This document shows positions 1 through 64,000 of a DNA stretch of 64,000 bases, in pieces. The stretch lies in contig JASKKR010000009.1 of assembly GCA_030154085.1 (NCBI GenBank), forward strand, positions 1 to 64,000, written 5' to 3'. This stretch comes from Candidatus Cloacimonadota bacterium. Its GTDB lineage: Bacteria; Cloacimonadota; Cloacimonadia; Cloacimonadales; Cloacimonadaceae. The translations under genes and the position numbers were made by a program. The stretch's first letter is position 1. Each line of letters opens with the position of its first letter. A model generated the notes under the pieces. That model saw nothing but the letters and a program-made list of their open reading frames with translations. It ran no database searches and had not been told where the DNA came from.

Positions 1-1
1 T

Positions 2-442
2 CCCTATTATGCCACTGGCTTCACTCCGATAACAGGTAATCGCACCGATGCCGGAGGAAATTGGGACGGCTTAGTCTGGACAATTCCCACAGAGGCAGGA
101 AATGTGGATGGCGGCTATAACATCATAGTTGATTTTGGCAGCCCTGAAGCACCTGATAATCAGATTCATTTTACCTACACTGCCGCAAATGTGATGGACG
201 GCTTTGATGGGCTACATGAGCCGGGTTTTACTGTGAAAACATCTCCCTCAATAGATATCGTGTTGGCATTAGACTGCTCCCCGAGTATGTACGATCGCAA
301 CCAATTAGCGAGGACAGCCAGGCAGTTTGTGGCTCAGCTACAGGACGGTGATCGGGTTGGTGTGTTTGGTTTTGCCGCAGAGGTAGGTGGTAATCAGTAT
401 ATACAGGACGTCTTTATAAATAGAATACCGGCGGCATCTTAG
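2..442 (+). pseudogene. Secreted vWA-domain protein, 5' part, cut by in-frame TAG
   Basis: The frame is open from the window edge, so the true start lies outside; 146 codons are visible. Residues IDIVLALDCSPSM form the first strand of a von Willebrand factor A domain with the DxSxS metal-site (MIDAS) motif, and DRVGVFGFA is the following strand. TAG at 440-442 ends this part. The same frame then continues with GLTPI and ILTLSDG, which fit the Thr and Asp metal ligands of the same domain, so the MIDAS site is divided by the stop. I read 2..2776 as one gene broken by a nonsense change; readthrough or a sequencing error is possible. Confidence 0.75.
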
Positions 443-445
443 GGA

Positions 446-2776
446 TTGACGCCAATCCTCAATAACAAAGATTACTTATGTGGGCAGAGCGCAATAACGT
501 TCCCAATCACTTATCCTTACCACACATACTGGACTGACATGAGAACACCTTTTGAAGGGGGATACTTAAGTTTCGACGAGTTGCCTAGACCTAAACATAT
601 TTTAACTCTATCAGATGGGTGGCACTGCTTGCCCGATGGCACAACTTTCCCTGATGGCACATTTCACGATCCTACTAACGAGATTCATAGTCGTATATTG
701 TATTCTTACGTACCTAACGGCATTCAATGCCACACATTGCGCTACAAGGCATATCCAACAAACAATGATGGCGACTACCCATATAATGAAGCCCAATCAA
801 ATATGCTCATGAATAGAATTGCAGAGTGGGGGAATGGAAGCTCTTGGAGCAGAAAATTTGTTAATGAGACTTACCAAGACATAAATGCGATTCTGGATGT
901 GATAAGACAAAGCTCATCCAGCATTGATGTAAAGAGGTCGTATACAGGCCCAAATTCTGCTCAAAACACAGAAAGTATTCAGTTTATTGTGGATAAAAAC
1001 GCTCACTCACTTACTGCAAATTTCTCCATTGATAAGTCTTGTACAGATAATACTGGAGTGATCGATTTCAACCTTATAAGCCCGTCTGGAATTGATGTGA
1101 CGCTGAACCCAGAAAACTACCATTTCTTCACCTCATTGGGGAGAGTAGAACTTCCTTTTCCAGAACAAGGATTGTGGGAGGCAATAGTTACACGACCACC
1201 ATCCAGTACCGATGTATTGAGCTTTAGTTTTTCTGCAAAGGTTCAATCCGATCTGGATGTGCATTTTACTGAACCCCCACGGAAACATAGGATGAACGTG
1301 CCTTTGCTATTGAAAGCAAGGGCCTCTGATTATCTTGAATCGGTAACTGATGCCCAAGTAAAAGTCTTTTTACAAAGAGATGATTGGTTTCTGGAGCTAA
1401 GTTTATTGGATGATGGATTTCATAACGATGAACAAGCCAATGATGGCATATATGGCAATTACTTGTTTGCGTTTAGCGATGTATTGGAACAATTCCAGAA
1501 TGATGCGGCAGGGATGTATGATCTAGTCTATGAACTTAATGTACCGTCACTATCTGCTAGAAGAACAAAAAAGTACAGAGTTGAGCTTGTGCTTCCAGAT
1601 GACTATCCTTATTCATCTTCTGGGAGGGACTTACATGGTGGCTGGAACTGGGTAGGATTTCCTCGCCTTCAAAGAGACGATATAGGTAGATTGGTTGACT
1701 ATGCAACAATATCGTTGTCGCCTTATCTAACGGATATCCATTCCCGTGATGGCATTGCCGAATTCCGAGACAATCAGTGGACCTATTACGGGCTGGATTC
1801 ACTTAATAGTATCGATGGCTATAAATTACATATCAAGGATAATGCATCGATTAGATTATTTGAATTTGGCACTATCATTGACACTATGATGGTGCATCAG
1901 TTATATGAGGGACAATGGAACTGGATTACATATCCATGCTATGAGACGGTCTATCCATGGGAAGCCTTTTGTGGTGTTATTGATCGGATCGACCACATCA
2001 TGGCTGAGAAGTGGAGCATGAAGAGAGATGGAGATGTCTGGGTATATGATGGGCTTGTTAGGCCACACCTTAAGTATGGTGATTCAATAATGGTTAGAGC
2101 AAATGCTGATTGTATGTTTAGCTGGAATATGCCTTTGATTACACCGACAATACTAACACCAGAGAAGCCTATGTATTTTAGTTTTGTTGACAAACCTGAC
2201 TATGAGACTCTTATGATTGAGTCCATTGATGGAGATGAAGACTACTCTGAGATAGGGGTTTTCCAGGATGATGAGTGCATTGGAGCGAGGGTGATCCAGG
2301 CATTCCCGATTCAGATTCTGGCTTATTCGATCCCAGCTGAAGAAGGCGGTGGTGAACTTAGTATAATGCTCTACTCTGAGAGCAAGGGATCTCGGATGGC
2401 AAGTTTTCAATCTTCAAGCAGCGCCAACATGACAATCGCGCCGGAGCGACATGGATTCAGAAGCTATGCTGTGAATACAGATGGTGAGGTAGTAGCTCCG
2501 GTTTTCGCTTTACGCACAAACTATCCCAATCCTTTCAATCCTTCAACCAATATCAGCTTTTCGATTCCGTCACCCGCCAAGGTGAAGCTAACAGTCTATA
2601 ACGTGAAGGGACAAAAAGTGAAAGAACTAATCAATGATACGATGGACATGGGCAAACACACGGTTCAATGGGATGGCACAGACCACAGCAACAGGAAGGT
2701 TAGTTCCGGACTGTACTTTAGCCGCCTTGAGCACGATGGTAAGAGTAAGACCATCAAGATGATGCTGATGAAATAG
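446..2776 (+). CDS. vWA secreted protein, 3' part with Por-type sorting tail
   Basis: This is the in-frame continuation of the vWA gene after the TAG at 440-442. The only nominal start is a TTG at 446 with no ribosome site, so independent translation is doubtful. The first 60 or so residues complete the vWA fold (ILTLSDG carries the last metal Asp). The middle has no family I recognise; around residues 400-540 there are two WNW-containing stretches (GGWNWVGF, GQWNWITY), possibly a repeated small beta domain. The last 80 residues are a FlgD-like / type IX-type C-terminal domain: NYPNPFNP, then VKLTVYNVKGQKV, WDGTD, SGLYFSRL and a basic end MMLMK. Such tails direct proteins to the cell surface in FCB-group bacteria. 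Ends with TAG. Confidence 0.7.
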   Translation: MTPILNNKDYLCGQSAITFPITYPYHTYWTDMRTPFEGGYLSFDELPRPKHILTLSDGWHCLPDGTTFPDGTFHDPTNEIHSRILYSYVPNGIQCHTLRYKAYPTNNDGDYPYNEAQSNMLMNRIAEWGNGSSWSRKFVNETYQDINAILDVIRQSSSSIDVKRSYTGPNSAQNTESIQFIVDKNAHSLTANFSIDKSCTDNTGVIDFNLISPSGIDVTLNPENYHFFTSLGRVELPFPEQGLWEAIVTRPPSSTDVLSFSFSAKVQSDLDVHFTEPPRKHRMNVPLLLKARASDYLESVTDAQVKVFLQRDDWFLELSLLDDGFHNDEQANDGIYGNYLFAFSDVLEQFQNDAAGMYDLVYELNVPSLSARRTKKYRVELVLPDDYPYSSSGRDLHGGWNWVGFPRLQRDDIGRLVDYATISLSPYLTDIHSRDGIAEFRDNQWTYYGLDSLNSIDGYKLHIKDNASIRLFEFGTIIDTMMVHQLYEGQWNWITYPCYETVYPWEAFCGVIDRIDHIMAEKWSMKRDGDVWVYDGLVRPHLKYGDSIMVRANADCMFSWNMPLITPTILTPEKPMYFSFVDKPDYETLMIESIDGDEDYSEIGVFQDDECIGARVIQAFPIQILAYSIPAEEGGGELSIMLYSESKGSRMASFQSSSSANMTIAPERHGFRSYAVNTDGEVVAPVFALRTNYPNPFNPSTNISFSIPSPAKVKLTVYNVKGQKVKELINDTMDMGKHTVQWDGTDHSNRKVSSGLYFSRLEHDGKSKTIKMMLMK

Positions 2777-2976
2777 GTCAATGATATGTTAATGAACCCA
2801 ATTGAATTTTCAATGATGCCTCAGCTTGCTGCTGCTCGTTTATGCTTAAAAAGAGAAGTCGTCTGGTATCGTAAGGCTCCGCGCCATGTACTTTGCGTTT
2901 TAACCAGTATTGATGAAATAGATTTGGCGTTCATGTTAACATATAGGAACTCAAGGTGTTGATTGATCTCGATTGG
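2777..2976 (+). other. Intergenic stretch with one short unidentified ORF
   Basis: A 58-codon ORF runs from ATG 2786 to TGA 2962 (or from ATG 2813). It has no clear ribosome site and no family I recognise. I see no terminator hairpin after the preceding gene. The stretch ends where the IS256-like remnant begins. Confidence 0.3.
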
Positions 2977-3006
2977 TAGTGTCTCAAAGGTTGGTGTAAA
3001 TTGGAG
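2977..3006 (+). repeat. Left terminal inverted repeat of the IS256-like remnant
   Basis: Begins TAGTGTCTCAAAGGTTGG and matches the complement of 3434-3465 at 22 of 30 positions. Its outer limit is uncertain by a few bases because no target duplication fixes it. Confidence 0.6.
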
Positions 3007-3093
3007 TCAGCCAGATGAAGAAAAAGGTTGAGCCGGATCCCACTCTTTGTTTTTATGGTTTTAATCCAATAACTAAAGAACAAGGAGAAGATC

Positions 3094-3390
3094 ATGACTC
3101 AACCGAAGAGAAAGAAAGATGAGAAGGCGGAATTGGTCAAGTTATTTCGCACAGTTTTACCGGGAGACTTTGTTAAGGTGTTGGAAAACAGCAGACAAAG
3201 GATAGTGGAAGAAGAGGTAAGCATGGTACTTGGGGCTGACCCATATCAGCGTTCAGAAGCCAGGACAAACTATCGTAATGGCTCCAGCCCGTCGCAGCAA
3301 GGTAGATTATTTATGAAAAAGAACTTGACTTGGATTACTAAGATGAAAACAATGCAAGTGCTCGCTTGGCCTTACATAGATTGTGAGTAA
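3094..3390 (+). pseudogene. IS256/mutator transposase N-terminal fragment
   Basis: Good start: AAGGAGAAGATC lies just before ATG 3094. Residues 36-66 (EEEVSMVLGADPYQRSEART, then NYRNGS) match the conserved N-terminal block of IS256 transposases, in which EGASPYERSEERTGYRNGYR-like text precedes the RTRVG.LEL.VPR region. Here the similarity stops after NYRNGSSPS, and the remaining 30 residues are unrelated out-of-frame sequence ending at TAA. The catalytic domain is absent. The intact start and ribosome site suggest the internal deletion is the main lesion. Confidence 0.7.
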
Positions 3391-3433
3391 CGAGGGATAT
3401 CAGATGCCCTCAAACAACCAGAGAAACAATGAG

Positions 3434-3465
3434 TTGGAATTTACGCCAACATTTGGGACTCAACA
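3434..3465 (-). repeat. Right terminal inverted repeat of the IS256-like remnant
   Basis: Its complement starts TGTTGAGTCCCAAATGTTGG and aligns with 2977-3006. Its presence at both ends shows the remnant is a deletion derivative and not a chance fragment. Confidence 0.6.
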
Positions 3466-3480
3466 GTAAATAAATTATCA

Positions 3481-3538
3481 AGGAGACAACTATGGAAACA
3501 AGACAAATCATAATGGGGGGGGTAATATTGCCCTCATG
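3481..3538 (+). promoter_or_regulatory. Well-placed RBS and ATG out of frame with the gene, with an 8-G run
   Basis: AAGGAGACAACT sits directly before ATG 3492, the best translation start here. That frame reads through GGGGGGGG (3515-3522) and stops at TGA 3537-3539 after 15 codons. The secreted-protein gene is open in another frame from ATG 3536. With nine G instead of eight, ATG 3492 would read straight into the large frame. This is the layout of a slipped-strand phase-variable switch, or of a one-base assembly error in a homopolymer. Confidence 0.5.
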
Positions 3539-6256
3539 ATGTTGCAGGTTAAGGTTAGAACATTGATAATGGCGCTATTCTTAATGTCCCTATGCAGCGC
3601 ACTGTTTGGATATGATATTTATGTCAATTCATCTGCAGATCCTTTTGTATCGGACGGCACACTACTGAATCCCTTTTCAGAGATTCAGGACGCGGTTGTT
3701 GAGATCGAGGATAAACATGGCTCATATACAATTCACGTGGCTCCAGGAGTCTACGATCCTATCGTGATCTCTGAACCACAGTTCGAGACGTTACGCATTT
3801 TAAGTACAATTCCTCATCATGCTACTATTGATGGTGGCAATACAGCTCCATGTGTAAAGATTAACTTAGCTAAAGAGGTAATCTTAGAAGGATTACTGAT
3901 TCAAAACGGTAACGCTTTTAGTGAATCTATTGATGCAATTAGACATATTTACATTAATACAACTCCACCGCCTCCTTCCGGCGTTCCTCATCACCTGCAA
4001 GGGGTTGAGTTTACGTTCACAAGCCCGGGAGGAGGTATCCAAGTAGTTGACTCAGAAAAAGTAAAGATTATAAATTGCCACATCAGCGGTAATAAAGCAC
4101 ATCATGGTGCTGGTATCTTTGCCCTATGCACGTCAACCACGAATCTTGGTCATCCCCATTATGGCCCACCGAGCTACCTAGAAATTGTGGACAGTAAAAT
4201 ATTTGATAATCATGCTCTTAGCGTTATGGCTAGAGGAGGAGCCCTCGCTTTACATTCTGTCAATACGGACATCAGATCCAGTGAAGTTTATGAAAACAAC
4301 ATTGGAGATGGTAGTACCTACGATCAATGGGGGTGGCCGGAAGAGACAATTAGAATGGATTCATTTTGCGAAGACAACAACTTCTATGTTAATATTGAAG
4401 AAACTATTATCGATAAGAACGTTGCTAGAAAGAATATTATTAACAGCTACGCAGTAGGTGAGCAGTTTAATGTTAGTAAGTCAAATATTGTAGGCAATGC
4501 AACATACAATGGAAATACCGTATACCTATCGACTTTAACTCTTGGATATTTGCGTAGACAAGTAAGTATAATTAACTCGGTTATAACCAACAACTCTTGC
4601 CAGATCACGCCTGACATGAACAATTACCAGGTTAAATCTGGGGGGCCGACATCCTCGATAAGTAAAATCGATATACATATGAAGAATAACTGCATACTTA
4701 ATGCAGATGGGTTAAGTATTGGAGATTATAGTAACCAATCAATCCTTCAAGACAATATTGATGTAAGTCCGCTGTTTAGCGACGTAGACAGCAGAGTCTA
4801 TTCACTCCTTTGGGATCAAAACCAACGTAGCCCTTTAATCAATGCCGGATGTCCAGAGATTGATGGAGTGATTCAAACCGATCCCGATGGTACCCCGCCT
4901 GATATCGGAGCTGTTTATTATCCACATCATCATATGGAGTATTTTCCCATTAATGCTCAACAAAATCCTTCCGGGATCTACTGGCTCTCTTTCCCGGTTG
5001 TCGATGACAGAACTTATGAAAATGGCGTATATTGGAATGAGCTGGGGTATATGTTTGATGCAAACATGCAGGGGCCTCCTGTGTTCCCTTCCCAACTCGA
5101 GCTGATCGATTGGAGTTATGATGGAGAAGATTCTGAAATGGAGTATGACTACTTTACCAGCGACTGGCAGAATTCTGAACACCGAGTCACACAAGCAAAG
5201 GGTTACAAGATCAAGTTCGCTCCCGGAGCCCCGGTTGATCCGGTGATTGTCAATGGATTCCGTGCGTCGTTAAACACTCCGATCAAGTGGGTGGTCTCGG
5301 TTGAGGAAAATGGACAGATGCAGCCTTTTGCAAATCAGATCGGCTATTTTTTGCCGTACACATATCGAGCCGGTGATGCTTTGTCGGCATATCTGCCCGG
5401 CAGCACCCGCTATCGGTATCTGGACTACGTGCACACCATCAAGACCCAAACCTGGAGCACCTATCGGGTATCTGAAGAGCTTGGCAGCCCTTGGGTCATA
5501 GATCCTAATAGCTACACCTTCTCTGAGGGTGATATGGTGGAATTGCTTCTGATTCGCGAAGCTCCTGAGGAGATGTATTGGAGTGGATTTAGCACTCCGC
5601 CGGTGCCTCCAGTAGTGCGACCTCAAGCAGAGGCTTTTGAGTATGAAGAGAAGCTGGATTACAGCACAATATTCATCAGCTTCGATCCGGAAGATATGCC
5701 GGATGAGCTTGGGCTCTTTGTGGATGGAGAATGCCGCGGCGCTGCTGTAGTGGATAGCAGCTTGATCGACGTCTGCCTATATCCGGGTTCTGCCACGGGA
5801 GATTCTGAGCTGGAGATAGTCTTTCATTATGCGAGCAAGGGGAAAAAGGTAGCCAAAGGCTGGCAAGCTTACAATCATGCAAGCATGCTCTTTGAGGAGA
5901 GGAATCTGCATCTTGGAGATCTGGGCAGATTTGGCTACATATCCTTCTCGGAGAAGGCTGGTGAGAGCTTGGTGCCGCTTCAGACCTCACTGATGCAAAA
6001 CTATCCCAATCCCTTCAATCCCATCACGAATATATCCTTTGTGCTAGCCGAGCAAGGCAGCGCAAGAATGGATGTCTACAATCTTCGCGGTCAACGTGTG
6101 AGGACTCTTTTTAATGCAGAGTTTAGCAAAGGCAGGCATACGATAGAGTGGGATGGCAGGGATGACCAACAGCGTCAGCTAGCCTCCGGCATCTATTTCT
6201 ATAGATTGACTACTCCCCAATCGATGTATTCCAAGAAGATGATCTTGATGAAATGA
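3536..6256 (+). CDS. Secreted parallel beta-helix protein with Por-type tail
   Basis: 906 residues from ATG 3536. Residues 1-26 are a signal peptide (VRTLIMALFLMSLCSALFG). DIYVNSSADPF and NPFSEIQDAV begin a DUF1565-like / pectate-lyase-type right-handed beta-helix that runs to about residue 470, with many short N-rich turns. Such proteins bind or cleave polysaccharides, but no catalytic site is evident. A beta-rich middle follows (WLSFPVVDD). The last 85 residues are the FlgD-like sorting tail (NYPNPFNP, VYNLRGQRV, WDGRDD, SGIYFYRL, MILMK). Its start is uncertain: the strong ribosome site serves ATG 3492 in another frame, separated by the 8-G run. The 3' end overlaps the next gene's first possible ATG. 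Confidence 0.8.
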   Translation: MMLQVKVRTLIMALFLMSLCSALFGYDIYVNSSADPFVSDGTLLNPFSEIQDAVVEIEDKHGSYTIHVAPGVYDPIVISEPQFETLRILSTIPHHATIDGGNTAPCVKINLAKEVILEGLLIQNGNAFSESIDAIRHIYINTTPPPPSGVPHHLQGVEFTFTSPGGGIQVVDSEKVKIINCHISGNKAHHGAGIFALCTSTTNLGHPHYGPPSYLEIVDSKIFDNHALSVMARGGALALHSVNTDIRSSEVYENNIGDGSTYDQWGWPEETIRMDSFCEDNNFYVNIEETIIDKNVARKNIINSYAVGEQFNVSKSNIVGNATYNGNTVYLSTLTLGYLRRQVSIINSVITNNSCQITPDMNNYQVKSGGPTSSISKIDIHMKNNCILNADGLSIGDYSNQSILQDNIDVSPLFSDVDSRVYSLLWDQNQRSPLINAGCPEIDGVIQTDPDGTPPDIGAVYYPHHHMEYFPINAQQNPSGIYWLSFPVVDDRTYENGVYWNELGYMFDANMQGPPVFPSQLELIDWSYDGEDSEMEYDYFTSDWQNSEHRVTQAKGYKIKFAPGAPVDPVIVNGFRASLNTPIKWVVSVEENGQMQPFANQIGYFLPYTYRAGDALSAYLPGSTRYRYLDYVHTIKTQTWSTYRVSEELGSPWVIDPNSYTFSEGDMVELLLIREAPEEMYWSGFSTPPVPPVVRPQAEAFEYEEKLDYSTIFISFDPEDMPDELGLFVDGECRGAAVVDSSLIDVCLYPGSATGDSELEIVFHYASKGKKVAKGWQAYNHASMLFEERNLHLGDLGRFGYISFSEKAGESLVPLQTSLMQNYPNPFNPITNISFVLAEQGSARMDVYNLRGQRVRTLFNAEFSKGRHTIEWDGRDDQQRQLASGIYFYRLTTPQSMYSKKMILMK

Positions 6257-6267
6257 GGAGAATAATT

Positions 6268-8973
6268 GTGCTAGATAAGCTTGTTTCCGATCAGTATTAT
6301 GCTCGGCAAGATAGTGTCTTCCGCTTTGCCATTGTGCAAAGCGGAGGAGGCGCTATTCGATGTCTCCTGCTTTTGATATCCATGCTGTTGATCCAGATTC
6401 CGGCATTTGCCGCGACTTTGAGAGTCGCCCTCGATGGTTCTCAGCCCTTCACCGTGATTCAGGATGCGATTACAGCCTCAGCAGATGGAGATACCGTTCT
6501 GGTATATCCCGGAAGATACTATGAAAATGTGATGTTCAATGGCAAAAACATCACCTTGGCAAGCCTAGAGCTGACCACAGGCGATCGAGACTATATTCAT
6601 TCTACTATCATAGATGCTGATGATAGTGGCGCAGGCATTCTCGTTCTTAACAATGAATCCAATATTACTATTCAGGGATTTACGGTAACAAATGGATCAG
6701 GGCATTACAATGAGGTCCTTGACACATATTCCGGAGGAGGGATTGCTATAAGTAACCTGACAGGGCAAAAACAAGCAAATGTGATCAATTGTCATATAAC
6801 AAACAATCGTGCAGCGAATGGGGCAGGATTGTATGTAGGACATTGTAACTCATTTCTTAGCGGCCTAAGTATCCACAACAACACTGGAGGTAGCGGAGCT
6901 GGTATCTACTATGTGGCTTCATATACTCAATATGACATCATTTTCGACCCCGACAATCGCAGCAGCATATACAGCAACTACGCAGCCTTTGGCAGTGACC
7001 TTTACTTCTATAATGTAAACTCAGTGCATGTGGTGGTTGATACTTTCACCGTAGCTAATCCTTGGAATTTCTATGCTACGGCTATAGCTGCGGATACCAC
7101 TATCACAAACCCTTATACATTTGATATCTTAAACACTGTGCATGAAGAAGTAAATCACGATCTCTATGTAGCGCCCTGGGGCGATGATGCCAATAGTGGC
7201 ATGAGCCCTTCCGAGCCCATGCAGAATATCTTTATGGCGATCTACCGCATTGCATCGGACAGTGAAAATCCCAAGACTGTGCATGTGGCAAATGGACACT
7301 ATTCATCCTCACTCAACGGACAGCTATTTCCCATCCCGATCAAGAGCCACACCCGCTTGATCGGAGAATCTCGAGAGAGAACAATCCTAAGTGATGAAAA
7401 TGAACTTCTAATGCTTTATGCATCACCGGGGAGTGTCGGATGGCAAGTAGAAAAGCTAGCTTTTGTAAATGGCAAAGGTGGTATAGGCATTAGCAGAGCT
7501 GCTGATTTCAAGCTTGACGACATTCTGATTCATAAGATTGAGCACAGCTACCATCCAAGGGCTATTGGCGTAGGCCATATTAGTGGCTCAAATGAGATAT
7601 CGAATCTCAATATCAGAGATATCCGATCTGCTTCGAGGGCAGGGGGTATATCCGCTATTCCAGTCACCGGCTCGCTGAAACTAAGCAATATTGAAATATC
7701 TGATCTCACTGCGCCCAGAAATAGTGTCATCACGATCTCTGCTCGAGACGAATGTGATGTGATCATTGATGGCTTGGAAGTTTATAACAATAGAAGCACA
7801 AGCACCGAGCAGTTTGGCTTCAATTCCATGTTCCAGATCTCGCCAAATACGCCATATAGTGACCGTCTGCGCATTGAGATCAAAAATTCCGCTTTCTATG
7901 GCAACTATCAAGGCACCGGCAATCACATGGCTATGGCAAGATCCTTAAATGATACGCTGTTTATCTCAAATTGCACATTTGCCGGTAACAGCGGAGGCAG
8001 CTCAGTGCTTGCCGTGCAGGGCAGCAATGTGCTCACCAATAATATCTTCTACAATCCGGATATGACTACTCAGATCCTGATCCCAAATTACACGTCATCC
8101 GGGATTTATAGTCCCACCACGCTGATCAACAATAACATCCTGGGTGGTTCCGGCGGAGTATTCAGCCAGACTCCCCAAAATCCGGTGTATTGGGGGCAGG
8201 GCAATAGCAGCGATGATCCTCTATTTGTGGGAGAGGGCAATCGTCCGTATCTACTCAGCGCATATTCGCCCTTGATTGATGCCGGATATCAAGCGCCCGG
8301 GGCAGAGCAAGATAGCGAGCTGGATGCAGCCGGTAATGAACGCTATTGGGATGGGGACGGAGATGGCGTCACGATCATTGATGTGGGCGCCTATGAATAT
8401 CAGCCGATCTTTGCGCCTCAGAATCTCAGTGCCAGGAAGAGTGACAATCAGGTCAGCTTGGCGTGGCAGATGCCGATCATGGATCGAGGTCTTAGTGGCT
8501 TTCGGATCTATCGCAATAATGCGGCAATGACTGACATTTTGGATCCTTCAGCCCGGCATTATCAAGAATATGTCAGCGTGATTGACACCTTGAGCTATCA
8601 TGTCGTGGCGCTATATGGATCTGTGGAATCGGCAGCATCAAATTCTGTCCTGGTGATCATCGACACAGTTTCCAATGAGGATGAGATGGCTGCGCCGCTG
8701 CCCTTGAAGATCGGTGTGTCTCCGAATCCTTTCCGAGAACTGGCAGTGATCAGCTATGAGCTGGCAAAGAGTAGCGAACTTGAGATCAAGATCTACAATA
8801 TTCGTGGTCAATTGGTAAAGACTCTCTTTCAGGGAACTCAGCACAAAGGCGAGCAGTATCTGGCATGGGAAGGCGGTGACGATGATGCTCGCAGGCTCCC
8901 GGCAGGAGTCTATCTGCTGCAAATGCGTGTGGATGGGGTCAATAGAAAGCCGCAGAGGATCCTGAAGTATTAA
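6268..8973 (+). CDS. Secreted beta-helix / fibronectin III protein with Por-type tail
   Basis: 901 residues from GTG 6268, chosen because AGGAG at 6256-6260 is seven bases upstream; an ATG at 6253 overlapping the previous stop (ATGA) gives 906. The hydrophobic signal segment ends at IQIPAFAA, preceded by an unusually long N-region of about 30 residues. LRVALDGSQPFTVIQDAI opens a beta-helix domain, and a second DUF1565-like start (DLYVAPWGDDANSG) appears near residue 300. FAPQNLSARKSDNQVSLAWQ begins a fibronectin type III domain at about 720. The tail (VSPNPF, IYNIRGQLVKTLF, AGVYLLQM) is a divergent form of the sorting domain. Probably cotranscribed with the preceding gene and also a surface glycan-binding or degrading protein. 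Confidence 0.8.
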   Translation: MLDKLVSDQYYARQDSVFRFAIVQSGGGAIRCLLLLISMLLIQIPAFAATLRVALDGSQPFTVIQDAITASADGDTVLVYPGRYYENVMFNGKNITLASLELTTGDRDYIHSTIIDADDSGAGILVLNNESNITIQGFTVTNGSGHYNEVLDTYSGGGIAISNLTGQKQANVINCHITNNRAANGAGLYVGHCNSFLSGLSIHNNTGGSGAGIYYVASYTQYDIIFDPDNRSSIYSNYAAFGSDLYFYNVNSVHVVVDTFTVANPWNFYATAIAADTTITNPYTFDILNTVHEEVNHDLYVAPWGDDANSGMSPSEPMQNIFMAIYRIASDSENPKTVHVANGHYSSSLNGQLFPIPIKSHTRLIGESRERTILSDENELLMLYASPGSVGWQVEKLAFVNGKGGIGISRAADFKLDDILIHKIEHSYHPRAIGVGHISGSNEISNLNIRDIRSASRAGGISAIPVTGSLKLSNIEISDLTAPRNSVITISARDECDVIIDGLEVYNNRSTSTEQFGFNSMFQISPNTPYSDRLRIEIKNSAFYGNYQGTGNHMAMARSLNDTLFISNCTFAGNSGGSSVLAVQGSNVLTNNIFYNPDMTTQILIPNYTSSGIYSPTTLINNNILGGSGGVFSQTPQNPVYWGQGNSSDDPLFVGEGNRPYLLSAYSPLIDAGYQAPGAEQDSELDAAGNERYWDGDGDGVTIIDVGAYEYQPIFAPQNLSARKSDNQVSLAWQMPIMDRGLSGFRIYRNNAAMTDILDPSARHYQEYVSVIDTLSYHVVALYGSVESAASNSVLVIIDTVSNEDEMAAPLPLKIGVSPNPFRELAVISYELAKSSELEIKIYNIRGQLVKTLFQGTQHKGEQYLAWEGGDDDARRLPAGVYLLQMRVDGVNRKPQRILKY

Positions 8974-9351
8974 TGTATCTGCTTCATCTTAAAGCATGGT
9001 CGTTCGACGAGCTGATACAGATTAGGTTGAGATGGTTGAGAACCATTCCCCGACTCCCTGTCCTCTCCGGCAAAGTGACGCTGAACCAAGGTTTTGGCAG
9101 ATGGAAAGCGGTCATATATGAACCAATGAGTAGCATGGACTTCCTTGAGACACAAAAAAACATGATTTGTGACCCAAATGTGAACTATATATGAGTAGAT
9201 GCTCAGCTTTTCAGAGCAAGATATTCCTGGGTATGCCGGAGGGGATTTTGGTCAATATCGGGCATCATTAAGGATTTTAGGCTTGACATATATTGGCTAT
9301 ATAATGAATGATGCCTGCTATGTAAATGTCATGTATATTTAGGAGATACAG
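8974..9351 (+). other. Intergenic region, no supported gene
   Basis: Overlapping short frames of 61-73 codons exist on both strands (8973-9194 plus, 8970-9155 minus). Neither has a ribosome site or a recognisable family, so I do not call them. No terminator hairpin is evident. The last 70 bases hold a candidate promoter for the acyl-CoA dehydrogenase gene. Confidence 0.5.
9283..9312 (+). promoter_or_regulatory. Candidate promoter, TTGACA box shared with the 26.8 kb promoter
   Basis: TTGACA at 9283-9288 lies in AGGCTTGACATAT, which recurs exactly upstream of the histidine kinase at 26845-26857. TATAAT at 9300-9305 is only 11 bases away, too close for sigma70. AATGAT at 9307-9312 has an 18-base spacer but is weak. 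The -35 half is convincing; the -10 assignment is not. Confidence 0.4.
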
Positions 9352-10497
9352 ATGAATTATTTTCTTACCGAAGACCAGCTAGAGATGCAAGAAATCGCTC
9401 GTAGAATCGCGATTGAAAAGATGAAACCAGTTTCTGAGAAATATGACGAAGAGGGGATATTCCCTTGGGACATTGTAGAAGTGATGCGCAAAAGTGACCT
9501 CTTTGCTATCCTGATTCCGGAAGAATATGACGGCATCAGCGGCAAGGTCTTGGACCTTGCTATTGTCACGGAAGAGCTTTGCGCAGTGGATGCAGGCATA
9601 GCCTTGGCTTTTGGTGCAACTGGCTTGGGAATGTATCCCATCCTAATTGCAGGTAGTGAAGAACAAAAGCAAAAGTATCTACCCATCATTGCATCTGGCG
9701 AACAGTTGGCTGCATTTGCTCTCACTGAGGCAAATGCCGGAAGTGATGCTGGGGGCATTGAAACAACAGCCAGAAAGGAAGGTGATTATTACATCCTCAA
9801 CGGCACCAAACAGTGGATTACAAATGGCGGAGAAGCCGGAATCTATACTGTTTTTGCTATGACAGACAAGACCAAAGGTGCTCGCGGATGCTCTTGCTTT
9901 ATCGTCGAGAAAGACACTCCCGGTTTTAGATTTGGCAAAAAAGAAAATAAGATGGGGATTCGCGCAAGCGCCACCCGTGAATTGATTTTTGAAGATTGCA
10001 AAGTTCCGGCTGCCAATCTGCTTGGCAGAGAAGGAACCGGATTTATCACTGCTATGAAAGTTTTTGACAAATCCCGCCCAATGGTTGGTGCTCAGGCAGT
10101 GGGAATTGCTCGCGGTGCTTTTGAAGCCGCTATTCGCTATTCCAAAGAACGCCAACAATTTGGCAAACCAATCTCAAGTTTCCAAGCGATTCAATTTATG
10201 CTTGCTGATATGGCTACTCAGATCGAAGCAGCTCGGGCATTGGTCTTCCAGACAGCCAAGATGGTGGATGCTGGAGTCAAAAACTATTCCAAAGAAAGCG
10301 CAATGTGCAAGTATTTCGCTTCTGATGTGGCTATGAAGGTGACCACGGATGCAGTCCAGATTCTTGGTGGATATGGATATATGAAAGAATATCCCGTAGA
10401 GAAGATGATGAGAGATGCCAAGATCTTGCAAATTTATGAAGGAACTAACCAGATTCAGCGCGGCATCGTCGCTTCTAACCTGCTTAAAGAGTATTAA
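9352..10497 (+). CDS. Acyl-CoA dehydrogenase, short-chain type
   Basis: 381 residues, normal for the family; AGGAGATACAG precedes the ATG. It oxidises a short-chain acyl-CoA to the enoyl-CoA with FAD, passing electrons to electron-transfer flavoprotein. AFALTEANAGSD is the first signature, with substrate and flavin contacts. ILGGYGYMKEYPVEKMMRDAK is followed by IYEGTNQIQR, whose Glu (residue 363) is the catalytic base in the butyryl-CoA-dehydrogenase subgroup. No etfAB or hydratase gene lies nearby, so the electron partner is encoded elsewhere. In an anaerobe with Rnf it may take part in butyrate or amino-acid fermentation, but exact chain length cannot be read from sequence. Confidence 0.92.
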   Translation: MNYFLTEDQLEMQEIARRIAIEKMKPVSEKYDEEGIFPWDIVEVMRKSDLFAILIPEEYDGISGKVLDLAIVTEELCAVDAGIALAFGATGLGMYPILIAGSEEQKQKYLPIIASGEQLAAFALTEANAGSDAGGIETTARKEGDYYILNGTKQWITNGGEAGIYTVFAMTDKTKGARGCSCFIVEKDTPGFRFGKKENKMGIRASATRELIFEDCKVPAANLLGREGTGFITAMKVFDKSRPMVGAQAVGIARGAFEAAIRYSKERQQFGKPISSFQAIQFMLADMATQIEAARALVFQTAKMVDAGVKNYSKESAMCKYFASDVAMKVTTDAVQILGGYGYMKEYPVEKMMRDAKILQIYEGTNQIQRGIVASNLLKEY

Positions 10498-10539
10498 AAG
10501 AGTATTTATTGATGATTATTCGTTGCCAGGCAGAGTATC

Positions 10540-11091
10540 ATGTCTAATATCCTGGTACACACCTGCTGTGCCCCTTGCCTCATAGCGCCATATAAAAAGC
10601 TGCATGAGGCAGGGCACAATGTGACTGCTTTTTGGTACAATCCCAATATTCATCCTTTGCACGAATATCAGAAACGCCGTGACACCTTGCGAGAATTTTC
10701 GGCTACAGAAGGTTTTGAACTGGTGGAAGCGGATGGATATGGACTACGGGAATTTTTGTATCACACCATAGAAGATATAGAATCACGCTGTAACTATTGC
10801 TATTTATCCCGAATTGAGGCAGTCGCCAAGGCTGCTTTTGAGGGGGGATATGATGCTTTTTCCACCACTTTGCTTTATAGCAAATATCAAAAACATGAGC
10901 TTATTATCCAGATTGCGAGAGAGATGAGCCAAAAGTACCAGGTGGAATTTTTCTACGATGATTGGCGTCTGCTCTGGAAGGAAGGGATTAAACTATCCAA
11001 GGCAGCCGGTATGTATCGTCAGCAATATTGCGGTTGTATATTTAGTGAAGAGGAACGCTATCGTGAGCGCATACAAAGAGATCAATCTTAG
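10540..11091 (+). CDS. queH: Epoxyqueuosine reductase QueH
   Basis: 183 residues. QueH (former DUF208) carries out the last step of queuosine synthesis in tRNA, reducing epoxyqueuosine without cobalamin; it replaces QueG in many anaerobes. The conserved cysteine sets are present: HTCCAPC at 7-13, CNYC at 84-87 and YCGC at 163-166, which bind the iron-sulfur cluster and a second metal. LLYSKYQKH and AGMYRQQYCGCIFS are typical family blocks. The 3' end overlaps the next gene by 29 bases, so the two are probably translationally coupled. No other queuosine gene is in the window. Confidence 0.93.
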   Translation: MSNILVHTCCAPCLIAPYKKLHEAGHNVTAFWYNPNIHPLHEYQKRRDTLREFSATEGFELVEADGYGLREFLYHTIEDIESRCNYCYLSRIEAVAKAAFEGGYDAFSTTLLYSKYQKHELIIQIAREMSQKYQVEFFYDDWRLLWKEGIKLSKAAGMYRQQYCGCIFSEEERYRERIQRDQS

Positions 11092-11998
11092 CACTTTGAA
11101 AACTTACTCTATCAAAGAAAGAACCAGCAAAGTGGATATGTCCCAATTTGCCAAGAAAGGCAATGTGGATACGAGCGTTTTCTTGGATGCTTTGCCGGAT
11201 ATCCTTTCTGCGAAAGATCTTAAAGAATTAGTATTAGCCTGCAAAACAGCCAAAATGAAAGGGAAGCCTATCATCATTGGTATGGGTGGACATGTGATCA
11301 AATGCGGTTTAGCGCCTTTGATTATCGAATTAATAGAAGCAGGCTATGTATCTGCGATCGCTGTCAATGGTTCGGTGATGATTCATGACTATGAAATTGC
11401 CTACTATGGACAGACATCTGAAGATGTTTCCAAGGCTTTGGCAGATGGTTCATTTGGTATGGCTTTTGAGACAGTGAATGGAATCAATCGAGCGATTACA
11501 GCCGGGTCAATGCAGGAACTGGGGATGGGTGAAGCTTTGGGGAAAGTGATTTCTCACAGTGCACCAAATGCCGAGTTATCTCTTTTGGGAACTGCCTATG
11601 AACATAAGATCCCTCTGACAGTACATGTGGCGATCGGCACTGATATCATCCATCAAGCTCCTTGTGCAGACGGCAAAGCCATCGGAGATTGTTCATTAAG
11701 GGATTTTAGAATATTCTGCAATGAAGTCAGCAAATTGGATGAGGGAGGGGTATATCTGAATCTCGGTTCAGCTGTAATCTTGCCAGAAGTCTTTTTGAAA
11801 GCTTTGACTGTGGCACGGAACATTACGGGAAACGTCAAAAACTTTAGTACGGCTGTCTTTGATATGAATCAGCATTATCGGGCAAGGGTCAACGTCGTGC
11901 AGAGACCTGTAGAAACAGGGGGTAAGGGATATTACTTTATCGGACAGCATGAGATCTTGATTCCGCTTTTTATCAAATCCATTCTCTGCGAAGGTTGA
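11063..11998 (+). CDS. Conserved uncharacterised protein coupled to queH
   Basis: 311 residues from GTG 11063 (AGAGGAAC upstream; an open frame reaches back to 10958 but only inside queH). I recognise the sequence type as a conserved bacterial family without an established function: KPIIIGMGGHVIKCGLAPL, IAVNGSVMIHDYEIA, VHVAIGTDIIHQAP, GGVYLNLGSAVILPEVFLKA and HEILIPL. The glycine-rich strands and His-containing motifs suggest a Rossmann-like fold. Some relatives may carry the name deoxyhypusine-synthase-like, but I cannot confirm that. No signal peptide or membrane segment. The 29-base overlap with queH suggests coexpression; whether the roles are linked is unknown. Confidence 0.75.
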   Translation: MSAYKEINLSTLKTYSIKERTSKVDMSQFAKKGNVDTSVFLDALPDILSAKDLKELVLACKTAKMKGKPIIIGMGGHVIKCGLAPLIIELIEAGYVSAIAVNGSVMIHDYEIAYYGQTSEDVSKALADGSFGMAFETVNGINRAITAGSMQELGMGEALGKVISHSAPNAELSLLGTAYEHKIPLTVHVAIGTDIIHQAPCADGKAIGDCSLRDFRIFCNEVSKLDEGGVYLNLGSAVILPEVFLKALTVARNITGNVKNFSTAVFDMNQHYRARVNVVQRPVETGGKGYYFIGQHEILIPLFIKSILCEG

Positions 11999-12218
11999 GT
12001 ATGCCGATTTGCTCATGATGTCAAAGAGTGAGCTTGGACTTATGACATGAGATCCTTAAAGGCATGGATGCTAAGATCAAAGAAGAAGTTATGATAGCCT
12101 GAAGAAGCCATTTTACATAGCTAAATAGCAAAAAAACCTTGCCTAATATGAAGCTCTCAAAAAAATGGCAAAAAATCATTTTAGGGCTTTGATTCCTAAG
12201 AAGCCTGTGGGAGAGTCA

Positions 12219-13538
12219 ATGCGATTGAAAACCTTTCCTGGGGGGATTCACCCTCCTGACGAAAAACATTATTCAGCGTCAGCACCTATCTCGAATTTCC
12301 CCACACCCAAGCGGGTAATCATTCATCTATCTCAACATATTGGAGCTCCATCTACGCCAGTTGTAGAAAAGGGAGAGAGAGTCCAAAAAGGTCAATTGAT
12401 TGCCAAAGCATCCGGATTTGTTTCTTTGAATCAACACGCCTCCATCAGTGGAATGGTCAATAAGATCGGCAATTTTTTGCATCCAACGGGCGCTATGTCT
12501 ACGGCAATCGAGATCATCTCAGACGATCAGAATGACATGATTGCGTTGGATGACGATCCCAAATATTTGGATCTCCCTGTGGATGTGCTCAAAGAGCGAA
12601 TCGAAAATGCCGGCATCTGCGGCATGGGCGGAGCGGGATTCCCGACTCATGTAAAGCTTTCCCCGCCTGAGGATAAACCCATTGATACTGTGATCCTAAA
12701 TGGAGTTGAATGCGAGCCTTATCTCACAAGCGACTATCGCTTGATGCTAAGAAATTCTGATGAGATTCTCAGCGGGCTGAAGATTATTATGAAAGTAGTT
12801 GGTGCCAAGAAAGGGATGATTGGGATTGAGGAAAACAAGCCAGACGCTATCGCCTTGATGCAAAAACGCTGTGCCAAAGAGAAGGATATTGAGGTTGTAG
12901 CACTGAAGATGCAATATCCTCAAGGCGCTGAAAAGCAGCTGATCTATGCTGCTACAAATCGTAAAGTCCCCGCCGGAGGTTTGCCCATGGCAATAGGCGT
13001 GGTGGTGCAAAATGTTGGTACTGCATTTGCCATCTATGAAGCAGTCCGCTACCAAAAGCCTTTGATAGACCGCGTGATATCCATTACCGGACCGATGGTG
13101 AAGACTCCTATGAATCTTCTTGCACCGATCGGAAGTCTCTATAGCGACTTGGTTGAACACTGTGGCGGCATTACAGGAACTTTGGGCAAGGCGATCTCCG
13201 GTGGACCTATGATGGGCTTTGCGCTCCCTTCCCTTGAAGCAGGAATGACTAAAGGTAGCAGCGGTTTGGTACTTTTGGGAGAGGAAGCAGCGCGCTCTAT
13301 GGCAGAACATACCTGCTTGCGCTGCGCTCGGTGTGTGGATATCTGCCCGATGAACCTCATGCCTTCCATGATCGCGAATTCCGTCAAATATGATGATCTG
13401 GACATGGCTGTTCAAGCAGGACTCAATGATTGCATCAAGTGCGGAAGCTGCGCCTATGTCTGCCCCGCTCAAATCCGCATCGTTCAATGGATAGACACTG
13501 GTAAGATCCGCTATGCTGAGGCTCAAAGGAAGAAGTGA
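12219..13538 (+). CDS. rnfC: Rnf complex subunit RnfC
   Basis: 439 residues from ATG 12219, preceded by GGGAGAG; this matches the family start (M-LKTFPGGIHPP). An upstream ATG at 12165 adds 18 residues but has no ribosome site. RnfC is the peripheral NADH-facing subunit of the ferredoxin:NAD+ oxidoreductase, with FMN/NADH-binding GMGGAGFPTHVKL and NGVECEPYL, and two [4Fe-4S] sets, CLRCARCVDICP (366-377) and CIKCGSCAYVCP (405-416). First gene of rnfCDGEAB, the clostridial order. The complex couples electron flow from reduced ferredoxin to NAD+ with H+ or Na+ export. A preceding 166-base gap holds no promoter I trust. Confidence 0.95.
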   Translation: MRLKTFPGGIHPPDEKHYSASAPISNFPTPKRVIIHLSQHIGAPSTPVVEKGERVQKGQLIAKASGFVSLNQHASISGMVNKIGNFLHPTGAMSTAIEIISDDQNDMIALDDDPKYLDLPVDVLKERIENAGICGMGGAGFPTHVKLSPPEDKPIDTVILNGVECEPYLTSDYRLMLRNSDEILSGLKIIMKVVGAKKGMIGIEENKPDAIALMQKRCAKEKDIEVVALKMQYPQGAEKQLIYAATNRKVPAGGLPMAIGVVVQNVGTAFAIYEAVRYQKPLIDRVISITGPMVKTPMNLLAPIGSLYSDLVEHCGGITGTLGKAISGGPMMGFALPSLEAGMTKGSSGLVLLGEEAARSMAEHTCLRCARCVDICPMNLMPSMIANSVKYDDLDMAVQAGLNDCIKCGSCAYVCPAQIRIVQWIDTGKIRYAEAQRKK

Positions 13539-13540
13539 TT

Positions 13541-14647
13541 ATGAATAGCAAAGATAAACTCATCGTTTCCCCAGCACCACATATGCATGACAAGACTACG
13601 ATTCCGAATATAATGTGGCATGTAGTGCTGGCGTTGGTTCCCGCCCTTCTTTTTGCCACATACTATTGGGGTTTCAGAGCGCTATTGCTCACGCTCACCG
13701 GAGCAGTGACTGCAGTCGTATGTGAAGCTATCATTCAGAAGTTGCGCAAAGTTCCCATCACGGTTCATGATGGTTCTGCCTTCCTCACTGGTTTGCTGTT
13801 AGCTTTTAATATCCATGTGGGTGCGCCGATATGGTTACCTATCGTGGGTGCAGCATTTGCCATTATTGTAGGGAAACAGGTCTTTGGTGGTTTGGGAAAT
13901 AATCCCGTCAATCCTGCCCTTTTGGGGCGTGCATTTCTTATGGCAAGTTGGCCGACAAGGATGACTAGTGGCTGGGTAGCTGTAAAAGGCTTTGCAATGA
14001 GTGGAATTAACAACCTCCCCAGGATTGCCAACAATTTGCAGGAATTATCCCCCAAAGCTTATGATTTGGTCACTTCAGCAACCCCCCTGGGAGTAGCCAA
14101 AACGCTTCGGGATTCCAGCTTTGTAGCGGATATAAATGCTCAAGCGGGTGGAATCGACCTAAGCGGCAGAATTTTCAACAGTCTCACAGAGATGGAGACT
14201 CTCAAGAACCTCTTTTGGGGGAATATTGGTGGTTGTATCGGTGAAGTATCCGCCTTTGCCCTGCTTTTGGGTGCAGCATACCTCTTGTACAAAAACATCA
14301 TCGGATGGCGCATACCGCTATTTTATATTGGCACGGTATTTGTGCTGAGTTTTCTCTTTGGCGGGCTTCCTGGTAGCGGCTCCTCAATCCTTTTGCCGTT
14401 CTTTCATATCTTCTCAGGAGGTTTACTCTTAGGTGCTTTTTTCATGGCAACAGACTATACAACTACACCGCTTACTAAAAAGGGTAGGATTGTCTTCGGG
14501 ATTGGATGTGGTCTTTTGACCATCGTGATTCGTTTGGTCGGAGGTTATCCTGAAGGTGTGAGCTATAGCATTCTGTTTATGAATGTGATGACTCCCTTGA
14601 TTGATCGGTTGACCATGCCCAAGGCATTTGGGAGGGTAAAGAAATGA
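13541..14647 (+). CDS. rnfD: Rnf complex subunit RnfD
   Basis: 368 residues from ATG 13541 (AAAGGA upstream); a GTG at 13535 overlapping the rnfC stop would add two. Membrane subunit of the NqrB/RnfD family with about nine hydrophobic segments. VTSATPLG near residue 181 is the site where FMN is attached to Thr through a phosphoester. GNNPVNPALLGRAFL and ATDYTTTPLT are family signatures. The 3' end overlaps rnfG by four bases. Confidence 0.95.
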   Translation: MNSKDKLIVSPAPHMHDKTTIPNIMWHVVLALVPALLFATYYWGFRALLLTLTGAVTAVVCEAIIQKLRKVPITVHDGSAFLTGLLLAFNIHVGAPIWLPIVGAAFAIIVGKQVFGGLGNNPVNPALLGRAFLMASWPTRMTSGWVAVKGFAMSGINNLPRIANNLQELSPKAYDLVTSATPLGVAKTLRDSSFVADINAQAGGIDLSGRIFNSLTEMETLKNLFWGNIGGCIGEVSAFALLLGAAYLLYKNIIGWRIPLFYIGTVFVLSFLFGGLPGSGSSILLPFFHIFSGGLLLGAFFMATDYTTTPLTKKGRIVFGIGCGLLTIVIRLVGGYPEGVSYSILFMNVMTPLIDRLTMPKAFGRVKK

Positions 14648-15192
14648 AATACTATCTTAAGCTTGGATTTATCTTGCTGATTTTCTGCGCTATCGCCAGT
14701 GGTGTTTTGGCATATATTAATACTCTCACAGCTCCTATCATTGCCGAGCGCAAAGCCAGAGAAGCGATAGAAACTAGATCCGCTTTGATTCCCGGCGCTG
14801 AGTTCCACGAAGTGCAAGCTTCTGATGGTAGCATCTTCTATGAAGCTAGAGATCCTGAAACGCAAGAGATCATGGGCTACACCTTCAATGCTTCTGATCT
14901 CGGATATTCCAGCACAGTCCAAACCATGGTAGGTGTGGATCCGGATTTCAAGGTGATAGCTATTCGCATTGTCGATCAGGCAGAAACTCCCGGATTGGGA
15001 GCAAATTGCACGTCACCCTCGTTCACTGACCAATATAAGGGGTTGGCAATTGAGGATCTATATGTGAATAAAGACGGTGGTGTGATTGTCCCTATTGCTG
15101 GAGCGACGATTACTTCCCGCTGTATAGCAAACTCTATCCGCAAAAAAGCAATCGAAGTGCGTGATGAGATCAATCAAGGAGGTGGAGAGTGA
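14644..15192 (+). CDS. rnfG: Rnf complex subunit RnfG
   Basis: 182 residues. One N-terminal membrane helix (5-28) anchors a periplasmic FMN-binding domain. IAGATITSRC (151-160) is the covalent flavinylation motif of the NqrC/RnfG family; the Thr of GAT carries FMN. GVDPDFKVIAIRIVDQAETPGLG is the usual preceding block. Start overlaps rnfD by four bases (ATGA) and the end overlaps rnfE by four. The matching flavin transferase (ApbE) is not in the window. Confidence 0.95.
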   Translation: MKYYLKLGFILLIFCAIASGVLAYINTLTAPIIAERKAREAIETRSALIPGAEFHEVQASDGSIFYEARDPETQEIMGYTFNASDLGYSSTVQTMVGVDPDFKVIAIRIVDQAETPGLGANCTSPSFTDQYKGLAIEDLYVNKDGGVIVPIAGATITSRCIANSIRKKAIEVRDEINQGGGE

Positions 15193-15779
15193 AATTTACC
15201 AAGGAACTTACCAAGGGCTTTGTCAAGGACAACCCGATTTTCGTCCTTGTCCTGGGTCTTTGTCCCACCCTTGCAGTCACGACTTCTGTGATTAATGGCC
15301 TGGGCATGGGCTTAGCTGCCACCTTTGTGCTAATGTGCTCAAATACAATAGTGTCGATGATTAAAAATATCACCCCACCCAAAATTCGGATCCCGATTTA
15401 CATCGTAGTGATAGCATCATTTGTGACCATTGTGGACATGGTGATGGCGGCATATCTTCCAGCTTTGCACAAGAGCTTAGGACTCTTCATTCCCTTGATC
15501 GTCGTGAATTGCATAATTTTGGGAAGAGCAGAAGCCTTTGCCAGCAAAAACAACGTCCTGATGAGCATAGCTGATGGAATTGGCATGGGTTTGGGTTTCA
15601 CCCTTTCGTTAGTTGTGATTGCTACAGTACGCGAGATCTTAGGTGCTGGCACATGGCTGGGCATGAGGGTAACGCCTTTGTCCTATGACCCAATGCTGAT
15701 AGCAATTCTGGCTCCAGGAGCCTTTATTACTCTTGGCTTCTTGATGGCGTTGATTAACATGATTAAGGAGAAGAAATAA
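15189..15779 (+). CDS. rnfE: Rnf complex subunit RnfE
   Basis: 196 residues, six predicted membrane helices, NqrD/RnfE family. GTG start inside GGAGAGTGAAA, overlapping rnfG by four bases. NPIFVLVLGLCPTLAVTTS and a second-half LGLFIPLIVVNCIILGRAEAFA are typical; together RnfE and RnfA form the inverted pair of small integral subunits that hold a membrane-embedded iron-sulfur centre, with a Cys in each half (LCP, NCI). Stop and next start share one base. Confidence 0.95.
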   Translation: MKFTKELTKGFVKDNPIFVLVLGLCPTLAVTTSVINGLGMGLAATFVLMCSNTIVSMIKNITPPKIRIPIYIVVIASFVTIVDMVMAAYLPALHKSLGLFIPLIVVNCIILGRAEAFASKNNVLMSIADGIGMGLGFTLSLVVIATVREILGAGTWLGMRVTPLSYDPMLIAILAPGAFITLGFLMALINMIKEKK

Positions 15780-16387
15780 TGGGATATCTTGGTGAAATCT
15801 TCGTGATGGCGATGACAGCCATCTTTATCCAAAACTTCGTCCTTGCTAGATTCTTGGGTTTGTGTCCCTATTTGGGCGTATCTAAAAAGCTGGATTCTGC
15901 GATCGGAATGGGTATGGCGGTGATCTTTGTTATGACCCTGGCCAGTGCGATCACCTTCCTGATCAATAAATACCTCTTGATACCATACAATATCATGTAT
16001 CTGCAGACAATTGCCTTCATCCTCACCATAGCTTCCTTAGTGCAATTTGTGGAAATGGTCATTCAAAAAAATGCCCCAGCTCTATACAAATCATTGGGTG
16101 TCTTTTTGCCTTTGATCACTACAAATTGTGCCGTATTGGGCGTAGCTATTCTAAATACAACCGCCTTCAGAAGTGACTCCGTGACACCCTACAACTTTTT
16201 GGATAGCATACTCAATGGTTTTTTCAGTGGAGTAGGTTTTACCGTAGTCTTGGTGGCTATGGCAGGTTTACGGATGCGAATGGATAAAGCTGATTTGCCT
16301 AAAAGCATGAAAGGAATGCCAATAGCACTAATCATCGCAGGCATCATGGCTTTGGCTTTCTATGGTTTCATGGGATTCCAAATCTAA
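15779..16387 (+). CDS. rnfA: Rnf complex subunit RnfA
   Basis: 202 residues, six membrane helices, NqrE/RnfA family and paralogue of RnfE in opposite topology. FIQNFVLARFLGLCPYLGVSK and LGVFLPLITTNCAVLGVAI contain the two family Cys positions. Starts on the last base of rnfE and is followed by rnfB with an AAGGAGGG ribosome site across its stop. Confidence 0.95.
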   Translation: MGYLGEIFVMAMTAIFIQNFVLARFLGLCPYLGVSKKLDSAIGMGMAVIFVMTLASAITFLINKYLLIPYNIMYLQTIAFILTIASLVQFVEMVIQKNAPALYKSLGVFLPLITTNCAVLGVAILNTTAFRSDSVTPYNFLDSILNGFFSGVGFTVVLVAMAGLRMRMDKADLPKSMKGMPIALIIAGIMALAFYGFMGFQI

Positions 16388-16398
16388 GGAGGGTGATG

Positions 16399-17424
16399 AT
16401 GATGTTTATATTACTTCAAACTACTACTATCAGCTTGAGCGCCATCGGATTACCTGTCTTGATTATAGGAGCTCTGGGCTTGATCTTTGGGCTTATTTTG
16501 GCTGTAGCATCCAAAGTATTTGCGGTGGAAATTGATCCTCGTGTGGAGGAGATTATCGAAGTTCTTCCCGGCGCAAATTGCGGAGCTTGCGGTCAAGCCG
16601 GTTGCGCAGGATATGCTGAGCAGATCGTCAATGGTGGTGAAGCAATCGACAAATGTGCTCCGGGAGGATCAGACGTGGTCGCCCAGATTGCTCAAATCAT
16701 GGGTATGGAAGCCAGCAGCTCAGATCGTAAAGTTGCTGTGATCCATTGTTCCAGTGGAGGACATGAAAACACAAACTGGAAATATCAATACGAGGGAGTT
16801 GAGACCTGCAAAGCGGCAGCTAATGTCGCAGGCGGACCAAACTCATGTTCTTGGGGCTGCATGGGTCTTAACGATTGCATGCGCGCTTGCATCTTTGATG
16901 CTATCTCGATCGATAGCAATGGCATGCGTCTGATTGATTTGGAAAAATGTACAGGCTGTGGAGCTTGTGTGAAAGCTTGTCCGAGGGCATTGATAGATCT
17001 GGTGCCCATCAATCGAAATGTCTATATAAAATGTTCTTCCAAAGATAAGGGCGTCGAAGCGAGACAGGTCTGTGGAAGTCTCCACCCTTGCATCGGCTGT
17101 GGAATTTGTGCTAAAAAATGCCCAGTAGATGCCATCTCTATCCAGAACAATCTGGCTAGCATAGATTATGAAAAGTGTATCAATTGTGGTCTTTGCGCCT
17201 CAGCTTGCCCCACTAAATCAATCCTCGATCTATTGGTAGGCACCCGGAAACAAGCTGAGATTAATCCCGAAGGATGTATCGGCTGCACAATTTGCGCCAA
17301 AGTATGTCCTGTACAGGCTATTTCAGGAGAGCTCAAAAAAATACATGAAGTAGACAAAGCAAAGTGTATAGGCTGTGAACTATGCGTGCCAAAATGCCCC
17401 AAAAAAGTCATTGAAATGGTATAA
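16399..17424 (+). CDS. rnfB: Rnf complex subunit RnfB with expanded ferredoxin domains
   Basis: 341 residues; the start lies in a GTG-ATG-ATG-ATG run at 16393-16404, and ATG 16399 best fits AAGGAGGG. RnfB accepts electrons from ferredoxin. One N-terminal helix (about 10-35) is followed by the Fe-S domain with LPGANCGACGQAGCAGYA, then a Cys-rich linker (SCSWGCMGLNDCMRAC) and at least five CxxCxxCxxxCP-type sets (CTGCGACVKACP, CIGCGICAKKCP, CINCGLCASACP, CIGCTICAKVCP, CIGCELCVPKCP). Gammaproteobacterial RnfB has about 190 residues with two clusters; this long form resembles clostridial-type RnfB, with extra cluster repeats. Last gene of the operon, followed at once by a terminator. Confidence 0.95.
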   Translation: MMFILLQTTTISLSAIGLPVLIIGALGLIFGLILAVASKVFAVEIDPRVEEIIEVLPGANCGACGQAGCAGYAEQIVNGGEAIDKCAPGGSDVVAQIAQIMGMEASSSDRKVAVIHCSSGGHENTNWKYQYEGVETCKAAANVAGGPNSCSWGCMGLNDCMRACIFDAISIDSNGMRLIDLEKCTGCGACVKACPRALIDLVPINRNVYIKCSSKDKGVEARQVCGSLHPCIGCGICAKKCPVDAISIQNNLASIDYEKCINCGLCASACPTKSILDLLVGTRKQAEINPEGCIGCTICAKVCPVQAISGELKKIHEVDKAKCIGCELCVPKCPKKVIEMV

Positions 17425-17445
17425 CAATCCAAATTATATATATAT

Positions 17446-17485
17446 AAAAAAGCCTGAGCCATTATAGGTTCAGGCTTTTTCTTAT
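17446..17485 (+). terminator. Rho-independent terminator of the rnf operon
   Basis: AAAAAGCCTGAGCC pairs with GGTTCAGGCTTTTT around a short loop (one G-T pair), followed by CTTATTT. The A-rich 5' arm means it could also act for transcription from the minus strand, where tcdA ends facing it. Confidence 0.85.
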
Positions 17486-17652
17486 TTATTTTATGAGCAA
17501 AGCTTTTGGAATTTTAATTTATCCTATCTCCGAAATTTACACCAGCAGAAGAGTGACACGTGGGTAAGAAACAGCCGTTTTTTCTGATCAAATATTTCCC
17601 GCTTTACAGCAGGAGCTTGGCGGGAGAATTTGTTGCTCAAAAAAAACAAGAA

Positions 17653-17727
17653 ATGGAGCGATCAATGCGCAGCAGATTTACTCACACTCAGATCCATCAG
17701 ATCCTCAAAGATGCAGATCGGTGGTAG
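17653..17727 (+). pseudogene. IS3-type OrfA N-terminal scrap
   Basis: In-frame ATGs at 17653 and 17665 lead into RSRFTHTQIHQILKDADR, which resembles the first residues of IS3-family OrfA helix-turn-helix proteins (KSRFTEEQI..ILKEAE), then TAG. The rest of any element is missing. The identification rests on about 18 residues and is tentative. The surrounding 17486-17763 has no other feature. Confidence 0.4.
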
Positions 17728-17763
17728 CGATTCTTTTGTGCGGGTATTGACTTAGTTTGTGCA

Positions 17764-18522
17764 TTATATGCTTGCTTGAAGTCCTTGTTCTGGCGTATCT
17801 GCTATGATAGAGCGGATCACCCAGCTTGCTGCCATCATGCCCATGATTGCCGGCATATAGCTGATTGAGGCGATGATCTGACGCTGTCTTCCGCGCTCGA
17901 TGATCTGCTCATTGTTGCTTTCTACATCGGGATCGGGGATCAGAGGGCTTTCAGAAGAGTAGACACAGGGAAAATCAAGCTTAATATCTCTGCGGCGCAG
18001 GAACTTACGAACTCTGCGTGCTAAAGGGCAATTGAAACTTTTGCTGATCTTATCCAGATGGATCTTGCTGGGATCCAGTCTATTGCCAGCCCCCATCACG
18101 GAGATAAATTTTCGATTAGCTCTCGCCAAATCTTCTAAAAGACCGATCTTGGGACCGAGGCTGTCGATGGCATCGATGACAAAGTCTGCATTGGCAGTGA
18201 GTGCAGCTCGGTTTTCTTGATCTAAAAAAACCTGATGGCTTATCACTTGTGCATCGGGATTGATAGCCAGGATGCGTTCTTTCATCAGCTCTGTTTTCGC
18301 TTTGCCTATCGATTCTTGGGTGGCAAGAAGCTGGCGGTTGACATTGCTGGGACCCACAGTGTCAAAATCAATTATGATTAGATTTCCGATTCCTGTTCTG
18401 GTGAGGGCTTCAGTGGCATAGGAGCCTACTCCACCCAATCCGGCTATGCAGACTGTGCTTTCTTTGAGTTTGCGCAGGGCATGAATGCCGATCAAAGCTT
18501 CGGTTCTGGAGAGGTCTATCAT
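17764..18522 (-). CDS. tcdA: tRNA threonylcarbamoyladenosine dehydratase (TcdA, ThiF/E1 fold)
   Basis: 252 residues, close to the family's 250-270. TcdA uses ATP to cyclise t6A37 in ANN-decoding tRNAs to ct6A. GLGGVGSYATEALTRTGIG (28-46) is the nucleotide-binding loop; DFDTVGPSNVNRQLLA and AIDSLGPKIGLL are family blocks. TcdA lacks the CxxC zinc pairs of ThiF/MoeB, and none are seen here. Start overlaps the end of the tatD-like gene by four bases; last gene of the minus-strand run. Confidence 0.88.
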   Translation of the reverse strand: MIDLSRTEALIGIHALRKLKESTVCIAGLGGVGSYATEALTRTGIGNLIIIDFDTVGPSNVNRQLLATQESIGKAKTELMKERILAINPDAQVISHQVFLDQENRAALTANADFVIDAIDSLGPKIGLLEDLARANRKFISVMGAGNRLDPSKIHLDKISKSFNCPLARRVRKFLRRRDIKLDFPCVYSSESPLIPDPDVESNNEQIIERGRQRQIIASISYMPAIMGMMAASWVIRSIIADTPEQGLQASI

Positions 18523-19262
18523 ATTGTCAGTCCTGTAAGTCGTTGGTAATTTATAGCTTGGATACGGATGAGGATATCCTGGTCGATATGATATCGCTGA
18601 GCAACCGCTTCTACCAGTGACTTTAGGCGCAAAAGTGGGTTTTCTTCACCATCTTTAACATAATATTGAGTGATGTCAGTCTCAAAGAGGAATCTTCTGC
18701 TTTTAAGCATTTCTCGCAGAACATCCGCCTTATCCTCGCGTAATATCCGTTCGCTGATGGTGAAATAGCTATCTAAACGTAGAAATTGGCGCAAGTTTTC
18801 GATCTTGCCAGCATAGCCATGGATGAGATATCGAAGCGGAAAGCTGCGCATGATCTCAAAAGCTTCACTCTGATGACCTACAATGTGCAGAACAACAGGC
18901 AGACGATATTCAAGAGCCAAATCAAGTTGGCGCACAAAAATCTCTTTCATCAAAGCATACTCTGGATTCCCTCTATCCAGACCGATTTCGCCGATTGCCC
19001 AGATTTTGTGATCGGCACATAGCTCTTTGATATCCTCAAAAGTCAGGTTGCAGGACTCAAAATTTGGGTGTATTCCTGCACTGTAAAGAATCTTGGCTGA
19101 GTTCATATTCATGAGTTGGGGATAAAATTCAAGTTCCTTTTTTGTAAGTGCAGAAGAAAGGAAATGGGTGATTCCCGCCTCAACTGCTTTATCTAAAAGG
19201 GTAGCAATGGGCATGACCTCAGAGAGGTTGGCAAGGTGACAATGAGCGTCGCAAAGGTTCAT
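18519..19262 (-). CDS. TatD-family metal-dependent hydrolase
   Basis: 247 residues, usual length for TatD nucleases (about 260). Metal ligands are recognisable: DAHCHL (5-10, the HxH pair), Glu in GEIGLDR, His in LHIVGH, His in LIHGYAG and Asp in FETDI. The order fits the TIM-barrel amidohydrolase superfamily. Members act as 3'-5' DNases or other phosphodiesterases; the substrate cannot be fixed here. Overlaps both neighbours by four bases, so it belongs to the glycan operon by layout, though its role is probably independent. Confidence 0.85.
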   Translation of the reverse strand: MNLCDAHCHLANLSEVMPIATLLDKAVEAGITHFLSSALTKKELEFYPQLMNMNSAKILYSAGIHPNFESCNLTFEDIKELCADHKIWAIGEIGLDRGNPEYALMKEIFVRQLDLALEYRLPVVLHIVGHQSEAFEIMRSFPLRYLIHGYAGKIENLRQFLRLDSYFTISERILREDKADVLREMLKSRRFLFETDITQYYVKDGEENPLLRLKSLVEAVAQRYHIDQDILIRIQAINYQRLTGLTI

Positions 19263-20275
19263 AATCTTAACTCCGGTAATATTTTAATTATCTCGTTTGC
19301 ACTTCGTAAACCGGCTTTTCCATCCAGAGAATCGAAGAAGATGGAATTTGCCTTCTGGCGTGCTGCAGCATGCATTTGGGGATTTTTAAGCAGATATGGG
19401 ATTGTAGAGATGAGTTCATCAAAAGTTTCCACCTGAATGCTGATATCACGGATGATCTCATCAATATGCTGTAGGGATCGTGCTGCGGGTGGCATTGTCC
19501 AGCTTATCATAGGTTTGTCTAAGGCACAACATTCGGCGATGATAGAAGATGTATCCACGATGCAGATGTTCGCTTTTTGAATGTAGGGAAGAGGATTATC
19601 TGGAATAAAGTGTATGTTTGGCATGGCTTTAAGCTTGTCTATGTAGTGCTTATTCATCCAAGGATGCACACTCACAAACACTTCATATTCAGTCGTTAGC
19701 TCTGGTAATCGGTCTATCCAACGCGATATTGCACTCATCCCGCTGCTATCGTATGTAGCTGTGAAGAGCAGTGTTGGCTTAGCATCAGGAGATTTTTGGG
19801 GAGCTGGTTCCGTCAGATATGGATCCAGTTTGGGAAAGCCGCCCACTTTGCCGATGTGAATACCTTCATTGATTGCATTTTGCCGATCCTGCTCACTGGT
19901 GAAAAGATATAGACTAAAAGGAGCATAATGTTGAGCAGAGCTAAATCGTTTGAAATGGTAGGCTCCGTGTTGCATGCCGATCTTGATCACTTTGCGAGAC
20001 GGGAACTTATGGGCAGCAACGCGGCACATGATGACAGCTTTGGGAAACGCTGGCAGCCTGCCGGGGTGGTATCCCGTCTGTTTGAGATACTTATAGGTTG
20101 CAGCTTTGTCAGTGACTATTCTGATGGGTTTGAGGTATTTCTGCACTGGCAACCAATTTTGCATATCCACCGGAGTGTGGCAGTAAAAGACAGTTTCGTG
20201 CCGCTCTTTGAAGATACTCAGGATGCTAAGGGCAAGAGAGTAAAAAGGCTTGAAGATAATCTGCGAAAAGACCAT
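19259..20275 (-). CDS. CDP-glycerol glycerophosphotransferase-like glycosyltransferase
   Basis: 338 residues. The C-terminal half has the GT-B features of the CDP-glycerophosphotransferase / polysialyltransferase-like group: MQHGAYHFKRFS (a QHG motif contacting donor phosphate), VSVHPWMNKHYIDKLK, and DTSSIIAECCALDKPMISW (the D-SS-E loop). Such enzymes add phosphoglycerol or related units to surface glycans, or transfer sugars in LPS. No signal peptide; likely cytoplasmic at the membrane face. The ATG overlaps the stop of a 21-codon frame just upstream. Confidence 0.7.
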   Translation of the reverse strand: MVFSQIIFKPFYSLALSILSIFKERHETVFYCHTPVDMQNWLPVQKYLKPIRIVTDKAATYKYLKQTGYHPGRLPAFPKAVIMCRVAAHKFPSRKVIKIGMQHGAYHFKRFSSAQHYAPFSLYLFTSEQDRQNAINEGIHIGKVGGFPKLDPYLTEPAPQKSPDAKPTLLFTATYDSSGMSAISRWIDRLPELTTEYEVFVSVHPWMNKHYIDKLKAMPNIHFIPDNPLPYIQKANICIVDTSSIIAECCALDKPMISWTMPPAARSLQHIDEIIRDISIQVETFDELISTIPYLLKNPQMHAAARQKANSIFFDSLDGKAGLRSANEIIKILPELRL

Positions 20276-20340
20276 CAGATTTCCAAATAATGGGCGATGC
20301 CAAGCGCCAGATATTGCTTAATCAATGAGTTGCTTTTCAT
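20275..20340 (-). CDS. Possible 21-codon upstream ORF
   Basis: ATG at 20338-20340 reads MKSNSLIKQYLALGIAHYLE and one Ile, then TGA whose A is the A of the next gene's ATG. This stop-start overlap is typical of translational coupling, so it may be a small leader, or the true N-terminus of the following glycosyltransferase after a one-base frameshift. Ribosome site weak; no similarity recognised. Confidence 0.2.
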   Translation of the reverse strand: MKSNSLIKQYLALGIAHYLEI

Positions 20341-20445
20341 AATCTTGCCAGTTTAGTAAGCAGAAGTTGGGCTGCTTCAGGCTGATTTTAGACTCTCGAC
20401 TTAGTCCAATAAAGATTATATACTTCATGCAAATATTCATGACGA

Positions 20446-21444
20446 TCATACAAGCTGCTCCTGAATGTAGGAAAAAACTGTAGATGGCAGGATGTTACGC
20501 ATGCAGTTGTGGTGTTTAAGCGGGCATTTCATGGGTCCGTGACTGCTGCAAGGACGGCAATCAAGCGGGATTTCAAAAACATAATCGCCAGGTCTAAAGG
20601 GGAAATAGCCAAAGGACTTTGTTGTGGGACCAAAGAAAGCAACTACTCTGGTCTGCATAGCATTAGCAAGATGCAATGCTCCGCTATCATTGCAGATCAT
20701 TAGCTTACAGCGCGAGATCACAGCAGCGCTTTGCAATAGGTCTGTCTTGCCCGCCAGAATCAAGGCTTTGGGACAACTTTCTTTGACGATCTCGCATTTA
20801 GGTAGATCATCCTGCGAGCCAATTAAAACAACGCCATAGCCTGCCTTATCAAGCTTCATGGCAAGATCAGCATAATATTCAGTCGGCCAACATTTGGTTG
20901 CCCAGACAGAACCAGGCGCCAAAGCTATAATCTGCTTGGAACTCAATGGACTCAGTAGGGATTCAGCGTATGCTTGATCTTCTTCAGAAGGATAAAGCTC
21001 AGTCTGAAAATCAAAATCTCGGGGGTCCAGAAGCTTTAAAAGAGCTAAATTCTTTTTGGCCTTGTGGATCCCACGTGGATGTGCAGTCTTGGCAGTCAAT
21101 AAAAAAGGCATGGTACCACGATCAAAGCCTACTCTAATCGGAATGCGCGCCAAATACATCAATAGGTGAGTTCTGCCCGAGCTGTGCGGAGAGATCGCCA
21201 TGTCATAGGCTTCCGCTTTGATGCGTTTGATCATCTTGCCCATATTTAACAGGGTATTATCGCGTTTGGAATCAGTAAGTACTGACCGCAAGTGGGGATT
21301 ATTTTGTAACAGCTTTGCTGCTGCGGGCACAACCAGGGCATCTATTTCGGCATTGGGATAGAGCTGCTTGGTAGCCCTGATCAGCGGTGTGGTCAGGATC
21401 ACATCCCCGATAAAAGCAGTTTGGATGATGAGTATCTTTTTCAT
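20446..21444 (-). CDS. ADP-heptose:LPS heptosyltransferase-like (GT9)
   Basis: 332 residues, usual for WaaC/WaaF proteins. Start KILIIQTAFIGDVILTTPLI is the family's N-terminal signature. The C-terminal donor-binding part has LAPGSVWATKCWPTEYYADL, CNDSGALHLANAMQTRVVAFFGPT and a Cys-containing end (CRPCSSHGPMKCPLKHHNC). It adds heptose to the inner core of LPS on the cytoplasmic side, implying this organism makes a heptose-containing core. Overlaps the GT4 gene by four bases. The 170 bases before the next gene hold only the short 20275-20340 frame. Confidence 0.9.
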   Translation of the reverse strand: MKKILIIQTAFIGDVILTTPLIRATKQLYPNAEIDALVVPAAAKLLQNNPHLRSVLTDSKRDNTLLNMGKMIKRIKAEAYDMAISPHSSGRTHLLMYLARIPIRVGFDRGTMPFLLTAKTAHPRGIHKAKKNLALLKLLDPRDFDFQTELYPSEEDQAYAESLLSPLSSKQIIALAPGSVWATKCWPTEYYADLAMKLDKAGYGVVLIGSQDDLPKCEIVKESCPKALILAGKTDLLQSAAVISRCKLMICNDSGALHLANAMQTRVVAFFGPTTKSFGYFPFRPGDYVFEIPLDCRPCSSHGPMKCPLKHHNCMRNILPSTVFSYIQEQLV

Positions 21445-22535
21445 AGCAAGTTCTGATATAAATCCATATTTTTGTGGAGCATTTCTTCTTTACTGAAGAG
21501 CTTGACCCTTTCGAGAGCTGCTTTTCCCAAGCGAGCTCTAAGATCACGATCAGCCGCTAATCTTAGGATAGTTTCAGACAAGGCTAAGGGATTGGACTTC
21601 GGCACTAAGATCCCGCTTTGAAGATTTACGATCATCTCTGGAATGCCGCCGGCTGTAGTACCAATGACGGGTAAGCCTACGCTCATAGCATCCAAGACGG
21701 ATGTCCCGAGACCTTCCTTTTGAGATGCAAGAACAAAGATATCAAAGACTTTGAGCAAAGATCCGACCTCAGTTTGATTTCCCGTAAAAGTAAAGCCCGG
21801 GCTCAGCCTAAGATCGCGGGCAAGCTGCTCCATTTGTTCCAGTTTTGGTCCTGAGCCGACAGCGATGAAATGCAAATTAGGATTCTGCTGTCTTGCCAAA
21901 GCTGCCGCTTGAATGAAGTTTGGATAGTCCTTGTGACCGACAAAAGCAGCAATAGTCCCGACGATGAGACTCTCTTCTGGAATGCCCCATATTGAACGAA
22001 AATTCTTTTGTGCTTGGGAGTTTGTAAAGCGCTGTAAATCTATGCCGCTATGAATTAGATGGAGCTTTGATTGCGGAATGCCATCAGCAAGGAGGACATC
22101 ATATATGTGTCTGGAAATGGCTACAATGGCGTCGAGGCGGGGACTCATGTATTTGCGGTGAGATAATAGGTTTTTGCGGATATGAAAATCAACTCGACGA
22201 GAGGCTACTACCTTCACGGATGGATAAAATATCTTTGCTCCAAGTGCCCAGCTAAGAGCATGACTGCTATGAGCATGAAGGATATTAATGTTTTCATGTT
22301 TAGCGTAGTTTGCTAACCGCTTAGAACCAATGATATCGATCTCAGCCAAGAAGTGGATAGCCTTATATGGGAGATCTTCCTCTTTCAGTCGCTGCTGGAG
22401 CATGGAGCCTTTCTGGCAGACGAAGTCACTATGGATACCAGCTTTACACAGACCTTCATGCAGGTAAAATGCCTGTTGTTGCCCTCCTCGCCATCCTCTC
22501 TCTGCATCTATGTGTAATATTCTCATCTGTGACAT
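21441..22535 (-). CDS. Glycosyltransferase family 4
   Basis: 364 residues. GT-B fold: N-terminal HIDAERGWRGGQQQAFYL (nucleotide-independent acceptor side), then GTIAAFVGHKDYPNFIQAA and the C-terminal donor motif ASQKEGLGTSVLDAMSVGLP with ETAGGIPE-like TTAGGIPEMI. This is the retaining GT4 pattern of LPS core and O-antigen enzymes. The start may be M4 (MRILHIDAE). It overlaps the GT2 gene by 13 bases. Confidence 0.9.
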   Translation of the reverse strand: MSQMRILHIDAERGWRGGQQQAFYLHEGLCKAGIHSDFVCQKGSMLQQRLKEEDLPYKAIHFLAEIDIIGSKRLANYAKHENINILHAHSSHALSWALGAKIFYPSVKVVASRRVDFHIRKNLLSHRKYMSPRLDAIVAISRHIYDVLLADGIPQSKLHLIHSGIDLQRFTNSQAQKNFRSIWGIPEESLIVGTIAAFVGHKDYPNFIQAAALARQQNPNLHFIAVGSGPKLEQMEQLARDLRLSPGFTFTGNQTEVGSLLKVFDIFVLASQKEGLGTSVLDAMSVGLPVIGTTAGGIPEMIVNLQSGILVPKSNPLALSETILRLAADRDLRARLGKAALERVKLFSKEEMLHKNMDLYQNLL

Positions 22536-23251
22536 AATCTGTATTTATACCAAATTCCCCAAGCGGAGTTTTTACACAGTAGAAAGCCATGATAACCGTC
22601 CAAGAAGCCAAGTTTGATGAGATACATCTTGATGAACTTAAAAGTTGCCCTGATTTCAGGTTCACAGGGAAAGATATGAGAAGGCATATTATTCCGACTA
22701 AGCTCCGCATAAAGGCGCATTTTTCGAAAATGGATGGCAGTATCGGGGTAGGTATTGTGGTAAATGAGTCCTTTGCAGAGGGCTTTTTCTTGCGAGACCT
22801 TGATACTTTCGTGCACTGTTTTGTCATTGAATCCGCCATACTTGCGATTGAACAATCTCAACGGTTTGTCATTTTGCCAACCACAAAAACGGATGGGCTT
22901 GCCAAGATAATAGCTCAGGCGTTTAATCTGCCAAGCTTTGCCCTCAAAATCTCTGTCCTTGAGGGATATGAGCTCTTCTTGCAACTCTGGACTCAAACGC
23001 TCATCGGCATCAATAGATAGGATCCAATCATAAAGTGCTAGGTTCGTTGCTTCTTGCTTAGCTTTGCCAAATCCTTCCCATTGCTCTTGATGAAACACTC
23101 TGGCTCCAGATTGTTCTGCCAGGGCTGCAGTGTCATCTTCGGAGCCTGTATCCAACACCACAATGTCGTCTACCCAGTGCAAATCAGACAGACAATCCAC
23201 GATGTTTTGCCTTTCGTTTTTTACGATCAGGACGGCAGATATACGGCTCAT
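22523..23251 (-). CDS. GT2 glycosyltransferase, WaaE/KdtX-like
   Basis: 242 residues, compact GT-A fold. SRISAVLIVKNERQNIVDCL, WVDDIVVLDTGSEDDT and WILSIDADERLSPEL carry the GT2 metal motif (DAD). The short length and the text around WVDDIVVLDTGS match the WaaE/KdtX-type LPS core beta-glycosyltransferases. Inverting transfer onto lipid A-core is the likely role. Overlaps by four bases with the upstream GT2. Confidence 0.85.
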   Translation of the reverse strand: MSRISAVLIVKNERQNIVDCLSDLHWVDDIVVLDTGSEDDTAALAEQSGARVFHQEQWEGFGKAKQEATNLALYDWILSIDADERLSPELQEELISLKDRDFEGKAWQIKRLSYYLGKPIRFCGWQNDKPLRLFNRKYGGFNDKTVHESIKVSQEKALCKGLIYHNTYPDTAIHFRKMRLYAELSRNNMPSHIFPCEPEIRATFKFIKMYLIKLGFLDGYHGFLLCKNSAWGIWYKYRLCHR

Positions 23252-24183
23252 AGCTTAATTAATTTGTAGTTTTTGAAGGTACCAATAGGACCAGTTATTT
23301 TTTCAAGCAGAGATAGTAGACGGAAAGGCAAGGTTTCGTGCTTATGTGGCATTCTGCCGGGATTTGGCTTACCTGAATATTGCAATTTATCAGCCCAATC
23401 AAAACGGGCGATTCTGTCCCGCATTACGGCGGGATGAGAGCCTTTGAATTGTGCCAGGCGGTTTAAGGGACCATAATCGAAATACTCCGGCACGGTGGCA
23501 TAATGCTTCTCAGCTTTTGCTTTGCCCCAGTGCACGGAATCAAGAGCTTTACGTTTGTTTTGCATCAGGTGTGGTGGGCGAACCCAACCATAGTGATATA
23601 TATATGCATCAACTTTTGCAACTCTTAGTTTTCTAGTTCCGGTTTGTTGGCGGGGATTGTCATAATGTTCAAAATATCTAAAGCTTTGGGCACTTTGATA
23701 GGAATGGATATTGGGGTGATTGCGCACAATGCGGATCTCGTACGGATACCAACCATGACCGCTGTGATAGTGCTCATAATCTCCCCAAAAATGTATATAT
23801 TTAAAAAGTATTCCTTCCACTCTATGATCATCCAAAAGCTCTTCACAGCGGTGCTTGATGACCGGAAGATATTTCTCATGTACAACCTCATCTGCTTGCA
23901 CATAGAAGAGCCAATCGCCACTGCATTCTTTCATAGCGACATCTGTCTGATAGCTATTGATCATTCCGCGGTTGCAATATTTATCTTCCCAGATGGTATC
24001 AATGATTTTGATCTTGGGATCATTGATAGCTGCGATTAGTTCCCGAGTATGATCGTCTTCATCCCCTTTCCCTACTGCTACTACAAATTCATCACAGATT
24101 GGCAAAATAGAGCTAATTGCTTCTACGATTGGATAATAGAGCTTTTCTCCGTTCTTAACAAAGGAAAAACCGCTGATCTTCAT
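23248..24183 (-). CDS. GT2-like glycosyltransferase
   Basis: 311 residues from the ATG at 24183, chosen because GGGAGAAAAC lies directly before it; the open frame extends to 24285 but inside the ABC transporter gene. KISGFSFVKNGEKLYYPIVE and CDEFVVAVGKGDEDDHTREL are GT2-like; WLFYVQADEVVHEKY holds the AD(E) metal motif. Its C-terminal part (IYHYGWVRPPHLMQNKR) resembles glycosyltransferases often found in anaerobe surface-glycan clusters. Acceptor unknown. Confidence 0.8.
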   Translation of the reverse strand: MKISGFSFVKNGEKLYYPIVEAISSILPICDEFVVAVGKGDEDDHTRELIAAINDPKIKIIDTIWEDKYCNRGMINSYQTDVAMKECSGDWLFYVQADEVVHEKYLPVIKHRCEELLDDHRVEGILFKYIHFWGDYEHYHSGHGWYPYEIRIVRNHPNIHSYQSAQSFRYFEHYDNPRQQTGTRKLRVAKVDAYIYHYGWVRPPHLMQNKRKALDSVHWGKAKAEKHYATVPEYFDYGPLNRLAQFKGSHPAVMRDRIARFDWADKLQYSGKPNPGRMPHKHETLPFRLLSLLEKITGPIGTFKNYKLIKL

Positions 24184-24193
24184 GTTTTCTCCC

Positions 24194-26104
24194 TTATTGA
24201 TTGAACTGCAATTTGTATAGTGTTTGATATCTCGGGCAACGTTCCAGCAGCTCATCGTGTTTACCACTATCGATGATTCTTCCACCTTCTAGGACCACGA
24301 TTTTGTCGGCCGCAAGGATAGTAGAAAGTCGGTGAGCGATGAGGATCACAGTGCGATTTCGGGTGGCCTCATCTATGGCGTCTTGCACCTTGCGCTCGCT
24401 TTCTGTATCAAGAGCACTGGTGGCTTCGTCAAAAATAAGGATTGGTGGATTGCCGACGATTGCTCGAGCTATGCAGAGCCGTTGACGTTGTCCACCGGAG
24501 AGATTAAGTCCTTTGATATCTAATAGCTGATCGTAGCCGTCTGGGAATTCATTTATAAATTCATCAGCATGAGCGATTTTAGCCGCTTGTTGTATTTGGT
24601 CATCACTCAAAGCTTTTCGGCTGCCGTAGGCGATGTTGTCACGTATGGTTTTAGTAAAAAGCACTGAGTCTTGCGTGACCACTCCAAAGAGCTGCCGCAG
24701 GTCATCCAGCTTGATCTTACGGATATCGATTCCGTCGATTGTGATAGAACCTTCCTTTACGTCATACATACGGTTCAGAAGATTAGTTATGGTGGTTTTT
24801 CCTCCACCAGACGCCCCCACAAACGCCAGCTTCATACCCTTGGAAATGGTTAGATTGATATCTTTTAGCACATAGTTATCTTGCGTATAGTAAAAACTTA
24901 CATGATTAAATCGAATCTCATGATCAAAACTTTTTTTGTTAATAGCATCTTCGGCATCTTTGATTGAGGATTCTTGATTCAAGACAAGCGCTATCCGATC
25001 CAAGGATACTATTGCTTTCTTTACTTCCGTATAGAGTTGAGTGATATTCTTCAAAGGATGCAGCATGGAAAACATTGCAAACAGAAATGCCGTGAAATCA
25101 CCCAAAGAAAAACTATTGGAAGGATCCAAGATCATCCCACCACCGATGATGACTACGACCACGCCGGTGATTGCAGAATTTAGTTCTGAGAGTGGCACAT
25201 TCATAGAACTATAGATCTGAGATTTTTGCCACTGTTTCAGATGTTTGCTATTGATTTTTTCAAAGGCTTTATATTCATCTTCTTCGCGGCGAAATGCTTT
25301 GACGATTTTGATGCTGTTTAGCACCTCTTCCACAGTGCTAAACATTGCCGAAATCTGGGTCTGGATACGTTTTGAATATTTCTTGATCTTCTTGCCCAAG
25401 AAACCTAGAGTGAAAGTTAGAATTGGTACCACCAAAATGCTATAGGCAAAAAGCCGGGCATTCAGGAAGATCGCAATATACATATAAACGATCACGGTCG
25501 CAATATCACGAATACTATTGAAAACCGCATAAATAAATTGATTGGAAACGATTTCCACATCATTTACCATGCGGACGATGGCGTCTCCAACCTTATTTTT
25601 ACTAAAGAAATCTAATGATTGGGTTAAATATCTGCGAAACATATAGCTTCGCATATCTCGTATAGTCTTACCACGTAAAAGCACAAAAAAGCTGCGATTT
25701 GCAAAGTAAAACAGATTCTTGAACAGAATCAATAGCACTATCATCGCGCAAAGGATATACAAAAGCGACAATGAATCGCTAAATAACATCAGCTGTTTGA
25801 GCTCCTCCCAAAGTGGATTAAGGTCACTAATCCCTCGTATCCCGGCCAAGGATCCAAAATTGTGGAGTGTTTCTGTGAGTGCTGAAAGAATCTCAGAGCT
25901 GTTTTCATAAACAGGGGCTGGTTTATTGGGATTGAAAACATAATCAAAAAGGGGCACCAGGACGGTCACACTCACGCCGCTAAATAAGGCATACAAGACC
26001 ATTGTGATCAAGCCGGCGATGATGAACGGCCAATAGCGAAGCATCATCCTATATAATAGGAAGAGATTGCTGTTTCTTTGTCTGCTGCTTTTTCCTTTAT
26101 TCAT
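24194..26104 (-). CDS. MsbA-like ABC exporter (fused membrane and ATPase domains)
   Basis: 636 residues from the ATG at 26104; the longer frame to 26140 would start inside the tRNA terminator hairpin. Six-helix membrane domain (about 20-330) followed by an ATPase: Walker A GASGGGKTT (Lys 436), signature LSGGQ (535-539), Walker B ILIFDEA (555-561) and switch His in IAHRLST. The order is that of MsbA/lipid exporters. As first protein gene of the LPS-type run it most likely flips lipid A-core or a lipid-linked glycan, though peptide or drug export cannot be excluded. Confidence 0.88.
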   Translation of the reverse strand: MNKGKSSRQRNSNLFLLYRMMLRYWPFIIAGLITMVLYALFSGVSVTVLVPLFDYVFNPNKPAPVYENSSEILSALTETLHNFGSLAGIRGISDLNPLWEELKQLMLFSDSLSLLYILCAMIVLLILFKNLFYFANRSFFVLLRGKTIRDMRSYMFRRYLTQSLDFFSKNKVGDAIVRMVNDVEIVSNQFIYAVFNSIRDIATVIVYMYIAIFLNARLFAYSILVVPILTFTLGFLGKKIKKYSKRIQTQISAMFSTVEEVLNSIKIVKAFRREEDEYKAFEKINSKHLKQWQKSQIYSSMNVPLSELNSAITGVVVVIIGGGMILDPSNSFSLGDFTAFLFAMFSMLHPLKNITQLYTEVKKAIVSLDRIALVLNQESSIKDAEDAINKKSFDHEIRFNHVSFYYTQDNYVLKDINLTISKGMKLAFVGASGGGKTTITNLLNRMYDVKEGSITIDGIDIRKIKLDDLRQLFGVVTQDSVLFTKTIRDNIAYGSRKALSDDQIQQAAKIAHADEFINEFPDGYDQLLDIKGLNLSGGQRQRLCIARAIVGNPPILIFDEATSALDTESERKVQDAIDEATRNRTVILIAHRLSTILAADKIVVLEGGRIIDSGKHDELLERCPRYQTLYKLQFNQ

Positions 26105-26109
26105 ATTGT

Positions 26110-26140
26110 ACCAATAAAAAAAGCCAGCATAAGCTGGCAA
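26110..26140 (-). terminator. Terminator after tRNA-Arg(ACG), minus strand
   Basis: On the minus strand GCCAGC-TTAT-GCTGGC is a perfect six-base stem followed by seven T. It starts 12 bases after the tRNA CCA end. The ABC transporter start must lie beyond it, so that gene needs some readthrough or its own promoter. Confidence 0.8.
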
Positions 26141-26151
26141 GAGAAAAAATC

Positions 26152-26228
26152 TGGCACGCCGTAAGGGAGTCGAACCCCTAACCTTCTGATCCGTAGTCAG
26201 ATGCTCTATCCAATTGAGCTAACGGCGC
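26152..26228 (-). tRNA. tRNA-Arg (anticodon ACG)
   Basis: 77 bases with an encoded CCA. Acceptor GCGCCGT pairs with ACGGCGT (one G-U), D arm TAGCTCAATTGGATAGAGCA, anticodon stem TCTGA/TCAGA with loop CTACGGA giving ACG, and T arm GGGGTTCGACTCCC (intact). The A34 of ACG is normally edited to inosine by TadA to read CGU, CGC and CGA. Confidence 0.95.
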
Positions 26229-26557
26229 ACACTCTTTAATCACTTTTTCTTGGGTGCGTATTTTGTCAATGAAAATCTGAACTTTCGCAAGTTTACCCTC
26301 TTAACAACTTTGCGCATCCCATGAAATTGTAAATAATTATATAAGGTATAAAGTGCCCCCTAAAATTGCGAATAAGATCATCGAGAAATGCAAATCTGAT
26401 TTAACAATTGAAAATGCAGATACAAAAAAAGTCAAGTCTGATTCACTCTTCAAGACCTTGCCGAATAAAATGGTCAATAAATATATGTAACTAATTATGG
26501 ACAAACTCGATGCTGATGATAGCTTCATCCTCTATAAGCAAGTCAGGGAAAAATAAT
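26229..26557 (+). other. Gene-poor region with short ORF remnants
   Basis: A GTG frame 26353-26490 (45 residues, VPPKIANKIIEKCKSDLTIE onward, ends TAA) is followed in another frame by 26497-26556 (MDKLDADDSFILYKQVREK). Together they read like a broken small protein gene, but no family is recognised and there is no ribosome site. A hydrophobic 63-codon frame on the minus strand (26337-26528) is probably the shadow of these. Confidence 0.35.
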
Positions 26558-26560
26558 TGC

Positions 26561-26674
26561 CTTGCGAATGTCCTTCACAAAGCTGTAACTCCTTATTTTC
26601 CCGTTTCTTGCTCACTTCTCAAAGGGGAGAGAAACGGGGGAGGCGGCAAGTGCCCTACTTTTGCAAACACTTAG
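26561..26674 (+). repeat. Structured dispersed repeat, copy 1
   Basis: 114 bp that recurs at 47998-48111 with 13 differences and no gap. Outer stem CTTGC (26561-26565) with GCAAG (26646-26650); inner stem CCCGTTTCT (26600-26608) with AGAAACGGG (26630-26638). The stretch between the stems and the trailing GTGCCCTACTTTTGCA are strongly conserved. In copy 2 the outer stem changes on both sides and stays paired. This suggests a structured RNA or a palindromic mobile repeat, not leftover coding sequence. Confidence 0.7.
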
Positions 26675-26847
26675 GCAGGTTAAAATTCAGGTGATAATAT
26701 TGGGAGATTTTGTCAAATTCTAAAATAAGGATGGTTCGAATTTTTTTAAGGGAATGGCAAATCACGCGCTGATCCATCAAAATCAGATAAGCAAAGTTCC
26801 AATCCGAGATGAGGTTCATAGAATTAGTGGGTTGATGAATTTCAGGC

Positions 26848-26875
26848 TTGACATATTTGGCAGATAAGCGATTAT
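26848..26875 (+). promoter_or_regulatory. Candidate promoter of the histidine kinase gene
   Basis: TTGACA (26848-26853), 16-base spacer, GATTAT (26870-26875). It lies in AGGCTTGACATAT, identical to the block before the acyl-CoA dehydrogenase gene. Transcription would begin near 26882, after the first ATG (26874), so the protein would start at ATG 26883 or 26892, perhaps from a leaderless message. Confidence 0.45.
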
Positions 26876-28058
26876 GGAGTTTATGGAAAAAATGAGCTTA
26901 GAGCAAATTCATGAGATTCCAGCTAAGCAGGAGTCGAACGATGTTAGGGAGATAGGTGTGGAGATGCTACCCAATCTCATTCACAATCTTCCGGGTATGG
27001 CATACCGTTGTCTGAATGACTCAAAGTGGTCGATGCTTTTTATTTCGGAGGGGTGCACAGAACTTACCGGGTATAAAGTCAGAGAGATTTTGCACAATGA
27101 GGCAATAAGTTATGATTCCTTGATCTTTGAAGAGGATAGGAAGTATGTGCGGGAGACTATCCGAGACGCGATAAAAAAGAGAACCCAATATCAGATGGAA
27201 TATCGCATAGTAACAAAGTCTGGTGATATAAAGTGGGTATGGGAAAAGGGCAATGCCGTGTATGACAAAAGCCACAATCCGACATATTTGGATGGTTTTA
27301 TAATTGATATCACGGCTCGTAAGACAGCCGAGGAAGCACTGAGGGGAGCGGTTAGTGATCTTTCGCGGCTAAACGCTACTAAAGATCGATTTTTTTCGTT
27401 GATAGCACATGACCTGCAAAACCCTGTATATGCTATCATCTCCCTTTCAGAATTTATAGCGGAAAATCTGTTTAGTTTTGGGCGTGAGGAAATTAAAGAT
27501 GCACTTTTGCAAGTAACTAGTGCAGCACAGGGCATATACACATTGTTGGAGAATCTTTTAGATTGGGCTCGATTGCAGACTAATCAGGTAGTGATCCAAA
27601 AAGAAATGGTATCATTAAGGAAGACCCTAAATTATGCGATTGATCATTATCAAAAAGCAGCAGATCAAAAAGGGATCACGGTGGAGTTTGTCTCAGCCGA
27701 AGATGTGCTAATCGAGAGCGATCTCAAGCTAATCTCATCAATTATAAGAAACTTGATTTCAAATGCACTTAAGTATTCATATCCTAAAGGTAAAGTAGAG
27801 ATTGACCTGACACAAGATAAAGTCAACGCAATAGTCACCGTACGTGATTATGGAGTAGGAATCCCACGCAAGAATCTTAGTAAACTCTTTCAAATCGATA
27901 GTGATTTGCGGCAATATGGGACGGCAAGCGAGAGTGGTAGTGGTTTGGGCTTGATTCTTGCGGATAGTTTTGCCAAACTTTTGGGGGCTGAGTTAAGAGT
28001 CGAGAGCAAACTAAATCATGGCAGTACATTCACACTGATTCATCCCAAGAGAATTTGA
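26874..28058 (+). CDS. PAS-domain sensor histidine kinase
   Basis: 394 residues from ATG 26874; in-frame ATGs at 26883 and 26892 may be the real start if the promoter above is used. No membrane segment, so a cytoplasmic sensor. PAS domain about 33-150 (PGMAYRCLNDSKWSMLFISE, EYRIVTKSGDIKWVWEKG). HisKA block KDRFFSLIAHDLQNP with the phospho-acceptor His at 179. ATPase domain: N box NLISNALKYSYP, G1 DYGVGIP, G2 GSGLGLILA. No response regulator gene is adjacent, so it is an orphan kinase. Signal unknown. Confidence 0.92.
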   Translation: MEFMEKMSLEQIHEIPAKQESNDVREIGVEMLPNLIHNLPGMAYRCLNDSKWSMLFISEGCTELTGYKVREILHNEAISYDSLIFEEDRKYVRETIRDAIKKRTQYQMEYRIVTKSGDIKWVWEKGNAVYDKSHNPTYLDGFIIDITARKTAEEALRGAVSDLSRLNATKDRFFSLIAHDLQNPVYAIISLSEFIAENLFSFGREEIKDALLQVTSAAQGIYTLLENLLDWARLQTNQVVIQKEMVSLRKTLNYAIDHYQKAADQKGITVEFVSAEDVLIESDLKLISSIIRNLISNALKYSYPKGKVEIDLTQDKVNAIVTVRDYGVGIPRKNLSKLFQIDSDLRQYGTASESGSGLGLILADSFAKLLGAELRVESKLNHGSTFTLIHPKRI

Positions 28059-28114
28059 TTGACGGCAGGACAAGGTTTAAAAACAATGCTCCAATATTTA
28101 TTAATGAGTAGAGA

Positions 28115-28588
28115 ATGAAAGCGCTAACTACACCAGAACTGGTACGCATTGTAGATTCTTTTGAGGATAAAAACGAGTGCCTTGAATATATGGCCAATCT
28201 TTTGGCGTCTAGTGGTTGTTTAAACTTTCCTGATCGATATTTATCGGCAGTCAAGGGTCGTGAAGAGATCATGAGTACTGGGATCGGACGGGGAATAGCA
28301 ATCCCGCATGCCAGAGACCTGACCGTGAACTGTATGAAAATTGCTGTGTGCAGGATCCGAACGCCGCTCAACTTCAATTCAGTGGATGAGCAACCAGTTA
28401 GTTTGGTGTTTATGATAGCTGTGCCGCAGAATTCAAACCAGGAGTATATGCTGATACTTCGTAACTTATCCGAGTATTTACGTCAGGAAAGAAACCGGGC
28501 GAAACTGCTTGGAGCAAACTCAGACATGGAGTTGTACCAATATGTTAAAGCTATGGAAGATATCATTATCGCTTCTGTTGCTGATTAG
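28115..28588 (+). CDS. PTS EIIA-like protein (PtsN/EIIA-Fru type)
   Basis: 157 residues, the size of EIIA(Ntr). STGIGRGIAIPHAR has the phosphorylatable His at 65, and PLNFNSVDEQPVSLVFMIAVP is the second family block. Such proteins are regulatory phosphocarriers linking carbon, nitrogen or potassium status to gene expression. No HPr, EI or permease gene is nearby. It follows the histidine kinase by 56 bases, and its last 47 bases also encode the signal peptide of the next gene. Confidence 0.88.
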   Translation: MKALTTPELVRIVDSFEDKNECLEYMANLLASSGCLNFPDRYLSAVKGREEIMSTGIGRGIAIPHARDLTVNCMKIAVCRIRTPLNFNSVDEQPVSLVFMIAVPQNSNQEYMLILRNLSEYLRQERNRAKLLGANSDMELYQYVKAMEDIIIASVAD

Positions 28589-29501
28589 CTTTATTCCACT
28601 TTGGTCACAAAGTGAGGATGCTGGCAGCACGGGATTTGATACACTCAAGATGATCTATGATGCTCGGACTACTGCCATGGGCGGAGCTGTGACCGGATTA
28701 CCTCAAAATAGCCATGCTCTGTCCTTCAACCCAGCGGCTATAATGCGCGCTGAAACTTCGACAATCTCTGCGACATTCTCAGATCAATTTGTAGGTAGTG
28801 CAGGAGGGAGCATAGAATATGTCTATCCCAAAAATACTTTTGTTGCCTATGGTGCCAGTTTGCGCTATTTCAATAGCGGTAGTATGGACCGCACCGAGGT
28901 CAGCCCTTCCGGTGAATTGATAGAAACCGGTGATACTTTTGGAGCTCAGAGCATTGTGGCATCCGTTTCTGCAGCAAGATACATCAGTATGGCCTTGGAT
29001 CTGGGAGCCAGCGCAAAATTTATCTATGATAGCATAGACAGTGCCAGTGCTAGCGCTGTATTATTCGATATCGGATTATTGCATCACACTGTAAACGAAA
29101 ATGTCAAAGTGGGGCTGAGCCTGAGAAATCTGGGTTTTCAAAGCTCCTACTATACAGATAATGAATATAAAGAAAACTTGCCCACCAGTTACAACGCGGG
29201 ACTATCAGTGAGAATGCATCCCAAGCTGATAACAGCATTGGATATTGGCAAAGCCGATGGGGAGAATATCAAACTGAGATTAGGGGCGGAATATCAACTT
29301 TACCCGAGTTTAGCACTGAGAGCTGGTTTTCGATCGGATGCAGGTGATTATCATATGGGAAGTTTTTTGGGTTATACTGGCGGAAGCAGTATAGGTCTGG
29401 GTTGGAATACCGGGAACTTTGATCTGGATTATGCATTGTCATCCTATGGGGATCTTGGTTTCATCAATCAGCTAACTCTAAAATACAATTTTGCACGTTA
29501 G
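28542..29501 (+). CDS. PorV/UPF0164-like outer membrane beta-barrel protein
   Basis: 319 residues from ATG 28542 (open frame from 28509). Residues 1-22 are a signal peptide (KLWKISLSLLLLISFIPLW). Mature text ARTTAMGGAVTGLPQNSHALSFNPAA is the PorV/PorQ/UPF0164 N-terminal signature, followed by alternating strands of a FadL-like barrel and a strand ending LTLKYNFAR. PorV in type IX secretion is the shuttle that receives tail-bearing cargo; a second homologue is at 44659. The signal peptide is encoded inside the 3' end of the EIIA gene, an unusually long 47-base overlap. Confidence 0.8.
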   Translation: MLKLWKISLSLLLLISFIPLWSQSEDAGSTGFDTLKMIYDARTTAMGGAVTGLPQNSHALSFNPAAIMRAETSTISATFSDQFVGSAGGSIEYVYPKNTFVAYGASLRYFNSGSMDRTEVSPSGELIETGDTFGAQSIVASVSAARYISMALDLGASAKFIYDSIDSASASAVLFDIGLLHHTVNENVKVGLSLRNLGFQSSYYTDNEYKENLPTSYNAGLSVRMHPKLITALDIGKADGENIKLRLGAEYQLYPSLALRAGFRSDAGDYHMGSFLGYTGGSSIGLGWNTGNFDLDYALSSYGDLGFINQLTLKYNFAR

Positions 29502-29502
29502 T

Positions 29503-31620
29503 ATGGGGAAGGATAGTTCTTTGCATTCATTTTTGTTTGAACTGGGAGTTGAGGAACTGCCAGATAATGTGATCCTGCCTGCCAGTGATTATTTGAAGTT
29601 ATCTTTTGAAAAAATGTTAAGCGCCGAAAAACTTAGCGTTGGCAAGATCAAGAGCGGTTCCACTCCGCGCAGATTAAGCATTTGGGCGGATGGTCTTCCG
29701 GTCAAACAGGAAGATGTGCAGATTACAAAATATGGACCTTCGGTCAGTATTGCCTATGATGCAAAGGGAAATCTAAGCCAAGCAGGGAAAGGTTTTCTTA
29801 AAAAAAGCGGGGCGAAATCTGAAGATATTTATATCGACAAAACAGGTGGCAAAGAAGTCCTGGCTGTCAGCTTTGTGCAACCTGGAAAATATACAATAGA
29901 TCTTGTGCGAGATTGGATCATACAGGTAATCGGACAAATTCCACTCCCCAAAAAAATGATCTGGAAGGATCCCAGCTTTGCCTTTTCGCGCCCAGTCCGC
30001 TGGTTAGTGGCGTTGTGGGACGACGATGTTATCTCAATGGATTATCATGGCATCATTGCGGATCGGATAAGTTATGGAAATCGCTATTTGGGCTTGGATA
30101 ACCACCGAGAGATCCAAAATGCTCATAGCTATGAAAAGGACTTGGAAGAGATCGGGGTGATCGTTTGCCGTGAAAAGCGGAAGCGGATGATTATAGATCA
30201 ATGTGCAGAGCTTTTTGCAAATAGTCCGTATCAAATCAAAGAAGATCAGAGACTTTTAGAAACTGTGTGTAACTTGGTTGAACGGCCTCACGCCGTAGTG
30301 GGAGAATTTGATGCACGGTTGTTAGAAATTCCTGAGAAGATCATCACTTCAACTATCAGTCAGAATCAAAAATACTTTTCTGTATATGATTCTGAGGATA
30401 GGTTGGTAAATAAATTTGTCTTTATATCAAATGGCGATCCGGTATATAGCGATAAGATTCGAGAGGGCAACGAGAAAGTAGTGGCAGCGCGTCTCAAGGA
30501 TGCAGCGTGGTTTTTTGAAGAAGATTGTCGTCGTTCACTTGAAGAATATTTGCCACTCCTTGAAGATGTTGTGTTTCAGTCCAGCTTGGGCACAATGGCA
30601 CAAAAGACGGAGCGCATAGTGCATTTAGCGGGCTACATAGCAAATGAACTGGGTCTAAGTGCACAACAAACTCAGAATGCCCTGCGAGCAGCGAAATTGT
30701 GCAAAGCAGATTTGGTGACCTTGATGCTTGGAGAAAAGGAATTTACTAAGTTGCAAGGTTATATAGGCATGCAATATGCATTAAAAGGTGGGGAAGACCC
30801 CGAAGTAGCACAAGCAATCTGGGAACATTATATGCCTCGTGGTAGCAAAGATATTCTACCTCAGACAGTCTCAGGTGCGATCTGTGCGATTGCAGACAAA
30901 CTCGATACCGTTGTTGGCATCATTAGCGTGGGTCTCATGCCTACAGGTAGTGCGGATCCTTTTGCTTTGAGACGCGCAGCTTCCGGGATTGTGCAAATCA
31001 TTGCCGATAGAGCTTGGGAGCTGGACCTGGTCGCCCTCATCAAAACCAGCCTTTCTCTATTGCAAAAAAGTATTGAGCCCAAACCAGATTCCTTGGATAA
31101 GATTTTGAGCTTCATCACCCAAAGGGTAAGCTGGTTGCTCAAAGAGGTTGGCATAAGCTACGATGTAGCAGCAGCTGTTATGTGCACTGGAGTCAATAAT
31201 CTTCCAGATCTTATTGGACGTGCCCGAGCATTGCAGAATTTCAAGGCAAAGGATGATTTTATCCGCTTAGTCCTGGGATTTAAGCGCGTGGCGAACATCA
31301 TAGCAGGCAGCGAAAGCTTTGCGAAATTGGACAAAAGTCTTTTTGAAGAAGAAGCGGAACGGGATTTGCACGTAAGACTAATTCAGCTTGCAGAGAGTTT
31401 GGATCGATCATTATCCGAGCGGGACTACGAAGCAGCTTTGCAAGATCTTACTATGATAGCGCCCACGATTGATACCTTCTTTGATCAGGTCTTGGTAAAT
31501 TGCGAAGACAAAGACAAAAGACTCAACCGCTATGCGCTCTTGGCTCGGATCCGAGAGGAATTTTTCCGAGTGGCAGATCTTTCACAGATCGTGGTAGAAT
31601 CAGATATTAATGGAGAATAA
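29503..31620 (+). CDS. glyS: Glycyl-tRNA synthetase beta subunit
   Basis: 705 residues from ATG 29503, one base after the previous stop; a TTG at 29491 is in frame but less likely. SFLFELGVEELPDNVILPA is the family N-terminus; HD-type and C-terminal anticodon-binding parts (LLKEVGISYDVAAAVMCTG, FDQVLVNCEDKDKRLNRYALL) are present. In the alpha2-beta2 enzyme GlyS binds tRNA while GlyQ makes the adenylate. glyQ is usually adjacent but is absent here, and there is no fusion, so it must be elsewhere. Followed by pta without a gap. Confidence 0.94.
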   Translation: MGKDSSLHSFLFELGVEELPDNVILPASDYLKLSFEKMLSAEKLSVGKIKSGSTPRRLSIWADGLPVKQEDVQITKYGPSVSIAYDAKGNLSQAGKGFLKKSGAKSEDIYIDKTGGKEVLAVSFVQPGKYTIDLVRDWIIQVIGQIPLPKKMIWKDPSFAFSRPVRWLVALWDDDVISMDYHGIIADRISYGNRYLGLDNHREIQNAHSYEKDLEEIGVIVCREKRKRMIIDQCAELFANSPYQIKEDQRLLETVCNLVERPHAVVGEFDARLLEIPEKIITSTISQNQKYFSVYDSEDRLVNKFVFISNGDPVYSDKIREGNEKVVAARLKDAAWFFEEDCRRSLEEYLPLLEDVVFQSSLGTMAQKTERIVHLAGYIANELGLSAQQTQNALRAAKLCKADLVTLMLGEKEFTKLQGYIGMQYALKGGEDPEVAQAIWEHYMPRGSKDILPQTVSGAICAIADKLDTVVGIISVGLMPTGSADPFALRRAASGIVQIIADRAWELDLVALIKTSLSLLQKSIEPKPDSLDKILSFITQRVSWLLKEVGISYDVAAAVMCTGVNNLPDLIGRARALQNFKAKDDFIRLVLGFKRVANIIAGSESFAKLDKSLFEEEAERDLHVRLIQLAESLDRSLSERDYEAALQDLTMIAPTIDTFFDQVLVNCEDKDKRLNRYALLARIREEFFRVADLSQIVVESDINGE

Positions 31621-32607
31621 ATGCATATTTTGCAAGAATTGAAAAGTCGCGCTGCCAAAATTGGTGGCAGCATCGTGCTTCCTGAGGTTTCAGATATACG
31701 TACTCTTGAAGCTGCAGCAAGAATTACCAGAGAAAAGATTGCCCGAGTTATCTTATTGGGCAACAGAGATACTATATTTTCCCAATCTAAAGAGCTGAAT
31801 TTGGATCTAGGTGAATGCCAAGTTGTTGATCCTCAAACAAGTGAAGATTTTCCAGCATTTGCCAAAGCCCTCTATGAAAAACGCAAAGAAAAGGGGATGA
31901 GCGAAGCTGATGCTGAGATCACCATGCAGAATCCACTTTATTTTGGAGCAATGATGGTACTGATGGGCAAGGCAAGCGGGATGGTCGCGGGTGCTGCCAA
32001 CACCACAGCGGATGTATTGCGAGCAGCCTTGCATGTCGTGGGCGTCACACCTGGTCTTAAAACAGTATCATCCACATTTATAATGGTATCTCCTCGCAGT
32101 GAGGATCCATGCTATCTTTTTGCAGATTGCGCTGTGGTGCCAAATCCTACTGCAGAACAGTTGGCGGATATCGCTTGTTCTACTGCACAGACGAGAAGAG
32201 CCATCTTGGGAGATGAAGCCAAAGTAGCCCTTCTGTCCTTTTCTACAAAAGGTAGTGCCGAGCATGAGCTGGTGGAGAAAGTACGCGAAGCGAAAGCAAT
32301 CTTAGATTCCCGGGGAGTGGATTTTGCATATGATGGGGAACTGCAAGTCGATGCGGCAATCGTTGAGAAGATCGCTCGTAGCAAAGCACCGGATAGTCCA
32401 GTCGCAGGGAACGCAAACACCTTGATCTTCCCGGATCTCCAAGCTGGCAATATAGGCTATAAATTGGTGCAACGTTTGGGTGGTTTTGAGGCAATTGGTC
32501 CTATCATTCAAGGACTCGCCGCTCCAATCTGCGATCTTTCCAGGGGATGCTCGACCGAGGATATCGTTAATACAGCCATTCTCGTATTATTAATGTCAAA
32601 AAAATAA
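31621..32607 (+). CDS. pta: Phosphate acetyltransferase
   Basis: 328 residues, the length of the short single-domain Pta. Converts acetyl-CoA and phosphate to acetyl phosphate and CoA, the step before ATP formation by acetate kinase. GMVAGAANTTADVLRAALHVVG, FADCAVVPNPTAEQLADIA and NTLIFPDLQAGNIGYKLVQR are family signatures. Starts directly on the base after the glyS stop. No ackA in the window. Confidence 0.94.
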   Translation: MHILQELKSRAAKIGGSIVLPEVSDIRTLEAAARITREKIARVILLGNRDTIFSQSKELNLDLGECQVVDPQTSEDFPAFAKALYEKRKEKGMSEADAEITMQNPLYFGAMMVLMGKASGMVAGAANTTADVLRAALHVVGVTPGLKTVSSTFIMVSPRSEDPCYLFADCAVVPNPTAEQLADIACSTAQTRRAILGDEAKVALLSFSTKGSAEHELVEKVREAKAILDSRGVDFAYDGELQVDAAIVEKIARSKAPDSPVAGNANTLIFPDLQAGNIGYKLVQRLGGFEAIGPIIQGLAAPICDLSRGCSTEDIVNTAILVLLMSKK

Positions 32608-32631
32608 AAAGAAATATACAGGGGGATTACG

Positions 32632-33834
32632 GTGGCTATTAAGCTGTCAAATCGTTCCAAATTGATCAAACCATCGCCTACTTTGAGCCTTACGGCAAAG
32701 GCGTCTCAGATGAGATCCGAAGGTATTGATGTGATTAACTTCGGAGTAGGAGAACCAGATTTTAATACGCCGGAGTATATCAAGAACGCAGCTCACAAGG
32801 CAATTGACGACAATTTTACGCATTATACTGCTAATGCTGGCATCATGGAACTACGCAAAGCAATCTGTGATAAGCTGGCTCGGGATAATAACCTTCAATA
32901 TACTCCGAAGGATATTTTGGTTTCTCCAGGAGCCAAGGCATCCATACTTATGGTCTTGATTGCTGTCTGTGACACAGATGATCAAGTCCTGATTCCAAGC
33001 CCATATTGGGTGACCTATCCATATCAGGCTCTAATGGCAGATGCCGTGCCGGTGTTTGTGCCGACCGATGCCTCAAATGGCTATAAGATACAACCGGAAA
33101 CCCTAAAGCAAGTGATCGAGGACAGTCCCTGTGCTAAGGTTTTTATACTAAACTCTCCAAACAATCCAACTGGAGGAGTATATAGCAAAGAAGAGTTGGA
33201 AGCCATAGCCAAGATTTGCGTGCAAAATGACATCCTGGTCATTTCAGACGAGATCTATGAGCGCTTGGTTTATGATGAAGCAAAACATATTTCGATAGCA
33301 TCCTTGGGCGATGATATCAAGGAAAATACTGTCGTAATAAATGGAGTTTCGAAAGCCTATGCAATGACAGGATGGCGCTTGGGTTATGCCGCGGGGCCAA
33401 CCCATATCATCAATGCCGCCGGACGTGTGCAGGAACATACCACATCTTGTGTGAATTCTATTACCCAAAAAGCTTGTGTTTCAGCTCTAAATGATGAAGA
33501 CAATTCTATCGAAGATATGCGTCAGGAATTTTGGAAGCGGAGAGATTACATGTATGATATGCTCATGAAGATCCCGCATCTGAGCTGTAAAAAACCACAA
33601 GGGGCGTTTTATATCATGCCCAATATTGAATGGTATCTTAATAATAATAATTGTGGCATCAAAAATGCTTATAACTTCTGCGATATGCTGTTGGAAAAGT
33701 ATAGTGTAGCACTCGTTGCTGGAGGAGCCTTTGGCTTAATGGGCACGGTGCGCTTCTCGTATGCAAACAGCATGGAGAATATCACGGAAGGTGTAAAGAG
33801 ATTTATGCAGTTTTTAGGAGATATCAGTTCGTGA
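32632..33834 (+). CDS. Aspartate aminotransferase (class I, PLP)
   Basis: 400 residues from GTG 32632 with GGGGG in front. NFGVGEPDFNTPEYIKNAA, SPYWVTYPYQ and LNSPNNPTGGVYS are class I signatures; GVSKAYAMTGWRLGYAAGP carries the PLP Lys at residue 241; VRFSYANSMENI contains the carboxylate-binding Arg. The motif set fits the I-gamma aspartate/prephenate aminotransferases of bacteria lacking AspC of the E. coli type. Overlaps the next gene by four bases (GTGA). Confidence 0.9.
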   Translation: MAIKLSNRSKLIKPSPTLSLTAKASQMRSEGIDVINFGVGEPDFNTPEYIKNAAHKAIDDNFTHYTANAGIMELRKAICDKLARDNNLQYTPKDILVSPGAKASILMVLIAVCDTDDQVLIPSPYWVTYPYQALMADAVPVFVPTDASNGYKIQPETLKQVIEDSPCAKVFILNSPNNPTGGVYSKEELEAIAKICVQNDILVISDEIYERLVYDEAKHISIASLGDDIKENTVVINGVSKAYAMTGWRLGYAAGPTHIINAAGRVQEHTTSCVNSITQKACVSALNDEDNSIEDMRQEFWKRRDYMYDMLMKIPHLSCKKPQGAFYIMPNIEWYLNNNNCGIKNAYNFCDMLLEKYSVALVAGGAFGLMGTVRFSYANSMENITEGVKRFMQFLGDISS

Positions 33835-34040
33835 GTGATTTAAACGAACGCATTGGAGAACGCTGGCACGACCGAAGAAAAAAAGGCTACAATTGGCCCA
33901 GATTGATCATTATGCTCATCATTCTGATCGCTATTATGTACGGAATGGGCATATTGCAAAGGATGGGGAACGTCACTACCGAGCCAGCAGCCGAGTTTCG
34001 CGACAGTACGAGAGTAGAGAATGTGGAGACGATGCCATGA
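33831..34040 (+). CDS. Small single-helix membrane protein
   Basis: 69 residues from GTG 33831. A charged, W-containing N-terminus (RWHDRRKKGYNWPR), one helix (LIIMLIILIAIMYGMGIL) and a short acidic outside tail. GTGA overlap with the aminotransferase and ATGA overlap with the PfkB kinase indicate a real, coupled gene. No known family recognised. Confidence 0.65.
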   Translation: MSDLNERIGERWHDRRKKGYNWPRLIIMLIILIAIMYGMGILQRMGNVTTEPAAEFRDSTRVENVETMP

Positions 34041-34930
34041 GTCTGGTAATAGTTGGTTCGATCGGTCTTGATACTATAAGCACTCATGCTGGCAGGGTCA
34101 TAGACGCGATTGGCGGTTCTGCTGTATATGGTTCGATTTCTGCTTCATATTTTACTGATGTCAACATAATCGGAGTTGTCGGAGAGGATTATCCTTCCAG
34201 TGCAATCGAAATATTGAAGCGCCATGGCATCTGCTTAGATGGCTTGGAAATAGCTCCAGGCAAGACCTTCCGTTGGAGCGGTGAATATCACGATCTAAAC
34301 AAAGCCGAGACCCTTGTTACAGAATTAAATGTCTTTGCGGATTTTGTGCCTAAGCTACCTGAAAGCTGCAGTTCTTGTCATTCACTACTTCTGGCAAATA
34401 TCCACCCTAATCTCCAAATGGAAGTGCTTAAACAGAGCAGTGCCTATACACATTTGGCATGCGACACGATGAACTTCTGGATTGATTCTTGCCCGAACGA
34501 ACTAGCAGAGGTCATTGCCAAAGTGCATATTGTGTTTATGAATGAGGACGAGGTTCGGGATTTTACTGGAAAAGATGATATCTTCCAAGCTGCACGGGAA
34601 CTGCTCAAGCAGGGTCCTAAACTGGTTATAGTTAAACGCGGCGAATATGGCAGTGTGGCAATTCGGGAAGATGAAGTTTTCTTTGCTCCGGCATATCCGA
34701 TTATCAATGTCAAAGATCCCACAGGGGCTGGAGATACTTTTGCGGGAGCTTTTATGGCATGTTTGGAAGGTCATGGCGAGCTTAACTCTGCCGCTATACG
34801 TGATGCGATCCGCTATGGAACGGTGATGGCAGCACTGAATGTCAGTGAATTCAGCGTCGCCGGGATTTTGGATCTGGATCGCAAGTTGATAGATCAATAT
34901 AAGGAAGAGCTATGCCAAATGACACGATAA
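34037..34930 (+). CDS. PfkB/ribokinase-family carbohydrate or nucleoside kinase
   Basis: 297 residues from ATG 34037, which overlaps the previous stop (ATGA); the open frame begins at 33893 within the small protein gene. GSIGLDTISTHAGRVIDAIGGSA is the N-terminal substrate loop and DPTGAGDTFAGAFMA the C-terminal ATP/anion-hole motif with the catalytic Asp. Substrate (sugar, adenosine or other) cannot be told. The next gene, purM, overlaps it by 19 bases, which might hint at a nucleoside. Confidence 0.88.
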   Translation: MSLVIVGSIGLDTISTHAGRVIDAIGGSAVYGSISASYFTDVNIIGVVGEDYPSSAIEILKRHGICLDGLEIAPGKTFRWSGEYHDLNKAETLVTELNVFADFVPKLPESCSSCHSLLLANIHPNLQMEVLKQSSAYTHLACDTMNFWIDSCPNELAEVIAKVHIVFMNEDEVRDFTGKDDIFQAARELLKQGPKLVIVKRGEYGSVAIREDEVFFAPAYPIINVKDPTGAGDTFAGAFMACLEGHGELNSAAIRDAIRYGTVMAALNVSEFSVAGILDLDRKLIDQYKEELCQMTR

Positions 34931-35949
34931 ACTCCATGGACTACAAGCAAGCGGGAGTCGACATCAAGGCTGGGGAAGAAGCTGTCCTTGCTATCAAAGA
35001 CAAAGTTCGTTCTACCTATAATGCCAATGTCCTTAGCGAACTTGGTAGCTTTGGTGGACTTTATCGGATCGATCGAGAGGCATGGAACAAACCCATTCTT
35101 GTGGCGAGCACTGACGGAGTCGGTACTAAACTTATGGTAGCCATTCAAGCTGGGGTTTATAATACGGTCGGACAGGATCTAGTAAACCACTGCGTGAATG
35201 ACATTCTGGTCCAAGGCGCTCTACCACAGTTCTTTTTGGATTATATCGGAATAGGTAAGCTTATCCCGACCGTGATTTCTTCCATCATCGATGGTTTCGT
35301 GCAGGCTTGCCAAGAAAATTCCTGCTCCCTTATCGGAGGAGAAATGGCGGAAATGCCGGGTCTTTATCAGCCTCATGATTTTGATTTGGCAGGTACTATC
35401 ATCGGAATGGTCGAGACTTCGCAGCTCTTGCCACGCCCGACAATGGCGGTAGGAGATGTTTTGGTTGGATTGCCTTCCAGCGGTTTGCATACAAATGGAT
35501 ATTCTCTGGCTCGGAAAGTGCTCTTTGATATCATGAATCTGAAAATTGATTCCTGGGTGGAAGAACTTTCCTGCAGCTTGGGCGAAAGTCTTTTGGCTGT
35601 GCACACGAGCTATCTCTCCCAGTTGCGGCCATATCTCCACAATTCTGGATTAAAAGCCTTGGCTCATATCACAGGCGGAGGGATAGTCGGGAACCTGTCT
35701 CGGGTCATTCCCGAAAATCTGGTGGCAAAAGTCACTCTAGATAAAGCGCAGATCCCTGCAATCTTTAATATAATCCAAACCGGTGGGAACATTAGTGAAG
35801 AAGTTATGCGTCAAACTTTCAATCTAGGGATTGGGATGATTTGTGTAGCCAGCCCCTCGTTGGCAGAAACCCTACAAAATGATCTTAGAGCAATGTATGT
35901 GGGAGAGATTTCTGCAGCATCCAGTGTCGAAAGAGTGAAATTCATATGA
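34912..35949 (+). CDS. purM: Phosphoribosylformylglycinamidine cyclo-ligase (AIR synthetase)
   Basis: 345 residues, standard length. Closes the imidazole ring of FGAM to AIR with ATP. YKQAGVDIKAGEEAV, LVASTDGVGTKL, VNDILVQGALPQFFLDYIG, SLIGGEMAEMPG and PSSGLHTNGYSLARKV are the family's successive signatures. Overlaps the PfkB-type gene by 19 bases; last gene of the run before the 36 kb promoter. No other purine gene is present. Confidence 0.96.
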   Translation: MPNDTINSMDYKQAGVDIKAGEEAVLAIKDKVRSTYNANVLSELGSFGGLYRIDREAWNKPILVASTDGVGTKLMVAIQAGVYNTVGQDLVNHCVNDILVQGALPQFFLDYIGIGKLIPTVISSIIDGFVQACQENSCSLIGGEMAEMPGLYQPHDFDLAGTIIGMVETSQLLPRPTMAVGDVLVGLPSSGLHTNGYSLARKVLFDIMNLKIDSWVEELSCSLGESLLAVHTSYLSQLRPYLHNSGLKALAHITGGGIVGNLSRVIPENLVAKVTLDKAQIPAIFNIIQTGGNISEEVMRQTFNLGIGMICVASPSLAETLQNDLRAMYVGEISAASSVERVKFI

Positions 35950-36025
35950 ACGCCATAACTGTGTTAACGCAAGAATCTTACTCAATCCTAAAACATGGTA
36001 ATCGGACAGAGGATAAAAAAACTGC

Positions 36026-36054
36026 TTGACTGATTTTAATAGCTCAGATATAAG
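36026..36054 (+). promoter_or_regulatory. sigma70-type promoter of the TonB/ExbBD operon
   Basis: TTGACT (36026-36031), exactly 17 bases, TATAAG (36049-36054). The transcribed leader would carry a short hairpin, GGAAAAGCC with GGCTTTCC (36062-36091), before the AGGGAGG ribosome site at 36137-36143. It is the only strong promoter ahead of the next eight genes. Confidence 0.7.
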
Positions 36055-36150
36055 AGCTTTAACAGGAAAAGCCTTTAGCTTTTTGAGGCTTTCCCAAAGG
36101 TAAATAACTTTAAACAAAGTAAATAAGCCAGGATGAAGGGAGGTTTATCG

Positions 36151-39100
36151 ATGCGAAAAACTGCATTGATCCTGCTAATAGTGTTGCTTGTTGGTGTTGC
36201 ATGCCTCGAAGCTCAGACCACTGGTCGTTTAGCCGTACGCGTTCGCGATGGTGCGGGTCGGCCTTTGGAGTATGTGAATGTCGTGGTAATGTCCGGCACT
36301 CAACGTATAACCGGTGGCCAGACCGATGCACGTGGTCAGGCAAATATTATTAATATTCCCCCAGGTACTTACACTGTTCGGTTCTCTTTGATCGGATATG
36401 ACGAAGTGACCTATGAAAACGTGAGGATTCAGGTTGGGCAAACTGCCAATATCTCACCTACTATGAATCGCACTGGTGTAGAGGGAGTTAAGATTGTGGT
36501 ACAAGCTCAGCAAGACGTCGTAGAGCGTGACCGCACAGGTTCTTCCCGCCAGATAGAGATGGACCGTTTGTCGGATTCAGCTATTACCAATGTCAATGAC
36601 ATCGTTTCATTGCAAGCTGGCGTCACAAATATTGGTGACGAACTGCATATTCGTGGTGGACGCGCTAACGAAGTTAATTTTACCGTGGACGGTATGAGTG
36701 TGTCTGATCCTGTTGACGGTGGAAGTGCCCTCTCGGTTGATACTGACGCTATCAAGGATATGAAGGTGATGACTGGTGGTTTCCCGGCAGAGTTTGGAAA
36801 CGCACAATCTGGTGTGATCAATATTGTTACCAAAGATGGTGATCCTTTCTTCTCAGGTAAGGTAGAATACAATACTGATCATATAGTTGGAGAAGGTCGC
36901 AATTCTGATGTCTTAAAGTTTGCTTTTGGTGGACCCATAGTCCCCTTCGCTCCTATGGATCTCAGAGAAAGGCTTACTTTCTATCTTAATGGAGCGGGAG
37001 AATGGTTGGATGGTCGCTACAAAGATTTTTATATGTCAGATCCCAATGAAGACTATGTCTTGAACGGACGCGGTCTGCTCGACGATGACTATCCTGCATA
37101 TGATCCCTATGAAGGTAGAGACAATATTTTAGGCGTAGATATAGGGAATCGTAACTATAATAGCTACAATATCAACCTGAAGACGAAGTATGATCTAAAT
37201 CCAGCGCAGAAATTCACTTTTGCCGTTCGTGGTGATAGATCATACAATACTCCCTTTAACCCGGCTGGTGCATATAGCTGGCGCTACGCATTGCAGCATT
37301 ATGCTGAGACTGAAACTGAGCAACGCCAGTATATAGCTACATATGATCAAATGTTTGGTTCTACAATGAACCTAAATGTAAAGGCGAGTTATTATTCGAA
37401 GGATACCTATCAGGGTCCGCGAGGGATCAGTCGTGATGATTATATCTTCATGACTGTCGATCCGGACAATCCTGGGGCAGACTACATTGACTCTGTTTTG
37501 CAAGGAAAGTACGGCTATAGCACTGTGGACGACGATGGAGATGGAGTCTATGACTTTGGATTCCTGCCTGCTTCACAGTGGCAATATCGCTTGGAAAGCC
37601 AAGAAGATCCCCGTCCGATACCCGGATTCAATCCTCCCGGAACTATCTATACGAACTTCATTGATGACCAAACTACCACGATGAACTTCCGCTCTGATTT
37701 TGAGTGGCAGATTAACCAGACTCATCTTGCTAAGACGGGTGTGGAGATTATCAGTCACAATATAGAAAAGAATCAGCTGCAAAATTTCCTTTCTATCTAT
37801 GAGGATCGTAGACAAGCCTATTTGAGGAGTATTTACACTTTGACTGAGGATGATTTACAGGCTTATTTAGCTGATCCCACCTACGTACCGGATGCCCTTT
37901 ATGGTCTCGAATCAAAAATAGATAACCCTGAAACTATAGCTGATTTAGTGCCCATCTACAAGCCCATGGATTATTACAACGCAGCCAAGGCTTCTTCAGG
38001 CAAGCGGGATGGATATTCTGCAACTCCATGGCAGGCAGCTTACTATTTGCAGGATAAGATGGAATGGGAAGGCATGATTGTCAATGCCGGTCTGCGTTTT
38101 GACTTCTGGTATCTAGGCTCTAGCTACAAAGTCTTACAAGATGATGGCAGCTTCTCAAAGCGGGAATTTGACAGTAACGATCGCTTCCAGATGATGCTCT
38201 CTCCCAGATTGGGCGTATCCCATCCGATCACCGAGCGTGATGTGCTCCGCTTTGCATATAACTATCAGAACCAATTACCTCAGATGCAGTACATTTTCAC
38301 TTCCAAGACTCCGGAAGATGCAAACATATCTGATGTAGCAATTACTGTGGGTAATCCATCTTTGGAGCCCCAGATCACAGTCACCTATGAAGTTGGTCTC
38401 TCTCACCAGATATCAGATGACTATGTGTTGGACATGACAGCATATTACAAGAATCTTTATAACTATGTGAGCACTGTGCGCGAACGTAAAGAAGGTGAAG
38501 AAAGTGTATCATGGTATCGCTTTATTTCCGAAGACTACGGCTCAGCGAGAGGTATTGATATTCAGATTGAGAAGATGCTTTCAAACTTCAATACTTGGAG
38601 TGTGGCTTACTCATTGGCATGGGCACAAGGTAACAATTCAAGTACTGTGATTCAAGATGAGAATACCTCTCTTCGTGAATTCCCATTGGATTGGGATATA
38701 CGCCACAATGTTTCTATAAACTATACTTTCCGTATCGGCAGAGGCGAGGAATTCTTTGTTCCTTTTACTACTTACATTCTTCCTTTGGATGATTTCTCTG
38801 CGAACATAAACTGGAGCTTTGCTTCTGGTGCCCCTTACACTCCGCAAAGCACTGAGGGAGACGCTATGCTGGATACAAACAGCAAACGTATGGATCCAAC
38901 TCATCAAGCTAATGCGAGATTGACCAAAGGAATCCAGCTTCCAGGCGGAACCAGTCTTCGTGTATATCTGGATGTGGAAAATCTATTCAAAACAAAGAAT
39001 ATTAACTCAGTATATCCTCGCACTGGCTCTCCATATGATGATGGCGCTGATCTAGAGGATGAATTAGTGCAATACACCTATCCGGAAGTTGAATACACCC

Positions 39101-39177
39101 ATCAACTGGCTGTAAGAAACCCGGCATACGTAGACAACTACCGTGGTGTCACCATCGGTGTGTCTTTTAATTTCTAA
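36151..39177 (+). CDS. TonB-dependent outer membrane receptor with CarboxypepD-like domain
   Basis: 1008 residues from ATG 36151 (AGGGAGG seven bases upstream). Signal peptide 1-21 (LILLIVLLVGVACLEA). Residues 25-105: a CarboxypepD_reg-like beta sandwich (GRLAVRVRDGAGRPLEYVNV, GTYTVRFSLIGYDEVTYENV), typical of SusC-like receptors. Then a plug (ELHIRGGRANEVNFTVDGM, VMTGGFPAEFGNAQSGVINI) and a 22-strand-type barrel ending in ITIGVSFNF-like GVTIGVSFNF. A calcium-loop-like DDDGDGVYD lies in the barrel. No SusD partner follows. Substrate unknown. Encoded with its own energising proteins. Confidence 0.9.
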   Translation: MRKTALILLIVLLVGVACLEAQTTGRLAVRVRDGAGRPLEYVNVVVMSGTQRITGGQTDARGQANIINIPPGTYTVRFSLIGYDEVTYENVRIQVGQTANISPTMNRTGVEGVKIVVQAQQDVVERDRTGSSRQIEMDRLSDSAITNVNDIVSLQAGVTNIGDELHIRGGRANEVNFTVDGMSVSDPVDGGSALSVDTDAIKDMKVMTGGFPAEFGNAQSGVINIVTKDGDPFFSGKVEYNTDHIVGEGRNSDVLKFAFGGPIVPFAPMDLRERLTFYLNGAGEWLDGRYKDFYMSDPNEDYVLNGRGLLDDDYPAYDPYEGRDNILGVDIGNRNYNSYNINLKTKYDLNPAQKFTFAVRGDRSYNTPFNPAGAYSWRYALQHYAETETEQRQYIATYDQMFGSTMNLNVKASYYSKDTYQGPRGISRDDYIFMTVDPDNPGADYIDSVLQGKYGYSTVDDDGDGVYDFGFLPASQWQYRLESQEDPRPIPGFNPPGTIYTNFIDDQTTTMNFRSDFEWQINQTHLAKTGVEIISHNIEKNQLQNFLSIYEDRRQAYLRSIYTLTEDDLQAYLADPTYVPDALYGLESKIDNPETIADLVPIYKPMDYYNAAKASSGKRDGYSATPWQAAYYLQDKMEWEGMIVNAGLRFDFWYLGSSYKVLQDDGSFSKREFDSNDRFQMMLSPRLGVSHPITERDVLRFAYNYQNQLPQMQYIFTSKTPEDANISDVAITVGNPSLEPQITVTYEVGLSHQISDDYVLDMTAYYKNLYNYVSTVRERKEGEESVSWYRFISEDYGSARGIDIQIEKMLSNFNTWSVAYSLAWAQGNNSSTVIQDENTSLREFPLDWDIRHNVSINYTFRIGRGEEFFVPFTTYILPLDDFSANINWSFASGAPYTPQSTEGDAMLDTNSKRMDPTHQANARLTKGIQLPGGTSLRVYLDVENLFKTKNINSVYPRTGSPYDDGADLEDELVQYTYPEVEYTHQLAVRNPAYVDNYRGVTIGVSFNF

Positions 39178-39200
39178 ATTATTCCAAGGAGGAATCATAA

Positions 39201-39965
39201 ATGAGAAAATTCTCGTACATAATGCTGCTAATAGCTCTGGTTAGCTTGGTCATGCCGGGTATTGCCTTTGCTCAAGAAGCAGCTGAGGAAGCCGCTGCTA
39301 CAACTACTGCTGAAGTAGCAAGTGCCGGTGGATTAGAGAGCTTTGCCGAACTAGTATTTGGCAGCGGATTGGTAAAATGGTTTAAAGATGGTGGTTGGGC
39401 CATGTGGCCTATCCTTATTCTGGTTATCTACGGTCTTGCGTATATTGTATGGAAATTCATAGCTCTAATGTATGCCAGAGTAAACTTAAATGCCTTTTTG
39501 GATAAGATCGTACCTTTGGTCAAAGAGAAGAAGTTCAAAGAAGCAGCCGAAATTGCCAAGAATACGCGTGGTCCCGTAGCCGCAATCGTCTATGCTGGAC
39601 TTCTTAAAGCCGACGGCGGAATCCCCGCTGTAGAAAAGGCAATCGAAAACGCTGCCATGATTGAGATGAGTTATCTTGAAAAAGGTTTCTTGGAACTATC
39701 AACCGTGATCACACTTGGTCCCATGATGGGATTCCTAGGTACTGTAACAGGTATGATCAGTGCTTTTGATGCGATTGCAGCTGCACGTGCTGTAGATGCC
39801 ACCATCGTTGCTAGTGGTATTAAGATTTCATTGATCACTACGCAAGCTGGATTGATCGTAGCTATCCCAGTGCAATTTTTCAATAATATCTTCGTCACCA
39901 TGGTTGACGGTATGGTGATCGATATGCAAAAAGCAACAGAGAAAGTCGTTGAAGCAATGCTTTAA
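39201..39965 (+). CDS. exbB: ExbB/TolQ/MotA proton-channel protein with N-terminal signal sequence
   Basis: 254 residues; AGGAGGAATCATAA before ATG. Unusually it starts with a cleavable-looking signal peptide (MLLIALVSLVMPGIAFA) and an Ala/Glu/Thr-rich spacer before the first channel helix (WAMWPILILVIYGLAYIVWK). The conserved part, LELSTVITLGPMMGFLGTVTGMISAFDAI followed by ISLITTQAGLIVAIPVQFFNNIF, is the proton-path pair of helices. With ExbD it uses the proton gradient to drive TonB. Long N-terminal forms exist in FCB-group bacteria. Confidence 0.92.
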   Translation: MRKFSYIMLLIALVSLVMPGIAFAQEAAEEAAATTTAEVASAGGLESFAELVFGSGLVKWFKDGGWAMWPILILVIYGLAYIVWKFIALMYARVNLNAFLDKIVPLVKEKKFKEAAEIAKNTRGPVAAIVYAGLLKADGGIPAVEKAIENAAMIEMSYLEKGFLELSTVITLGPMMGFLGTVTGMISAFDAIAAARAVDATIVASGIKISLITTQAGLIVAIPVQFFNNIFVTMVDGMVIDMQKATEKVVEAML

Positions 39966-39983
39966 GCCCCAAGGGAGATTATA

Positions 39984-40409
39984 ATGAATATAGGACGCAA
40001 AAGGAAAGGCAAAGCGGCAATCCCGACTTCGTCGATGTCCGATATTGCTTTCCTCTTAATCGTCTTTTTCATGGCGACTACTAAGTTCGACGTGAAAGAA
40101 GGGATTAGGATAGTCCTTCCCCAGGCGGCCGATGGTAGTTCTGGCAAGACCCAGAGTCTTGCCTTGACAGAGAATGAAATGACCCGTTTGCAGATCATAG
40201 AAGATGGAAGGATTTCTGTGAATAATGAGCCTCCCCGCCATTTTGAGGCTGGTGAGCTTGATGCACTGATTCAGCAGAAACTAAGAGTAAATCAACAGAT
40301 GATCTTTCGTGTCATCACGGATCGTGAAGCTACCTACAATGATATGATTCGTGTAGTAGACCGCTTAAAAGCGGCTGACATCGAAAAGATCTCGCTATCG
40401 ACAAACTAG
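39984..40409 (+). CDS. exbD: ExbD/TolR-family protein, first copy
   Basis: 141 residues. A cytoplasmic basic start (RKRKGKAAIPTSSMS) leads into one helix, DIAFLLIVFFMATTKF, whose Asp is the proton-carrying residue of the family; the rest is the periplasmic domain. Ends TAG. Ten bases before the second exbD, with its own AGGAGG. Confidence 0.9.
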   Translation: MNIGRKRKGKAAIPTSSMSDIAFLLIVFFMATTKFDVKEGIRIVLPQAADGSSGKTQSLALTENEMTRLQIIEDGRISVNNEPPRHFEAGELDALIQQKLRVNQQMIFRVITDREATYNDMIRVVDRLKAADIEKISLSTN

Positions 40410-40418
40410 GAGGAAGAC

Positions 40419-40853
40419 ATGGCCAATATTAAAAAAGAAAAAAGCCGCGAAGTCAGCATCCCCAGTTCGTCGATGTCTGATATTGCGTTTCTGCTCTTGC
40501 TATTCTTTATGGTGAGCACCGTGTTTGTCCAGGAGACCAAATTTTGGGTTGAACGCGAGCGCTGGCCGATGGCGGATAGTATTGAGCGAATTCCCAGAAA
40601 TCATACCACTACCATCTATGTGATGAGGGATGAGACTATTCTTATCGATGATATACCGACCCGGATCGAGAGTTCCGATGATGTTTTTGTCGCTAATACC
40701 TTGATTCGGAAGAAAGCCGAAGATCCCGAACTGATTGTCTGCTTTAGAACAGATCGGGAAACTAAATATGGAGTAATGTCCGATGTTATGCGCCAGCTAC
40801 AAGACGCACAAACGCTGGTAGTAGCATTTGAAACTCAGCGTCGGATGGACTAA
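40419..40853 (+). CDS. exbD: ExbD/TolR-family protein, second copy
   Basis: 144 residues, a paralogue of the preceding gene (both share SSMSDIAF and FFM in the helix). The periplasmic parts have diverged, which suggests that they form a mixed dimer in the ExbB channel. The ExbB-ExbD-ExbD-TonB order is common in Bacteroidetes-like clusters. TAA-GGAGG overlaps the ribosome site of tonB. Confidence 0.9.
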   Translation: MANIKKEKSREVSIPSSSMSDIAFLLLLFFMVSTVFVQETKFWVERERWPMADSIERIPRNHTTTIYVMRDETILIDDIPTRIESSDDVFVANTLIRKKAEDPELIVCFRTDRETKYGVMSDVMRQLQDAQTLVVAFETQRRMD

Positions 40854-40860
40854 GGAGGCA

Positions 40861-41496
40861 ATGATGAAAACGCAATTAAATGACTGGAAAGATCAGGCTG
40901 ATAGTCAATTTAGCAAAGCCCTGGCTCTTTCTCTCACGATCTTGCTCTTTGCGCTGATGGTTACTCCCAAGATTGAAGTAAAGAAGCAGGTCTACCAAAC
41001 CACACAGATGGAATTGGTGGACATACCGATGGAAGAACGCGAGAAGATCGAACCTCCCGAAACGGATGTTCAGATCGATATACCGCTTGTCATCAGTGAT
41101 GAGCTCGCTACTGAAGAAGTAGATATTGCTACTTATAAAGCAGCTCTATCTCAAATTGGCAAGATAAACACTACTACTACAACCAGTCTATCCCAAGTAG
41201 ATGATAAGCCCGTAAACTTTGTGCCATATGATGAACCCCCTGTGGTTATTGGCAGCATATCTCCGGTGTATCCGGAATTTGCTAGAAAAAACCGGATTCA
41301 AGGCACTGTAGTATTAGAAGTAGAAGTATTGCGTGACGGATCGGTGCGCAATATTCGCGTAAGAAAATCGGTTCCAGGCGGTTTGGATGAAGCCGCAATT
41401 GAAGCCGTTCGTAAAGTAAAATTTCAGCCGGCAAGAAGTAGCGGTCAACCTGTTGACGTACTGCTGATTGTTCCGGTTGAATTTAAATTGAACTAA
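40861..41496 (+). CDS. tonB: TonB-family energy transducer
   Basis: 211 residues from ATG 40861 (AAGGAGGCA upstream; the frame opens at 40828). One helix at about 20-37 (ALALSLTILLFALMVTP), a periplasmic linker rich in P, E and D but lacking long PK repeats, and the C-terminal TonB domain, SPVYPEFARKNRIQGTVVLE and DEAAIEAVRKVKFQPA. The linker is short, about 100 residues. It should dock to the TonB box of the receptor encoded at the head of this operon. Confidence 0.92.
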   Translation: MMKTQLNDWKDQADSQFSKALALSLTILLFALMVTPKIEVKKQVYQTTQMELVDIPMEEREKIEPPETDVQIDIPLVISDELATEEVDIATYKAALSQIGKINTTTTTSLSQVDDKPVNFVPYDEPPVVIGSISPVYPEFARKNRIQGTVVLEVEVLRDGSVRNIRVRKSVPGGLDEAAIEAVRKVKFQPARSSGQPVDVLLIVPVEFKLN

Positions 41497-41510
41497 TCCG
41501 GGAGTGTTTG

Positions 41511-44500
41511 ATGAAGTTAAACAAATTTTTGCTCTGTTTGTTCTTGCTGATTGCCTTTATGGTCTCGGCAGCTCATGCAGCAAAAGCAGAACCATCGACC
41601 GGAACCAAAAAGCTGGACCTCAGTAAATACCACAATGTCGGCAATATTTGGCTCAGGGTCAGTAACTATGGCTTTTTCGGATCGGGAGATGATATCGTCC
41701 CACAGTATCCCTCCTTGGAGTATCCTGGGGGTAGTGGTATTGATTATCTATATCAAGGTGCTTTGTGGTTTGGTGCCAAAAAGCAACGCCGCGATGGCTT
41801 GAATAGGAAGCTATATTGGAAGCACTATCCGCCCTCAGCTCAAAATGATACAATTCTATATGAAGGGCAGGAAGGATGGTCGCCAGAAATGATCAATCAT
41901 CCGGTCATGGATACATTGGTCACGGTTGGATTTGATGGGGATGATGATCTTTATGAGTTTATGCCGGCATACAATCCCCTGCTTGTTGCAAATTCCAACA
42001 TGTCAGATGACTATTCTCTCTACAACGCTCTTGATGGGATAGCTTCTGCTTCCATTCGCAACCAACAACGTGGTGTGGATGATGATGGTGATGGCTTAAT
42101 TGATGAAGACTTTGTGGGATACACCTTCCCCTTAAGACAATCTACTGAACTGCCTACACAATTCAGTGGTTTCGGGGGAGGCTATATCCATAATATACTA
42201 CCTAATGAATTCTCAGTATTGGATGATCCGGCGACTCTTGAGATCTGGTTTCCACTCGGATTTATGGATCTTTCCGACACCGGCTTCTCCAGCTATGCTT
42301 TCACGGCTCGCTATGATGATGATATGGATGGAAGATTTGACGAAGATGGAGCGCCGGTTTCAGAACAGGATTTCATCTCATATTATTTTGACTATTGTCC
42401 ATTTGGTACAGAGGGTCAGCGCGACTATGGATCTTCCAGCAACAGAAATGACCATTATCCCCTCAACATTCGCGTGCGACAGATGAGCTATCAATGGAGC
42501 TATGACTATATTAAAAATCTGGTTTATCTTGAGTTTGACATCACAAATATGAACCAAGATGACGAGCTCATTGATTGTGCGATGGGAATTTATATGGACA
42601 GTGATGTCGGTCCTCAATCCTGGGGTATTGAAAAAGCAAGTGATGATGTATCCGGTTACGTTAAAGGTGAAGGGTATGAATTTGCTTTTACTCGCGATGC
42701 TGATGGAGACGGCGGGCTAACTACCGGTTACGTTGGAGCTCGCGTATGTACACCTGATCCTGAAGAGCTGAAGTTCCACTGCTGGTATTGGAAAGTGGGA
42801 GATGGTCCGGATGATAATAAACCACGTTCTTTGCAAACCTTAAATCCGCGTACTGCAAATGAAAAGTATTGGCTGCTGACTGGTAGAAACCCAAACCCAT
42901 CCAAGTTTGATCCTTTGCGTCCAGATGATCCAGATGTGACGGAATTCGAGCAACCTGTTCCCAAAGATACTCGTTTTCTCTTCTCTTTCTATGGCGCTCA
43001 ACCTGGTACTCCAGAATATGACGAAGTAGATGAGAATGGGGAATATTACAAGCGTTGGAATTTGTTACCTGGCAAGACCATGAAGATTGTGGTAGCGATA
43101 TTCCCAGGAGAAAATAAAGAAGATCTCAAACGCAGTGCAAGCTGGGCTAAAGAGATCTATGGTCAGGCTCAAGACCTGATTAGCGTGGTTCTGCCAGATA
43201 CTTTCCCTCACTATCAAGCTCCTGGTCCGCCTACCATCCCCAATCTCTTTGCAGAATTAAAGGATGATGGCAATAGAATTGATCTGTATTGGGATAACCG
43301 TAGTGAATTTTCATACGACGTTCAGACGGTATCTACATCCGACATCGGATGGCAGCGTCCTGGCGGCGATGGCTATATTCCCGGTCTCGATAGTGATCCT
43401 GCTGCCATAGATAACCTTGATGAATATCCAGAAGAATTCCAGCCCGGAGAATTCAGTGATATGACTTATCCCTGGAATAACAATGCTTTGGTAAATCCCT
43501 GGACAGGTTATCGCCTCCGCCACGATTTCCAAGGTTACACGGTATGGGGTCGCTCTGGTAGTGGAAACCGAGAAGATTGGGAGATGATACGCAGATGGGA
43601 TAAGATAGATACTCCTGTCGATCTTGCCGATTATACCGTAAATATCCAAGTTGATTCACTCTACAAGGATTATGGAGGATATTTAGGTAACGATACAGAT
43701 CTACCTAATCCCTCTGATCACCCGGATCCTGGAATTCGCGGTTGGCAAGCAAGCCCCGAAGAGTATGCCAAATTCTGGAGATTGGACGAAAACTATATGT
43801 TTGTCCCCAATGGTAGTGTATTCTACGGGTGGCCCATATATAACCCGGATGTAGATTGGTCTCCAGAGATTCAAGCTATGGCAGATCAGATTGCTAGTGA
43901 GAATGCCATGCTTGCTGATGACGAGGTCGAAGCCCTTCAAGCACGCCTCTTTATGCATGAACATCTTCAGTCCAGACCTGAAATCTTTGATGCACTCTAT
44001 GATCCCAAGCTGATTCCTCTACGTGCATTCGCCTTTCCCGGAGGAGAGAATGCGGTAGATCCTACAGCTGAAGAGGTGGAAACCCTACGCCGTGAACGGC
44101 TGGCACGCAGATACTATAAACATCAGATTATGTATCCCAGAAAAGGTGTAGAATACTATGTAGCTGTTACAGCTTATGACCGTGGTATTCCGGTGCATAG
44201 ATTAGAATCCCAAGAATCTGGTCGTGATGCTGATGCCAACATGCAGATATTCTTCCCGGGTAGCCTTGCTCGTGAAAATATGGACGACATCAAGGTCATC
44301 CCCAATCCATATATCGGCAGCAGTAAATTCGATGGTCGTTATGATAACGACGAAAAAGGAGATAGAAGTCGCCGTTTGTGGTTTATAAATCTGCCAAATC
44401 GTTGCACGATCCGCATCTATACCCTGGCAGGTGATCTGGTGCAGACCTTACATCATGATGGAGAGACCCAAACTGATATTGTGACTATTTCCAAAGCAGC

Positions 44501-44648
44501 CACTTCAGGTATAGCCGCCAGTGGAATGCACTCTTGGGATCTTCTTTCAAAAAACAATCAGATCATCGCCCCCGGCGTGTATCTGTTTAGCGTAGAAAAC
44601 AAAGCTGACGATGAAATTAAAGTCGGCAAATTTGTATTGATAAAGTAA
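41511..44648 (+). CDS. Large secreted protein with FlgD-like C-terminal domain
   Basis: 1045 residues from ATG 41511. Signal peptide 1-25 (FLLCLFLLIAFMVSAAHA). No domain family recognised in the first 900 residues, which are rich in D, G, Y and W. Three calcium-loop-like motifs are visible: DDDGDGLIDED, DDDMDGRFDEDG and DADGDGG. The last 120 residues (VIPNPYIGSSKFDG, RIYTLAGDLVQTL, SWDLLSKNNQIIAPGVYLF, KFVLIK) are a FlgD-like tail of a slightly different type from the NYPNPFNP tails. Probably a surface protein exported with the PorV-like product of the next gene. Confidence 0.8.
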   Translation: MKLNKFLLCLFLLIAFMVSAAHAAKAEPSTGTKKLDLSKYHNVGNIWLRVSNYGFFGSGDDIVPQYPSLEYPGGSGIDYLYQGALWFGAKKQRRDGLNRKLYWKHYPPSAQNDTILYEGQEGWSPEMINHPVMDTLVTVGFDGDDDLYEFMPAYNPLLVANSNMSDDYSLYNALDGIASASIRNQQRGVDDDGDGLIDEDFVGYTFPLRQSTELPTQFSGFGGGYIHNILPNEFSVLDDPATLEIWFPLGFMDLSDTGFSSYAFTARYDDDMDGRFDEDGAPVSEQDFISYYFDYCPFGTEGQRDYGSSSNRNDHYPLNIRVRQMSYQWSYDYIKNLVYLEFDITNMNQDDELIDCAMGIYMDSDVGPQSWGIEKASDDVSGYVKGEGYEFAFTRDADGDGGLTTGYVGARVCTPDPEELKFHCWYWKVGDGPDDNKPRSLQTLNPRTANEKYWLLTGRNPNPSKFDPLRPDDPDVTEFEQPVPKDTRFLFSFYGAQPGTPEYDEVDENGEYYKRWNLLPGKTMKIVVAIFPGENKEDLKRSASWAKEIYGQAQDLISVVLPDTFPHYQAPGPPTIPNLFAELKDDGNRIDLYWDNRSEFSYDVQTVSTSDIGWQRPGGDGYIPGLDSDPAAIDNLDEYPEEFQPGEFSDMTYPWNNNALVNPWTGYRLRHDFQGYTVWGRSGSGNREDWEMIRRWDKIDTPVDLADYTVNIQVDSLYKDYGGYLGNDTDLPNPSDHPDPGIRGWQASPEEYAKFWRLDENYMFVPNGSVFYGWPIYNPDVDWSPEIQAMADQIASENAMLADDEVEALQARLFMHEHLQSRPEIFDALYDPKLIPLRAFAFPGGENAVDPTAEEVETLRRERLARRYYKHQIMYPRKGVEYYVAVTAYDRGIPVHRLESQESGRDADANMQIFFPGSLARENMDDIKVIPNPYIGSSKFDGRYDNDEKGDRSRRLWFINLPNRCTIRIYTLAGDLVQTLHHDGETQTDIVTISKAATSGIAASGMHSWDLLSKNNQIIAPGVYLFSVENKADDEIKVGKFVLIK

Positions 44649-44658
44649 GGGAGGAATT

Positions 44659-45690
44659 GTGAAAAAACAGATTATCCTGCTCCTCGCAATAGCTGTAGTT
44701 CTGCTGCCTGTATGCCTCAATGCAAAGATCTTTGGCAAAGTTGGAACCGTAGGTTTGCAGTTTCTAAAGCTGGGCGTGGATGCTCGTGCCATTGGTATGG
44801 GTGAAGCCTATACTGCTGTTTCGGACGACATTTCCTCCGTCTATTGGAATCCTGCCGGCTTGGCACCAGCATTTCAAAATCAAGTATTCTTTTCCCATAC
44901 AAATTGGCCTGCCGATATTATGCATGAATTTGTAGCTGCTACCTATACCACTGGCGTGTCTACTTTTGCACTTTACGGCTCGGTCTTGCATATGGATAAA
45001 ATGGAAGTTACTGATGAAGATACATTTGGCCATACGGGTGAGTATTTCACAAACAGTAGTGTAGCTTTAGGCGTAAATTACGCCCAACAGTTCACCGACA
45101 AATTCTCTGCCGGAATCGGAGTAAAGTATCTTCGCGAAAACCTCTATGAGTTTAATGTAAACAGCTATGCTGTTGATCTTGGTTCGATGTACAATACCGG
45201 TTGGCAAAACATCAAGATAGGCATGGCTTTGAAAAACTTCGGTCCGGACATCAGATATCGCGTAGACAATGATGATGATAGTCAGACTGATGAAGACCCC
45301 TTTGATCTTTTTGATAATGACGGCGATGGAGTCATAGATGAAGATGGTGCAGAACTTGATGTAAAGATCCCGATGAACTTCTCTTTGGGAGTTTCAGGTG
45401 ATCTGATGCGCACTGAAACCAATTATTGGATCGCTTCATTGCAATTGGATAACGTTATCGATCGTACAGAAACTTGGAACTTAGGAACCGAGTATAAAAT
45501 GGGGAACATATTCCTACGCTGTGGCTATCAGTTTAATTATGATGCGGCAAGCTATAGCTTAGGTGCTGGATGGCAAGTCCCCACCAATATCGGCATCTTC
45601 AATATCGATTATGCCTATACTGATATGGGCTATTTGGCTGAATCAATGCTAAAGAGTGCACATCGTGTGTCTCTCAAGCTTAGATACTAA
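44659..45690 (+). CDS. PorV-like outer membrane protein with calcium-loop insertion
   Basis: 343 residues from GTG 44659 (GGGAGGAATT upstream). Signal peptide 1-22. GLQFLKLGVDARAIGMGEAY and SSVYWNPAGLA are the PorV/UPF0164 signature. An acidic insertion, DNDGDGVIDEDGAELD after DDDSQTDEDPFD, interrupts the barrel region and looks like a calcium site. Ends RVSLKLRY, a typical last outer-membrane strand. PorV carries cargo between the translocon and the attachment machinery in type IX secretion; its place between two tail-bearing genes suggests that it serves them. Confidence 0.85.
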   Translation: MKKQIILLLAIAVVLLPVCLNAKIFGKVGTVGLQFLKLGVDARAIGMGEAYTAVSDDISSVYWNPAGLAPAFQNQVFFSHTNWPADIMHEFVAATYTTGVSTFALYGSVLHMDKMEVTDEDTFGHTGEYFTNSSVALGVNYAQQFTDKFSAGIGVKYLRENLYEFNVNSYAVDLGSMYNTGWQNIKIGMALKNFGPDIRYRVDNDDDSQTDEDPFDLFDNDGDGVIDEDGAELDVKIPMNFSLGVSGDLMRTETNYWIASLQLDNVIDRTETWNLGTEYKMGNIFLRCGYQFNYDAASYSLGAGWQVPTNIGIFNIDYAYTDMGYLAESMLKSAHRVSLKLRY

Positions 45691-45719
45691 TGAACATGAA
45701 TAAAAAAAATGGAGGAACG

Positions 45720-47897
45720 ATGAAAAAAGTTCTCTTACTCACCTTATGCCTCTGCTTCGTAGTGGGTGCATTGCTCGCAAAACCAATGCAAGCCGATCAC
45801 GCACGAGAAGCTCTCGAAGCCCCAGGACAGATAACACGTATCAGTCGTCCTGACATCAACGCTCCGAATTTCAATTTTACTGTGAATCCTACCGTACTCA
45901 TGGAAAGCTACTATGACTACATGATCGGAAGTTACAATGGTATACCTATGCGTGTGATCCCAAGTGATGATGGTGGATATTTCCTTACTTTCCACGGAAA
46001 GAATTCATCTTCCACAGAAGAAAAACGTCGCGTATTCTATGCGCACATCGATGCAGCTGGTAACGTTGTAAACCAAAATGTAATCACTAATTCGGAAAAC
46101 ACCGAAGGGTATCCCACAATCGGCGTGGACCCTATAAGTACAAAACCGATGTACGCTTGGCATGCAAATTCTGATACTGATGCTGAGAATGAAGTAGAAT
46201 TTACTTCTGATGCTTTTTTGTTTGGTTCTTCTGGGATGTTCAACATAGTATCAACTATAGTGGACAATCCACTGCAAGTGCTAATAGATGGTTCTGTTGC
46301 CTCGGCAGACAACGAATTTATTTGGCCTACCATTGAGATCGGACCTTCTCCTGTTGACGGAATGCGTAGAGTCTATGTGGCAAATCGCAATTTTGTGACT
46401 CATAACAGCACGGATGCTCCAAGCGAAAATGTCTTGATTGCCTATGCTGATTTTAATGGTGCTATGATCGAACAAGGAACATCTCTGGCATGGAGCTACA
46501 CTACCATCCCAATGATGGACGAATGGAATCATGATGTCGATTGGCGTCGTCCTTTCCATGCCATCACAGCAGATGATCTTGGTAATCTTTACTATGCAGG
46601 TTACCACTTTGCTTATGATCCCAACGACGTAATGATCGAGGAGCCCAATATGGATATCTTTATGTGTCCGAACTACGGTGAAGGCGAATGGGTACATCTG
46701 ACAGCTTACGATCGCATCCCTACTTACAATCCTCCTGGAACCCCCGGTGGCACAGGATACTTTGTAGGTGATGGAGACATTCCTTATGATGATAGCGAAT
46801 TATTCTGGGGTATTGTAAATTCCAGTCACCTCAATGCTGTGACTGATAATAGTGGCAGAATCCTTTTCCCCAGTTTGTTTTCTGTAAATGTAACCACAGG
46901 TGGATATTATCCTGCTTTTCATACGGTTAAGAATGTGATATATGATCCTGCAACTGATGAATTCAGTATCAAGGAAGTTTATCCGCGTAAGAATCCTGCT
47001 GATGATTTCAACGAAGCCTATACTCCTTGGGATCTCGAAGCACCTTGGGGAGTACCTGAATATTACGAAGGTTCGGATGGCGGAATGTATCTTGCACCTG
47101 AATTGATCTGGCCATTCCCACACTGGGATGATACTCTTCACACTGATAGCATGATGTTTCACTATAACAACATCAAGATCACTGAGCCTAACGAAGAAGG
47201 TCTTGTGGTCATGGTTTGGCAAGATGCTATGCGCGCCAGAGACTACAACAAATATCCAGATTCATATCCTGAACTTGCCCCCTTTGCAGACACTCCCGAG
47301 ATTTTCATCTCTGTGAGCAATGACAATGGAAATACTTGGTATGATCCAATAATTCTGAACAAAATAGAAACTACAGAATTATCTGGAATCAAACCTATGT
47401 GGGTTTATCCTGCTGACAAAGTCATCACCACTGGGAAAAATGATCAAGGCTTCTATACTGGCAAGATTGGACTCATGTTCTATAATGATTACACTTGGGG
47501 CTCCAATGTTCACGTCCCACCGGCTCACTCAGTCAACGATGGTGGAGCAGTAATGTTTACCGAACTTGAGATTGTATTTGGTGAAGGTACTCCTAATATT
47601 GATCCTACTACACCTGTTGTGGAACGCATCCTGAACCAAAATTATCCGAATCCCTTCAATCCGGAAACCACAATCAGCTTTGATATGCCTGTCAACGGCA
47701 AAGCCAAACTGGACATCTACAACGTTAAAGGTCAGCTCGTGAAGACCCTTTTCAATGGCGATGCCAATATTGGAAGAACCAGCATCGTATGGGATAGCAC
47801 TGACAATAACGGCAATGCTGTTACCAGCGGTATCTATTTCTATCGTCTGAGCACAGATAATCATACTGAAACTCGCAAAATGATGCTGATGAAATAA
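45720..47897 (+). CDS. Secreted protein with Por-type sorting tail
   Basis: 725 residues from ATG 45720 (GGAGGAACG upstream; the frame opens at 45690). Signal peptide 1-20 (VLLLTLCLCFVVGALLA). The body is probably a beta-propeller-like or sialidase-like fold: repeated strands with EIFISVSNDNGNTWYDPIIL, reminiscent of BNR/Asp-box text (S.D.G.TW). The tail is canonical: QNYPNPFNPETTISFDMP, KLDIYNVKGQLVKTLF, GIYFYRL and MMLMK. Last gene before the terminator. Confidence 0.82.
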   Translation: MKKVLLLTLCLCFVVGALLAKPMQADHAREALEAPGQITRISRPDINAPNFNFTVNPTVLMESYYDYMIGSYNGIPMRVIPSDDGGYFLTFHGKNSSSTEEKRRVFYAHIDAAGNVVNQNVITNSENTEGYPTIGVDPISTKPMYAWHANSDTDAENEVEFTSDAFLFGSSGMFNIVSTIVDNPLQVLIDGSVASADNEFIWPTIEIGPSPVDGMRRVYVANRNFVTHNSTDAPSENVLIAYADFNGAMIEQGTSLAWSYTTIPMMDEWNHDVDWRRPFHAITADDLGNLYYAGYHFAYDPNDVMIEEPNMDIFMCPNYGEGEWVHLTAYDRIPTYNPPGTPGGTGYFVGDGDIPYDDSELFWGIVNSSHLNAVTDNSGRILFPSLFSVNVTTGGYYPAFHTVKNVIYDPATDEFSIKEVYPRKNPADDFNEAYTPWDLEAPWGVPEYYEGSDGGMYLAPELIWPFPHWDDTLHTDSMMFHYNNIKITEPNEEGLVVMVWQDAMRARDYNKYPDSYPELAPFADTPEIFISVSNDNGNTWYDPIILNKIETTELSGIKPMWVYPADKVITTGKNDQGFYTGKIGLMFYNDYTWGSNVHVPPAHSVNDGGAVMFTELEIVFGEGTPNIDPTTPVVERILNQNYPNPFNPETTISFDMPVNGKAKLDIYNVKGQLVKTLFNGDANIGRTSIVWDSTDNNGNAVTSGIYFYRLSTDNHTETRKMMLMK

Positions 47898-47918
47898 TCA
47901 TCAAGTAAACATATACGC

Positions 47919-47950
47919 AGCCGGAGCTTATATATAAGCTCCGGCTTTTG
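47919..47950 (+). terminator. Terminator of the TonB/ExbBD/secreted-protein operon
   Basis: AGCCGGAGCTTA pairs perfectly with TAAGCTCCGGCT, followed by TTTGCTTT. Twelve-base stem, 21 bases after the last stop. Confidence 0.92.
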
Positions 47951-47997
47951 CTTTATAAGTGGAATAGGACACGCGGCAAAATCAGGATCAGATTGCG

Positions 47998-48111
47998 CTT
48001 AACAATGTCCTTCACAAAGCTGTAATTCCTTATTTTCTCGTTTCTTGCTCACTTCTCAAATGGGGAAGAAACGGGGGAGGCGTTAAGTGCCCTACTTTTG
48101 CAGGGACTTAG
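47998..48111 (+). repeat. Structured dispersed repeat, copy 2
   Basis: 114 bp matching 26561-26674 at 101 positions. Outer stem CTTAAC (47998-48003) with GTTAAG (48082-48087); it extends outward to nine pairs with GCG and TGC. Inner stem CTCGTTTCT (48037-48045) with AGAAACGGG (48067-48075), where a C-G of copy 1 becomes U-G. It lies just after the operon terminator, in the same orientation as copy 1. Confidence 0.7.
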
Positions 48112-48175
48112 AGCCGGGGCAAACTACATCACTAACCAGCGCACCCCGATTCATGGTTGCCGACCAAGATGAATT

Positions 48176-48452
48176 CCGGTTGGTTTTAACCACCGGCAAT
48201 AGGAGTAGTGAACCAAATCTTTCCACATCTTTTGACCGGACCGCTTTTGCCGGTGACTAAAGTCCACCGGAAATCATCTTATTTGTAGAATCGGATCACA
48301 TGGGATACGGTGGCTAAAGCACACCGCCTATCATCTTATACACTCATATCGATGGAGAAGACATATTCTCTATATTGGATACGGTGGCTAAAGCACACCG
48401 CCTATCATCTTATACCCCGGATTGGGTCACAATGGGCTACGGTGGCGAATAT
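48176..48452 (+). repeat. Cluster of palindromic hairpins and a 38-bp direct repeat
   Basis: Four palindromes: 48176-48196 (CCGGT...ACCGG), 48250-48270 (CCGGTG-AC-TAAA-GT-C-CACCGG), 48308-48326 and 48382-48400 (CGGTG-GC-TAAA-GC-A-CACCG). A truncated fifth begins at 48440. The third and fourth belong to an identical 38-bp repeat, 48303-48340 and 48377-48414. Stem pairs differ but stay complementary (GC/GC against AC/GT) and the TAAA loop and 3' bulge are kept. No gene is carried; likely a REP-like palindromic family. Confidence 0.65.
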
Positions 48453-48482
48453 GTATATTGGAGCTCAGGGAGACCCGTTTAA

Positions 48483-48653
48483 TACCTTTATTCTTTATGG
48501 GTCTCCTCCTCCATCAGCACTACTGATTTTGTTGGTGATGGATGGGATATGGAGTTGGAGCCTAAACTACCTGCCGGTATTTATTTTATCAGGTGCAAGG
48601 TAATGGATGGCAGTCAACAGAGACTTATAAACCAAAAAATACTGCTACACTAA
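48483..48653 (+). pseudogene. Remnant of a Por-type sorting tail
   Basis: Open from 48483 (TAA just before) to TAA 48651-48653. The end reads GDGWDMELEPKLPAGIYFIR then CKVMDGSQQRLINQKILLH, matching the last 40 residues of FlgD-like tails (WDG..., LPAGIYFIRL, K-IL). The earlier part of the domain and its gene are missing. Evidence that a secreted-protein gene once stood here. Confidence 0.55.
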
Positions 48654-48669
48654 GTTCGTGAAGGTAAAC

Positions 48670-48971
48670 ATGAAAACTATTGTTTTGTTTTTACTGATGC
48701 TCTGTACGGTTTTCGGGCTATTTGCAGAGTATGCACCTCAATCTATCTTGTTTAGCTCTTTTTACGTTATTGAACCCATCACACAATATTCTGATTCGCT
48801 TTTAACGATTATTCAATAAGAGCATATCAAGTTCGACTTGATCTGGAAAGCTTCATCCTGGAGAGATCAGACTATGGAACGTCTGCATTTAACAACTCCG
48901 AGATCAATATGGGATATTCAACCCAAATAATGCAGCAGTCTGGCAGCCCTAAAAATACACTACTGCAATAG
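48670..48971 (+). pseudogene. Frameshifted start of a secreted-protein gene
   Basis: ATG 48670 encodes a good signal peptide (MKTIVLFLLMLCTVFGLFAE) and 29 more residues to TAA 48817-48819. Another frame is open across this point and continues as RAYQVRLDLESFILERSDYG and onward to TAG 48969-48971. I read this as a decayed gene, though a 49-residue secreted peptide is possible. GAAGGT before the ATG is a weak ribosome site. 48972-49073 holds nothing I can identify. Confidence 0.4.
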
Positions 48972-49073
48972 ATTTGATATCAATCTGGAAAATAAATCAA
49001 AACAAGATGAAATATGCAACGGAGAGAGGTTATACATAAATAAGTTATTGAATACAAAGATTTAAACAGATGG

Positions 49074-50939
49074 TCAATATATGAGATCGGCAAATATGAG
49101 CATTTTATCAAGATCAATATCATATGCTACAAAGCTAAACTCTTCGTGAGATGGCACGGCATCGATTTTAACCAAGACTTGTTTACTCCAAGGCAGGATA
49201 TCAACTCGGTACTTACCTTCAGAGAAACCTTTAACAATACCACGAAGGGGAGTATTCAGCATCTCATCTCGAATCATATGAAGCAGCCAATAGCGTTCCG
49301 ACCTTTGCATCGTAATGCGGATTAGCTGAATTCTTTTTTCGATGTAAAGAATCATATCTTGCAGAGTTTCAGCGCTGAAAGGTAGATAGCTATGACCGAG
49401 CTGTGCCATAATCTGCATTTGGTTTATGAGATCTACGAATCGGCGGATGGGGCTGGTAGCATGAAGATATCCGTGAGCTCCTATACCAGGGTGATATGCA
49501 GCGTTTGTATCCAAGAAGGCGAAACTGCCTTGGGGTTCATCTTCTCTACCTGGAAATCGTTTGATATTGCGAAAGAGCATCGGCAGATTGTGGGTTTGAG
49601 CATATTCTGCAAGGCAGCGATTGTAATAGATCATCATCTCTTCGATCATCATTCTGGAAGGGCTAAACAGATCTATACGCTTAACCTTGATTTTATCTTC
49701 GGTGAGTTTGAAATTATACACATACCGTTTATTCTGTTCCCTACTCTCGGGATCTCTTTGTTTTCTAAGGACTTCCGCTATGCGTCTGAACAGGATGAAT
49801 CTTGGTTCATTCCATGACCTATCGACTTTGTCGTAGCTGAGATTTTCGCGGATGATGATATTCTGGGGTACGATTTGTGTGGATTTGATTTCAAAGTTTT
49901 GGTCAAATCGAACATAGAGGCTTAAAACTGCTCTTTCATGACCTTGAATCAATGAAAATCTATCTTCCGAGAAGATAGGGGGGAGCATGGGTACCACTCC
50001 AGAAGGTATGTACAACGAAGAAACTCTGCTTCGGGCAGTATCAAATAAAGCATCATCAGGCTTTATAAAGTAGGCGATGTTGCTGACATGGATTCCTAAG
50101 AGGTAACCGTCCGAGAGTTCTCGTAGACTGAGGGCATCGTCAAAATCCTTACTATCTTCGTCGTCTATGCAAAAAGCTTCATCATTGATAGTCTCAGGGG
50201 CTAAAGGATCAAGGGAGATGTCCAGAACAGCTGGGGGAAATGTCACAGGTAAACCAGAAGCTTCTAAAGCGGGATCATGATTAGGTAGATCATCCTGCAA
50301 GCGAATCCTAAGCCGTATGGCTTGTTTAATGGGGTCCATGTCATTTGCAGAAAGGATTTTTTGGAGATCATCGATCTTTTCTCCTTGTAAAAAGAGGCGC
50401 AACTCTTCAATTAATTGGTTCCTAAAATGATCATCAATACCTTGGGACTGATCCAATATCCAATTTCGGATTTGCTGAAGATATTCTTGCCGTTCTTGCT
50501 CTTTGGCTTTTAATCTATGGTATTCGTCCTTCTCTTCAGCAGTACGTTGGAAAAAAAGCTCATGTTTTTGGTAGTAAGTTGCGGGATCATCTTTCAGAAA
50601 ATAATATAGGGCAAAACGCTTTACATCATCTTTGATATTTAAGCTGTCTTGTAATGTCGCAAAGTCCATTCCGGGCTGGGGGATAGAAATCGCAGCAAAA
50701 TTGGTTGAGCGCACCTTCTGGGTAAAATTTTGCAGACTTGCCCAGCTTGGATCAAAACTGGAAGATGTGGTAAGTACAAAGCGGGAAGGATTGATTCTTG
50801 TCTGATTTTGAGTTTCTGTGAGCAGAGTGCAGATTTTGTCCCCAACCTCCTTGATGATTGCAAGCTGTAGATGCCCTTTGTCGTAATATAGGACGATAGT
50901 GCCTTCTTGTAGGGAATGGGATGGGATTTGCTGTTTCAT
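49074..50939 (-). CDS. RNB-domain exoribonuclease (RNase II/R family)
   Basis: 621 residues, shorter than RNase R (about 800). The catalytic domain starts near 255 with CIDDEDSKDFDDALSL, the Asp cluster (259-268) that binds Mg2+; GIHVSNIAYFIKPDDALFDTA, SSLYIPSGVVPMLPP and HATSPIRRFVDLINQ follow in the right order. A short S1-like end (PLRGIVKGFSEGKYRVDI) is present. The N-terminal 230 residues are not obvious cold-shock domains; the region 140-215 is helical and charged. This architecture recalls RNB proteins of cyanobacteria and chloroplasts. Likely role: 3'-5' RNA decay. Confidence 0.88.
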   Translation of the reverse strand: MKQQIPSHSLQEGTIVLYYDKGHLQLAIIKEVGDKICTLLTETQNQTRINPSRFVLTTSSSFDPSWASLQNFTQKVRSTNFAAISIPQPGMDFATLQDSLNIKDDVKRFALYYFLKDDPATYYQKHELFFQRTAEEKDEYHRLKAKEQERQEYLQQIRNWILDQSQGIDDHFRNQLIEELRLFLQGEKIDDLQKILSANDMDPIKQAIRLRIRLQDDLPNHDPALEASGLPVTFPPAVLDISLDPLAPETINDEAFCIDDEDSKDFDDALSLRELSDGYLLGIHVSNIAYFIKPDDALFDTARSRVSSLYIPSGVVPMLPPIFSEDRFSLIQGHERAVLSLYVRFDQNFEIKSTQIVPQNIIIRENLSYDKVDRSWNEPRFILFRRIAEVLRKQRDPESREQNKRYVYNFKLTEDKIKVKRIDLFSPSRMMIEEMMIYYNRCLAEYAQTHNLPMLFRNIKRFPGREDEPQGSFAFLDTNAAYHPGIGAHGYLHATSPIRRFVDLINQMQIMAQLGHSYLPFSAETLQDMILYIEKRIQLIRITMQRSERYWLLHMIRDEMLNTPLRGIVKGFSEGKYRVDILPWSKQVLVKIDAVPSHEEFSFVAYDIDLDKMLIFADLIY

Positions 50940-50971
50940 CTGAAGCTCTGCCTTTACTCAAGATTTGTTAC

Positions 50972-51047
50972 TGGCGCCCCTGGGAAGATTCGAACTTCCG
51001 ACCAACGGTTTAGGAAACCGCTGCTCTATCCTCTGAGCTACAGGGGC
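50972..51047 (-). tRNA. tRNA-Arg (anticodon CCT)
   Basis: 76 bases with encoded CCA. Acceptor GCCCCTG/CAGGGGC, D arm TAGCTCAGAGGATAGAGCA, anticodon loop TTCCTAA giving CCT, T arm GGAAGTTCGAATCTTCC. Reads AGG. It is the second Arg tRNA on the minus strand of this window. Confidence 0.95.
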
Positions 51048-51098
51048 ACAAGCATCAAGTGCAAGAAATTTGAAATGCTGGTATTCGTCAAGTTTACA

Positions 51099-51126
51099 TT
51101 GACAAATCTGTGAGATCTTGCATTAT
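51099..51126 (+). promoter_or_regulatory. Candidate promoter of asd
   Basis: TTGACA (51099-51104), 16-base spacer, CATTAT (51121-51126), 37 bases before the ATG. It fires away from the tRNA-Arg gene on the other strand. Confidence 0.55.
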
Positions 51127-51163
51127 GGATAACTAATTTATAGGATAGAAAGGAATTTCTTAT

Positions 51164-52156
51164 ATGAAAATCGCAATAGTCGGTGCAACGGGTGAAGTAG
51201 GCAGAATGATGATTACTTGTATGCAAGAGCTATCGCTGAATATAGATGTCTTGGATCTGTATGCTTCAGCCAAATCAGAAGGTGAGGTGCTATACTATCT
51301 TGATCGCCCGATCCATGTCCGAGAACTCACGAATAGCTCACTTACTAAGCATTATAACTATGTTCTCTTTGCCGCCGGAGCCGGTGTAGCACACAGCTTT
51401 GCTCCACTTGCGGCGGAACATAGTGATCTCGTGATTGATAATTCCAGCGCATTTCGTATGGATGAAGACATTGCTTTGGTAGTTCCACAAATTAATGGGC
51501 ATCTTTTGCAAGGTTATCATGGGATTGTATCAAATCCCAATTGTTCTACAATCCAGATGCTCTTACCTTTGGCAGTCCTGGATAAGGCATATGACTTAAA
51601 GAAAGTAGTAGCATCTACCTATCAAGCTGTCTCGGGGAGCGGACACAAGGGGATTCTTACCTTGCAAAAACAGCGAGAGGGTTCCACTGAAAAAGGTATA
51701 TATCCCGAGATTATAGATCTCAATGTGATCCCTCAGATTGGAGTGTTCATGGATAATGGCTATAGCAGTGAAGAAGAGAAGATGCTTCGAGAAAGCCGGA
51801 AGATTCTCGGTAAAGATAGTTTGATGCTCAGTGCCACAACTGTCAGGGTCCCAGTGGTCTATGGACATTCAATTTCTGTATATGCAGAATTTAGTAGCGA
51901 TATTTCTTTGCCAGAGGCAACTGCTTTGTTGCAAAAAGCAGAAGCAATTAAGCTCCACGAAAATAGCTATATCACTCCTCGCGCTATTGGAAACTCCAAT
52001 GAGTCCCACGTTTGCCGCCTCCGTTATGGAGTTGATAAACATTCACTTAGTTTTTGGAATGTAGCACATAATATACGGATTGGTGCTGCCAAGAATGCCA
52101 TCAGCATTATGGAAAAACATCGTGCATTTATTAACTCGGGAAGCCAAAATGTTTGA
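51164..52156 (+). CDS. asd: Aspartate-semialdehyde dehydrogenase
   Basis: 330 residues. Reduces aspartyl phosphate to aspartate semialdehyde with NADPH, the branch point to lysine/diaminopimelate, threonine and methionine. IAIVGATGEVGRMM is the NADP loop, SNPNCSTIQM has the catalytic Cys 127, VSGSGHKGILTL and VPVVYGHSISVYAEF are the later blocks. The next gene overlaps it by eight bases. Confidence 0.95.
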   Translation: MKIAIVGATGEVGRMMITCMQELSLNIDVLDLYASAKSEGEVLYYLDRPIHVRELTNSSLTKHYNYVLFAAGAGVAHSFAPLAAEHSDLVIDNSSAFRMDEDIALVVPQINGHLLQGYHGIVSNPNCSTIQMLLPLAVLDKAYDLKKVVASTYQAVSGSGHKGILTLQKQREGSTEKGIYPEIIDLNVIPQIGVFMDNGYSSEEEKMLRESRKILGKDSLMLSATTVRVPVVYGHSISVYAEFSSDISLPEATALLQKAEAIKLHENSYITPRAIGNSNESHVCRLRYGVDKHSLSFWNVAHNIRIGAAKNAISIMEKHRAFINSGSQNV

Positions 52157-53294
52157 TCCCATACAAATCCGTCATGAGCTTCACCGTATACCTGAGCTTG
52201 CTTTTCATGAAAATAAGACAAGGGATTTTATCCTCAAGCAACTTAGAGAGCTTTGCGGTACACTTGGTGTCAAAGACCTCTTTGAAATCATAGAATTTAA
52301 AAATTCTACAGCGATACTCGTGGTTTATCAACACGGAGATATTGAAGATGGCTTTGAGCTTTTTCGAGCAGATATGGATGCCTTACCTATCACGGAGTCT
52401 ACCGGCGCGGACTTTTCCTCAGTCCATGCTGGCATGATGCACGCTTGCGGACACGATGTGCATATGTCTGTACTTATGGGACTCATTCAAAGAGTCTGGA
52501 TTGCAAAACCGAAGAAGAATCTATTGTTTCTCTTTCAACCAGCAGAAGAAGGTGAAGGTGGTGCACAAAGCGTTCTCCGTGAAGGAATCCTGCAGAACTA
52601 TGATATTCGAGCAGCCTTTGCACTTCATGTGGCAGGGAATATGCCAGTGGGTACAGTAAGCTCCAAAGCTGGCATATTTTTTGGGATACCTCAGGAATTT
52701 GATCTGCGCTTTTTGGGTAAAGCTGCACATGTCGCTTTTCCCGAGAAAGGTGTCAATGCTTTGGTCTGTGGTGTAGACTTCATGGCATCTATTCAGGCTG
52801 AGATCAATAAAACCTTAAAAGATGAAAGAGTAATCTTTCATGTTGGCAAAATGACGGCTGGCAGAATTCGCAATGTTATCGCAGATGAATGTCTCTTGCA
52901 AGGGACGCACCGCTCTCTAAAACAAGAAGTCCGTGATCAGCTCAATGACCTGATCTACCAACATGCAAATCAGATCGCAGAACGCTATCACGCAAAAGTG
53001 GAAGTGAGATTATTGGGCTCCTACGATCCGGTTGTGAATGATCCTATTTTACTAAGCAGATTGGAGAAACACTGTAAAGATCTATCTTACCTATTTGTGC
53101 CAGCAGAGACGGTTATGACAGGTGAAGATTTTGGTTTCTTTACCAGTTGCTATCCGGGACTTCTCTTTTGGCTTGGCAGCGGCAGCGATCAAACTTTGCA
53201 CTCGGAGCTATTTTTGCCTGCCGATGAATGTATTGCTGTGGGGATAGACATCATGTGGACTTTAGCTGTTGGTATGCCTGTGCACAAGGAGTAG
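52149..53294 (+). CDS. M20-family amidohydrolase, possibly N-acetyldiaminopimelate deacetylase
   Basis: 381 residues from ATG 52149 (CGGGAAG upstream; the open frame extends into asd). M20D features: RHELHRIPELAFHE, LFRADMDALPI with a metal Asp (75), MHACGHDVHMSVLMG with Cys 100 and His 102, FLFQPAEEGEGGAQ and MTGEDFGFF. Family members remove acyl groups from amino acids. The eight-base overlap with asd points to diaminopimelate synthesis by the acetyl pathway, where N-acetyl-DAP deacetylase is an M20D enzyme. Hippuricase or auxin-conjugate-like activity cannot be excluded. Confidence 0.82.
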   Translation: MFDPIQIRHELHRIPELAFHENKTRDFILKQLRELCGTLGVKDLFEIIEFKNSTAILVVYQHGDIEDGFELFRADMDALPITESTGADFSSVHAGMMHACGHDVHMSVLMGLIQRVWIAKPKKNLLFLFQPAEEGEGGAQSVLREGILQNYDIRAAFALHVAGNMPVGTVSSKAGIFFGIPQEFDLRFLGKAAHVAFPEKGVNALVCGVDFMASIQAEINKTLKDERVIFHVGKMTAGRIRNVIADECLLQGTHRSLKQEVRDQLNDLIYQHANQIAERYHAKVEVRLLGSYDPVVNDPILLSRLEKHCKDLSYLFVPAETVMTGEDFGFFTSCYPGLLFWLGSGSDQTLHSELFLPADECIAVGIDIMWTLAVGMPVHKE

Positions 53295-53300
53295 GATCTT

Positions 53301-53693
53301 TCAATATCGCTTTTCTTGGGCTTTGCTAAGCAAGATGAAAATGAAAGCTAAACCTGCCCCTAAGAAATTGTAAATTAGATCCACTGGATTGAAAGATCGA
53401 TATGGCACCATCTTTTGTAAGTATTCACAGAGCAGTGGCGTTAAAAAGAGCAGAGCTGCATATTTGAACAGTTCATGACGTTGAAAGAAGCGGATGTCAC
53501 ATATCCTGCTGAACACCCATAACCAAGCAAAACCAAGCCAGATCATGTAGTGCAAGATATGGTCAAGACGAATGTTTAATATCCTTTCGGAAGTTAGGAC
53601 TTGGGAGCTACCTGTGGGGATGATATTTATCACGATCATGCCCAAGACCACTATCATGAGAAGTAATTTGCCCTTTGTCATCAAAACTGTCAT
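53301..53693 (-). CDS. VanZ-like membrane protein
   Basis: 130 residues with four hydrophobic segments. LDHILHYMIWLGFAWLW and FNPVDLIYNFLGAGLAFIF fit the VanZ-like family (D-K/H-hxxH core, later DhxxNxhG). The start may be M5. Start overlaps the aroB-like gene by four bases. Function of the family outside teicoplanin resistance is unclear; often found in cell envelope clusters. Confidence 0.75.
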   Translation of the reverse strand: MTVLMTKGKLLLMIVVLGMIVINIIPTGSSQVLTSERILNIRLDHILHYMIWLGFAWLWVFSRICDIRFFQRHELFKYAALLFLTPLLCEYLQKMVPYRSFNPVDLIYNFLGAGLAFIFILLSKAQEKRY

Positions 53694-54664
53694 TCTCCTG
53701 AATTTGGGATCAAATCCAGTTCCACTACTTTAAAAGATTCATTCACGGGCAAGACAAGTTTCAATTTGCTGGCATTCTTTTTATCTTGCCTCATATACGG
53801 GAAAAGATCATTTAAACCATAGCTTTGGACTAAATCAATATTGTCATCCGGCAGAGGGTATTCCAGGAGAATATCAAGTATGCCGTTTCGGATTTCTTCA
53901 TCTATCATGCCCATTTTGTAGGCGATATCGGTTGATAGGAGCATACCAAAAACAACTGCATCACCATGTAAGATTTTACCATCTGATACCATCTGCAGAG
54001 CATGAGCAAAACTATGTCCAAAGTTTAGCAATTGTCTGGTGTTAGTATCATGAGGGTCATCCTGACATATCAAGATCTTGGAGGAAGCAAATCTGAGGAT
54101 AGTTTCCAGCTCCGGAGTGTCCTTTAACGATGGTAAAGGTAAATCAGGGAGGAGGATATACAGCTTTAGCATCTCAGCTATACCCTGTCTCATTTCTTGA
54201 GCAGGGAGACTTTTTAGAAAGTCATAGTGAATGATGATTTTCTCTGCTGGATAGAAACAACCGATAAGGTTTTGGATCTGTAAATGGTTATAGGCGCATT
54301 TACCCCCAATGGAGGCATCTACCATGCCTAAAAGGGTGGAAGGATATAGCCACAGGCGGCAACCCCGCTTGAAAGTCGCTGTAGCATATCCTGCTAGGTC
54401 TGTGATTGTCCCACCACCAAATACATGGACGACGGAGTCTCGCGTGACCCGGTTTTGCGCCATAAAATCATACGCTATCTGAAGCTGTGCCATGTTTTTG
54501 TTCTTATCTCCTGCCTTTAGAGCAAGCAGTGGTATGTTTGTATCCTTAAATATAGCCGGGTAGAGCTCAATTAGTTTTTGATCGGTTATGATCACGCCAT
54601 CCGTGGGTGCCTTGAGCTGTGAGGCTGAATATATGACGGCGGAGTCTAAAAATTCTTCATTCAT
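53690..54664 (-). CDS. 3-dehydroquinate synthase-family protein
   Basis: 324 residues, shorter than AroB (about 360). GGGTITDLAGYATATFKRGC, LYPSTLLGMVDASIGGKCAY, GIAEMLKLYIL (metal Glu) and NFGHSFAHALQM plus ILHGDAV (metal His pair) match the family. Compared with AroB, the lysine of the usual gKN(M/L)IG is replaced by Gln (NHLQIQNLIG). It may be the housekeeping AroB, making dehydroquinate from DAHP, or a sugar-phosphate cyclase for a cyclitol in the surface polymer. Its place among glycan genes leaves both open. Confidence 0.8.
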   Translation of the reverse strand: MNEEFLDSAVIYSASQLKAPTDGVIITDQKLIELYPAIFKDTNIPLLALKAGDKNKNMAQLQIAYDFMAQNRVTRDSVVHVFGGGTITDLAGYATATFKRGCRLWLYPSTLLGMVDASIGGKCAYNHLQIQNLIGCFYPAEKIIIHYDFLKSLPAQEMRQGIAEMLKLYILLPDLPLPSLKDTPELETILRFASSKILICQDDPHDTNTRQLLNFGHSFAHALQMVSDGKILHGDAVVFGMLLSTDIAYKMGMIDEEIRNGILDILLEYPLPDDNIDLVQSYGLNDLFPYMRQDKKNASKLKLVLPVNESFKVVELDLIPNSGE

Positions 54665-54669
54665 ATGGT

Positions 54670-57129
54670 TTATCTGATCACAGCAAGTTTGCCGCGTTTT
54701 ATCTTACCATCTTTATCACTTACCACGAAATAATAGACACCGCTCGAGACAATATCCCCGGAGGAATTTCTGCCATCCCATTCAAAGCGAGCAAAAGGAT
54801 TCTCTTTGAGCTTGGCTACAAGGTTTCCCGAAGCACTATATACTCTGCATTCATTGTCTCCAGCAGGCATGCTGTCTTGAGGGAGATTTGCGATCTGGGT
54901 GGTGTTTACCCCATCTGGATGGAAGGGGTTTGGATAAGCTCTCAGTGTGCCAAGTGGAATATCTGGTTTAGTGGTGAGCCCGATGCGGAGGGTATTTAAT
55001 CCATCTCCGGTGCCGATAAGAAGCCTCCCTTGCAGAGGGTCATAGCCCAAAGTTGAAATATGGTTTGAGAGCAGAGGGGATTTGCCCTGATAGTAGTTTG
55101 TGAATCTTTCTGTAACCGGATCAAACATAGTGATACCATTGCTAATACTCCCCACCCAGATGCGACCAAATGGATCAGCGTAAATACAGGTGGGAGAGGT
55201 GTGGATACTCCCAAAGATGCGCTCTTCATCTTCATAGTAGAGAGTGTCATTTTCCCAACGTCCGTAGGCGAAATTGTAACGTTGACGCTTGATATACACA
55301 TCGTACAAGTACCAATTGTATTCATCCCACATATACAGTCCAGACCCCGAGGCTATAAAGTGTTGCCAGCCTCCATTAGAAGTTTCTACACTGACAACGC
55401 CATAGATATCTCCACTCTTAAGCTCAGGGGGGATTTGAGTTAGCCAATGAGGACCATTGGTTTCCGGTATGCTGTCATCATTCCAAATCGAGAGTCCGAC
55501 ATCCCTGGAAGTGCCGATAAAGTATTGTCTCCCGTTATGATAAGCGCTGGTTACCAATTGTCTGTCACTACCTGGGACCTGAAATTCGCCCACGAGCTGA
55601 TCATTTTTGTCTAGAACCGTGACCCCACCATCATAACAGAGAACGAGCATATTGTCATGTTTATCTAAATGCAAACCAGCTATGGTACTGGAGAGCAAGG
55701 AGGGGTAATTAGAAAGGACAGTGCTCCAGTTTTCAGTTGCATGATTCCACTCGCGAAAACCATTTGCATCTGCGTACAACCAGCTTTCTGTAGCATCATC
55801 GTAGATTGTGAGACCGCGTCCAAAAGGTAGACTGGAATACCAAGCTCCAAACCATTTACGATTGCGAGAATCAACTTCTATGGCAAGGATATTGTCTGAG
55901 TGTAGCGGACTATTGTGTCTTTGGAATCCTTGCCAAGAGCCATCCTTAAAGACGCTGACACCCATAGTCCCTTTGCGAACTACAAGATCTCCTCTGTACC
56001 CACTGCAAAACCAGAGCGCGTTATTGTGGTCTGTTGTAATCATGGTTATCTTGGGGAAAGCTATATTGTCAGGATCATAAAATTCCCAGGCACCATTACG
56101 GAATCTTGCAATGCCATTTCCCCAGGTTCCCAGATAAATCTCGCCTTCAATCTCCTTGATAATTGATATAGGATAGAAACCCATGCCATCTTGTTCTCTA
56201 ATAAAATGTTGAACTTCGTTTGAATTCAGGTCTATCATAGTCATCAGAGTATCATCCACTGTGGTATAAGTTAGGAGATCTTCGTCCCAATTTCCATATG
56301 CAACCCAGAGCTGATTTTGCTCACTTAACTTGATAGATGATATGTTTCTGGAAACTCCACCGTAATAAATGTTGATCAGATCCCAAGTGGTTGGGGAAAG
56401 GTCAGGATCGGTGATGTAGATTGTATTTCCAGCTGCGATAGCAAGCTTTTGGGAATTATTGCTGATCAGGTATTTGCTTATATTAGGGATTGGACTGTTC
56501 TGGGACAGAATATGCCAAGCAGAAGATACTCCCAAAGAGTCGATGTGAGTATAGCTGATTCCACCATTGTAAGCGAGATACAGATAGTTATTTTCGGTGA
56601 GCAGAATATCTGATATGTTCGAATTTGGCAGAGCGCCACCCGTGGTTTGATCATCATATCTGTGTAAAAGAAATGGGAAGTTTACTTCACTCATATAGTA
56701 ATATTCCAAAAGACCGGCAGAACTGGCTACCAAGATGCGAGAATTCACTTCCAGGATCCTGTTTATCCTCAGAGTAGGGAAGCCAATCTCCATTCCTACA
56801 TTCTGTAAGTTCGTCTCATTGAGGATACTTATACCATTTGAACTGGTTCCCATCCATAGGCTTTGGGGAGTATCGATCATCGTTAAGTTGCGTATATCGT
56901 TTGAGATCAATCCATTACCAGTGTTGATGTGGCGGATTTCTTCCATCTCAGATAGAGGCAGTGCATTGTCTCCGCTGATCTGGACTACACCACTCCAACT
57001 GGAAAAGAAGATATTGTCACCTGCTTTTTCGATGTCATAGACATGGTTAACATTGCTGATGATATCCCAGTTTTGTCCAAATAGTAAAGCCGAATATAGG
57101 ATGATTCCCAAAGTTAAATATTTTTTCAT
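54670..57129 (-). CDS. Secreted two-component-regulator-type propeller protein with sorting tail
   Basis: 819 residues. Signal peptide 1-18 (LTLGIILYSALLFG). Multiple propeller units of the type NGLISNDIRNLTMIDTPQSLW / WMGTSSNGISIL, NALWFCSGYRG, RKWFGAWYSS, GRIWVGSISNGITMF: the Reg_prop pattern of hybrid two-component sensors, but with no kinase here. The tail (RAYPNPFHPDG, CRVYSASGNLVAKL, WDGRNSSGDIVSSGVYYFVV, KRGKLAVIR) is a Por-type domain. Overlaps the WecA/MraY-like gene by four bases, so coexpressed with the polysaccharide genes. Likely an exposed protein binding a polymer. Confidence 0.82.
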   Translation of the reverse strand: MKKYLTLGIILYSALLFGQNWDIISNVNHVYDIEKAGDNIFFSSWSGVVQISGDNALPLSEMEEIRHINTGNGLISNDIRNLTMIDTPQSLWMGTSSNGISILNETNLQNVGMEIGFPTLRINRILEVNSRILVASSAGLLEYYYMSEVNFPFLLHRYDDQTTGGALPNSNISDILLTENNYLYLAYNGGISYTHIDSLGVSSAWHILSQNSPIPNISKYLISNNSQKLAIAAGNTIYITDPDLSPTTWDLINIYYGGVSRNISSIKLSEQNQLWVAYGNWDEDLLTYTTVDDTLMTMIDLNSNEVQHFIREQDGMGFYPISIIKEIEGEIYLGTWGNGIARFRNGAWEFYDPDNIAFPKITMITTDHNNALWFCSGYRGDLVVRKGTMGVSVFKDGSWQGFQRHNSPLHSDNILAIEVDSRNRKWFGAWYSSLPFGRGLTIYDDATESWLYADANGFREWNHATENWSTVLSNYPSLLSSTIAGLHLDKHDNMLVLCYDGGVTVLDKNDQLVGEFQVPGSDRQLVTSAYHNGRQYFIGTSRDVGLSIWNDDSIPETNGPHWLTQIPPELKSGDIYGVVSVETSNGGWQHFIASGSGLYMWDEYNWYLYDVYIKRQRYNFAYGRWENDTLYYEDEERIFGSIHTSPTCIYADPFGRIWVGSISNGITMFDPVTERFTNYYQGKSPLLSNHISTLGYDPLQGRLLIGTGDGLNTLRIGLTTKPDIPLGTLRAYPNPFHPDGVNTTQIANLPQDSMPAGDNECRVYSASGNLVAKLKENPFARFEWDGRNSSGDIVSSGVYYFVVSDKDGKIKRGKLAVIR

Positions 57130-58163
57130 TTGTTACGCTCCATACGCATAAAAATATAGGCTATTATGACTATCAAAGCCAATAGGAAAAGGAGAAGCGA
57201 TAATAGCACCTTCTTGTCAGAATAAGAAAAACCAATGGCAATCATGCCAAACATAATAGTGACAATGTATACGATTATTGCGATAGTCCGTTGAGATAAT
57301 CCCCATGCCAACATTGCATGGTGAATATGAGCTTTGTCAGCTTTAAAGATATTACCGAGATGAATTCTGCGGAAGACAGCCAAAGCAACATCCAAGAGAG
57401 GGATCCCCAAAGCTGCTAAAGGGATCATCATGGTCATGGAAGTGATACCTTTGTATTGGGCAGCACCAGCAGTCGAGATGGCGGCAATATTCAACGCGAT
57501 AAATTGCGTCCCGGTTTCTCCCAAAAAGATCTTGGCTGGATGGAAATTGTAGCGTAAAAATGCCAGACAACCGCTGATCAGGAAAGCTGAAAGACTTATC
57601 ACCAAAGCATTGGACTCTCGGATGCCCACTACCAAAAGTACAGTCGATACGATCACCGCTATCCCGGTAGCCAGACCGTCCAAGCCATCAATGAAGTTAA
57701 TTGCGTTGATCACTATTACATACCAAAGCACGGTGACAGGAAAGGATAGCCAACCTAAGATGAAATCTCCTCCCAAGGGATTGGTTAGATAGTAAACCCG
57801 ATATCCCACCAAATACATGATCATCCCCAAGGCAATTTGCCAGATAAACTTGAGTTTTGCTGGGCTTTCAAAACGATCATCAACAAGCCCAAGCAACATA
57901 GCTAATACACCCACAAAGGCAAGTTCCCCAAACAATCTGCTCAAATCGCTATCGTGATATACAAAGGCAAAAATCAATTGCATCAAAATGATCGGTAAGC
58001 CAAAGCTGAGTCCACCCCCTTCTGGAGTTTCGACTTGATGAATTCGTCTGTCATTTGGCAAAGCTACGATCCCATGCTGGGTCGAAAAGCGCATATTCAA
58101 AGGCACCAACAAGTTACTGAGTATGAATATGGTCAATGCTCCTAAAATAATTGTGAGACTCAT
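57126..58163 (-). CDS. WecA/MraY-family undecaprenyl-phosphate sugar-1-phosphate transferase
   Basis: 345 residues with ten or eleven membrane helices. LGLVDDRFES (Asp-Asp), NAINFIDGLDGLATGI (NxxNFxDGxDGL) and FLGETGTQFIALN with the cytoplasmic KADKAHIHHAMLAWG loop place it in the GT-like PNPT family on the WecA side (HIHH). It links the first sugar phosphate to the lipid carrier for O-antigen or capsule assembly. Adjacent GT4 supports this. Confidence 0.9.
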   Translation of the reverse strand: MSLTIILGALTIFILSNLLVPLNMRFSTQHGIVALPNDRRIHQVETPEGGGLSFGLPIILMQLIFAFVYHDSDLSRLFGELAFVGVLAMLLGLVDDRFESPAKLKFIWQIALGMIMYLVGYRVYYLTNPLGGDFILGWLSFPVTVLWYVIVINAINFIDGLDGLATGIAVIVSTVLLVVGIRESNALVISLSAFLISGCLAFLRYNFHPAKIFLGETGTQFIALNIAAISTAGAAQYKGITSMTMMIPLAALGIPLLDVALAVFRRIHLGNIFKADKAHIHHAMLAWGLSQRTIAIIVYIVTIMFGMIAIGFSYSDKKVLLSLLLFLLALIVIIAYIFMRMERNK

Positions 58164-59269
58164 TAACTGCCTCCTTCATAGATTCTGCGATATGCACTTA
58201 CCATCGCGTCATAATCACAGAATCGCTGAATTCGAGAGCGGGCGTTCTCTCCCTTCGTCCGTATTCCATGGGGATCTCGAGCGACTCGGATATAAGTCTC
58301 TATCAATGCTTTTTGATCATATAAGGGTACGATCCATCCGCAATCTTCATTTACCAACTCCATGATTGAAGGGATGTTTGAGCCGATCACTGGTAATCCC
58401 GCTTGCATGGCTTCAATGATGCTAAAGGGCATAGATTCCCAGCGGGAATATAGGACAAATGCGTCAAAGATCGCCAACCAAGGTTGTACTTGGGAATCCC
58501 AGCCCGGCAAGAGTATCCTCTCACTAAGATGATGTGAAGCCACGATACTACGGCACAGCTCAAGATGTTCACCATCACCGAGAATAATAAACTTAAGCTT
58601 GGATTCTTGGTGGCAAGCTTGACACGCTGCAATAAGCATAGAAATCACGTTTTTCTGCTCAGAAAAACGAATTGTGCTTCCGATGGTGATGCATCTATCG
58701 TCTTTAGTCTTAGGCACAGTTGGCAAAAGAATCTGCTTGTCAGGCATGGCGTTGTATATGGTAAGCGCTTTATTTGGTTGAACTAGATGTAGTTTTAGAT
58801 AACGTTCTCTATCTGAATGATTGACAAAAATTGTGTAATTTCCCAACGCATTACCGAGTTTTTCCATGTGTTTGAAAAAAACTTGGCTCAGGCGACTTTG
58901 ATGGTCCTGGAAAGGAGCTCCATGCACGGTGTGGACGATTAGAGGGACTGATGTCAATCTTGCTGCCAGACGGCCTAAGAGCCCGGGCTTGGAAGAATTT
59001 GTGTGGACAATATCAAAACGATGTTTTGTAAAGAGCCAACAGATTTGGATCAGCGCGGGGATATCCATCAGCGAAATTGGATGTTTTAGACATTTCAGAG
59101 GTAGAAATGTCCAACCTCGATTGCGAACCTCACGTTCGAGCTCTCCACCTGGAGCCCCTGCCAGATAGATTTCATATTGGTCTCTGGGCAGTCCCTCCAA
59201 AAGGTACAGAGAAAAGCGTTGGACTCCACTGAGGATTGGTAAGAGTTGTAGATGGATCAGTTTTTTCAT
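58163..59269 (-). CDS. Glycosyltransferase family 4
   Basis: 368 residues. HLQLLPILSGVQRFSLYLLE opens the acceptor domain; VHTNSSKPGLLGRLAARLTS, HTVHGAPFQDHQS, IGSTIRFSEQKN, and LYSRWESMPFSIIEAMQAGLPVIGS with its Glu are GT4 features. Likely adds the second sugar to the lipid-linked unit. One-base overlap with the transferase gene and a four-base overlap with the deacetylase-like gene. Confidence 0.9.
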   Translation of the reverse strand: MKKLIHLQLLPILSGVQRFSLYLLEGLPRDQYEIYLAGAPGGELEREVRNRGWTFLPLKCLKHPISLMDIPALIQICWLFTKHRFDIVHTNSSKPGLLGRLAARLTSVPLIVHTVHGAPFQDHQSRLSQVFFKHMEKLGNALGNYTIFVNHSDRERYLKLHLVQPNKALTIYNAMPDKQILLPTVPKTKDDRCITIGSTIRFSEQKNVISMLIAACQACHQESKLKFIILGDGEHLELCRSIVASHHLSERILLPGWDSQVQPWLAIFDAFVLYSRWESMPFSIIEAMQAGLPVIGSNIPSIMELVNEDCGWIVPLYDQKALIETYIRVARDPHGIRTKGENARSRIQRFCDYDAMVSAYRRIYEGGS

Positions 59270-60927
59270 TTCTTACCAAATCTTAGGACAGCAGTTTCTC
59301 CTGCTTTGATATTGGCAAAGCGCACGAGGTTTCCATCCAGCTTGGCATTGTGACCATCGATCTCACTGATCTTGATATCACCCCAAAGGCGGAGACAGAA
59401 ATGATCAATATCATCATCAAAATATATATTAATAGCATATTCGTCAGTTTCTATGGTTACCCGACTGCGTTTTTCCCACCACTGGCTTAATTCCTTCGCG
59501 GTTGGATTCCAGACCGGTTGGGACTTGATCAATGCAAGGATGTAAGAATACAATTTGCTGCAATAGTGAATGTCATGGTAGGAGGCAAGGGAAAAGTCGA
59601 GTGAAAATACTCCATGAGTCCTGAGTACTTGCTGAAAATAACTTTTAATTTGCGCTTTAGCATCATCGAGGGCTAAGATCTTATGTTTATTCACTCTTAG
59701 ATATCGATCTTGATAAGTAGTGGGCAGCATTAGGTATCCAGCTTTTCCGCCTAACCAGGGATGGAAAGGATAGGTTGTGGCATCATAAAAGCCAGGGGAA
59801 TCCTTGAAAGCACCACTTTGATCAAATAGAGGATTGATCTTTTCATGCAGGCTGCGAATATCGGGATTGCTATTGTAACCAAGTTGGCGAATGCCGATCT
59901 GATCTCGCTTGAGCTGATGGAGCAACACTTGTTTGTGGGCAAGCATTTCATCCCGAGTAAGGCGATCATTGGGCAAAAGCAAACCAATATCATGGTTATT
60001 TTCAAGGATGCTTTGGATCTCTTCTTGTAACAGAGTATCCTCTAAACTGTAGTTAAGCTCCTCACACTTGTCAGTGCCCAAGAAAAAGGTTGAGCGACAC
60101 CCATATTCTCCCTCCAGTTCCAAAAACTCATCGAAATTCCAGTATAATTCGTAATTTGTAAAGAGGTAGACTATTTTACCCCAAAAGCTTTGCCACCATT
60201 GCCTGAATTTGAGCGTAAAAAAGAGGCTGATATCATCAGCTATAGAGAGTACCAATGATGCCATATCCCATTTCTGCAGATTATCAACTGTATGTGAGAG
60301 CAGGACAGCGGCACTTTGCGCTTCTGGCCAATTGCATTTTTGCACTAAAGGGATCTTTTTGTGATTGGCGTGCTCTTTGATCATGGATTCGATCAGCCAC
60401 AAGAGACTGTCTATCGTGGGGGTATCACGATACGGATAAAATGCGCTTTTTTCATCATCAAAAGCCTCATTGATGGGACCAGGATAAAGGCCACGTTCTC
60501 TGGAAGAAAGATGATAGAAGATATTACCAACGAGATCAAAATTGATCTTACCTCCACTGATTTCTTCGTCAATAAAATTTTCAGCGATATTGTTGAAGGC
60601 ACGGCTACTTATGATGTGAGTGGGATACAGTAGCTTCTTTTTCTTGAGTGAACGTCTGAGACTCTCAGCATTAAGAGCGTTTGGCTCCCAAAGATTTGTT
60701 TCACAGATTATAAAGATTGTGATATAGTGCTTTGCCAAGATCTTGATCTGCTCTTCGTCTGGTTCGCTTATGCTATACAACACAACAATATCATATGGTT
60801 GTAAACGCTCGTGATCGCTTTCATAGCGATGAGAAAAGCCCAGGCTATGAAAGATGAAGTCAAAGCTGTAGCGTATTTCTTTGCTAAAACGTTCTAATTT
60901 ATGGTCGATAAAGATAGTTATCATCAA
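59266..60927 (-). CDS. Polysaccharide-deacetylase-like protein with altered active-site motif
   Basis: 553 residues, no signal peptide. After a 210-residue N-terminal region of unknown fold (similar in layout to proteins often found beside deacetylases in glycan clusters), AAVLLSHTVDNLQKWDMASL marks the NodB-like domain. The usual text is THDVD; here the first Asp is Thr (HTVD), so the base or metal ligand may be missing. YGCRSTFFLG and NNHDIGLLLPNDRLTRDEM are later blocks; the expected H-x-x-x-H (HGxH) reads NHDIGLL, also altered. Perhaps a binding or inactive homologue. Confidence 0.7.
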   Translation of the reverse strand: MMITIFIDHKLERFSKEIRYSFDFIFHSLGFSHRYESDHERLQPYDIVVLYSISEPDEEQIKILAKHYITIFIICETNLWEPNALNAESLRRSLKKKKLLYPTHIISSRAFNNIAENFIDEEISGGKINFDLVGNIFYHLSSRERGLYPGPINEAFDDEKSAFYPYRDTPTIDSLLWLIESMIKEHANHKKIPLVQKCNWPEAQSAAVLLSHTVDNLQKWDMASLVLSIADDISLFFTLKFRQWWQSFWGKIVYLFTNYELYWNFDEFLELEGEYGCRSTFFLGTDKCEELNYSLEDTLLQEEIQSILENNHDIGLLLPNDRLTRDEMLAHKQVLLHQLKRDQIGIRQLGYNSNPDIRSLHEKINPLFDQSGAFKDSPGFYDATTYPFHPWLGGKAGYLMLPTTYQDRYLRVNKHKILALDDAKAQIKSYFQQVLRTHGVFSLDFSLASYHDIHYCSKLYSYILALIKSQPVWNPTAKELSQWWEKRSRVTIETDEYAINIYFDDDIDHFCLRLWGDIKISEIDGHNAKLDGNLVRFANIKAGETAVLRFGKK

Positions 60928-61231
60928 ATTCTATTCCACTTGTTCTCTTTTATTTCAATAAAATTCTTTCTTTCTTTGTAGTCAAGCAGTATTTCGAGAT
61001 ATATCTTCTCTTCATTACCCACACTCAATTACCCACACTCATTGCTAAGCAGTGGCAAGCATTTACTTGACACCTAGTCCGCGCCGATTCTAGTGGTTTA
61101 TATTGGTAGTGTATTGCATAAGCCACGGGGCGAAGCTGTACCCATATTGACAGTTGGTGATGAGTTTTTGCAAAACGCTGCCGAATTGGTCATTATCTGA
61201 TCAGAAAAAAGCAAAACCATAGGAAACAACT
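60928..61231. other. Divergent intergenic region with a 14-bp tandem repeat
   Basis: It separates the minus-strand polysaccharide run from the phosphonate genes, so promoters for both directions should lie here. A perfect 14-base unit, ATTACCCACACTCA, occurs twice in tandem (61014-61041). TTGACA at 61067-61072 lacks a good -10 box at 16-18 bases. No ORF or RNA is recognised. Confidence 0.5.
61014..61041 (+). repeat. 14-bp tandem repeat, two units
   Basis: ATTACCCACACTCA twice, exactly adjacent. Spacing is not helical (14), so a regulator-binding role is only a guess. Confidence 0.6.
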
Positions 61232-62527
61232 ATGAAAAAAGTATACGTAGCAATGAGTGCTGATCTCATTCATCCCGGTCATCTCAATATCATTAAACAA
61301 GCATCAAAATATGGCGAGGTCTATGTGGGCATCCTCACAGATCACGCCATCGCTTCTTATAAAAGGTTGCCATATTTAAATTATGAGCAGAGGGCTGAGA
61401 TAGTTCGTGCCTTAAAAGGAGTGCACACCGTAATCCCTCAGGAAACCCTGGATTATCGTCCGAATCTGCTTAAATTGCGCCCGGACTATGTAGTCCATGG
61501 CGACGACTGGCGTGAAGGTGTGCAGCGTCAAACCCGTCAGCAAGTGATTCAATGTCTGAAAGAATGGGGTGGCGAACTCATCGAAATTCCATATACAAAG
61601 GGCATTTCATCCACTCAGCTCAATCATGCTTTGCGCGAATTGGGCACCACTCCGGATATTCGCCGCGCGGCCTTGCGCAGATTGCTAAACGCCCGGGATT
61701 TAGTGCGTATCTGCGAAGCGCATAATGGCCTCAGTGGGTTGATCGTGGAGCATACCAAAGTAGAAACCGAGACGGGGACTAAAGAATTTGACGGGATGTG
61801 GGCCAGCAGTCTCACGGATTCCACCAGTCGCGGGAAACCGGATATTGAAGCGGTGGATATCTCATCAAGATTGGTAGGGATCAACGATCTTTTAGAGGTG
61901 ACCACCAAGCCGATCATCTTTGATGGTGATACCGGAGGGAGATGCGAACATTTTATCTATACGGTACGAACTCTCGAGCGTCTCGGGGTCTCAGCCGTGA
62001 TCATCGAGGATAAAATAGGCCTCAAACGCAATTCTCTGTTTGGAGTGGAAGCCAATCAGAAACAAGATGATATCGAGCATTTTTGTGCCAAGATAGAGGC
62101 TGGGAAAAAAGCCCAGATCACCGATGATTTCATGATCATTGCTCGCATCGAGAGCTTGATTCTAAAGGCCGGGCAAGATGATGCAATCCAGCGGGCAAAG
62201 GCATATATAGCATCTGGTTGCGATGGCATCATGATCCATTCCAAAGAGCAAACCCCAGACGAGATTCTGGATTTTTGCGCACGCTATCAAAAGCTCGAGC
62301 ACAAAGTACCCCTCGTGGCTGTGCCCACTACCTACGATGCGATCTATGAGAGTGAACTGGCAGAGGCGGGGGTAAACATCGTAATCTATGCCAATCAACT
62401 ACTGCGCAGTGCCTATCCTGCTATGGTGAACACGGCAAAATGCATCCTGAAACATGGGCGAGCCCTGGAGGCGGATGCGGATTTGATGTCGGTAACTGAG
62501 ATTATTAATTTGATTCCTAAGGTATGA
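61232..62527 (+). CDS. Phosphoenolpyruvate mutase fused to a cytidylyltransferase-like domain
   Basis: 431 residues. Residues 1-135: nucleotidyltransferase of the HxGH type, [18 protein letters not shown] (HPGH 14-17) and YTKGISSTQ (ISSTQ 125-129), as in glycerol-3-phosphate or phosphoethanolamine cytidylyltransferases. Residues 155-431: PEP mutase of the isocitrate-lyase superfamily, [19 protein letters not shown] with metal-binding Asp residues (231 and 233), and [15 protein letters not shown] with the diagnostic EDKxGxKxNS. It converts PEP to phosphonopyruvate, forming the C-P bond. The fused domain may activate a phosphonate with CTP for transfer to a lipid or glycan. AGGAAACAACT precedes the ATG. 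Confidence 0.92.
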
Positions 62528-62529
62528 AG

Positions 62530-62697
62530 CACACAGATTCCGCAGATTACACAGATTTATAAAGTATATAAGTCCACAGATTACCACAGATTTTCACAGA
62601 TTTATATAGTATATATGTCCACAGATTACCACAGATTACCACAGATTTATAAAGTATATAAGTCCACAGATTTCCACAGATTACCACAGATTTTTTG
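62530..62697 (+). repeat. CACAGATT repeat array with a 45-bp higher-order unit
   Basis: Many copies of CACAGATT spaced 9-10 bases. A larger unit (ACAGATTTATAWAGTATAT, AWGTCCACAGATT) begins at 62551, 62596 and 62641, that is every 45 bases. Similar CACAGATT text ends the coding sequence of the next gene. 62698-62820 shows nothing more than the ribosome-site region for that gene. Confidence 0.85.
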
Positions 62698-62820
62698 GAG
62701 TCCACTATTTAGTCAGAATTAAGTTCGCTGGATCTGTATGAAGAAAGTGCAGATTACGCAGCTGGTTTCATAACAAACAAATTCGGGGTCTTCTCAATCC
62801 CGAAAACGTGAGCAATCAAT

Positions 62821-63999
62821 ATGATTAATACTACCGATTTCTTCACCACCCTCCACCAGAATGGGATCGACTTCTTCTGCGGCGTGCCAGACTCTCTCTT
62901 AAAGCATTTATGCGCCTGCATCAGCGATAACTGTGCTCCAGATAGGCACGTGATCTGCGCTAATGAGGGGAATGCTATCGGCTTGGCTGCCGGCTACCAT
63001 CTTGGCACCGCTAAGATCGCTGCAGTTTATATGCAAAACAGCGGCCTGGGTAATGCCATCAATCCCCTGCTTTCCCTGACAGATCCTGAAGTATATTCTA
63101 TCCCTATGCTACTCATCATCGGCTGGCGGGGAGAGCCCAATATCCCTGACGAACCGCAACATCTCAAACAGGGTCGAATCACCGAGACCTTGCTCCAAAA
63201 CGTTGGCATCCCCTACCAAATCCTGGATGCAGAAAGTGACTATGAAGAGGAAATATCAGCCCTGCTGAGTCTGGCATCTTCTGAAAGCCGGCCGGTAGCG
63301 CTCTTGGTCAGAAAGGGAACTTTCCTCAGCTATGAGAAGTCGCCGCAAAATGATTCTACCACCCCAAAATCAGCCTTGATGCGGGAAGAGGCACTTGCCA
63401 TCATTCTGCAAAATATGGGGGATAGCCTCATCATATCCACTACCGGTAAATGCTCGCGGGAGCTCTCTGAATTGCGGGAAAAACGGGGCGAAACTCAGCG
63501 TGATTTTCTGACGGTGGGCTCGATGGGTCATAGCTCTTCTATCGCCGCCGGTGTAGCCTTAACAACTCCCACTCGCCGTGTGCTTTGCATTGATGGAGAT
63601 GGGGCGATGCTTATGCATTTGGGGGCTATGGCCGTGATTGGTAAACTTGCACCCTCCAATTTCATTCACATCCTGATCAATAACGGCTGTCATGAATCGG
63701 TGGGAGGTCAAGTCAGCGCTGCAGATATAATGGATTTTGAAGCTCTGGCCCAAGCCTGCGCATATAAGGCTTATTATCTGGCGGGAAACGAAGCTGAATT
63801 GAATGATGCTATCCAAAAATGCCAAAAACAGCCGGGACCGATATTGCTGGAGATCAAGGTCAAACCAGGCTCGCGCCCAGATCTAGGCAGGCCCCAAGGG
63901 AGCCCGCAGGATTGTAAAAAGCGATTTATGAAACAAGCAGAATTGCACACAGATTCCACAGATTTCACAGATCAAGAGTCCACAGATTCCACAAATTAA
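62821..63999 (+). CDS. Phosphonopyruvate decarboxylase
   Basis: 392 residues. Thiamine-diphosphate enzyme that decarboxylates phosphonopyruvate to phosphonoacetaldehyde, making the reversible mutase step productive. DFFCGVPDSLLKHLC, ICANEGNAIGLAAGYHLGT (Glu for ThDP), YMQNSGLGNAINPLLSL, TVGSMGHSSSIAAGVAL and the ThDP-binding GDGAMLMHLGAMAVIG with NNGCHESVGGQ are all present. The last 20 or so residues (TDSTDFTD, ESTDSTN) come from CACAGATT-type repeats fused onto the gene. Complete: TAA is at 63997-63999. The expected next enzyme (2-AEP transaminase or dehydrogenase) would lie beyond the window. Confidence 0.93.
   Translation: MINTTDFFTTLHQNGIDFFCGVPDSLLKHLCACISDNCAPDRHVICANEGNAIGLAAGYHLGTAKIAAVYMQNSGLGNAINPLLSLTDPEVYSIPMLLIIGWRGEPNIPDEPQHLKQGRITETLLQNVGIPYQILDAESDYEEEISALLSLASSESRPVALLVRKGTFLSYEKSPQNDSTTPKSALMREEALAIILQNMGDSLIISTTGKCSRELSELREKRGETQRDFLTVGSMGHSSSIAAGVALTTPTRRVLCIDGDGAMLMHLGAMAVIGKLAPSNFIHILINNGCHESVGGQVSAADIMDFEALAQACAYKAYYLAGNEAELNDAIQKCQKQPGPILLEIKVKPGSRPDLGRPQGSPQDCKKRFMKQAELHTDSTDFTDQESTDSTN
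63945..63998 (+). repeat. CACAGATT repeats inside the 3' end of the decarboxylase gene
   Basis: CACAGATTC, CACAGATTT and CACAGATCA in 9-base steps, then CACAGATTC again, encoding Thr-Asp-Ser/Phe-Thr-Asp. The 9-base spacing keeps the reading frame. They match the array at 62530-62697. Confidence 0.8.
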
Positions 64000-64000
64000 C

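Follow-up and report, generated by a model that had tools for sequence, protein, structure and literature searches.

The 114-bp repeat that occurs twice in the window, the whole 64,000-nt stretch of DNA that was analysed, belongs to an intergenic hairpin element that is present in at least 104 copies in the same genome, and these copies show mutual avoidance over a range of about 9 kb. The initial annotation, which was a reading of the single window, missed both the family and this mutual avoidance. Hairpins with the same 11-nt build and intergenic location are present in related genomes, where sequences change fast between species, several unrelated families occur per genome, and elements avoid each other over about 7-10 kb, both within and between families. 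Spacing and architecture are reported below as observed, and the function that we assign to the elements is proposed from them.

The genome of the window (G000; 1.95 Mb in 42 contigs, 99.75% complete, with the window corresponding to contig C33), which a protein match assigns to Cloacimonadota, carries at least 104 distinct copies of the approximately 110-bp element when pattern and covariance-model searches are pooled. Taken separately, BLAST returned more than 40 copies and the pattern search 109 places; a scan of the genome contigs with an exact pattern gave no match. The conserved core begins approximately 35 bases upstream of the GTTTCTTGC motif and ends 72 bases downstream of it. Beyond this core, sequence is common to subfamilies only, and these flanks have diverged with the core kept; some copies have flanks in common. 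All 103 copies checked were outside open reading frames (ORFs) and none was inside a long ORF, a count that is based on plain ORFs as gene calls, a few of which could be wrong. Flanking genes of the 103 copies analysed were arranged as +- (32), ++ (19), -- (19), and -+ (18), with no orientation bias relative to flanking genes or transcription direction (19 ++ versus 19 --). There was also no bias relative to GC skew (52 to 47 copies), and a replication-polar element was rejected on this basis. Only ordinary genes recur beside the copies, which argues against a conserved neighbour gene as a partner. The coordinates of both window copies and their parts are listed in the table.

Table. Features of the repeat element in the window.
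Feature	Position	Strand	Basis or remark
Element copy 1	26567..26680	+	Covariance-model bounds; cmsearch R1, 124.2 bits
Copy 1, strongly conserved part	about 26573-26674	+	Conservation profile
Element copy 2	48004..48117	+	cmsearch R1, 120.3 bits; 21.4 kb from copy 1
5' arm of the first stem in the initial annotation	26561..26566	+	Outside the conserved element
Three degenerate 11-nt units, left arm (CTCCTTATTTT, CCCGTTTCTTG, CTCACTTCTCA)	26589..26621	+	Left-arm self-match
Two inverted 11-nt units, right arm (AAAGGGGAGAG, AAACGGGGGAG)	26621..26642	+	Right-arm self-match and direct reading
Copy 1 main hairpin, left arm	26597..26614	+	Columns 35-52 of alignment A1; two-sided changes between species
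Copy 1 main hairpin, right arm (more variable arm)	26624..26641	+	Columns 62-79 of A1
Copy 2 main hairpin, left arm	48034..48051	+	Columns 35-52 of A1
Copy 2 main hairpin, right arm	48061..48078	+	Columns 62-79 of A1
3' segment	26643..26674	+	AAGTG/CACTT self-pairing possible, or partial pairing with 5' segment; covariation not above chance

The 104 copies form 71 within-contig gaps with a median of 14.4 kb; the minimum is 7.36 kb and the next smallest gap is 9.18 kb. Only one gap is below 9 kb compared to 35.9 expected under uniform random placement of 104 copies, and the lowest value among 5000 random placements was 20. Placement in intergenic DNA only should not create a 9-kb limit, because intergenic DNA recurs about every kilobase.

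Aligned to each other, the two window copies (26561-26674 and 47998-48111) show no gaps and exactly 13 differences, as initially reported, and a chance match is excluded. Five of these differences had been interpreted as compensatory changes in two stems, of which the second proved to form the tip of a genuine hairpin with 18 pairs and the first is not supported beyond chance. In the first stem, CTTGC/GCAAG (26561-26565 with 26646-26650), all five pairs are kept in only 3 of 99 copies, and pairing across these copies is at shuffle level (249 paired cells versus 244 expected; maximum of 266 in 2000 shuffles), so this stem was ruled out. The C-G to U-G change at 26601/26637, in the second stem, was confirmed; this pair (columns 39/75) is C-G in 45, U-G in 31, U-A in 20, and C-A in 3 of the 99 copies.

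In alignment A1, which comprises 99 copies from G000, 91.6% of cells in the 18-pair hairpin are paired. Within this genome, a two-sided change was seen at one hairpin pair only, and pairing was not above that of shuffled alignments (71 of 500 shuffles reached the observed value). In A2, a joint alignment of three species (G000, G010, and G009), two-sided changes were found at 9 of 18 stem pairs, with 44 two-sided cells versus 21.5 after shuffling, a value reached in 0 of 500 shuffles. These between-species changes support a structured hairpin. Covariation had been cited as a sign of selected structure, but most of the two-copy covariation on which this argument was built is attributable to chance. 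Other helices considered (the 5' with the 3' segment, a 3' hairpin, and an outer stem) were rejected, with no clear excess over chance. Since template switching can restore the complementarity of a palindrome without selection, and 11-nt units can be homogenized, two-sided changes alone are no proof of selection on RNA.

The hairpin arms are built from 11-nt units, a length of approximately one helical turn and one turn of an A-form helix. When the arms of 97 G000 copies were matched to themselves, the signal peaked at a shift of 11 in both the left (0.50) and right arm (0.61), although it was weaker in G000 than in the elements of G012 or G014. A hairpin scan of stretches of five related genomes (G006, G012, G013, G014, and G018) identified 43 strong hairpins, 38 of which had a best arm self-repeat of exactly 11 nt. 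In a 100-kb E. coli control, 0 of 9 hairpins had an 11-nt arm repeat.

Within the genus, approximately 47 copies of the main family, with their own consensus, were found in G010 and one copy in G009, and in 8 of 11 congeners the family was not detected. Both the number of copies and their sequence are species-specific. The genus can thus do without the main family, unless every congener has a family of its own. The single clear copy in G011 (L032, contig C16) looks identical, flanks included, to a copy in G000 (L105, contig C38) and probably lies on a contig that was wrongly placed in the bin of G011.

The complete genome of a member of a different genus (G020; a single contig of 2,246,820 bp) has a main family with TTACCCATTGC units that comprises 44 hairpins. 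No two of these lie closer together than 10.55 kb (P = 5e-5 for random placement), and their left arm is almost constant, whereas the right arm varies. Elements occur about once per 17-19 kb in G000 and once per 51 kb in G020, with about the same minimum gap. Two 200-kb stretches of G020 (400 kb), selected because they appeared empty, contained two further families with TTCCCATATCG and CACTTCCGTAA units. Together, the three families contribute 14 elements to these 400 kb, with a smallest gap of 10.6 kb, and the stretches still include gaps of 63 kb and 90 kb. Either orientation of the hairpin loop, CGGATGGCATTAG or CTAATGCCATCCG, occurs in G020 (L253-L282), as though the middle of the palindrome could invert.

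Unrelated families also coexist in other relatives. G012 has three, one of which consists of 94-nt near-perfect palindromes with compensated arm changes, as seen in family a; G014 has at least six different unit sequences. In the scanned stretches of the five genomes named above, 2 gaps were shorter than 6.9 kb compared to 12.4 expected, and the closer pairs were 3.3 kb apart in G014 and 6.3 kb apart in G018. Upstream of mraZ, several relatives carry hairpins that are unrelated in sequence and have arms with 11-nt repeats. The same intergenic gap is occupied across species upstream of mraZ (L106, L215, and L263), upstream of htpX (L131, L216, and L267), and downstream of rpsG (L016 and L259). 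Positional orthology at these gaps is only suggestive, because confinement of the elements to intergenic DNA raises the chance of sharing.

Our preferred explanation, which we hold with somewhat less than even confidence, is that the repeat is a hairpin-forming chromosomal site that acts at the DNA level, is read by its shape and helical phase, and is kept apart through a role in chromosome organisation. The class to which it belongs comprises intergenic quasi-palindromes of roughly 40-110 bp with arms of tandem 11-nt units. Whatever uses these sites may recognise shape and helical phase, as an extruded cruciform or a phased array, and not one sequence. New sites would spread by copying and would be retained only at a sufficient distance from their neighbours, since a single site could serve some 10-20 kb, for instance by marking a supercoiling or loop domain. 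The 63- and 90-kb gaps mean that a rule by which every domain needs one element does not hold in G020. This incomplete coverage, the closer pairs at 3.3 and 6.3 kb, template switching, and the failure to detect the main family in 8 of 11 congeners were all counted against the chromosomal-site explanation. A still more tentative extension is that Cloacimonadota chromosomes have an undescribed layer of organisation, in which hairpin sites defined by architecture and drawn from many unrelated families, at least ~7-10 kb apart, may serve as spaced structural marks.

The initial annotation had proposed a candidate RNA motif, and the elements could be transcribed from promoters of their own, as small structured RNAs or as hairpins for RNA processing. 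The two-sided changes in A2 are in keeping with this, as is the predominance of G-U over A-C among departures from pairing in G000 (for example, 31 U-G versus 3 C-A at columns 39/75). The G-U preference is absent in G020, however, where G-T (126) and A-C (110) are almost equal. Neither window copy has a gathering-level Rfam match, and the relatives' elements have no credible match at E <= 0.1, so a tRNA or other Rfam RNA was rejected. With a weak fold (z = -1.2 for copy 1), no preference for transcription direction, and a kilobase spacing that is a property of DNA position and that an RNA role leaves without a reason, the RNA motif was not established, and we consider this explanation improbable. 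We regard as slightly less probable again that each family is a phased binding array for a dedicated DNA-binding protein of the iteron, parC, or nucleoid-occlusion type. Phased 11-bp direct repeats are indeed present in the arms, and an almost invariant left arm beside a varying right arm in G020 is consistent with protein binding, but several unlike families per genome would require several proteins, and spacing between families would be unexplained. Plasmid iterons and parC (11-bp repeats in R1) occupy a single plasmid locus and are bound by one protein; the direct repeats here are similar in length but are inverted into hairpins at ~100 loci with many sequences.

A more serious competitor, although one that we rate as doubtful, is that the elements are mobile hairpins of a non-autonomous kind, and that the putative enzyme moving them steers clear of DNA close to a copy already in place, a form of target immunity acting over ~9 kb. 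The near-even spacing would then, with the same doubt, be the footprint of insertion towards saturation, with different families sharing machinery. A minimum gap that is about equal at the different densities of G000 and G020, species-specific copy number and sequence, and the flanks common to some copies all favour mobility, and the initial suggestion of hairpin-forming mobile DNA is closer to our data than that of an RNA. The transposon ends, target duplications, and transposase sought in support of it were not found: by eye, no target or other direct duplications were noticed in the flanks, no terminal repeats common to all families were found, no copy is inside an ORF, and no transposase gene recurs beside the copies, several of which lie near contig ends. 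A Y1 transposase (Y1_Tnp, PF01797; RAYT) is likewise lacking from the 99.75% complete G000, which led us to reject a RAYT/IS200 origin, and Y1_Tnp genes occur in some of the congeners where the main family went undetected. The target immunity of Mu, Tn7, and Tn3 is known for large transposons and, as in known AAA+ systems, is restricted to the ends of the element concerned; it resembles the exclusion zone around each copy here, except that unlike families also avoid each other. The chromosomal-site and mobile-hairpin explanations are the two that survive.

Palindromes scattered between genes are already known as a type of element. The REP/BIME/REPIN elements associated with RAYT are likewise dispersed, intergenic, palindromic, present in many copies, and species-specific in sequence, and differ from those described here, which have arms of 11-nt units, avoid each other over ~9 kb, and occur in a genome without a Y1 transposase. 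Known REPs often form composite clusters with alternating orientation (PMC2817692; REPINs, PMC3116915). Copies here are neither paired nor clustered: the two nearest lie 7.4 kb apart in G000, and in G020 the smallest distance is 10.55 kb. MITEs and other non-autonomous transposons similarly occur as many short gene-less copies, in contrast to which no target duplication, common terminal repeats, or donor transposase was found here, and ORFs are free of copies. The sites of parS, matS, Noc, and SlmA are dispersed, cis-acting chromosome sites that are short and fixed in sequence. The Cloacimonadota hairpins are also dispersed on one chromosome but keep their architecture and not their sequence, and we know of no minimum spacing for those sites. 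Nor do we know of a repeat family described as keeping such a distance with unlike sequences included, and no published description was found in the mainly open-access literature searched. To our knowledge, the 11-nt-unit class with distance keeping between families is new.

From a distance rule that holds across unrelated sequences, it follows that hairpin-bearing DNA is sensed over about 10 kb, either by the cell or by a mobile element. If the elements are functional, chromosome domains would be marked directly in sequence across a whole bacterial group; if they are mobile, they would have an exclusion system for elements of ~100 bases, for which we know of no counterpart.

Several copies are close to contig ends in the G000 assembly, and contig pairs (L009/L012 and L010/L013; contigs C10, C1, C36, and C5) begin in the same sequence 45-110 bp past an element. 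A long repeat beside some copies, absent from the assembly, may be present there and may include an autonomous relative. Just after element copy 2, three degenerate copies of the repeat CGGTGGCTAAAGCACACCGCCTATCATCTTATA occur at 48243-48415 with spacings of 57 and 74 nt, and an interspersed repeat of this type (88% match) lies beside another element copy (L011). Elsewhere in the window, nested direct repeats CACAGATTT/CCACAGATTA with a period of about 45 nt were observed at 62550-62693. Coding sequence for a C-terminal sorting domain of type IX-like secreted proteins is repeated at 2518-2560, 5998-6040, and 47639-47681, and the gene at 45690-47897, which contains the last of these, has a Por_Secre_tail match.
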